Shown here: one piece after another, positions 1-27,758 of the stretch
How the letters are laid out: each line of letters starts with the position of its first letter
Position numbering within the stretch: position 1 is the first letter of the stretch
The notes under the pieces: generated by a model
Seen by the model: the letters and a program-made list of their open reading frames with translations, nothing else
What the model was told of the DNA's origin: nothing
The model's database searches: none
From: a virus
Length of the DNA stretch: 27,758 nt
Virus record (IMG/VR): IMGVR_UViG_3300037847_000874
Span: 1 to 27,758 of that record
Reading direction: 5' to 3' (one strand)
Made by a program: the position numbers and the translations under genes

Positions 1-114
1 ACAGAAAGGCTCGTGTATATCACCAATAACCAATATGTTATTAGTTTTGTGTTTGCGATAGTTTTGTAATAGTAGTTCTTCATCGGGTTTTAATCTATAA
101 CGATTATTAGGCAT
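1..114 (-). CDS. Partial calcineurin-like phosphoesterase, N-terminal 38 codons (variant copy of the gene at the right end)
   Basis: Reading down from the ATG at 112-114 gives 38 codons that translate identically to the first 38 residues of the phosphoesterase at 27020-27739, including the GDIH metal-binding motif, and the frame runs off the left edge. The two copies differ at four bases (window positions 85, 88, 103 and 106), all synonymous third positions. The start lies one base after the TAG of the holin gene. This is best read as the same locus seen again when a circular or terminally redundant genome was linearised, from a slightly different strain, rather than as a second gene. Confidence 0.85.
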   Translation of the reverse strand, partial: MPNNRYRLKPDEELLLQNYRKHKTNNILVIGDIHEPFC

Positions 115-139
115 ACTATTTGTTTTTGTTAATTTTTTC
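1..139. repeat. Imperfect terminal direct repeat, left copy
   Basis: Positions 1-120 align without gaps to 27626-27745 with six mismatches (85, 88, 103, 106, 116, 118). Beyond 120 the similarity continues with small gaps into the end of the holin gene. The repeat holds the start of the phosphoesterase and the end of the holin gene, and implies that the window ends join. Confidence 0.9.
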
Positions 140-514
140 TAAACCTCTAGAACCAAAGTATGCACCTATTACAGTGATTAAAACAATTTGTAATAAATCT
201 ACCCATTTGTCATCTACAACAAATTCTATAACTCCAGCGTCTATGAATATAAGTAAAGTAGTAGAAACAACTAACCAACCCAATACTAAAGGTCTAATGT
301 TACGAGGCAACCAACTTTCTTGCTGATTATCTGACTGCCAACGCTTAGTTACTTCTTGTGCTATATCTTTTTCAAATTGATGTATAGCCTTATTAACTTC
401 AGCTTTTACTAATTCTTTTTCTTCTGCGCTTGTATGTATTTTATCAATAGCATTACCAACACTATTAACTAAATCACTAGCACCAGCACTAAATATTTTT
501 TTTAATATAGCCAT
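116..514 (-). CDS. Holin-like membrane protein (3TM holin type)
   Basis: 132 aa. Residues 1-65 are an amphipathic, charged N-terminal region. A WLPRNIRPLVLGWLVV segment starts a first hydrophobic span near 73-93, and a second runs from about 105 to 122, followed by a short basic tail. The IRPL motif just before the first membrane span and the overall layout resemble the phage holin family with two to three TM segments (GTA_holin_3TM type). The gene overlaps the upstream M15 peptidase gene by 13 nt, a typical endolysin-holin cassette. The likely role is timed permeabilisation of the inner membrane to release or activate the endolysin. The variant copy at the right window edge ends in KIKK-stop instead of KINKNK-stop. 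A purely structural membrane protein is the alternative. Confidence 0.72.
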   Translation of the reverse strand: MAILKKIFSAGASDLVNSVGNAIDKIHTSAEEKELVKAEVNKAIHQFEKDIAQEVTKRWQSDNQQESWLPRNIRPLVLGWLVVSTTLLIFIDAGVIEFVVDDKWVDLLQIVLITVIGAYFGSRGLEKINKNK

Positions 515-882
515 ATTGCATTACCTTTATCTGTATCGTTATCTACGTGTATAAAAGTTTTAGCTATACCCACCCTACGACCTAAACCAACTTTAAACAA
601 AGCATTTAATATTTTACTTCTATCTGCACTATTATTACAGTGTATATCAACTGCTTTACAAGGCACTTTAACGTGACTACTACCAACTCGACCACCTACA
701 TTTAGATTGTGTGCTGGTTGCCTATACGCACTATTTATTTTAAATGGTATGCCAGCTATATCTCTTGCACTGTCTAATTTGTGTAAAAAATCTATACACA
801 TTTTACCACCATCAGACGTAGGTAAACCACTACCATCTAATGTTGGACAGTCAAATTCTTCAAAATTAAAATATTGTAACAT
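502..882 (-). CDS. Peptidase M15-family endolysin (L,D-/D-alanyl-type peptidoglycan peptidase)
   Basis: 126 aa, the usual length for a stand-alone M15 (VanY/L-alanyl-D-glutamate peptidase-like) phage lysin. Visible motifs are SAYRQPAHN in the middle, the zinc site SSHVKVPCKAVDIHC (S-x-H ... A-x-D), and a C-terminal FIHVDND supplying the second catalytic and zinc histidine. No signal peptide is seen, consistent with holin-dependent export. It is coupled to the downstream holin by a 13-nt overlap. The ATG at 880-882 is preceded by a TAATG junction with the relic reading frame described at 883-1081. It probably cleaves peptide crosslinks of the host cell wall at lysis. Confidence 0.85.
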   Translation of the reverse strand: MLQYFNFEEFDCPTLDGSGLPTSDGGKMCIDFLHKLDSARDIAGIPFKINSAYRQPAHNLNVGGRVGSSHVKVPCKAVDIHCNNSADRSKILNALFKVGLGRRVGIAKTFIHVDNDTDKGNAIWLY

Positions 883-1081
883 TAGCGTTTTTTTAAATTT
901 TTTTTGATTTTACTTGTTTTTGTCAAAATCATTTTTAAGCCTATTTATAGCGTGTTTAAGCAACTTTACACTAGCTAGCATATCAGCATATCAAAACTTC
1001 GAGATGTTGCAATAGACTAAAATTACTAGATAATGATTTTAACACTTTTTTGTAAAAAAAATAATTGTGTTTTTTCTTGTA
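883..1081 (-). other. Gene-poor stretch with fragments of a possibly decayed small gene
   Basis: No intact ORF of convincing length. Minus-strand fragments in different frames join into one helical, lysine-rich peptide if two small indels are allowed. An N-terminal part lies near 1069-1006, a middle part starts MLASVKLLKHAINRL near 980, and a lysine-rich end finishes with TAA at 881-883 in TAATG overlap with the endolysin start. A tandem 8-bp duplication sits at the first break. It could equally be non-coding AT-rich spacer. Confidence is low. Confidence 0.3.
977..992. repeat. Tandem 8-bp duplication
   Basis: AGCATATC occurs twice in direct tandem (977-984 and 985-992). An 8-nt duplication changes the reading frame, and it lies at the point where the fragments of the putative decayed gene lose register. 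Confidence 0.8.
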
Positions 1082-1168
1082 TTATTTACAAGTTTTGTTA
1101 TTGCACTTGTTAAAACAAACTTTTTTAAAACTTAGTAAGTAGACTAATTTGCATATAAATTCTTTCAT
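1082..1168 (-). CDS. 28-aa cysteine-containing peptide
   Basis: Its ATG overlaps the stop of the upstream 69-aa gene as ATGA (1165-1168), the same coupling used by its neighbours, which supports translation. The peptide starts MKEFICKLVYLLSFKKVC and ends in a basic tail. Its four cysteines are at residues 6, 18, 22 and 27. It has a short hydrophobic N-terminal half and a C-x3-C-x4-C tail that could bind metal or form disulfides. I do not recognise it. Its position among small membrane genes next to the lysis cassette suggests a membrane or lysis accessory role, but that is inference only. Confidence 0.5.
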   Translation of the reverse strand: MKEFICKLVYLLSFKKVCFNKCNNKTCK

Positions 1169-1374
1169 TTTTTTTGTTTTATAAATTCTAATATTATATC
1201 AATTTTTTTTTTCATTTCTTCAATATTGTCTGCTGCTCTTTCGTGATGACGACTAAATTGATTTTTTACCTCATAAAGCGAAAAAACCAAAAAACGATAA
1301 AGTGCATACAAAGCACCTAATAACAAAACTAAAGGCAAACCATAACCCTCTATTAGTTGTAGTATCTGTTCCAT
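1165..1374 (-). CDS. Small membrane protein with C-terminal coiled coil
   Basis: 69 aa. A single hydrophobic segment (about residues 10-34, GLPLVLLLGALYALYRFLVF) is followed by a charged helical region rich in K and E that could form a coiled coil. Start and stop share bases with the neighbouring genes (1374 above; ATGA at 1165-1168 below). It sits just ahead of the endolysin and holin genes in the operon. The topology fits an accessory holin, antiholin or inner-membrane spanin-like protein. No diagnostic motif is present, so the function is unassigned. Confidence 0.75.
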   Translation of the reverse strand: MEQILQLIEGYGLPLVLLLGALYALYRFLVFSLYEVKNQFSRHHERAADNIEEMKKKIDIILEFIKQKK

Positions 1375-1601
1375 TATCTTCTATGTTTACAAGTGTTAAG
1401 TGTTGCTATCTCTTTTTCTAATTCTACAATCCTATCTTCACACTCATTAATTATCTTTATCTTTTTTTCTAGTCTTTGCTCTAATACTTGTATATCTTCA
1501 TCTAGCTGACCTATTTGACTGTATGCTATACCCATAGTAAATATTATACCTATAATCCATATAATGTTACCTATGCTTATTGTAAAGTCTTTTTGTATCA
1601 T
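1374..1601 (-). CDS. Small membrane protein with long coiled coil
   Basis: 75 aa. One N-terminal membrane segment (about residues 8-28, SIGNIIWIIGIIFTMGIAYS) is followed by a heptad-like helix (Q-L-D-E-D-I-Q-V-L-E-Q-R-L) to residue about 68 and a short basic end with one cysteine. The start is coupled by ATGA to the 40-aa basic protein upstream. An N-in TM anchor with a periplasmic coiled coil is the layout of an i-spanin, which would fit beside a lysis cassette, but no partner outer-membrane lipoprotein with a lipobox was found. Confidence 0.75.
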   Translation of the reverse strand: MIQKDFTISIGNIIWIIGIIFTMGIAYSQIGQLDEDIQVLEQRLEKKIKIINECEDRIVELEKEIATLNTCKHRR

Positions 1602-1720
1602 CTACCTTGCCCTCGATATTTTTTCTTGTAACCACTTTGACCTTTGCTAGCATTTTTGCTATGCTTAGTTCTTTTAACTTTTGGTTTTTGTATAAAACTT
1701 GATATTATTTTTTTAGCCAT
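1598..1720 (-). CDS. 40-aa highly basic protein
   Basis: Starts ATG at 1718-1720 inside a TAATG overlap with the upstream gene and stops at 1598-1600 in an ATGA overlap with the next gene, so it is locked into the operon at both ends. About a third of the residues are K or R, with SKNASKGQSGYKKKYRGQGR at the C-terminus. The composition suggests nucleic-acid binding, possibly a minor virion component. I recall similar short basic proteins next to connector genes in marine Bacteroidetes phages, but that is unverified recall. Confidence 0.75.
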   Translation of the reverse strand: MAKKIISSFIQKPKVKRTKHSKNASKGQSGYKKKYRGQGR

Positions 1721-1881
1721 TATTTATTTTTACGATATGTTATATATCTATCAACAGTATATATAATTGATACTAACAATAGTATAATTTGTAACACTTG
1801 CTCTACTTCTGTAAAGCTAATCATTAGTGTTACGCTATTTAACCCTAGTACATCTGCGTTTTGACTTATCAGATTTTTCAT
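1720..1881 (-). CDS. 53-aa single-pass membrane protein
   Basis: Starts ATG at 1879-1881 and stops at 1720-1722, joined by TAATG to the 40-aa basic protein. The N-terminal half is neutral to acidic (NADVLGLNSVTLMISFTEVE). Residues about 29-43 (VLQIILLLVSIIYTV) form one membrane helix, followed by a basic tail. The size and topology suit a small holin-like or accessory lysis protein. The start overlaps the second in-frame stop of the connector gene (see 1881-1937). Function not established. Confidence 0.75.
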   Translation of the reverse strand: MKNLISQNADVLGLNSVTLMISFTEVEQVLQIILLLVSIIYTVDRYITYRKNK

Positions 1882-1937
1882 TATTTTTTTTTGTTAAATA
1901 GCTTTTTAGCTTTATTATATTTTCTTGCTTTATCTTA
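1881..1937 (-). other. In-frame 17-codon extension beyond the stop of the connector gene
   Basis: After the TAA at 1935-1937 the same frame stays open for 17 codons (DKARKYNKAKKLFNKKK) to a TAA at 1881-1883, which overlaps the next ATG as TAATG. That is exactly the junction style used elsewhere in this operon. It therefore looks like the ancestral C-terminus, cut off by a nonsense change or reached by readthrough. Confidence 0.45.
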
Positions 1938-2495
1938 TATATCGAAACTCGCATCTAAAAAACTTCTAAGTGTTAATTTATTTTTTTGCTCGTATCTATC
2001 TAATACTATACCACTAAAATACGTATCTTTTGTAGGTGCTAAATCACCATTACTATTAGTGTTGTATTCAGGGTACAAGTGATTAAAATTACATATGTAA
2101 TCAACTAATCTTTTAGCATAGTATTCAGCAGTATTGCTTACTATATCTCGCATATACTTAATATCTTCTAATGATGCTGGTGTAGATGTTTCTGATATTT
2201 TACGCACTATATCTTTGTTCATTATTTTGTATGATAAAAAAGGTAAACACTCATACAAAGCATAGTGTATTAATACAGGTTGTATATATTCATCTAATAG
2301 TAGTGTGTAGTTTGCAGTAAGTGAATTAGCAGTTATATCTGCTTGTAACTTATCGTATAAGTCAGTGCCTAACAACTGATGTATATGAATATCTTGCGCT
2401 ACCTTAATGTATGGTAACAATAACTCTACATCTACATTACCATTGATAGTAGTAGATTTTTTTATAGTGTCCTCACTTACAAATAATACTGCCAT
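1935..2495 (-). CDS. Head-tail connector/adaptor-like protein (DUF6712-like)
   Basis: 186 aa. It begins MAVLFVSEDTIKKSTTINGN and contains LLPYIKVAQDIHIHQLLGT and MRDIVSNTAEYYAKRLVDYI, a helical pattern I associate with connector-type proteins of Bacteroidetes phages (DUF6712). It lies downstream of the portal gene, separated from it by two small coiled-coil genes, in the place expected of a protein that docks on the portal ring to close the head or join the tail. Mostly alpha-helical, no membrane segments. A possible lost or read-through basic C-terminal tail is described separately. The family call rests on remembered sequence pattern, not a search. Confidence 0.6.
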   Translation of the reverse strand: MAVLFVSEDTIKKSTTINGNVDVELLLPYIKVAQDIHIHQLLGTDLYDKLQADITANSLTANYTLLLDEYIQPVLIHYALYECLPFLSYKIMNKDIVRKISETSTPASLEDIKYMRDIVSNTAEYYAKRLVDYICNFNHLYPEYNTNSNGDLAPTKDTYFSGIVLDRYEQKNKLTLRSFLDASFDI

Positions 2496-2505
2496 AGTTT
2501 ATATA

Positions 2506-2913
2506 TTATGATATGCTTTCGCTAGTTTTTCTTAATGCGTTATATGCTTGTTGGCACATTTTAATATCGTTATCAGCTTGTTTATCAAAATACAAACCAT
2601 CTACTGCGTAACTATATGTAATATCTTTAATATCTTTTACATTTATGCCTAATGCTTTTATATCTTGTTCTAGCTTTTTGCTATTTTTTTCAATTTTAAC
2701 ATTACGCTTTTGTATGTTTTCTAAATGCCCCATAGCTTTAGCTAGTTCAGACATAGATGAACGTAGTATTTGTCTAAACTTACTTCTTGATTTATCATTA
2801 GCAGATACATCTGACATAATATCATCGTGTGTACCTAACTCTACCTTATGCGTGTCTAGTTCTATACCATTAAATAGTTTACCTAGTGCTATGTTTAATT
2901 CTTTATTGTTCAT
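2506..2913 (-). CDS. Small coiled-coil virion/scaffold-associated protein carrying a KVELG motif
   Basis: 135 aa, strongly helical and charged, with a coiled coil over about residues 45-95. Residues 23-27 are KVELG followed by THDD, the same short motif found near the N-terminus of three other small helical proteins here. It overlaps the upstream 115-aa gene by one base (TAATG-type junction at 2913). Lying between portal and connector, it is probably an assembly or internal virion protein. No catalytic motif. The function is unknown, and the motif may mark processing by the phage protease. Confidence 0.7.
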   Translation of the reverse strand: MNNKELNIALGKLFNGIELDTHKVELGTHDDIMSDVSANDKSRSKFRQILRSSMSELAKAMGHLENIQKRNVKIEKNSKKLEQDIKALGINVKDIKDITYSYAVDGLYFDKQADNDIKMCQQAYNALRKTSESIS

Positions 2914-3260
2914 TATATATTGCTTTTTACATTTCTTAAATCTGTAATTGCTTTCCTGTGCTTATCTAAAACTCGTTCAAAGTCGCTTTTTATTTTTTGC
3001 GCTTTATTTACATAATCATCTGCGCCTATATCCTCTGCATAATCCATAGCCTGACCTGTGAGTTTTATAGCTTTTTCTAGTGCGCCTGTTGTATCTGCTA
3101 AATCAGACAAAGCACCCATAACATTTTTCATAGCAGATTTGCTTTTTGCTACTGCCTTATCTCTTAGATTAAGTGCGTCATCTAACATACTTAACTCTAC
3201 TTTTTCAGACTTTAGGTTTAGTCTGTTTTGTTCTTCACTTAAATTCTTAAAGTAATTCAT
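2913..3260 (-). CDS. Small coiled-coil protein carrying a KVELS motif
   Basis: 115 aa, helical throughout. Residues 15-28 read NLKSEKVELSMLDD, closely matching the ITLKTQKVELAVIDD segment of the 142-aa protein at 6078-6506, which suggests the N-termini are related. The remainder is a K/D/A-rich helix (KAVAKSKSAMKNVMGALSDL). It starts 14 nt after the portal stop. Likely an assembly chaperone, scaffold or internal head protein; no enzyme motif seen. Confidence 0.7.
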   Translation of the reverse strand: MNYFKNLSEEQNRLNLKSEKVELSMLDDALNLRDKAVAKSKSAMKNVMGALSDLADTTGALEKAIKLTGQAMDYAEDIGADDYVNKAQKIKSDFERVLDKHRKAITDLRNVKSNI

Positions 3261-3274
3261 TTTAATATCCTTTT

Positions 3275-5119
3275 TTATTTTCTTATAAAACCTTTATCTG
3301 CTCTACGCTTAGGTGCAATAGCAACACTTCTTTCACTTTTCTTTTGTGGTTCAGGCTTAAACCCAGCACTTCTAGCTTTTGCAACACTTACAACTTTATC
3401 TGTATTTAGTGGTTTATCACCTAACTTAGTAACATATATTCTACGATACCATCTATGGTGGCAATTACCACCACCTTTATACAACCATATAGAATAAGTA
3501 TCTGCACCACCAGCACCCCAGCCTTTATTTACAGGCATTTTACCCATTCTTAATATATCTTCTTTACGATATACTTTGTTTGCTGCTAACATCTTCTTAC
3601 AAAACTCTCTACTATTACCTTCTTCTTTTCTTTTTAAACCTTTATCTTCGTTGTAATAATATCTTACTCTGTAAAGGTTACCATCTCTATCAGTACCGTC
3701 TTGTTCAGATTTTGCTTTAGGTATTGCTCTACCTGTATTAGCTAACTCTAATTTTTCTAAGTTATATTCAAAATCAAAATCAGGGTGTTCGCCTTCTGCA
3801 TCATCTTCATCTACTAACTCCCAGTTATCTAAATCTTCTTCTTCGCCATATTCAGCTAGAAATTTATCTAACTCTGTATATTCAGCTAAATTTTGTTCTT
3901 CAGCTACTGTTTCTTCTTCTTGTGTCAGTGGTGCATATCCTAACTCCTCTCTAATTTCATCTTGTGTCAATACGTCTTTCAGTGTTTCAGCATCAAACAT
4001 AGAATTTAACGGTTTAGCATCTTTTATGCTTAGTGGTATAGTAACACCATTTATTGCTAAAAGTTTCTTAAACGTCTTTAAAAGCTGATTTTGAAAGGGT
4101 TTTACTACACTATTCATATACAATTCGTAGGCTTGTAATAATTCGTTACGACCACCTAATTGACCTTCTGTTTTAACACCTAATAGCATAGGGCTTGTTA
4201 CCCTATGACCTATCATTATGTTCTGTATGCACAATTCATTTAGTACAGTATATTGCTTATCTGCATCAGATACTTGTATAGGTATAATTTCAGGCTTACT
4301 AGCAGCATCATCACTAAACGTAAGTACAAATTTACCAGCATTGTTAGAGCCTGTAAACTTTTTTGCTATTTGTCTTTCTATCTGTACTCGTTCTTCACGT
4401 GTTGGTATGCCATTAGCAAAATTAATAAAGTACGAACCACTAAAACCATTAGTAATATTGTTTAGGTGAAAATCTGATGTTAGATTATCTATCTGTATCC
4501 AATTTGTACTAGCTACATAATCAGGAGTGTGGTATAATTCCATAGCTGGAGAGTATAAACCACTATATAATAATTGGCTACCTTCGCTTCTATCCATCAT
4601 ATTAAATGGCATTATATGCTTAGGTGCGTATTCTTTCTTTCTGTATTGTGTCCAATCTGTACTTAGGTAGTAGCAAGGTACTTTACCATCTTTATCAGGT
4701 ACACCAATTCTAACTTGTTCTACTGGTACGTGGTGTAGTTCAGCTATCTTAGTTTTGTCTTTAGACCATATAACATTTATAGCGTATGCACCTTGTAGTT
4801 TTAAGTCAAAAGCTAATTTCACAAATAGTTCGTGTGCGCTTTCTTGACTATTAACAGATGCTAGAAACTTTTTAAGTGCAACATATTGTGTTAAATCATC
4901 ACTTTCTTCTATTAAAAAATCATCGCCAGCTATCATAGATGCAGTAGCATTAATAATTGCACTATTTGTAGCACTATTGTTATATAAATCTATTAAGTAT
5001 TGTGGGTAATTATTTTTATACTCACCATCACCGTAACCTATCCAATCAGCACCACTAACTTCTATGCTTTTAGGTTGTACTTCGTTTGTTAGATTTATAT
5101 TTATTAGTCTTTCTTTCAT
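3275..5119 (-). CDS. Portal protein with fused C-terminal domain
   Basis: 614 aa. The N-terminal ~400 residues look like a PBSX/HK97-type portal: SAIINATASMIAG (crossing helix region), LKLQGAYAINVIWSKD, HHVPVEQVRIG, and the late signature VTSPMLLGVKTEGQLGGRNE before a helical stem. Residues 400-455 are a highly acidic linker. Residues 456-460 (KLELA) match the motif shared with the small scaffold-like proteins. Residues 482-565 form a separate conserved-looking domain (REFCKKMLAANKVYRKEDI, NKGWGAGGADTYSIWLYKGG, then a C-H-H cluster), followed by a basic tail. The portal ring is the DNA entry and exit channel at one capsid vertex. The ATG at 5117-5119 overlaps the upstream stop as TAATG. Confidence 0.85.
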   Translation of the reverse strand: MKERLININLTNEVQPKSIEVSGADWIGYGDGEYKNNYPQYLIDLYNNSATNSAIINATASMIAGDDFLIEESDDLTQYVALKKFLASVNSQESAHELFVKLAFDLKLQGAYAINVIWSKDKTKIAELHHVPVEQVRIGVPDKDGKVPCYYLSTDWTQYRKKEYAPKHIMPFNMMDRSEGSQLLYSGLYSPAMELYHTPDYVASTNWIQIDNLTSDFHLNNITNGFSGSYFINFANGIPTREERVQIERQIAKKFTGSNNAGKFVLTFSDDAASKPEIIPIQVSDADKQYTVLNELCIQNIMIGHRVTSPMLLGVKTEGQLGGRNELLQAYELYMNSVVKPFQNQLLKTFKKLLAINGVTIPLSIKDAKPLNSMFDAETLKDVLTQDEIREELGYAPLTQEEETVAEEQNLAEYTELDKFLAEYGEEEDLDNWELVDEDDAEGEHPDFDFEYNLEKLELANTGRAIPKAKSEQDGTDRDGNLYRVRYYYNEDKGLKRKEEGNSREFCKKMLAANKVYRKEDILRMGKMPVNKGWGAGGADTYSIWLYKGGGNCHHRWYRRIYVTKLGDKPLNTDKVVSVAKARSAGFKPEPQKKSERSVAIAPKRRADKGFIRK

Positions 5120-5814
5120 TATAAACCGTTTCTATATCTAATATCTTGTATTACTGGTGCTAAATCAGTGTCAGATTTTCTATCATTAAAAAAAACTAAC
5201 TCGTACATAAAACAATCAGTAGCACCATTACCTAGTCTTGTAAAATCAAATAAATCAGTTATAGTTGTAGCAATATTATTTGCAGTTGCATCATCTATAT
5301 CTATTGTTAAAGTTCCATCACTTAATCTTCTCAAAGTCAATAAAAACTTACCAGTTGGTAAGGTACCAGTTGTTAAAGTAGCATCATAGTTAACACCATT
5401 GGCTCTTAATCTCACATTAGCACCATTAGAGCCACGATATAATCTAAATTCATCGTTACCTAAACGACCAAATACTGCTTCATTAGCAGCACCACTTTCT
5501 ACTACATCTAATACTGCTATAATTGTAAATGTACCTAAGTTTAATTGGTCAGAAGTTGTAGATATAAAACCCTTATCAGTAGTGTTAAAATTTACTGCAC
5601 CAGTTGTAGTGTTTATAGGTAAAACACCACTAAGTACATCTAAATCCATATCTTCTGTTGTGTTACCACTACTGTCAGCCCATACAGTTAAATTACCACT
5701 ACTAACGGTTTGACCAGTCTTTAGCTTATACCACGCTTTAATATTTGGTACAGAAGCTATATCAAAGCCTTCTATAATGCCTGTATGTAATTTTAATGCG
5801 TTTGCTAAAAACAT
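5119..5814 (-). CDS. LamG/concanavalin-like virion protein
   Basis: 231 aa, beta-rich. The segment KAWYKLKTGQTVSSGNLTVW followed by ADSSGN is typical of laminin-G/concanavalin-like jelly-roll domains in phage and bacterial surface proteins, and later strands (FTIIAVLDVV, DEFRLYRGSNG, NVRLRANGVN) fit the fold. Such domains often bind carbohydrate, so a surface-exposed head decoration or receptor-interacting protein is plausible. It lies between a small decoration-like gene and the portal, with TAATG coupling to the portal. No signal peptide or membrane segment. Confidence 0.65.
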   Translation of the reverse strand: MFLANALKLHTGIIEGFDIASVPNIKAWYKLKTGQTVSSGNLTVWADSSGNTTEDMDLDVLSGVLPINTTTGAVNFNTTDKGFISTTSDQLNLGTFTIIAVLDVVESGAANEAVFGRLGNDEFRLYRGSNGANVRLRANGVNYDATLTTGTLPTGKFLLTLRRLSDGTLTIDIDDATANNIATTITDLFDFTRLGNGATDCFMYELVFFNDRKSDTDLAPVIQDIRYRNGL

Positions 5815-5815
5815 A

Positions 5816-6076
5816 TTAGTTGCTATAACCTACTGCAACACCACTTGTTATAGTAATTGCAGTAATATTCATAAATAAAACTGTACCTGCTGGTATAGTA
5901 GTGTGTAATGAACTATCACCTGTACCATTAGCGACAGTTATTGCACTAATTACGCTTTGTGTAACAAAGTGTACTGCATAAAAATTTACGCTTGCTTGTG
6001 CGCCTGTAAATATTACGCAGTCGCCTTTTTTTCCTAATTGTTCGTGTAGTAAATCTACTGTATTTTTTATTGCCAT
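5816..6076 (-). CDS. Small structural/decoration-like protein
   Basis: 86 aa. Hydrophobic, Thr/Val/Ala-rich C-terminal half (SVISAITVANGTGDSSLHTT, ITAITITSGVAVGYS) predicted as beta strands. The composition fits a capsid decoration or small tail protein. The stop lies one base before the next ATG. I do not recognise a named family. Confidence 0.65.
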   Translation of the reverse strand: MAIKNTVDLLHEQLGKKGDCVIFTGAQASVNFYAVHFVTQSVISAITVANGTGDSSLHTTIPAGTVLFMNITAITITSGVAVGYSN

Positions 6077-6077
6077 T

Positions 6078-6506
6078 TTATATTGCTTTTATAATTTGTT
6101 TAAAATCATTTTCTTGTTTTTCAAATGTATCTATATCATCTTCTAAACTTTCTACTATTTTAACTACTTCATTAACACCATCAATACTTTTAGCATCAAT
6201 ACCTAACTCTTTTGCTGATGTTGTCAATTTAGTTACAGTCTTTTCTATACGACTTATTAAATCTTTCATATCTTCTACGTCTAATTGTACGTCTTTATAT
6301 GTATCTTCAATTTTCATTATACGACCTCTAACATCTAAATAATCATTCCTTAAATTAGCTACATTTTTAGATACTAAACTATCCATACCTTTAGCTTCGT
6401 TTAATAATTTTTTAAAATCATCTATAACTGCTAACTCTACCTTTTGTGTTTTAAGCGTTATTCTATCTAATTCGCTTTTTGCTTTATTTTCAAAATTTAA
6501 ATCCAT
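6078..6506 (-). CDS. Coiled-coil protein carrying a KVELA motif
   Basis: 142 aa, almost wholly coiled coil (NLRNDYLDVRGRIMKIEDTY, DMKDLISRIEKTVTKL). Residues 22-26 are KVELA in the context ITLKTQKVELAVIDD, matching the 115-aa protein at 2913-3260. It is tightly packed between structural genes. A scaffold-like or internal core role is plausible by analogy with phages in which several small helical core proteins are cleaved by the head protease. Function unproven. Confidence 0.7.
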   Translation of the reverse strand: MDLNFENKAKSELDRITLKTQKVELAVIDDFKKLLNEAKGMDSLVSKNVANLRNDYLDVRGRIMKIEDTYKDVQLDVEDMKDLISRIEKTVTKLTTSAKELGIDAKSIDGVNEVVKIVESLEDDIDTFEKQENDFKQIIKAI

Positions 6507-6509
6507 TTT

Positions 6510-6938
6510 TTATATGTTTAAATATACTGTGTTACTATTTAATGTATTTGTGTTATCTGTTGGCGTGTATTGTGTATATGATACCTCTGTTATTGCTGGG
6601 TTAGAAACAAACGCTTTACCTTTTTCTACTGCTAAATTATCACTTAATGCAGCTAATTCTTCTTTAGTCAAACTTAAATCTGTTACTTCATATATAGTAT
6701 ATGTGTAAAAACCTTCTTCATCAGGTAACGTATTAGGTGGACTACCAACAGCATCGTTAAAAGCAAAAATAGAGTATCTAGGGTAATTAGTCATAGAGCC
6801 ATATGTAAAATATTCTTCTTTAGTCATATCATTTACTAACTTCATATTGTAGTAAATTGTTACACCAGCATTGTTTACCCTTTTTTCTCTAAGTGTAACT
6901 GGTAAATGATTTGCTATACCTTTGACTATATGTACCAT
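6510..6938 (-). CDS. Hypothetical structural protein
   Basis: 142 aa of mixed alpha/beta character. Notable segments are HLPVTLREKRVNNAGVTIYY, SMTNYPRYSIFAFND and DEEGFYTYTIYEV, and the C-terminus is Thr/Asn-rich. It is the first gene after a strong intrinsic terminator and has the AT-rich leader shared with two other genes, so it begins its own transcription or translation unit. I recall similar proteins next to tail-tube or capsid genes in Bacteroidetes phages but cannot name the family. Confidence 0.65.
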   Translation of the reverse strand: MVHIVKGIANHLPVTLREKRVNNAGVTIYYNMKLVNDMTKEEYFTYGSMTNYPRYSIFAFNDAVGSPPNTLPDEEGFYTYTIYEVTDLSLTKEELAALSDNLAVEKGKAFVSNPAITEVSYTQYTPTDNTNTLNSNTVYLNI

Positions 6939-6954
6939 ACTATAAAATATAAAA
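6936..6954 (-). promoter_or_regulatory. Shared AT-rich leader (TATATTTTATA box) before a start codon
   Basis: On the minus strand the ATG is preceded by TTTTATATTTTATAGT. The same 19 bases including the ATG occur at 19369-19387, with a near copy at 9552-9570. These are the starts of three transcriptionally separated or uncoupled genes. It is probably a translation-initiation enhancer suited to Bacteroidetes ribosomes, which make little use of Shine-Dalgarno pairing. Confidence 0.5.
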
Positions 6955-6979
6955 AACTATGATTTATTTACAAATAATC

Positions 6980-7004
6980 AAAAAAAAAGTGGGTATAACC
7001 CACC
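6980..7004 (-). terminator. Rho-independent terminator after the tail-tube-like gene
   Basis: On the minus strand: GTGGGT (7003-6998), 3-nt loop, ACCCAC (6994-6989), then a run of T (6988-6980). It lies 24 bp below the stop of the 186-aa gene and 42 bp above the next start, so it should reduce transcription from the capsid and tail-tube genes into the portal block. Confidence 0.85.
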
Positions 7005-7027
7005 TTTTTCTTTAATTATATCAATTA

Positions 7028-7588
7028 TTAATCTTCATCTATTGCATTGACAGTAAAGTCATCTTGGTCAAATGGATTACTTGTATAATCTTCTACTACT
7101 AATGCAGTATCAGGTTCCATACCTGTAAATGTTAAATCATACCCATTCATATCACCAAATGCTACACCACTCTGTACAGTACCAGCAGTCAATTCCATAC
7201 CATTTACAGAACCACAACATAGTATTGTACGTTTGCCAGCAGCGTTTACATTATTAGTTTCTACAAAAATTACTAGCCTTCTGTTTTGTGCTAATAATTT
7301 TAGTTCGTTTTGGTCGGCAACAGTCATTTTGTGTAGCTTAATATTTACTTCAGGTTGAAAAAATAAAGTACCATTTTCTGTACTTACATTTACACTTTCA
7401 GTATATGAACCAGTACCACGAGCCAAATTGTATTTAAATAAATTTGATGTTATAACAAATTCAGTTAAAACACCACCACTCGTAGTTAATGTAGATACAT
7501 CAGCTAATTGTACAAAATAGACTGCTTTAATACCACCAATACCATCTCTACAATCAAGACCTCTACCCTTAGTTAATTCGCAAGCCAT
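7028..7588 (-). CDS. Major tail protein (tail tube)-like
   Basis: 186 aa. The start MACELTKGRGLDCRDGIGGI followed by a beta-rich body (KAVYFVQLADVSTL, NGTLFFQPEVNIKL) and an acidic C-terminus (DQDDFTVNAIDED) match a pattern I associate with tail-tube or major structural proteins of Bacteroidetes phages. It follows the major capsid gene and is bounded by a stem-loop upstream and an intrinsic terminator downstream, consistent with an abundantly made structural protein. Assignment by memory and context. Confidence 0.55.
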   Translation of the reverse strand: MACELTKGRGLDCRDGIGGIKAVYFVQLADVSTLTTSGGVLTEFVITSNLFKYNLARGTGSYTESVNVSTENGTLFFQPEVNIKLHKMTVADQNELKLLAQNRRLVIFVETNNVNAAGKRTILCCGSVNGMELTAGTVQSGVAFGDMNGYDLTFTGMEPDTALVVEDYTSNPFDQDDFTVNAIDED

Positions 7589-7610
7589 ATTTTTTTATAT
7601 TTATTAGTTA

Positions 7611-7633
7611 AGGGGGGGTTGTTACACCCCCCT
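7611..7633 (-). terminator. G/C-rich stem-loop between capsid and tail-tube genes
   Basis: Minus strand AGGGGGG (7633-7627), 9-nt loop, CCCCCCT (7617-7611). The 7-bp stem is strong but no U-run follows, so it is a partial terminator, RNA-processing or stability element rather than a full terminator. Confidence 0.6.
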
Positions 7634-7649
7634 GTACTTATTTTAATTC

Positions 7650-8564
7650 TTAGTCTAATCTTACAATATCACCACCTTGTGCGTGCTGACAACCACCTGT
7701 AAATTTAGCTACAACTCTGATGTTATCAGAACCATCTAAATCAGCCATATCTAGCATACGAATTTCAGTGTGGTCAGATAATAAATCTGTACCAAAGAAT
7801 AAATTAGATGCTTGACCAGCAGCCATTTTATTCTCTACCATACCAGGACATACTGCTAATTTAATACCTTCAAATTCAGGAGTATATTGCCCCATATGAT
7901 TGAATGGGAACGCAGATAAAGCAGAAATTGCATTAATATATAATCTGTAAGAAGTTGGTGATAAATAGATATACAAATCTTCTTTAGTATATACTGCACT
8001 AGGAATTGCAGCAGCAATAATACCTAAGTTAGCAATAATGTTATCAGCAGTAAATGGACTACCAGCACCACCTTGATTATCAGCTTCTACAATAGTAGCG
8101 TCATTTTCAAAGTAACCGTTACCAGCGTGCATAAAGCCTGTAAACTCACCAGCATTACCATCTAAACCATTCCATATATTAGTTTCTACGTGGTCTGCAA
8201 TAGTGCCACTTAGATAAGACATAACAAAAGCAGTAAAATCAGCACTCATATCTCTATTGTGTGCGCCAGCTCTCATTTGTGCAGCTTGCCAATCTTCAAG
8301 TAAATCTTTTTTACATAAATCTACATTGATTTGTAATTCTTTTGGGTTAAGCACTCTTTCTGTTAAAGTAAGTGTACCAGCATCAGAGAAATCACACGTA
8401 GCATCTACAATCATACCTGATGTAGCTACCTTTGTAATGTTTCTTTTAAATTTAACGTTCTCTAATACAGTTAAGTATTCAAGAGATTTAGCAGATTTTA
8501 ACGCAGCAGCGATATACTGACCAGCGTGTTCTCCACTATAATTTGAAGTAATATCAAAACTCAT
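7650..8564 (-). CDS. Major capsid protein
   Basis: 304 aa. The N-terminus SNYSGEHAGQYIAAALKSAK with LENVKFKRNITKV, then VDATCDFSDAGTLTLTERVL and PKELQINVDLCKKDLLEDWQ, is the pattern I associate with Bacteroidetes-phage major capsid proteins of probable HK97 fold. The middle contains KEDLYIYLSPTSYRLYINAI, typical of the P-domain region. It is preceded by a scaffold-like gene and a protease gene, the standard head-morphogenesis neighbourhood. No long N-terminal delta domain is visible, so scaffolding is probably supplied by the separate upstream proteins. It should be the most abundant virion protein. Confidence 0.82.
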   Translation of the reverse strand: MSFDITSNYSGEHAGQYIAAALKSAKSLEYLTVLENVKFKRNITKVATSGMIVDATCDFSDAGTLTLTERVLNPKELQINVDLCKKDLLEDWQAAQMRAGAHNRDMSADFTAFVMSYLSGTIADHVETNIWNGLDGNAGEFTGFMHAGNGYFENDATIVEADNQGGAGSPFTADNIIANLGIIAAAIPSAVYTKEDLYIYLSPTSYRLYINAISALSAFPFNHMGQYTPEFEGIKLAVCPGMVENKMAAGQASNLFFGTDLLSDHTEIRMLDMADLDGSDNIRVVAKFTGGCQHAQGGDIVRLD

Positions 8565-8565
8565 T

Positions 8566-9210
8566 TTATTTATTATTTAGGTTATACATATATTTTTCTT
8601 GTGCATTTAATTTATCGTAGTCTGCTCTACTTAATTGTACTTTAGGTGTGTTGCTAGCAAATTTACGTGCCTTTACTGGCTCTGCGCTAGGCTCACTACC
8701 TAATGCGTTTACTTGCTTAGATAACTCAATATTTTCGTTTTGCAAGTCTACTATATTTTCATCTTTAGCTAAATTTTCACCTCTTAGTTCGTCTAATTCA
8801 GCTTTGATTGTGTTTAATTCGCTAGTAACATTTTCTAGTAATTCTCTTACTACGTTACCAACTTCTTCGAGCATAGTTTCTTCTGATGAATATTCTTCTT
8901 TGTCTTTCTTCATATCATCTTCTTCTTCTTCTTCTTGCTCTACTTCTTCTTCTTTTGCAGATACTTCTGTTACTACACCACTTTCATCAGTAGTAAACTC
9001 TGTACCATCTTCTAAAGAGTAAGTACCTTGTGGCATTGGAGTTTGCTCACCATCTTCTGATAAGATGTTAAGTACAACACCCTCTACTAATTCATCTGCT
9101 TCTGATACTATAATAGTACCATCTACTAATTTAGCTTCGTAAGCTAATTTTACTTCTTGTTCTTCGGTATCTATACCTAAAGCAACTTTTATTCTTTCTT
9201 TTAAATCCAT
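8566..9210 (-). CDS. Capsid scaffold-like protein with two protease-site-like motifs
   Basis: 214 aa. Residues 75-115 are an extremely acidic stretch (runs of E/D). Residues 115-170 form a coiled coil (VGNVVRELLENVTSELNTIK and onward), a layout typical of phage scaffolding proteins. Two sites resemble the KVEL[AGS] motif: EVKLA at 19-23 and KVQLS at 190-194, near each end. The gene stop lies 2 bp before the MCP start, and it overlaps the upstream 114-aa gene by one base (TAATG). The likely role is templating procapsid assembly before removal by the XkdF-like protease encoded two genes upstream. The cleavage itself is inference. Confidence 0.75.
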   Translation of the reverse strand: MDLKERIKVALGIDTEEQEVKLAYEAKLVDGTIIVSEADELVEGVVLNILSEDGEQTPMPQGTYSLEDGTEFTTDESGVVTEVSAKEEEVEQEEEEEDDMKKDKEEYSSEETMLEEVGNVVRELLENVTSELNTIKAELDELRGENLAKDENIVDLQNENIELSKQVNALGSEPSAEPVKARKFASNTPKVQLSRADYDKLNAQEKYMYNLNNK

Positions 9211-9554
9211 TATCTTAATGCGTTACTGATTAAATTAAATAAATCTGATAAATCACTATCTAAACCTTGTGCTTCTTTGTATTCAGTAATATCATAAGGC
9301 ACTATACCTAATGCTTTTGCTTGTTGAAACACATCTGTTTTTATTGGTCTAAACTCTCTAACAAGTTTTTCTGTATCTTTACTTAGTTCTTTCATTTCTT
9401 TTTTTAAACGACTAAATTCCTTTATTTTGCTCTCGTTTTTAGAAATGAAACTTTTAACTTCTTTATTGATACTTGCTAAATTTTTGACATTAGCTAACTC
9501 AACTTTTTCAGCTTTCTTAAACTTACTAAGTTCGTTGTAAAATTTATTCTCCAT
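9210..9554 (-). CDS. Small coiled-coil protein carrying a KVELA motif
   Basis: 114 aa, highly charged helix. Residues 17-21 are KVELA (context KKAEKVELANVKN). A coiled coil spans about 30-75 (FISKNESKIKEFSRLKKEM). It lies between the protease and the scaffold-like gene, the classical position for a head-assembly accessory or core protein. It starts from the AT-rich leader shared with genes at 6938 and 19371. Function inferred from context only. Confidence 0.7.
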   Translation of the reverse strand: MENKFYNELSKFKKAEKVELANVKNLASINKEVKSFISKNESKIKEFSRLKKEMKELSKDTEKLVREFRPIKTDVFQQAKALGIVPYDITEYKEAQGLDSDLSDLFNLISNALR

Positions 9555-9570
9555 AATATAAAATATAAAT
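9552..9570 (-). promoter_or_regulatory. Variant copy of the TATATTTTATA leader
   Basis: Minus strand ATTTATATTTTATATT directly before the ATG, differing at two positions from the two identical copies at 6936-6954 and 19369-19387. Confidence 0.45.
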
Positions 9571-9584
9571 TAGTTTGTTTTGTT

Positions 9585-10871
9585 TTATTTTGCGTCTATT
9601 TCTTTTAATTTACTAATTGCCCAATTAACACCACTAGAACCTCCCCAAGCGTCCCACATCAAACCACCACAACCTTCACTATATGGTACGTCTTTGTGTT
9701 GCTGGTGTCGCTTAAAACTAGCCATACGTGCTATTGTATCTCTACTTATAGGCTTTCTATCTGCTAGTTGCCTTGCTCTTGTCCAGCCTACTTGTGTACC
9801 ACAATCACTACCATTTTCTTCTTTCCATTCTATTGCTCTCTTAGCGTTGTTAGTAGCACCTTGTGGGTAGTCAGTATAGCTTTCTAAATACTTACGCTTT
9901 TTTTTCTTTTTTTTTTTAGCATCAATAGGTACGCAGTTAGGTACTTTACGACCATCTTTAATTTTATGTCCATATGGCTCATAACCTTCTGTACAAGGGT
10001 TAGGTGTTATTAGGTCAGTATCTAAACAGTTACAATCTTCATCTAATATAGCTGCTAAATTCTTAATTATATCGTGGTCTGCACAAGGCATATATACAGT
10101 TTTACCATCTTGTGTATGCTCGTGTACACCCTCACAACCCATTTCTTTAGCAACCTCTAATGCTTCTTCTTCATTGTCATATACAGGTAGTTCTATACCG
10201 TCAGTTATCATTGTACCTACTTTCTCTTGCTCTACTTTGTGTTTACCTAATGTTTCCATTTTATCTACAAAATAACCCTCTATACTTAAACCTTTTAACT
10301 CACCACTTTTTATACGTTGCCAAACCTCATCGTTGTTTACTCGCATAGATACAAACCACGTACCTTTTGGCAATTCATAGCCATACAAATTACTTTTATC
10401 GTTTTTGCTATTTTCTACTATCCAACTTTCTACTGTATGCACCCCAGTTACCTTTTCTTCGTGTTGTAAGGTCGCATTGTTAGTATTATGATGCTTCATA
10501 TACGCTTCTGCTGCTTTACGCACTGTATCAGCAGTAAAATACACATAGTAGTTTTTATCTTTGTTAGCATCGTATCTGTATATTTGTTTGTAAGGTATCA
10601 AAGCTGGACTTACTAATAATCTTTCTTCTTCGTTTACTTTAGCAAATGTTAAGTTATTTTTAACATCATTAAAATATACAAAATCAGTTTCTATTGCTGG
10701 ACTTGTAACTAAAGATATTGCATCTATTGCTAGTTCTTCGTTATCTTCATCTACTACTAATTCTACTATATCGTATGTTTTGTGTGCTTCTTCGCACTCT
10801 TGCAAGGTGTCGTATTTACACTTACCGTCACCAAATCTATATTTACCGTTATCACATTTTTTACAAGGCAT
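9585..10871 (-). CDS. XkdF-like prohead serine protease with fused N- and C-terminal domains
   Basis: 428 aa. Residues 1-30 are a Cys-rich leader (CKKC, C-x11-C spacing). The protease core (about 32-210) has the family-type opening DAISLVTSPAIETDFVYF, a candidate catalytic histidine in TLQHEEKVTGVH (H137) and a candidate serine in LKGLSIEGYF (S196). Residues 245-315 are Cys-rich, then comes a poly-lysine linker (319-327). Residues 335-428 form a second conserved-looking domain (YPQGATNNAKRAIEWKEENG, VGWTRARQLA, GGLMWDAWGG). The core family processes scaffold and head proteins during capsid maturation. It lies immediately upstream of the scaffold and capsid genes. Confidence 0.75.
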   Translation of the reverse strand: MPCKKCDNGKYRFGDGKCKYDTLQECEEAHKTYDIVELVVDEDNEELAIDAISLVTSPAIETDFVYFNDVKNNLTFAKVNEEERLLVSPALIPYKQIYRYDANKDKNYYVYFTADTVRKAAEAYMKHHNTNNATLQHEEKVTGVHTVESWIVENSKNDKSNLYGYELPKGTWFVSMRVNNDEVWQRIKSGELKGLSIEGYFVDKMETLGKHKVEQEKVGTMITDGIELPVYDNEEEALEVAKEMGCEGVHEHTQDGKTVYMPCADHDIIKNLAAILDEDCNCLDTDLITPNPCTEGYEPYGHKIKDGRKVPNCVPIDAKKKKKKKRKYLESYTDYPQGATNNAKRAIEWKEENGSDCGTQVGWTRARQLADRKPISRDTIARMASFKRHQQHKDVPYSEGCGGLMWDAWGGSSGVNWAISKLKEIDAK

Positions 10872-10882
10872 AATTTTATTTT

Positions 10883-12589
10883 TTAAATGGTTGCTTTTCT
10901 TCTTATTTTACTTAATTTATCTTGTTGTTTAGTCATATCATCAGCTACTACAAATGCTTTTACTACACCCATAGTTTGACCACTAGAACCTTCATCTGAT
11001 GCAAATGCACGACCACCACCACTTTCATTTATTGCACTCAATAATGGTTTAAACATTTGTGTACTACGTGCATTTATTACACTTTCACCTTTAGATAGTC
11101 TAGCAGTAATACTATCACTTGTTCCTGTACCCATACCACCTACAATACCACCTAGTGCAAATTCAGGTTCAGGTGCAGATAGTATTTTTGTTACATTAGC
11201 TAAACCTAATGCTACTGTTGTAGCTGCTAATATAGGGCCTAGTAAAGGGCCTGCACCTACTGGGGGTGGTGCTAGTGCAGCAGCAGCAGCAGTATATGTA
11301 TTCATAGTAGCTTGTAAAACTGATAAACCTTTAGCTAACTCACTTTCTTCACCTAATAGACTACGTGTGTTATCAAACACTGTATTCATAGTGTCTACAT
11401 CAGTTTGTGCTTGTGCTAATTTTATATTTGTTATTGCATCTGCTTTCTTTTTTTCTAAAGCAATAGTATCTGCACCAGATTTTTCAGCAAGTCTAAATAG
11501 TTCTGCAAATTGCTGCTCGACTTCTAGTAATTCTCTTTCTCTTTCGCTAACACCTTCTAGTGCTATCTCATTTTTGACATCTTGTAATTCTCTTTGTAAA
11601 GATACTTGATTAGTTAGCTGCTCTGATTGAAAGCCTGTTATTTGTGCTTCAATAGCCATTAACTCGTTTTGTGCTTCTGTTAGTGCTATTAAATTTTCTT
11701 GATTTTGTAATTTATCAAATTCTATTTGTGCTGCTTGTACTTGTATTTGTTGCAAAGCTAACATTTGTTGTGCTTGTTCTTCTAATACCTTACCTAGTTC
11801 TTCATTAGCCTTAATACGTTGTTCAAAAGTTGCATTTTCATCATCTCTAGTTTGTCTTAATATTTCTGCTTGTCTATCAAATTTTTCTATAAGACCTTGT
11901 ATTTGTACTTGTGATAGTTCTGCTTGTTTTTGCAATTCAACATTTGCTTTTGCACTATTTATTGTTTCTTTAGTATAATCTACTACTGCTTCTGTTACTT
12001 CTGTAAATGTTTCGCTAACTTTTTCAGCAGTATTATCTACACCTGTCAGCACATCTAAACTTTCTTTACCAGCTTCTTTAATAGTTACTGCTGCTTCTTT
12101 AAATTTACCAGCAACTAACAAACTTATTGTGTTACTAAGTAAGCCAGCAACCTCTATTGCACTATTAAAACGCTCAATCAAATTTTCTTTGATTGCAGTG
12201 CCAAATGCTTTTAAACTCTCAACAGGATTTTCAAATACACTTTTAAAAAAGTCTACGACACGACCAAAATTATTAAACACAAAGTTTACAAAGTCATTAA
12301 TAGCTATACTTGTAGCTTCAAATGCAGTATTAAAAAAATCAGCAGTCTTTTGATTTTTCATAAAGACTTCACTAAGCATTTCAAACGCTTTAAGTGCTAG
12401 ACCAATACCAGCAGCTTTAAGTGCTAAACCTATACCTTTTAACCCTTGTCTTATACCACCTGTTGCTTTTGCAGTTTCTTTACTTGCATCACCAACACCC
12501 TCAACTGATTTTTTAACTTCTTCTAATGCTTTTTTTGCATCAGCTACATCGGCTTGTAGTTTTAATATTATTTCTTCTTGTGTTGCCAT
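10883..12589 (-). CDS. Tail tape measure-like protein
   Basis: 568 aa. N-terminal coiled coil (ILKLQADVADAKKALEEVKK), a small Gly/Leu-rich hydrophobic segment (GIGLALKAAGIGLAL), long charged coiled coils (about 190-410), then a hydrophobic Ala/Pro/Gly-rich membrane-like stretch (TAAAAALAPPPVGAGPLLG and onward). The C-terminal module FALGGIVGGMGTGTSDSITA followed by RLSKGESVINA recurs in tape-measure proteins. At roughly 0.15 nm per residue the length would give a tail of about 85 nm. The ATG at 12587-12589 lies inside the end of the 50-aa upstream ORF. Confidence 0.78.
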   Translation of the reverse strand: MATQEEIILKLQADVADAKKALEEVKKSVEGVGDASKETAKATGGIRQGLKGIGLALKAAGIGLALKAFEMLSEVFMKNQKTADFFNTAFEATSIAINDFVNFVFNNFGRVVDFFKSVFENPVESLKAFGTAIKENLIERFNSAIEVAGLLSNTISLLVAGKFKEAAVTIKEAGKESLDVLTGVDNTAEKVSETFTEVTEAVVDYTKETINSAKANVELQKQAELSQVQIQGLIEKFDRQAEILRQTRDDENATFEQRIKANEELGKVLEEQAQQMLALQQIQVQAAQIEFDKLQNQENLIALTEAQNELMAIEAQITGFQSEQLTNQVSLQRELQDVKNEIALEGVSERERELLEVEQQFAELFRLAEKSGADTIALEKKKADAITNIKLAQAQTDVDTMNTVFDNTRSLLGEESELAKGLSVLQATMNTYTAAAAALAPPPVGAGPLLGPILAATTVALGLANVTKILSAPEPEFALGGIVGGMGTGTSDSITARLSKGESVINARSTQMFKPLLSAINESGGGRAFASDEGSSGQTMGVVKAFVVADDMTKQQDKLSKIRRKATI

Positions 12590-12720
12590 TTGCCTAGTAT
12601 TATATCGTTAGTATTTGTTTTGTCTTTATATTTTGTTATTAATGGTAATACATCTTTAAATGCACTAAAACCTACTGTAATAACATCGCCTAATATTTTA
12701 AACTTTAACACTTTACGCAT
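12568..12720 (-). CDS. 50-aa small protein overlapping the tape measure start
   Basis: ATG at 12718-12720 overlaps the end of the fibre gene by 8 nt, and the TAA at 12568-12570 lies 20 nt inside the tape measure gene. It fills the only gap in this part of the operon. The sequence starts MRKVLKFKILGDVITVGFSA, has a moderately hydrophobic middle (about 10-29) and a basic C-terminus. Double overlap supports coding, but no family is recognised. Confidence 0.6.
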   Translation of the reverse strand: MRKVLKFKILGDVITVGFSAFKDVLPLITKYKDKTNTNDIILGKWQHKKK

Positions 12721-13486
12721 TTTTTACCTCTGTTACCGTTATTGTTAAATTGTAATCTAATCTAGTGCTAGATAAACCTGTTACTTTTACTTCTATATAA
12801 TCAGGTGTGCTAGCTACTGGTGCTAAATTTAAAGCTACTGCATTTAGCGCACTATCGCCTTGATTTAAAAGTGGTACTTCTACAACTTCTGTTAATGTAT
12901 TGTTTGCAAACTTATATAATAAGTATTGATGTATAAAAAAAGCGTTGTTACCTACGACATCTAACACTACTAATTTTGCTTCTATATACATAGCACTTTC
13001 ATAACTTTCGTTTACAAAAAATCTATATCCAGCTTTACCACCTAAATATATTTCAGTTGCAACATTGTCAGTAGTTGTACCGTTGTATTGTAAAATACTA
13101 AACTTTGCTCTATCAGGATTTATCGCACAACTGTATGCCATTTCGCCATAATTTACAGTGTAAGCATTACGACCTATTAACGTACTATTGTCAGCACCAA
13201 AGTATGCTTTATTATTATTGCCTAATGTAGTAGTATTTTTAGCTTGTATATTATTGCCTTTACCTAAAACATTATTGTTACCACCTCTAATTTTATTAGC
13301 TTTATCTAAATTAGTATTGCCTTTAGTTTGTATTGGTTTATTATTGTTTTGTATGTAACAAGCAGAACCTGTATAATTATAACCATAAGTTAAACAATCT
13401 GCTTTAGTTCCTACTGTTGTTCCTGTACCTTTATCATCGACAAATAATACTTTGCCATTTTTATCTATGCTACTTATTTTTCTCAT
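12713..13486 (-). CDS. Tail fibre/adhesin-like protein with YadA-type head repeats
   Basis: 257 aa. After an N-terminal segment with two cysteines (C31 and C43) come about four degenerate 14-residue repeats (residues 54-108) rich in N, G, K and L/I, such as NNVLGKGNNIQAKN and NSTLIGRNAYTVNYG. This resembles the left-handed parallel beta-roll of YadA/Hia trimeric adhesin heads. The C-terminal ~150 residues are beta-rich (YRFFVNESYESAMYIEAKLV). The likely role is a trimeric tail fibre or receptor-binding protein. It sits directly after the two largest baseplate-like genes, whose stop codon region it overlaps by 4 nt. Confidence 0.65.
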   Translation of the reverse strand: MRKISSIDKNGKVLFVDDKGTGTTVGTKADCLTYGYNYTGSACYIQNNNKPIQTKGNTNLDKANKIRGGNNNVLGKGNNIQAKNTTTLGNNNKAYFGADNSTLIGRNAYTVNYGEMAYSCAINPDRAKFSILQYNGTTTDNVATEIYLGGKAGYRFFVNESYESAMYIEAKLVVLDVVGNNAFFIHQYLLYKFANNTLTEVVEVPLLNQGDSALNAVALNLAPVASTPDYIEVKVTGLSSTRLDYNLTITVTEVKNA

Positions 13487-15555
13487 ATTCTTAACAGTTC
13501 AACTTTAGCTAGTTTGTTAATATCAGTGTTATACTCTATCTTGTTTACTCTATACTCTTGGTCTTTAATTTTTATTTTATTACTAAAACTAAAATTATAT
13601 ATATCAGTTGGTTTCAAATATATTTCAGCTTTTAATAACAAACCATTAGTAACATTATATTTATCATTTATATAATTAAACCAATATTTATCAAATAAAG
13701 TGTTAGTTGGTTGATTGCCTAATGTATATAAATCAAAAGGGTTTATTTGACCATATAATAAACTATTATCAGATGTATCTGCATCTTCTAAACTTTCATC
13801 GTAAAAGTGTGCATTTACTGTATGTTCTGCAATAGCACTAAAAACACCTAAAGAACCACTTGTGTCAAAATATCCAAAATCTATAAAATCATTTTCATTA
13901 ACAAAAGTTCTTTTAAATACTAAACGTGGTAAATTTTTATAACCCTTAAATGTTTCACCATCTTGTTCAGCTATTACTTGTGTGTAATTTGTACCACCTT
14001 CTAATAAATTTACATAAGGTGCAGCAAATACATTGTTTTGTATTTGTATTACTTTATCATTATCTACATCAAATTCTACAATATGACTACCAAATGGTGT
14101 GCCTTGTATATTCTCATATTTATTTTTATAATAATCACTACTATCTTGTGCGTGGTGAAACTCTATGCGTTTAGGTATTTCTATTGGCTCTATTACTATT
14201 TCATTTATGTTTATTTTTTTAGTCCAATCTAACGTAGTTTCTGTTAAGTAATTATCGTAAGTTTCTATTTTTAATACATTATTTTGTACGCTTTCTAAAG
14301 TTAAATTAAAAATTTTAAAAACATCTGTTAATATGTCGGCTAATTTTATTTCACCTATATCAGAATTTATAACCTGTAAAGTAGGTTGTTGTGGGTTTGT
14401 AGTTATACTTAAAGATGCGCTGCTACCATCAGGTATTGCAAATAATCCATTATATTCAGCGTGTATTTGAAATGACATTGTATCATTCACACCCATATCA
14501 AAGTTACAATTAAAAGTTACTGCATCATTACCTTGTATATATACAAATGCACTATCTAAATATACTATTTCTTGTGCGCCACCACTAGGAGTGTATAAAC
14601 CTACTAAATCTACTGTACCAATAGCTGGAAAAACCAAAGGTTGTATAGCTATTGTCATAACAAAATTAGCCATAGTATCAAATGGTGCAGTAAATGTACC
14701 TGTACCTACATTAAAAGCATTATTTACATCACCACTTTCATTTGTCCAGCTTACAGAAGTATTGCCACCTAAACTTAATGCTTGTGCGCCTACTGGTGGT
14801 ACACCATCACAAGTTAAGGTATCACCAACTGCATCTAACTCTGTACTCTCTATGCCTGTATCAAAATATATTTTACTAAAATAACTACTGTCAAAAAAAT
14901 TACTATCATAACTAAAACCAGCTAAATCAAATATTTTATCTATAACATATTTTAATCGTAAGTTTAACACATAATTTTTATGTCTATTAAATAAACCTAT
15001 ATTGTTAGCTTCTATATCTAGTATAGTCATTTGACCATCGTTAATAATAGGGTAAAATACATCGTTAGAAGTGCCACCAGCAGTTAAAGTAACACCTGTA
15101 TCAGTCCAACTATTTAAAATATTATTTACAGTAAACTCGTGTATTATATCTGTAAAATCTAAATCTTTAATAGTTTTATCAGCTAGTGTTTCTATGATAT
15201 TTGCTACATCATTAAACAATACTACATTGTATGTTATTTCAGTGTCTTTATCTACAACATTTAACAATCTTAAATAACCTTCTAACACTAAAACATCTTC
15301 ACTATATAAAAATGCTTTTACAATACGGTAAGGACTAAAATTTAATGTATATCTATCTAAATTATAATAATGCTCAAAAAATTTATTATTACGCTTTGTA
15401 GCTGGTATATTAAAGTCTTTAGAGTATGATGCGTTTTTACTTTCTATATCTCTAACATCATCTACTTGTAAAGTTATATTTATATTTTCGTTACCAAACA
15501 AATCTAATTCTATAACTTGACCAGTAGTATCTTGTATAACCTCTAATTTTATCAT
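13483..15555 (-). CDS. Large baseplate/tail-tip structural protein
   Basis: 690 aa, the largest protein here. The N-terminal region (about 1-130) contains LDLFGNENINITLQVDDVRD and ASYSKDFNIPATKRNNKFFE, a pattern I recall from large tail-tip or baseplate proteins of Bacteroidetes phages (the ...SYSK...IPATKxNN motif). A central beta-rich portion (about 160-400) follows, then TLESVQNNVLKIETYDNYLT, which resembles the hub-domain arrangement. The C-terminus ends YRVNKIEYNTDINKLAKVEL-LRI. Overlaps of 4 nt with both neighbours show tight translational coupling. The likely role is the baseplate hub or host-contact platform; exact homology unverified. Confidence 0.65.
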   Translation of the reverse strand: MIKLEVIQDTTGQVIELDLFGNENINITLQVDDVRDIESKNASYSKDFNIPATKRNNKFFEHYYNLDRYTLNFSPYRIVKAFLYSEDVLVLEGYLRLLNVVDKDTEITYNVVLFNDVANIIETLADKTIKDLDFTDIIHEFTVNNILNSWTDTGVTLTAGGTSNDVFYPIINDGQMTILDIEANNIGLFNRHKNYVLNLRLKYVIDKIFDLAGFSYDSNFFDSSYFSKIYFDTGIESTELDAVGDTLTCDGVPPVGAQALSLGGNTSVSWTNESGDVNNAFNVGTGTFTAPFDTMANFVMTIAIQPLVFPAIGTVDLVGLYTPSGGAQEIVYLDSAFVYIQGNDAVTFNCNFDMGVNDTMSFQIHAEYNGLFAIPDGSSASLSITTNPQQPTLQVINSDIGEIKLADILTDVFKIFNLTLESVQNNVLKIETYDNYLTETTLDWTKKININEIVIEPIEIPKRIEFHHAQDSSDYYKNKYENIQGTPFGSHIVEFDVDNDKVIQIQNNVFAAPYVNLLEGGTNYTQVIAEQDGETFKGYKNLPRLVFKRTFVNENDFIDFGYFDTSGSLGVFSAIAEHTVNAHFYDESLEDADTSDNSLLYGQINPFDLYTLGNQPTNTLFDKYWFNYINDKYNVTNGLLLKAEIYLKPTDIYNFSFSNKIKIKDQEYRVNKIEYNTDINKLAKVELLRI

Positions 15556-16991
15556 AATCTTTGTACTCTTGTATTATGTCCTTTTTCTATTGTTATAAAA
15601 TATTGTAATAATTTATCATTTACACCTGTTTGTTTTATATACTCTGTTTCATTTACAACGACTGGCTCAAATATATTACCAGTTTGCATAAATACAGATG
15701 TACTTGTAAAAAGTTCTTCTAATACATCAGCATCTTCTTCTGTTATAAAATCAGTATTAGCTTCTATTATTTCTGTTGCTTTTACATTATATGTTCTAGT
15801 ACCACCATCTTCTGTACCTTGATTATATGTATTAAATTCAAAAACAGGAAAGCTACCTATACCTTCTGCTGCATATTGTGAGTTATGTCCATAGTTTTGT
15901 TTTATTGCACTTTTAGTAATACGTTGCTTTCTAACAGATTTTTTTGTAAAGTTGTAATAATCCCAAGCACCTAAACTATTTAGAAAAGTAAGTCTTATAG
16001 TTTCTAAACCATTACAATCAGGTTGTTGTATGTCAAATTGATATGCACGACTAACTGCACTATCTACATTTAAGGCTTGAACAAAATAGTACGCTACATT
16101 AGTCATATCAAAACCTAATTGTACCAGTTGTTTTGTACCACAACCAAAATATAATAAACCTTCTTCTGTATTACCTTGACCGTTGTAAATGTTATATTGT
16201 ATAACGTCACCAAAAGGTGCGCCACCATTTGTATATGTATTATCAACAAATTTAGTGTCTATTAAAACATTATCACTAGAATATGTCCTTATCCTCATTC
16301 TTGTAACTTCACTTTGCCCACCAACAACGTTATAATTACCATTTAAAAAAGCAATAGTATGATATTGATTTAATTGTATTTTTTGTCCACTAGAAGTAAC
16401 ATTATCAGTGTTAAATGTAGTTGGTGAAAATTTTGACAAAAACCTACTAGCTGCATCAGTTAAAAAATATTCACTCATATCTTGCGTGCTAAATCCTTCA
16501 TTATGTTGTGCTACTGCGTTTAGAGCAGTAAAAGCAACATCAGTTGTAAAACTTTGAAACTGTTGTATAGTACCACTTGCAGTATCACTATATTCATAAG
16601 CACCTATACCGTAAACAGTTTTTATATTAGATTTATTTTTTGCAAATTCGTCTATTTGATGTATAGAGTGTGGTTGGGTATGATAATTATCACCATTAGA
16701 TGTACTTTGTCTACTTAATGCTTTATCATCATATCCTTTAAAATCTGTTTCTACAAAATCTTGTACAATACTATCTATCTTAAAATAAGCCATATTGTTT
16801 ATAGCTGGATTAGGTGGTGCTTTTAATAACATTACTGTATCATTTATATACAATATTAAAACATATTTAACATTAAATTTATTAACCAATATGTTTTGTG
16901 GTATTCCTTTTGCTCTAATTACTATATCTGTATATGCTGGTGTAATAAACCTAGCATTATTTAACATTTGTGTTTCTAATTCTACTGCCAT
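15552..16991 (-). CDS. Large virion protein, probable tail/baseplate component
   Basis: 479 aa, mostly beta-strand with no signal or membrane segment. Segments such as NKFNVKYVLILYINDTVMLL, YYFVQALNVDSAVSRAYQFD and NSLGAWDYYNFTKKSVRKQR recall a family paired with the 690-aa type baseplate protein in Bacteroidetes phages. Its stop overlaps that gene's start, and its own start overlaps the 174-aa tail gene. The conserved pairing and coupling suggest the two large proteins assemble together at the tail tip. Confidence 0.6.
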   Translation of the reverse strand: MAVELETQMLNNARFITPAYTDIVIRAKGIPQNILVNKFNVKYVLILYINDTVMLLKAPPNPAINNMAYFKIDSIVQDFVETDFKGYDDKALSRQSTSNGDNYHTQPHSIHQIDEFAKNKSNIKTVYGIGAYEYSDTASGTIQQFQSFTTDVAFTALNAVAQHNEGFSTQDMSEYFLTDAASRFLSKFSPTTFNTDNVTSSGQKIQLNQYHTIAFLNGNYNVVGGQSEVTRMRIRTYSSDNVLIDTKFVDNTYTNGGAPFGDVIQYNIYNGQGNTEEGLLYFGCGTKQLVQLGFDMTNVAYYFVQALNVDSAVSRAYQFDIQQPDCNGLETIRLTFLNSLGAWDYYNFTKKSVRKQRITKSAIKQNYGHNSQYAAEGIGSFPVFEFNTYNQGTEDGGTRTYNVKATEIIEANTDFITEEDADVLEELFTSTSVFMQTGNIFEPVVVNETEYIKQTGVNDKLLQYFITIEKGHNTRVQRL

Positions 16992-17515
16992 TATTCTATG
17001 TCTTTACTTACAAACTTTAAAAATTGTTGTGTGTCCTTAGCATATGCTTTTATAAAATCTTTAGGTAACTCTCTATATGCTACATTAAAAGCATCAGTAA
17101 AAAAATTACTAGGTTCTATGCCATATAACTTTATATTTTTAGCTATTAAAAACACTATACTTTTACGTGGTATAAATTTACCCTTGTCATCTCTAACACC
17201 TTTTATACCCTTTCTAACTACCCATTTGTCTATTGCGCCAATATTAGCTATTTTACTAGAAGTTTTAAAAGCGTAAGGTGACTTAGGTGCTTTTGCATTT
17301 GACTTACTACCTTTAACACCCTTATCTACAAATTTTGCATACCCTTCTGCTACAAAAGACATATCAACTGCACCACTTTCGTAAACATTTAAATAGTAAC
17401 CTAAACTACTACCTAAATCACCACTAGCATTTTTGCCTTTAGCATTTAATATACCTCTAGCAGTTTGCACTACCTTTTTACCAAAGGTGTCTAATACCTT
17501 TTCTACATTACTCAT
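16991..17515 (-). CDS. Tail completion/HK97 gp10-like protein
   Basis: 174 aa. Basic, Gly/Ser/Lys-rich with segments VEKVLDTFGKKVVQTARGIL, YYLNVYESGAVDMSFVAEGY followed by AKFVDKGVKGS, and KSIVFLIAKNIKLYGIEPSN then FF. The order helix, 'A-x-F-V-D-K-G-V-x-G' motif, Arg/Lys-rich loop and terminal helix resembles neck or tail-completion proteins of the HK97-gp10 class. It is joined by TAATG to the 151-aa gene upstream. Moderate confidence. Confidence 0.55.
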   Translation of the reverse strand: MSNVEKVLDTFGKKVVQTARGILNAKGKNASGDLGSSLGYYLNVYESGAVDMSFVAEGYAKFVDKGVKGSKSNAKAPKSPYAFKTSSKIANIGAIDKWVVRKGIKGVRDDKGKFIPRKSIVFLIAKNIKLYGIEPSNFFTDAFNVAYRELPKDFIKAYAKDTQQFLKFVSKDIE

Positions 17516-17970
17516 TATGCAGTTGCTATAAACACTTCTAAATCTAGTGCATTGCCACCGTGATTATTACGCACAAACAAACTCTCAATATCATCAGTAG
17601 TTGTAATACCAGCTTTTGATGCTGCACCATTACCATTAGGTGTGAAATACACTACACTTGATTGTGCTTTTAATTCAGTTGCAGAAGATGTTGCACTAAA
17701 TGCTTTTGTTAATACTAAAGCATCTGTATCGTCTAAGTTAGTAACTCGTATGTATTTAACATCTTCTACGTCAAACTGGTCGTTTGTAACAGTAGATATA
17801 AAAGTAGCTAAAGTAACTGTTGTACTCGCTGGTATTGTAAATATACGTTTAGAAACATTACCTATACCTGTAATTGATTTAGTTATAGTTTGGTCGTATT
17901 GTGTACCATTTAATGTTATTTGTTCATTTATTTGTACGCTTAATGTTGCGCTAGAAACTGTTGTAGCCAT
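17515..17970 (-). CDS. Beta-rich structural protein, first gene of the late unit
   Basis: 151 aa, Thr/Ser/Val-rich and predicted to be all beta (SSATLSVQINEQITLNGTQY, KRIFTIPASTTVTLATFIST, DALVLTKAFSATSSATELKA). The composition fits a tail, decoration or adhesion-type virion protein. It is the first gene downstream of the 140-bp intergenic region that carries one copy of the shared 28-bp element, so it probably opens a transcription unit. No named family recognised. Confidence 0.6.
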   Translation of the reverse strand: MATTVSSATLSVQINEQITLNGTQYDQTITKSITGIGNVSKRIFTIPASTTVTLATFISTVTNDQFDVEDVKYIRVTNLDDTDALVLTKAFSATSSATELKAQSSVVYFTPNGNGAASKAGITTTDDIESLFVRNNHGGNALDLEVFIATA

Positions 17971-18110
17971 TTTTTATTATTTATATTATTATTATATTAT
18001 ACTTATATTAGTTATTTATATTAATTATCTATATTTATATTATATATATTCTTGTTAGTGTTACTTCGTTGTTACTATATGCTTGTAAGTTACTCACTCT
18101 TAATTATTTA
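17971..18110 (-). promoter_or_regulatory. Intergenic promoter region with shared 28-bp element (copy 1)
   Basis: Very AT-rich, with no ORF. Positions 18048-18075 carry (minus strand) GTAACAAC-G-AAGTAACAC-T-AACAAGAAT, which differs at two positions from 26971-26998. Similarity extends with gaps over about 85 bp: an ACTTAC block upstream and ATATAGAT-ATTAA downstream. Same orientation in both copies, each ahead of the first gene of a block. Probably a phage promoter or activator site for the structural genes. Confidence 0.65.
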
Positions 18111-18602
18111 CTATGCAAAAGCAGTACCACCAACACAAGCACTTGCATCAAAACTAACTTTTATGCTTATTGTAGCAGTCCAGCCACTAACTTCATTATC
18201 AAATCTTTCTGTAAAAGGCTCACAAGATATATTATCATCTATCTTTATCATATGCCTAAAATCTTCATAGTCTGCATCAAATACAGAGTTTTTTAACTCA
18301 CTGTATATATCACCTATTACTTGCAGCATATCACTTAATACATCATCTTCGTTACTTTCATCTTTTTTTACTAAGTCCATAGCTATAAACTGAAAGTTAT
18401 ATGTTAATTCGTGTGGTGTATATGTAGCAGTATTAGTAGATATGTGTAGTAAAGGGTATGTAGTTTCTACTAAATCTACTTCAAATATATCACCTATTGT
18501 AGTTGTTTGTATTATTAAACTATCAGTACCTATTTTTCTAAATAAATCATATAACATATTTAGTGTTACATTTTTTATTTCTTCACCTTTGTATATTATC
18601 AT
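18111..18602 (-). CDS. Tail terminator/tail completion-like protein
   Basis: 163 aa. The pattern PLLHISTNTATYTPHELTYN (beta strand with His), FQFIAMDLVKKDESNEDDVL, SDMLQVIGDIYSELKN, then CEPFTERFDNEVSGWTATIS with a final beta strand and a C-x-GGTA end, is the layout I associate with tail terminator-type proteins in Bacteroidetes phages: strand-helix-strand with a late 'PF-x-ER...V-x-GW' motif. Its ATG overlaps the stop of the -1 frame extension of the upstream gene as ATGA (18599-18602), which independently supports that extension. Confidence 0.6.
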   Translation of the reverse strand: MIIYKGEEIKNVTLNMLYDLFRKIGTDSLIIQTTTIGDIFEVDLVETTYPLLHISTNTATYTPHELTYNFQFIAMDLVKKDESNEDDVLSDMLQVIGDIYSELKNSVFDADYEDFRHMIKIDDNISCEPFTERFDNEVSGWTATISIKVSFDASACVGGTAFA

Positions 18603-18847
18603 CTTTTATTTTGTATATATGTTAAATCTTTTTTGTAAGCTATAAAATTAAAACACTCATTTACACTTAATTCTAATACATCATTAAATTTTAATATATC
18701 ACCATCAGATAAACTATAAACTAGACTATACCAGCCATATCTTTCTTCAAATTGTTCTTCTTCTGTCTTAACATCTTTCTGCGTTCTCTCCTCGATAGGT
18801 TCTTTGAATAAACTTGCATAGTGTTTATGTAATCCGTTGCGATAGTC
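18599..18847 (-). CDS. -1 frame extension of the tail-assembly-chaperone-like gene (82 codons)
   Basis: The reading frame -1 to the 216-aa gene opens at the T9 run (18848-18856) and continues for 82 codons to TGA at 18599-18601, which overlaps the next ATG as ATGA. It encodes a charged linker (KEPIEERTQKDVKTEEEQFE) and then a domain-like end (GWYSLVYSLSDGDILKFNDV followed by LELSVNECFNFIA). Over the last part of the dual-coded region, third positions are AT-rich in this frame (about 8 of 27 G/C) but not in frame 0 (about 15 of 26), so this frame appears to be the one under selection. Fused to the first 175 residues it gives a 257-aa product. Confidence 0.75.
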   Translation of the reverse strand, partial: DYRNGLHKHYASLFKEPIEERTQKDVKTEEEQFEERYGWYSLVYSLSDGDILKFNDVLELSVNECFNFIAYKKDLTYIQNKR

Positions 18848-19371
18848 AAAAAAAAACTGGCTGCACCATTTACTGTATCTATGCTTAGATTATCTCTAAA
18901 TAGTTTTGCTCGTTTATTAGCAGTTAAATAATCGTATTCTTCTATACTATATTTTTCTTTTTTTTGCTTTGTTATTGGTCTATACAAAATTGCCATAACA
19001 CTATCCATAGATAACCACCCATCAGATAGTTTACTATCTAAATCTACAAACTCTTTTAATTTAAGTTCGTGTAAGTTAGGGTGAAAGCCATAATCTATAC
19101 CATCTATTGTAATAATTAAGTTTAAATCTGTATTGGTTTTATTATCCATTAATTTACTTAACTCATTCATTACATTATCAATATCTGATTTTTTACAATC
19201 TTTTAATAATTTTTTAGGTGCATTAGTAAAACAACTTATTGTAGTTATTGTTTTTTGTAATTCATCATCTTCGTTATCTATGCTTTGCATAAAATCCATA
19301 TACTTACCTAAAGATACTTGTGACCAGCTTGTAGGTATAGCATAACTAACATTGTTAATAATTAATTCCAT
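18721..19371 (-). CDS. Tail-assembly-chaperone-like protein, frame 0 product
   Basis: 216 aa. The N-terminal domain (about 1-175) has INNVSYAIPTSWSQVSLGKY, a 'ISCFTNAPKKLLKDCKK' helix, DYGFHPNLHELKLKEFVDLD and SDGWLSMDSVMAILYRPITK, the form I associate with tail-assembly-chaperone-type proteins in Bacteroidetes phages. From residue 176 to the stop, frame 0 gives an Arg/Lys-rich tail (LSRRERRKMLRQKKNNLKKD) with unusually G/C-rich third positions. A perfect slippery heptamer T-TTT-TTG lies at codons S172-F173-F174-L175. Tailed phages commonly make a short and a -1 frameshifted long chaperone from this kind of locus. Here the gene is not directly before the tape measure, which is unusual. Confidence 0.7.
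   Translation of the reverse strand: MELIINNVSYAIPTSWSQVSLGKYMDFMQSIDNEDDELQKTITTISCFTNAPKKLLKDCKKSDIDNVMNELSKLMDNKTNTDLNLIITIDGIDYGFHPNLHELKLKEFVDLDSKLSDGWLSMDSVMAILYRPITKQKKEKYSIEEYDYLTANKRAKLFRDNLSIDTVNGAASFFLTIATDYINTMQVYSKNLSRRERRKMLRQKKNNLKKDMAGIV
18847..18856 (-). promoter_or_regulatory. Slippery T9-G sequence for -1 frameshifting
   Basis: Minus strand reads AGT TTT TTT TTG ACT in frame 0 (AGT at 18858-18856, TTG at 18849-18847). Slipping back one base after TTG gives GAC and the 82-codon extension. A homopolymer-length error (T9 for T10) would have the same effect and cannot be excluded. Confidence 0.6.
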
Positions 19372-19387
19372 ACTATAAAATATAAAA
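19369..19387 (-). promoter_or_regulatory. TATATTTTATA leader before the chaperone-like gene
   Basis: Identical over 19 bases to 6936-6954, including the ATG. See that entry. Confidence 0.5.
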
Positions 19388-19414
19388 GTTAAAATTTGAG
19401 TATAATTGCAAAAT

Positions 19415-19429
19415 ACTTGTTTTACAAGT
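19415..19429. promoter_or_regulatory. Inverted repeat ACTTGT-TTT-ACAAGT
   Basis: A perfect 6-bp dyad with a 3-bp spacer, 44 bp above the chaperone-like start. On the minus strand TATTTTG (19415-19409), similar to the Bacteroidetes -7 box, directly follows it. It may be an operator over a promoter. A related dyad CTTGTA/TACAAG lies at 1076-1092. Confidence 0.4.
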
Positions 19430-19441
19430 TAGTTAGTTTGT

Positions 19442-19488
19442 AAAGAGGGTGACCAATCGATGAGCGAAATGTTGCCCTCTTTTTTTTT
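19442..19488 (+). terminator. Structured hairpin with T9 tail, oriented for plus-strand transcripts
   Basis: AAAGAGGG (19442-19449) pairs with CCCTCTTT (19475-19482). Inside are a CAA/TTG helix and a small TCG-ATGAG-CGA hairpin. A run of nine T (19480-19488) follows on the plus strand. For minus-strand transcripts the hairpin forms too, but only TTT follows. It is more G/C-rich than its surroundings. Terminator, small RNA end or DNA-processing site are all possible. Confidence 0.55.
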
Positions 19489-19563
19489 ACTTAGGTTTAC
19501 ATAAGTTTACATATTTTTACATATCAAGTTTACACAAGTTTACGTATTTATACATAGTTTTAC
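19486..19563. repeat. Eight TTTAC units at 10-bp spacing (iteron-like array)
   Basis: TTTAC begins at 19486, 19496, 19506, 19516, 19529, 19539, 19549 (as TATAC) and 19559. The spacing is 10 bp except for one step of 13, so the units lie on nearly the same face of the helix. Flanking bases are also similar (unit about TTTACATAAG). The array lies just after the terL stop. On the minus strand the unit reads CTTATGTAAA. Confidence 0.8.
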
Positions 19564-19565
19564 AA

Positions 19566-20870
19566 CTATTGCACATAATACACACCCTGTGGTTTTAGTT
19601 CGTAGTACATACGCATAGCTAGAGCATCACTAAAATCAGGTGACCTACCAATAGCACTTTTTACTTCATCTTTACTTATCAGTTGTAGCTTAGTGTCTTT
19701 GTCAAAGTTTTTACGTCTTACTTGCTCTAATTCTTGTATAATATAATTCTTGTGTGTTATATTAGTACAGTTAATATATATCTTAGACTTATTTAGAGCA
19801 TCGCTAAGAGCATAATAGCATTGTGTCTTTAGATTGATATAGTTTTCTTTTTTTAGTGCCTTAGAATTGTTTACAAAGCCTTTGCACCTTAATATATCTT
19901 TAACACCACCACCTACACCATCGTCATCTACTATAATATTACCTAATGATACGTTGTAGTTTCTTTGTATTGTGCGTATTTCATCTGCTGCTTGTGTAAT
20001 GCTATTAGTGTCTAGTACCTTAAAGTATTCGGCTCGTAAGCCATTCCAATAGATTATTACTGTTTTATCTTTACCAAACCTAGCTATATCAGCAGTTATG
20101 TACCCTGTACCACTAGGTGTATCTTGTAATTCAAAAGCACCTAGTATAGCGTTGTAGTTTATTAGCTTATCTTCACTATCGTCATATTCCCAGTTGCCAT
20201 ATAGTAGTCTTTGCTTACTTATATAGTCAAGTTTTTCTAGCTGGTCTTTATAGTGTTTAGAGATATGCCTATTATCTGTTACAAGCGACTGTATAAACTT
20301 ACGATATTCAGGTAACCTATTTTCTTTGTGTGGTTTGTAGAAGTTAGTATATACCCATTCTTTACTAGGGTTACAAGTCAGTAGTGTCTTAGGCACTAAA
20401 TTATTTTCATCTAACTTATATCTTAACCTACTACTTACTATTTGTTTAGCTTTTTCTGTTATTTGGTTACATTCGTCAATAAATGCAGCAGTAAGTTCTA
20501 ATGAACCTAAGCTATCAAAGTTTTTATCTGATGGGTATTGAAATAAATCTTTTAATATTACCTCTGAACCATTATAGAATGTAATAATATTGCTTGATGC
20601 GTTGTATTTGTAGTGTGTATTAGCTTCTATACCCCATTCACTACATACGTCAAAGAATGTGTTTAGTGTTGTCTTTTTAAGATTGTCTAGCTTACTACGA
20701 CCTATTAAACATCTAATACCATCGTATTGTGTGCATAGTGTTATTATCCAAGCACAACCCAAGTAACTCTTGCCACCACCAGCAGCACCACCATATAATA
20801 CTTCTGTTGTGGTCTTATCTGTTAGGTACTCTATTGCTAGCCATTGTTTACTCGTTAGTTTCGCTATCAT
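19566..20870 (-). CDS. terL: Terminase large subunit (packaging ATPase-nuclease)
   Basis: 434 aa, a normal length for a compact TerL. Walker A GGAAGGGKS (27-35), Walker B LTAAFIDECNQ with D132-E133, and coupling motif LLTCNPSKEWVY (about 163-174). The RNase H-like nuclease domain shows acidic residues at D261 (YITADIARFG), D315-D317 (IIVDDDGVGGG) and the late SPDFSDALAMR motif (D412/D415). It powers DNA translocation into the procapsid and cuts the concatemer. The ATG at 20868-20870 lies within the end of the small-subunit gene (23-nt overlap). It is followed by the TTTAC array and hairpin rather than by the portal gene. Confidence 0.95.
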   Translation of the reverse strand: MIAKLTSKQWLAIEYLTDKTTTEVLYGGAAGGGKSYLGCAWIITLCTQYDGIRCLIGRSKLDNLKKTTLNTFFDVCSEWGIEANTHYKYNASSNIITFYNGSEVILKDLFQYPSDKNFDSLGSLELTAAFIDECNQITEKAKQIVSSRLRYKLDENNLVPKTLLTCNPSKEWVYTNFYKPHKENRLPEYRKFIQSLVTDNRHISKHYKDQLEKLDYISKQRLLYGNWEYDDSEDKLINYNAILGAFELQDTPSGTGYITADIARFGKDKTVIIYWNGLRAEYFKVLDTNSITQAADEIRTIQRNYNVSLGNIIVDDDGVGGGVKDILRCKGFVNNSKALKKENYINLKTQCYYALSDALNKSKIYINCTNITHKNYIIQELEQVRRKNFDKDTKLQLISKDEVKSAIGRSPDFSDALAMRMYYELKPQGVYYVQ

Positions 20871-21210
20871 CGTCTTTCATTAGAGTAATAGTTATAGGCT
20901 TAAACTCACCACTAACATCTAACTCTTGTTTTTCTACATAACCCCTTTTCTTGCCTTTAGTCTTTAGGTAAAATATAGTAGCTTGTGTACCACCTTTTTT
21001 AATCTGTTTGTGTAGGTGGCTTTCAGCAAAGTCAATAGCTACATCATCAATACTCTTAACTGCTAGTTTATATGCTTCATCATCTTTAAGCCATTGGTAG
21101 TGTGTTTCTCTTGATATTCCTACTAGCTTACAAGCACTTGTTACCACTCCTAATGTTTTCTCTAATGCTTCAAGCATAGCTATTTTACCTTTCTCTGTTC
21201 TATCTTGCAT
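20848..21210 (-). CDS. Terminase small subunit-like DNA-binding protein
   Basis: 120 aa. The N-terminal half contains an HTH (LGVVTSACKLVGISRETHYQ, then WLKDDEAYKLAV), the form found in many phage small terminases. The C-terminal half has AESHLHKQIKKGGTQATIFY then LKTKGKKRGYVEK, the typical 'A-x-x-F-x-L-K-x-x-x-x-x-x-G-Y' element. Immediately upstream of and overlapping terL, as expected for the subunit that recognises the packaging site. The acidic C-terminus could contact TerL. Confidence 0.85.
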   Translation of the reverse strand: MQDRTEKGKIAMLEALEKTLGVVTSACKLVGISRETHYQWLKDDEAYKLAVKSIDDVAIDFAESHLHKQIKKGGTQATIFYLKTKGKKRGYVEKQELDVSGEFKPITITLMKDDDSETNE

Positions 21211-21229
21211 ATGTGTCAGTTTTTGTCAA

Positions 21230-21673
21230 TTATTTACCACACAAGGCGCATACTATTTTGTCCTTCGGTTGTTCTTCATTTTCTTCATCGAAGCTATTAA
21301 TAATATCATCTTCGTTTTGCCATACATCTAAACCCCAATCTTCCAACTCTACACTATCCCATTCATTAGCTAGTATATCCCAATCCCAATCACCAAAGCC
21401 TAAATTATCTTTTATTATAAATTCTTGCTTTTGTTTCTCTGTTAGTTTATCGGCTCTAATTATGTTTACTTCTGTATGTCCTAAATCTATTAATGCTTTG
21501 TATCGCATATTGCCACCTAGTATATAACCCTCATTATCTATTACAATAGGTCTTAACTCCAGCATTTCAGGGAAGTCTTGTATAGACTGCTTTAGCTTTT
21601 CAAACTTAGCAGTATTAACAAGTCTAGGGTTAATAGGATTATTGCGTATGCTATTAATAGGTACTCGTTCCAT
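21230..21673 (-). CDS. ParB/sulfiredoxin-like domain protein
   Basis: 147 aa. The sequence VPINSIRNNPINPRLVN, then KLKQSIQDF, RPIVIDNEGYILGGNMRYKA (GGNMR box, 53-57) and ADKLTEKQKQEFIIKDNLGF is a ParB-like nuclease-fold domain as found in phages upstream of terminase genes. The protein ends abruptly at KIVCALCGK, a lone C-x2-C half of a zinc knuckle. In related phage proteins such a knuckle often continues into a DNA methyltransferase or second knuckle, so a C-terminal truncation is possible. It overlaps the DUF3310 gene by 20 nt. Role in DNA modification or packaging control is uncertain. Confidence 0.75.
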   Translation of the reverse strand: MERVPINSIRNNPINPRLVNTAKFEKLKQSIQDFPEMLELRPIVIDNEGYILGGNMRYKALIDLGHTEVNIIRADKLTEKQKQEFIIKDNLGFGDWDWDILANEWDSVELEDWGLDVWQNEDDIINSFDEENEEQPKDKIVCALCGK

Positions 21674-21932
21674 TGTATGTAAATAGTTTCTCGTTTATTC
21701 TATCTAACTCACTTTGTTCTTCGTTGAGGTGCTTTTGTCTTTTTAATTCAAAGTTAAGGTGGTCTATTGCCTTTTGTATGTCCTTAGATATATCGTTATC
21801 TTCTTTTTTACCAGCACGCATTAAATATGCTAGTGCTACACCTAAGTTATAGTTATTGCCACAAAAATCTTCAATTACTTCGTGTGCTTCTAATTTATAG
21901 TATGTGCCTTTGTAATATTTTGGTGTATTCAT
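21654..21932 (-). CDS. DUF3310 family protein
   Basis: 92 aa. Segments PKYYKGTYYKLEAHEVIEDF, NYNLGVALAYLMRAGKK-EDN and DIQKAIDHLNFELKRQ match the DUF3310 (SaV1978-like) signature: Y-Y-K, E-x-x-E-V-I, L-A-Y-L-x-R-A-G-K-K, then D-x-x-K-A-x-x-x-L. The family is common in phages and sometimes annotated as nucleotide-related, but its biochemical role is not settled. Overlaps both neighbours. Confidence 0.85.
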   Translation of the reverse strand: MNTPKYYKGTYYKLEAHEVIEDFCGNNYNLGVALAYLMRAGKKEDNDISKDIQKAIDHLNFELKRQKHLNEEQSELDRINEKLFTYNGTSTY

Positions 21933-22144
21933 AAGTCATATTTATTTACTAAGTTTTTAATACCTTGATATACTGAATTTAAGCAGCTATTACAATTACT
22001 TGTTGTTCTATACCTAGTTTTATATATTTCATTATACAGATTTATTAAATCTGCTTTTACTTCTTTGTTAGGTGCTTGACCTTTTTTACATAAAGACCAC
22101 ACGTCTTTAATTTTTTGCTTTTGTATTTCTGTTATATCTACCAT
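21929..22144 (-). CDS. Hypothetical protein with CxxC motif
   Basis: 71 aa, helical. KQKIKDVWSLCKKGQAPNKE followed by VKADLINLYNEIYKTRYRTT and a C-terminal CNSCLNSVYQGIKNL. One C-x2-C (residues about 51-54) plus C19 could bind metal. It is linked by 4-7-nt overlaps to both neighbours. Resembles small early phage proteins of unknown function. Confidence 0.7.
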   Translation of the reverse strand: MVDITEIQKQKIKDVWSLCKKGQAPNKEVKADLINLYNEIYKTRYRTTSNCNSCLNSVYQGIKNLVNKYDL

Positions 22145-22380
22145 TTATCTTTAGGGCATTTTTCTGTTTTCCAAGCTGCTTTTGTTTCAATAGGGCAACC
22201 ACATATACTACACTCTACGTCAGGTGTTAAGTGTGGACATCGTGAACAAATATAGGCTCTATCATAATATGTAGTTGTATCTACATTTTCAAAACCCCCT
22301 AACATTCTTTTGCTAACTGCTTTTAAATAGTTATACGTCTTTACCATTAAGTTTGGAGTGTCCATTTTCTTTTTGTCCAT
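22138..22380 (-). CDS. Zinc-ribbon-like early protein
   Basis: 80 aa. The C-terminal half carries CSRC (47-50), CSICGC (57-62) and a final C-P-x-x-x-W, i.e. about six cysteines in 'CxxCP..CxxCGCP..K..W....CP...W' order. This pattern recurs in phage small proteins and should bind zinc. N-terminus basic. May bind nucleic acid or a host protein. Overlaps both neighbours. Confidence 0.75.
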   Translation of the reverse strand: MDKKKMDTPNLMVKTYNYLKAVSKRMLGGFENVDTTTYYDRAYICSRCPHLTPDVECSICGCPIETKAAWKTEKCPKDKW

Positions 22381-22555
22381 ATCTATACAATTTAATTATA
22401 CCTATCGGTGCGTGTTCATCACTTAATACTATATCTACATCATCAAATGTCATTTCATCTAAATTAATAATATATTCTAGTTGTCCTTGTTCATCATAAC
22501 ATTCTATGATGCTCAAACCATAGCCTACTAATCTCTGTAAATCATCATAAATCAT
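22331..22555 (-). CDS. Hypothetical acidic protein
   Basis: 74 aa. Two short strands and helices (DLQRLVGYGLSIIECYDEQG, YIINLDEMTFDDVDIVLSDE), acidic, then a more basic tail. It overlaps the next gene by 50 nt and the sigma-like gene by 11 nt, so the true end or the next start could be slightly different. No family recognised. Confidence 0.6.
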   Translation of the reverse strand: MIYDDLQRLVGYGLSIIECYDEQGQLEYIINLDEMTFDDVDIVLSDEHAPIGIIKLYRYGQKENGHSKLNGKDV

Positions 22556-23081
22556 TACGTTTTTCTTTCAATCTTTTCTTTATATATTCTTTAACTTTTT
22601 TTATAGTAATATATATATTCATTCTACTTATCTTAGTTTTTTTGCTTAAACTAGAGTATGTGTATTTTTTACCTTCATTGTCACCTAATACATACAATTT
22701 AAATAATTCCCTATCATACCAGTACAACTCTGATAATATATCATTAATCATATCACTATCTTCTATAAAATATAAATTGTCAGGTATTAGTATGTGTACT
22801 GCATTAACTAAGTCATTATTAAAAATGACATCTTTGTAAGGTCTATTGTATTTGTAGTAGTATTTAGATGTTTTTGAGTAATAGTTATTTTTGCATAGCC
22901 TTATAAAATACCACTTAATTTTTTTATCTGCTATAAGTTGTTTTAGTTTATCTGTATCTTCGTATAGATACATAAAAACTTCTTGTGTAACATCATCTAA
23001 ATATTTTGCTGGTATAAAGTTAGCAGCAGTATTTTTTAATTGTGTAAATAACTCATTATCAATCACATACGAATTATACAA
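22545..23081 (-). CDS. Sigma-70-like RNA polymerase sigma factor
   Basis: 178 aa. Region 2-like segment at about 25-80: YLDDVTQEVFMYLYED, then KIKWYFIRLCKNNYYSKTSK with aromatic residues as in promoter-melting elements. Region 4-like HTH at about 115-172: DRELFKLYVLGDNEGKKYTY, then SSLSKKTKISRMNIYITIKK. Similar two-domain sigma factors redirect host RNA polymerase to phage promoters. The frame has no ATG at its start: TTG (23079-23081) is the first candidate, and GTG five codons later is another. A short ATG-initiated frame just upstream runs into it out of phase across a T6 run. Natural targets would be the elements at 18048-18075 and 26971-26998. Confidence 0.7.
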   Translation of the reverse strand: MYNSYVIDNELFTQLKNTAANFIPAKYLDDVTQEVFMYLYEDTDKLKQLIADKKIKWYFIRLCKNNYYSKTSKYYYKYNRPYKDVIFNNDLVNAVHILIPDNLYFIEDSDMINDILSELYWYDRELFKLYVLGDNEGKKYTYSSLSKKTKISRMNIYITIKKVKEYIKKRLKEKRNDL

Positions 23082-23117
23082 AAAAGTGCATATAAGTTTT
23101 AACGTGTTGATAAATAG

Positions 23118-23519
23118 TTATTCACATAGTTCTTTTAATTTCTTTTTGTAAGTTTCTATCAGATATTGTAAATCTGTTTTTGAATATTTAACAGATTTGT
23201 GGCTAAGTGCTACTATTTCATCTACTGTATCTCTACCTAATTCAGCAACTAACTTGTTGCCATATATCCATTTTTCACCTTCACTATATAGATTGCATTT
23301 TGGGCATTGTGGTCTGCAATTATTCTCGTGCCATCTCGTGCTAGTATGCTTACGACTTTGAAAGTGTCCATTGTGCATTTCTTTTACGTGCTTAATTACA
23401 CCACAAGTATAACACTCTACCATACCACTATCATTAGCGTATGCCCATCTAATGTATTGACTAAATACCTTGTCTAGTTCTTTTTTAAGTTTTGCGTGTG
23501 TTTTTGTCTTTCTTGCCAT
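23118..23519 (-). CDS. ninG: NinG-like recombination nuclease
   Basis: 133 aa. The N-terminal helix (LKKELDKVFSQYIRWAYAND) precedes a zinc/HNH-type core: CYTCG, NGHFQSRKHTSTRWHENNCR, PQCPKCN, then a helical C-terminus. This matches lambda NinG/Rap-type proteins (shorter than lambda's ~200 aa), which act in phage recombination as structure-specific nucleases. The start lies inside the end of the 46-aa membrane protein gene (46-nt overlap, different frame). Confidence 0.85.
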   Translation of the reverse strand: MARKTKTHAKLKKELDKVFSQYIRWAYANDSGMVECYTCGVIKHVKEMHNGHFQSRKHTSTRWHENNCRPQCPKCNLYSEGEKWIYGNKLVAELGRDTVDEIVALSHKSVKYSKTDLQYLIETYKKKLKELCE

Positions 23520-23614
23520 ACTTTATTTTGTTTATCTAATCGCCACTCAAAGTATAGCGTAAGCAATATATAAGATGCTGCTAATATTAAAGCTATTAAT
23601 GCTATTATTTTCAT
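23474..23614 (-). CDS. 46-aa single-pass membrane protein
   Basis: ATG at 23612-23614 forms an ATGA overlap with the stop of the 130-aa gene, and the frame runs 46 nt into ninG, so it is coupled at both ends. The N-terminal 22 residues (KIIALIALILAASYILLTLY) form one membrane helix or uncleaved signal, followed by a charged, helical tail. Position in a replication block is unexpected. Possible superinfection-exclusion or membrane-anchoring role, unproven. Confidence 0.7.
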   Translation of the reverse strand: MKIIALIALILAASYILLTLYFEWRLDKQNKVWQERQKHTQNLKKN

Positions 23615-24003
23615 TTTATTCGTTTGGCTTTATTAATAGTATTAGCAATAGCCTTTTGACCTTGTTGATGTAGCTGATAATCTGTTTGTTGATTAAGTCT
23701 ACGTTTTTCTATTGCATTTTTTTTATAATCATTTAACCACACACTCCAAGTACGCACATTAATAAATACACTAATACCATCTTCTGCTTTACGTAAACCT
23801 TTATTTATAGCAAATGATACCTCTTGCATTGTTAAATTAGAGTGATAGTTAATTAAATCGTTGTATAGTAATTGTGCCATACCTTTCATTTGTTCTTTGT
23901 CAGGCTTTTGTCCTAATGATGCGTATGACATACCGATAATATCTATGCACTCTAGCTTTAGGCTGTTACTATCACCTGTTTTTAACCTATCAAATATTCT
24001 CAT
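23611..24003 (-). CDS. Hypothetical early protein, possibly replication-related
   Basis: 130 aa, helical. MRIFDRLKTGDSN, then ASLGQKPDKEQMKGMAQLLY and NLTMQEVSFAINKGLRKAED, a pattern seen in small phage proteins located beside replisome organizers and sometimes suggested as helicase-loader-like. The C-terminus is basic and Gln-rich (RLNQQTDYQLHQQGQKAIAN). Overlaps the 35-aa gene (14 nt) and the 46-aa gene (ATGA). Function not established. Confidence 0.7.
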   Translation of the reverse strand: MRIFDRLKTGDSNSLKLECIDIIGMSYASLGQKPDKEQMKGMAQLLYNDLINYHSNLTMQEVSFAINKGLRKAEDGISVFINVRTWSVWLNDYKKNAIEKRRLNQQTDYQLHQQGQKAIANTINKAKRIK

Positions 24004-24097
24004 TTTTTTTCTTTTTATAATACTTTTTACTTCTTTCTCTATCTATCATTCTTGCTCTATCTTTTTTATATTCATACTCATAACCCATTATTAACAT
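23990..24097 (-). CDS. 35-aa basic peptide
   Basis: ATG at 24095-24097, or an in-frame ATG three codons later. Ends TGA at 23990-23992, 14 nt inside the next gene. It fills the gap between two replication genes. Starts MLIMGYEYEYKKDRARMIDR and continues as a Lys/Tyr-rich helix. Overlap supports coding; no known family. Confidence 0.5.
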   Translation of the reverse strand: MLIMGYEYEYKKDRARMIDRERSKKYYKKKKNENI

Positions 24098-24125
24098 ATA
24101 AGGTGAGCAAGTTACTAATGATTTT

Positions 24126-24719
24126 TTATTCTTGCGCTTCATTTCTAATTTGTTGCCAAGTATCTAATAAATCTATTTTATGACCTTTATTAAATTTACT
24201 TTCGTTTTTACTCCAAGTTTTTAATCTACGTGCTATATCAAAAGTTTTTTGTAATTCATACCTCAACTTAGTCTTAGACTTATTCGGTTCAGACCAATAG
24301 TCTACAAAGGCTTCTAACATTTCTACGCTATACAATTCTTTAAAAGCAGAAACCTCAACTAAAAACTTATTAGTTACATTATCTAAATTACGTTGCTTTC
24401 TAGGCTTATCATCAAGTTGGTAAGATTTATAATTTATAACCGATATAAGAGAGTTTTTAGTATTACTTGATATATTTATATAACCTTGTGATTTAAGTTT
24501 CTGTAATCGCTTATAAATAGTAGATGGTTTTAGGTGTAATTCTTCACTTGCAGTAATTCTACCAGTAATAAACTCACCTACATCTACCTTTCTACCATAA
24601 ACTACATTTGGTGTTGTATTTGCTTTTAGTATGCACCACACAAAAACTTTTAATAGTTCTGCATCTACAAATACCCCATTGTCTAAAATTTTACGATGTA
24701 GTTTAATGTAACCTTGCAT
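24126..24719 (-). CDS. DnaD/replisome-organizer-like replication protein
   Basis: 197 aa. MQGYIKLHRKILDNGVFVDA followed by ELLKVFVWCILKANT and a winged-helix (GRITASEELHLKPSTIYKRL, QKLKSQGYI) is the N-terminal form of phage replisome organizer and DnaD-like proteins. The C-terminal part (FVDYWSEPNKSKTKLRYELQ, FDIARRLKTWSKN) matches the DnaD-like tail with its YW motif. It should recognise the phage origin and recruit host replication machinery. Overlaps the HTH gene by one base (TAATG). Confidence 0.78.
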   Translation of the reverse strand: MQGYIKLHRKILDNGVFVDAELLKVFVWCILKANTTPNVVYGRKVDVGEFITGRITASEELHLKPSTIYKRLQKLKSQGYINISSNTKNSLISVINYKSYQLDDKPRKQRNLDNVTNKFLVEVSAFKELYSVEMLEAFVDYWSEPNKSKTKLRYELQKTFDIARRLKTWSKNESKFNKGHKIDLLDTWQQIRNEAQE

Positions 24720-24937
24720 TACTTAATTAACTTATATTGTGCGTATCTAACTGGCTCGCCAAATCTATTTTTTCTTTTTAACATTATAGTTTCTATATTA
24801 TAACCATCTTCTTTTAATTCAAAAATGCGTGTTGCTAATCTCATAATACTATAATCAAAAAATGCTTGTACTGGTGTTATTTCACCTATCTCTTGCAAAT
24901 GTCTTAAAATTTTATCTTTCTGTGTTAATTTTGCCAT
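24719..24937 (-). CDS. Winged-helix DNA-binding protein
   Basis: 72 aa. KILRHLQEIGEITPVQAFFD, SIMRLATRIFELKEDGYNIE, then a beta-wing (TIMLKRKNRFGEPVRYAQYK). Classic small phage HTH/winged-helix protein adjoining the replication initiator. Probable transcription or replication regulator. Confidence 0.8.
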   Translation of the reverse strand: MAKLTQKDKILRHLQEIGEITPVQAFFDYSIMRLATRIFELKEDGYNIETIMLKRKNRFGEPVRYAQYKLIK

Positions 24938-24953
24938 AATAATTTAATTGTTT

Positions 24954-25388
24954 TTACTCGTTTAATAAATATTTACGTATTTTTAATAAGTCTGCTATTG
25001 CCATATCTACCTCATCTAAGGCTTGTAATTCATTAATAGTTTTAAGTCTTTGTGTTTGTGTCATATACTCATCAAACACTTTATTAAATACGTCTATGTA
25101 TAAGGGGTGCATCTTAGGATTACGTATGTAATCTTTATGCAATTTTAAATAGTGGTAATAGTTAGTTCTATGCTTACAAAAGTATTTAGCTATTTGTGCT
25201 GGCTTCATTCCACACTCCATTAATATATTACATATTACCATACGTGCTAAAACTTGTTCACCTTTTTTACGTTTTACATTAATTTCATCTTCTTCTACTG
25301 CTATATATTTAGATGTTATGTGCATCAGTAGTTCTATCTCCTTACTAATATTCATTATAAAAGTCTTTTTGGTTTTGTTCGTACTCAT
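24954..25388 (-). CDS. DnaA C-terminal-domain-like HTH protein
   Basis: 144 aa. The central segment ARMVICNILMECGMKPAQIA then KYFCKHRTNYYHYLKLHKDY follows the DnaA domain IV layout (helix, HTH, 'F-x-x-H-R-x-x-x-x-Y-x'). The rest is helical. Stand-alone DnaA-domain proteins occur in phage replication blocks and probably bind repeated sites at an origin. Gene overlaps the zinc protein by 44 nt. Alternative: general HTH regulator. Confidence 0.65.
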   Translation of the reverse strand: MSTNKTKKTFIMNISKEIELLMHITSKYIAVEEDEINVKRKKGEQVLARMVICNILMECGMKPAQIAKYFCKHRTNYYHYLKLHKDYIRNPKMHPLYIDVFNKVFDEYMTQTQRLKTINELQALDEVDMAIADLLKIRKYLLNE

Positions 25389-25560
25389 AATCTTCTATCA
25401 TATCAGGGTATGCTTCTTTACATTCTACACATATAGATACTTCTTCATCATCAATTAATCGTACATAGTTATCTGCACCACAACAAGAAGTTACCATATC
25501 TACACAATCATCTCTATCAGTTGCTAATTTATATTGGTCGTAATTCATAAGGTTATACAT
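25345..25560 (-). CDS. Small zinc-ribbon-like acidic protein
   Basis: 71 aa. CCGAD (26-30) and CVEC (44-47) form a split C-C...C-x2-C zinc ribbon, followed by a strongly acidic tail (DMIEDYEYEQNQKDFYNEY). Overlaps both neighbours. Small early protein of unknown function. The acidic tail suggests protein interaction. Confidence 0.7.
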   Translation of the reverse strand: MYNLMNYDQYKLATDRDDCVDMVTSCCGADNYVRLIDDEEVSICVECKEAYPDMIEDYEYEQNQKDFYNEY

Positions 25561-25730
25561 TTATCTTTATTATTAAATTTTTTTACCTCTATAAACTTAT
25601 CTAAAAGTTTAGTAGTATTTTTATATAATTTTATAAATATTAATCTATCGTAAGCATATTTAAAATCAGACTGCTCTAATATATTAGCAGTATCTCTAAG
25701 GCTCTTAATTAATTTTTTTTTCTGTATCAT
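25545..25730 (-). CDS. Small basic helical protein
   Basis: 61 aa, Lys-rich and helical (LIKSLRDTANILEQSDFKYA and on). It lies 2 bp after the SSB gene and overlaps the next gene by 16 nt, which supports coding. No family recognised. Confidence 0.65.
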   Translation of the reverse strand: MIQKKKLIKSLRDTANILEQSDFKYAYDRLIFIKLYKNTTKLLDKFIEVKKFNNKDKCITL

Positions 25731-25732
25731 AA

Positions 25733-26149
25733 TTAAAATGGCATATCGTTAGTATCATATGATTTAGGTTTCTCACCTTTCAACACCCAGTTACTAAATA
25801 TTTCAGCAATTTCTAATACATCAGTAGGTGTGCCACCATTATTACATACAAAGCTAGTAGCATTAGTTAATGCGTTCTGCTTTATAATGTATTCTTGTAC
25901 GTTATCGTTTTTAGGTTGTGGTTTATATGCACCTTGCTGAAAATTAGATACAGGTTTAATCTTAGGGTATTTACCATCTACAAACTCGTATTCGGTTTCT
26001 TGCCCTACTTCAAACTTGCATTGTTCACTTTTAGACATACACTGTCCTGTATCATCACCAATAGTAACTTCAAATTTATACATTAAGCCATACTGACCTT
26101 CCCAAGTACCATTTGGTTGTACGTTTTTTACAATTCCTTTTTTTATCAT
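25733..26149 (-). CDS. Single-stranded DNA-binding protein-like (OB fold) protein
   Basis: 138 aa. N-terminal beta-rich domain (VKNVQPNGTWEGQYGLMYKF, then EVTIGDDTGQCMSK, YEFVDGKYPKIKP) fits an OB fold. The central Gln/Pro region is a linker, then a helical segment follows, and the protein ends YDTNDMPF, an acidic tail like the DDIPF tip of bacterial SSBs that contacts replication proteins. It would coat phage ssDNA. Preceded at 5 nt by a 32-aa membrane peptide gene. Confidence 0.8.
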   Translation of the reverse strand: MIKKGIVKNVQPNGTWEGQYGLMYKFEVTIGDDTGQCMSKSEQCKFEVGQETEYEFVDGKYPKIKPVSNFQQGAYKPQPKNDNVQEYIIKQNALTNATSFVCNNGGTPTDVLEIAEIFSNWVLKGEKPKSYDTNDMPF

Positions 26150-26153
26150 TTTG

Positions 26154-26252
26154 TTAATACGTTAAGGTTATTACACCTATTATGTCTAGCACTATTAAAA
26201 GGGTGGCTAAACTTAACCCTAAAGCTATTGTTATCTTAGTGTCTTTTTTCAT
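26154..26252 (-). CDS. 32-aa single-pass membrane peptide
   Basis: Starts MKKDTKITIALGLSLATLLI and ends ITLTY. A short basic N-terminus is followed by one hydrophobic helix (about 8-31), so it should insert N-in. It starts 2 nt after the 85-aa gene and stops 5 nt before the SSB gene, fitting the packed operon. Function unknown. Confidence 0.6.
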   Translation of the reverse strand: MKKDTKITIALGLSLATLLIVLDIIGVITLTY

Positions 26253-26253
26253 A

Positions 26254-26511
26254 TTACAATTTATTACAATTAGTTATATGTCCATTAAGTATTTCTATTG
26301 ACATTTTGTATGCTTCTATTTTGCCTTGTGTCCACTCTGTTAAAGTATCGTTGCCTATGTCTTTGTAATGTACTTGTGCTTTTTCTGCATCTTGTAATAA
26401 TTCTTCTAGCAGTGCTAGTTTACATCTTGCTGAATATGTTACATCACCTAGTTTTACTTTTTGTACTTGTACTTTGCAAGTTTCATTATAGATTTTAGTA
26501 TAGTTTGTCAT
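26254..26511 (-). CDS. Hypothetical early protein
   Basis: 85 aa, three cysteines. YNETCKVQVQKVKLGDVTYS, then helices (CKLALLEELLQDAEKAQVHY, GKIEAYKMSIEILNG). No recognised domain. It follows a strong hairpin in its leader. Confidence 0.65.
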   Translation of the reverse strand: MTNYTKIYNETCKVQVQKVKLGDVTYSARCKLALLEELLQDAEKAQVHYKDIGNDTLTEWTQGKIEAYKMSIEILNGHITNCNKL

Positions 26512-26531
26512 TATTGATTATTTTAGTTTAT

Positions 26532-26572
26532 ACCACCAAAACCTCGCATTTATTTCAGTGCGAGGTGGTGGT
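26532..26572 (-). terminator. Two-tier hairpin, terminator-like, between the first two early genes
   Basis: Minus strand: ACCACC, then CCTCGCA (26565-26559), 10-nt loop, TGCGAGG (26548-26542), TTTT, GGTGGT. The inner 7-bp stem followed by TTTT resembles a weak intrinsic terminator, and the outer GGTGG arms could extend it to an alternative longer stem. Possible attenuator in the early operon. Confidence 0.6.
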
Positions 26573-26585
26573 GTGTAGTTATTAA

Positions 26586-26843
26586 TTATCCTTTTAGTAT
26601 AAATATTAGTTCATCAGTCATATCATCGCTAAAATGACGAAAACAAAAAGTTGTATCACAGGCTAAAAAACTCTTAAACCTTCTTTTAGCTTTTTTTAAT
26701 CTCTTATTTGTTTTTGTTCTTTCTAGTTTTGTAAAATCGTGTGTATGTTTAGACAATATAGCTATATCACCTGTATCGAATGTACCTATACTTACAAGAT
26801 GGTTACCAGCTTGTATAGTAGTACCTTTTTTAAAATTTGTCAT
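26586..26843 (-). CDS. First early gene, hypothetical basic protein
   Basis: 85 aa, very basic middle (KLERTKTNKRLKKAKRRFKS) with beta-like N-terminus (TTIQAGNHLVSIGTFDTGDI) and helical end. As the first gene after the main regulatory region it may act very early, perhaps as a nucleic-acid-binding host-takeover protein. No known family. Confidence 0.65.
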   Translation of the reverse strand: MTNFKKGTTIQAGNHLVSIGTFDTGDIAILSKHTHDFTKLERTKTNKRLKKAKRRFKSFLACDTTFCFRHFSDDMTDELIFILKG

Positions 26844-27019
26844 TGTTTTAGTTTTAGTTAATATTAGTTTGATGCTGCTAAAGTAAACATTATTTTGATA
26901 TTAACAAAATATAGTTTATAAGTTATTAACAATAACTATGTTAATAATCTATATATAATAATAGTGTGTTATTCTTGTTTGTGTTACTTTGTTGTTACGC
27001 AGAAAGCGTAAGTAACTAA
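26844..27019 (-). promoter_or_regulatory. Main early intergenic region: promoter candidate, dyads and shared 28-bp element (copy 2)
   Basis: No ORF. 26971-26998 is the second copy of the 28-bp element, with a further conserved ACTTAC block near 27006-27015. 26922-26936 is a GTTATT-AAC-AATAAC dyad overlapped by ATTAAC...GTTAAT (26925-26945), operator-like. Minus-strand TATTTTG (26911-26905) with TTG (26932-26930) 18 bp upstream resembles a Bacteroidetes-type promoter (TTG / TAnnTTTG), one base off consensus. Confidence 0.55.
26971..26998 (-). promoter_or_regulatory. Shared 28-bp element, copy 2
   Basis: Minus strand GTAACAAC-A-AAGTAACAC-A-AACAAGAAT, two mismatches to 18075-18048. Contains a GTAAC direct repeat with 11-bp period, i.e. 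about one helical turn. See the entry at 17971. Confidence 0.75.
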
Positions 27020-27739
27020 TTATAAGGGCATTAAGATATTTATAGGTAGTGTGCCATTATTTTTGACTACCATACAAGCTATTGCTGGTTTCTTACCAGC
27101 TTTAGCATAAGCCATAGCATAACTCTCGTGGTCAATACCACAACCTACCTGTGCGCCATAAATACGATACTTCTGACCTACATAGTGTTCAGTATAACAT
27201 TGTGTGTGTAGATGTCCTTGTACTGTATTCATCATATCGGCTCTGCATTTAGTTCTTGCAGTGCCAGCTTCACCGTGAATATATTGCACATCATCTTTAA
27301 CATAGCGTTCTACAAAGTTCCAGTTTTGCACTTCTAAGACATCTTTGTAGCTTTTAATCCACTTACTAGGAATAGCACTTGTTTGTGCCTTACGCATTAT
27401 CATTCTATCGTGATTGCCTATTATTACAGTTGCAATAGGGAATGCTTTATACCATTTTGCTATTTTGCTTATAGCTAAATCTAATTCGTCAGCACCACCC
27501 ATACCATCAGCATCAGTTTCGTGATAGCTAGAGTAGTGATTATCTATGACATCACCAATAAATACAACCTCGTTGCAGTTATGTGTGTCGTATTGTTCTA
27601 GGCAAAATTCTAAATAGCCATCTAAACAGAAAGGCTCGTGTATATCACCAATAACCAATATGTTATTAGTTTTGTGTTTGCGATAGTTTTGTAATAGTAG
27701 TTCTTCATCAGGCTTTAATCTATAACGGTTGTTAGGCAT
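27020..27739 (-). CDS. Calcineurin-like metallophosphoesterase
   Basis: 239 aa with the full set of metal-binding motifs: VIGDIHEP (about 30-36), VVFIGDVIDN (GDxxD-type), VIIGNHDRM (GNHD), YIHGEAG, and a late VQGHLHTQ (G-H-x-H). It should hydrolyse phosphoester bonds in nucleotides or nucleic acid, possibly in nucleotide salvage or evasion of host nucleotide signalling. Family-level prediction only. Joined across the window junction, the gene starts one to four bases after the holin stop, so it is transcribed as the end of the lysis operon. A second, synonymous-variant start of the same gene lies at 1-114. Confidence 0.9.
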   Translation of the reverse strand: MPNNRYRLKPDEELLLQNYRKHKTNNILVIGDIHEPFCLDGYLEFCLEQYDTHNCNEVVFIGDVIDNHYSSYHETDADGMGGADELDLAISKIAKWYKAFPIATVIIGNHDRMIMRKAQTSAIPSKWIKSYKDVLEVQNWNFVERYVKDDVQYIHGEAGTARTKCRADMMNTVQGHLHTQCYTEHYVGQKYRIYGAQVGCGIDHESYAMAYAKAGKKPAIACMVVKNNGTLPINILMPL

Positions 27740-27758
27740 AGTGTTATTTTTTAATTTT
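27626..27758. repeat. Imperfect terminal direct repeat, right copy
   Basis: Matches 1 to about 139. After the phosphoesterase start the minus strand reads TAA preceded by codons for K-I-K-K (27744-27758), i.e. the end of a variant holin gene, mirroring KINKNK at the left copy. This confirms that the sequence beyond the right edge is the holin gene. Confidence 0.88.

Follow-up and report, generated by a model that had tools for sequence, protein, structure and literature searches.

A recurrent KVEL[AGS] peptide at the module joints of phage head proteins, a probable processing site of an XkdF-like prohead protease

Introduction

In phage T4, gp21 cuts the capsid-targeting leaders of internal proteins after L/I-x-E, and the mature parts of these proteins vary (PMC9026906). 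The protease of phage SPN3US cuts the portal as well as its own C-terminal propeptide, at sites proven by mass spectrometry (PMC10052503), and in phage P1 the 30-residue N-terminal signal of DarB suffices for head targeting of a protein (PMC9024508). For proteases of the XkdF type we found no cleavage sites in the literature searched, which was open-access only, and an earlier description elsewhere is possible. Here we analyse a head-gene module encoding such a protease, in which a short peptide, K-V-E-L followed by a small residue, recurs at the joints of several proteins.

Results

Head genes of the window and its relatives

The window, as we call the whole stretch of DNA analysed, is a virus record of 27,758 bases, from a marine phage, whose head genes lie on the minus strand, as do the window features given below in the form x..y. 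An XkdF-like prohead protease with extra C-terminal domains is encoded at 9585..10871 (Pfam PF14550, E 3.6e-21), a scaffold-like protein at 8566..9210 (from gene order and alignment with relatives) and the inferred major capsid protein at 7650..8564 (from gene position and a match to PHROG 11320, an unnamed family, E 1.7e-30). The portal protein, which carries a C-terminal domain beyond residue ~460, lies at 3275..5119 (PHROG 33693, E 6e-78); its match to Pfam Phage_portal (E 1.8e-8, 34.4 bits) is under the cut-off of 39.1, and its family membership comes via PHROG 33693. The slot that separates the small structural genes from the portal is highly variable: the window gene at 5119-5814 (231 residues) is replaced by proteins of 800-860 residues in L002 (8080-10491) and L004 (7681-10251).

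We scanned IMG/VR with the protease, the capsid protein, the portal, two cassette proteins (the small proteins described below), an alignment of distant proteases and the P12024L fusion protein. Together with one scan of genome contigs this gave a total of 326 loci, counting the window and one annotated record, some of them overlapping stretches of one contig. The P12024L fusion as query returned three loci only. The single match among genome contigs, L217, carries this phage head module on a contig binned as Pseudooceanicola (Alphaproteobacteria), and is probably a mis-binned phage contig. Searches with portal and capsid found full-length cultured relatives only in the Nonlabens phages P12024S and P12024L, and it is solely through this relation that a host can be suggested. 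No cassettes were found in cultured phages with window gene 6078-6506 as query, no cassette gene was recognisable among the head genes read in P12024S/L, and cassettes were undetectable in 22 of the 61 loci that have both protease and portal.

The motif in the window and the four small proteins that carry it

The original prediction, which took KVEL[AGS] to be the recognition site of the XkdF-like protease, proved correct in the placing of every peptide that it quoted. KVELA occupies residues 17-21 of the product of gene 9210-9554 and residues 22-26 of that of gene 6078-6506, KVELS residues 20-24 for gene 2913-3260, and KVELG residues 23-27 for gene 2506-2913. Variants are found in the scaffold (gene 8566-9210; EVKLA at 19-23 and KVQLS at 190-194), the portal (gene 3275-5119; KLELA at 456-460) and the protease (IVELVV at 35-40); the motif is absent from the inferred major capsid protein (7650-8564). 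In 2000 composition-preserving shuffles the head region would be expected to hold 0.021 copies of KVEL[AGS] against the four observed, and the remainder of the window holds none. For K[VIL]EL[AGS] the corresponding figures are five observed and 0.066 expected, and a loose form that admits EVKLA, [KRE][VIL]x[LM][AGS], gives a weaker excess (8 versus 2.3, p = 0.002). A conserved KVKLGDV in many relatives of the non-head gene at 26254-26511 tells us that this loose form yields false positives.

Each small protein can be divided into a leader, a junction and a body. Leader A (MENKFYNELSKFKKAEKVEL, 9495..9554) is kept at the same position in relatives with divergent bodies. Its KVELA junction (9492..9506) is a proposed protease site by motif position, shuffles and the residue-order control described below, and the helical cassette body (9213..9494), a family member with ...AKALG..., falls in one body cluster with L010_8754, a slot-C protein. 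Leader B (MDLNFENKAKSELDRITLKTQKVEL, 6432..6506) is conserved in its slot, reading MDLNFENKAKSELDRITLKxxKVEL in near relatives, and meets its body (6081..6431) at a KVELA junction (6429..6443) recognised by motif position, shuffles and relatives; similar bodies stand behind leader A elsewhere, with 86% identity in L122 and 75% in L011. Leader C (MNYFKNLSEEQNRLNLKSEKVEL, 3192..3260) and leader D (MNNKELNIALGKLFNGIELDTHKVEL, 2836..2913) are likewise conserved in their slots, and their junctions, KVELS at 3189..3203 and KVELG at 2833..2847, were identified by motif position and shuffles. The leader-C body (2916..3191) is 49% identical to a protease-fused body in L109, and the leader-D body (2509..2835) shares a cluster with that of L216_6967, a protein of a distant phage whose leader is unrelated. 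Median within-slot leader identity in near relatives is 70% for A, 76% for B, 91% for C and 96% for D, and the bodies within one slot are 23-26% identical (23% in slots C and D). Thus the small proteins show the trait known from T4, a conserved short N-terminal leader before a divergent mature part. Pfam and PHROG gave no significant family for them, only weak coiled-coil matches.

The original prediction held that these proteins otherwise differ. This is so for the bodies, which have diverged, but all four come from a single divergent family of helical proteins. Near-invariance in the family alignment is limited to two pairs of residues, E-L in KVEL and L-G in ...AKELG.... One could therefore regard the proteins as coiled-coil paralogues related by ancestry only, KVEL as an inherited remnant and its other occurrences as coincidence. 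Because the small proteins are homologous, the recurrence of the motif among them is indeed partly shared ancestry and not fully independent evidence. Against the low identity of the bodies, however, the V/I and L positions of KVEL are conserved at over 90% (in leader-distinct junctions, a set partly motif-selected). Non-homologous portals and scaffolds, moreover, carry the motif at module joints, and cassettes are exchanged precisely at it. Already strained by the portal and protease-fusion data given below, ancestry as the whole explanation appears quite improbable.

The motif is enriched in specific head-protein families

We defined a strict motif, [KR][VIL][ED][LF][AGS], and compared its occurrence with the expectation from shuffles in the first 217 loci, whose proteins gave 62 families. 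A clear excess over chance was seen in only three of these: the small-protein family (47/65 versus 1.4 expected), the portal (16/62 versus 2.3) and the scaffold/protease cluster (16/145 versus 3.7). A second, distant clade (L244-L323, 21 families) served as a held-out test with the motif fixed in advance, and there the excess was confined to the scaffold (14/58 versus 1.0 expected), the small proteins (8/10 versus 0.3) and the protease (7/42 versus 1.5). Enrichment beside XkdF genes in relatives, as the original prediction would have it, was thus observed against shuffles, and specifically in head-substrate families. The distant clade also contains new leaders, such as MKRISLHKVMAKLASQPEKVELA, MSREKALKRINEYLAKQPQKVELA and MNKPLEIINRMNKVELA, and several in which the motif is in tandem, such as METHKRIYNKLADKVELASEKIELA.

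A profile of the body built without the junction found 103 non-redundant small proteins, 72 of which have the strict motif within their first 60 residues (1.0 expected). Outside the set used for profile building the motif is present in 39 of 62, and in the distant clade in 23 of 31. When the residue classes of the motif were placed in other orders, the best of 23 alternatives matched 6 of the N-termini, against 72/103 for the observed order. Composition or coiled-coil bias as the source of the motif is ruled out by the shuffles together with this 24-order control.

Sites in the portal and the scaffold

The portal site proposed in the original prediction, KLELA in the linker (3740..3754), is supported by relatives, where the motif lies at the joint between the portal and its C-terminal domain. 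In divergent portals this part of the linker reads KVELA, KVELS, RIELA, KVEFA or RVDMA, mostly right before a conserved xTGxAxPNxxSxQDG that leads into the C-terminal domain. Among 44 non-redundant full-length portals, all 13 strict motif matches fall inside the linker; the motif is degraded in some portals (KINFV, LNFT) and lost in some.

From its sequence the scaffold would consist of an N-terminal helix, a beta domain, a coiled coil and a C-terminal helix. Support for its N-terminal EVKLA (9142..9156) as a site comes mainly from relatives, since the position reads KVELA, KVEFA or KIELA in the distant clade. It is degenerate in some close relatives (VQLM, IKLE), and we therefore regard this site as probable, not firm. 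KVQLS near the C-terminus (8629..8643) is doubtful: alignment with relatives gives KVELS or RVELS in near relatives only, and elsewhere what is kept is an LS starting the C-terminal helix, which removes KVQLS as a general maturation site. In Nonlabens phage P12024L, gene 1 (L218 179-1228) fuses protease and scaffold in one protein, and both parts match PHROG 24921. This fusion has EVKMS between its parts, resembling a release site, and AVKLG before the scaffold beta domain.

Bodies are exchanged between leaders at the junction

Across the loci we found nine cross-slot pairs of bodies that are 74-97% identical behind unrelated leaders. The closest pair, the bodies of L002 slot C and L163 slot D, is 97% identical over 97 residues; L164 slot C and L174 slot D share 94%, L012 slot D and L122 slot B 93%, and the bodies of L010 slot A, L012 slot C and L160 slot D are 77-87% identical. 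DNA identity in the nine pairs is 34% across the leader, rises to 81% over the KVEL codons and stands at 83% downstream. In the swapped cassettes the A, G or S that follows KVEL goes with the body, and KVxL with the leader.

The breakpoints fall at the KVEL codons, where leaders that are unrelated in other respects share 75-83% identity, and this is what one would expect if the codons were a micro-homology for cassette exchange and the peptide had no role of its own. Yet the 57 junctions use 18 different 12-base spellings of KVEL, which argues for selection on the peptide and not on the DNA, and the peptide is kept in portals, where no swapping was seen. This variety of codons rules out a DNA anchor as the main cause, and we consider that explanation very improbable.

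Among 95 non-redundant junctions (a set partly motif-selected) 88% have A, S or G directly after KVEL. N, K, D or E occurs there occasionally, which makes either the precise bond or a strict [AGS] uncertain. A cut before the small residue and a cut after it would both be compatible with the junction sequences, which cannot tell the two apart.

The XkdF-like protease and its fusions to bodies

The window protease matches PF14550 (Peptidase_S78_2) at 75.9 bits (cut-off 24), with the S78_2 domain at residues 75-200. E-H and G-F-S-I-E-G are invariant in the distant-clade protease alignment, and His137 and Ser196 of the window protease match the family's invariant His and Ser; these two residues are presumably catalytic. 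A search of PDB sequences with the protease returned no match. The C-terminal part of the protease (9585-10180) comprises three small domains, one DUF3721-like, one with 'GYEPYGHKxKDGRKVPNC' and one with 'YTDYPxGATNNAKRA'. The same three recur in portal linkers (L098, L104, L109, L136) or as separate genes, and the 'YTDYPxGATNNAKRA' domain also turns up in haloviruses and Roseobacter phages, as part of portal, protease and capsid proteins.

Several relatives have a body joined to the C-terminal side of the XkdF protease, with the same KVEL-type junction between them. The L098 fusion has a KVELG joint and a body 55% identical to the L010/L160 bodies; that of L109 has KVKLS, with a body 54% identical to L195 and 49% to the window slot-C body. 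Other joints read KVELG (L140), KVELA (L100), KIELA (L150), KVNLG (L063) and KIDLA (L056), and in L117 KVELS follows the last protease domain. The proteases of L102, L103 and L105 are 98-99% identical to that of L098 yet end just before the joint. In L045 a Cys-containing N-terminal domain takes the role of leader, with a KVELS joint. The motif at both leader/body and protease/body joints supports the four small-protein sites of the original prediction.

In the AlphaFold model of the L098 fusion the protease domain ends in a helix (186-198) and a helical hairpin body starts at 209, with KVELG (204-208) inside the non-helical stretch 199-208. A Foldseek comparison of this model with the PDB, which was dominated by the model's helices, gave no match at E <= 0.001. 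For the window slot-B cassette, leader, junction and body are predicted to form one long helix, so that the slot-B junction would not be an obviously open site; the cassette model had no Foldseek match among viral models at E <= 0.001.

This predicted helix, in the short-leader protein modelled, suits another reading, in which leader and KVEL form an uncut docking or assembly element that binds a prohead partner (scaffold, portal or protease) and remains part of the protein. Conservation of the motif together with the leader suits it also, and a common partner would account for the motif in several head proteins, the same element in portal and scaffold docking to the same partner. However, the motif is retained by leaders that have nothing else in common, and it recurs where the protease meets a body and within the portal linker, in every case between two modules. 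The small residue preferred directly after it is common at scissile bonds, and a head protease is encoded next to these genes. We consider docking unlikely, if the least unlikely of the alternatives.

Autoprocessing of the protease at IVELVV, as suggested in the original prediction, does not hold: the peptide corresponds to a conserved core beta strand in the protease domain, confidently modelled in L098 (E7-12), with no small residue behind it. A better candidate, still a weak one, is NLTFA (residues 73-77, 10641..10655), which matches a loop in relatives with pLDDT < 50 in the L098 model. In other clades this loop reads KHEVELK, NQEFKLAE or NLTF[AS]K. The first two closely resemble the leader junctions of the same clades, and this loop is possibly a self-cleavage site there.

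Discussion

The KVEL-type peptide always separates an N-terminal anchoring part from what comes after it, and the head modules in question encode a head protease. It is the sole feature common to unrelated leaders, a protease domain, a portal core and a scaffold helix, and the simplest explanation is thus a site for a protease acting in trans. We conclude that the window probably encodes a modular set of head proteins processed at KVEL[AGS] junctions by its XkdF-like prohead protease. As regards the recognition site originally predicted, the small proteins and the portal support it, the scaffold N-terminus probably belongs with them, KVQLS is weak and IVELVV is rejected. The portals, the scaffold and the protease fusions form a stronger part of the evidence than the small proteins.

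We envisage the following sequence of events. Each of the four small proteins has a slot-specific leader of ~20-26 residues, which K-V-E-L-[A/S/G] joins to a helical body that can be exchanged. Most likely the leader carries the body into the assembling prohead, where the protease would cut the junction, the leader would be removed and the free body would stay inside the head, as with gp21 and the internal proteins of T4. The portal linker KLELA and the scaffold N-terminal EVKLA are probably cut at the same type of site, and the place of the leader may be taken by the protease domain in some relatives. Bodies move among leaders by recombination with breakpoints at the junction.

What the bodies do is a more tentative matter. 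A possibility that we would hold open, short of favouring it, is that XkdF phages, probably of marine Bacteroidota, have an open cargo system, in which small helical, effector-like bodies are swapped behind a fixed set of cleavable leaders (or the protease), packed in the head in changing combinations and passed on together with the DNA, plausibly to counter host defences. If the bodies are injected, they offer a route to new counter-defence factors. More generally, a concrete and testable cleavage specificity is proposed for XkdF-type head proteases, and many 'hypothetical' small genes of uncultured phages become predicted head-packaged proteins, which the cassette architecture makes simple to spot in metagenomes. 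Such leaders may also be worth trying as tags that bring proteins into phage heads.

The closest likeness is to the internal proteins of T4 (IPI-IPIII and Alt), which have a short N-terminal leader with a terminal cut motif, and leaders shared by divergent mature parts; they also are head proteins, several per phage, and depend on a serine prohead protease. Unlike in T4, the motif here is K-V-E-L-[AGS] and not L/I-x-E, the protease is of the XkdF type, leaders are specific to gene positions, bodies pass from leader to leader and onto the protease, and the genome of the window phage is small. No Pfam or PHROG match links the window bodies to T4 proteins. Because motif and sequences differ, we do not count the system as a member of the T4 family.

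SPN3US and phiKZ (gp245/gp175) resemble the window in having one protease and one short motif for many head substrates including the portal, and the removal of the SPN3US protease's C-terminal propeptide is reminiscent of the protease-body fusions in the window's relatives. Unlike in the window, the motif of these giant phages ends in E before the cut and the propeptides are mostly long. The Dar proteins of P1 likewise have an N-terminal signal that targets the head, and differ in being large and in having no known shared KVEL junction. In herpesvirus assemblin a protease is fused to scaffold or cargo with a cut site between them, and a small residue stands at the site (the release and maturation sites). 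The P12024L protease-scaffold fusion with its EVKMS is alike in this, as an analogy only, the sequence and substrates being different.
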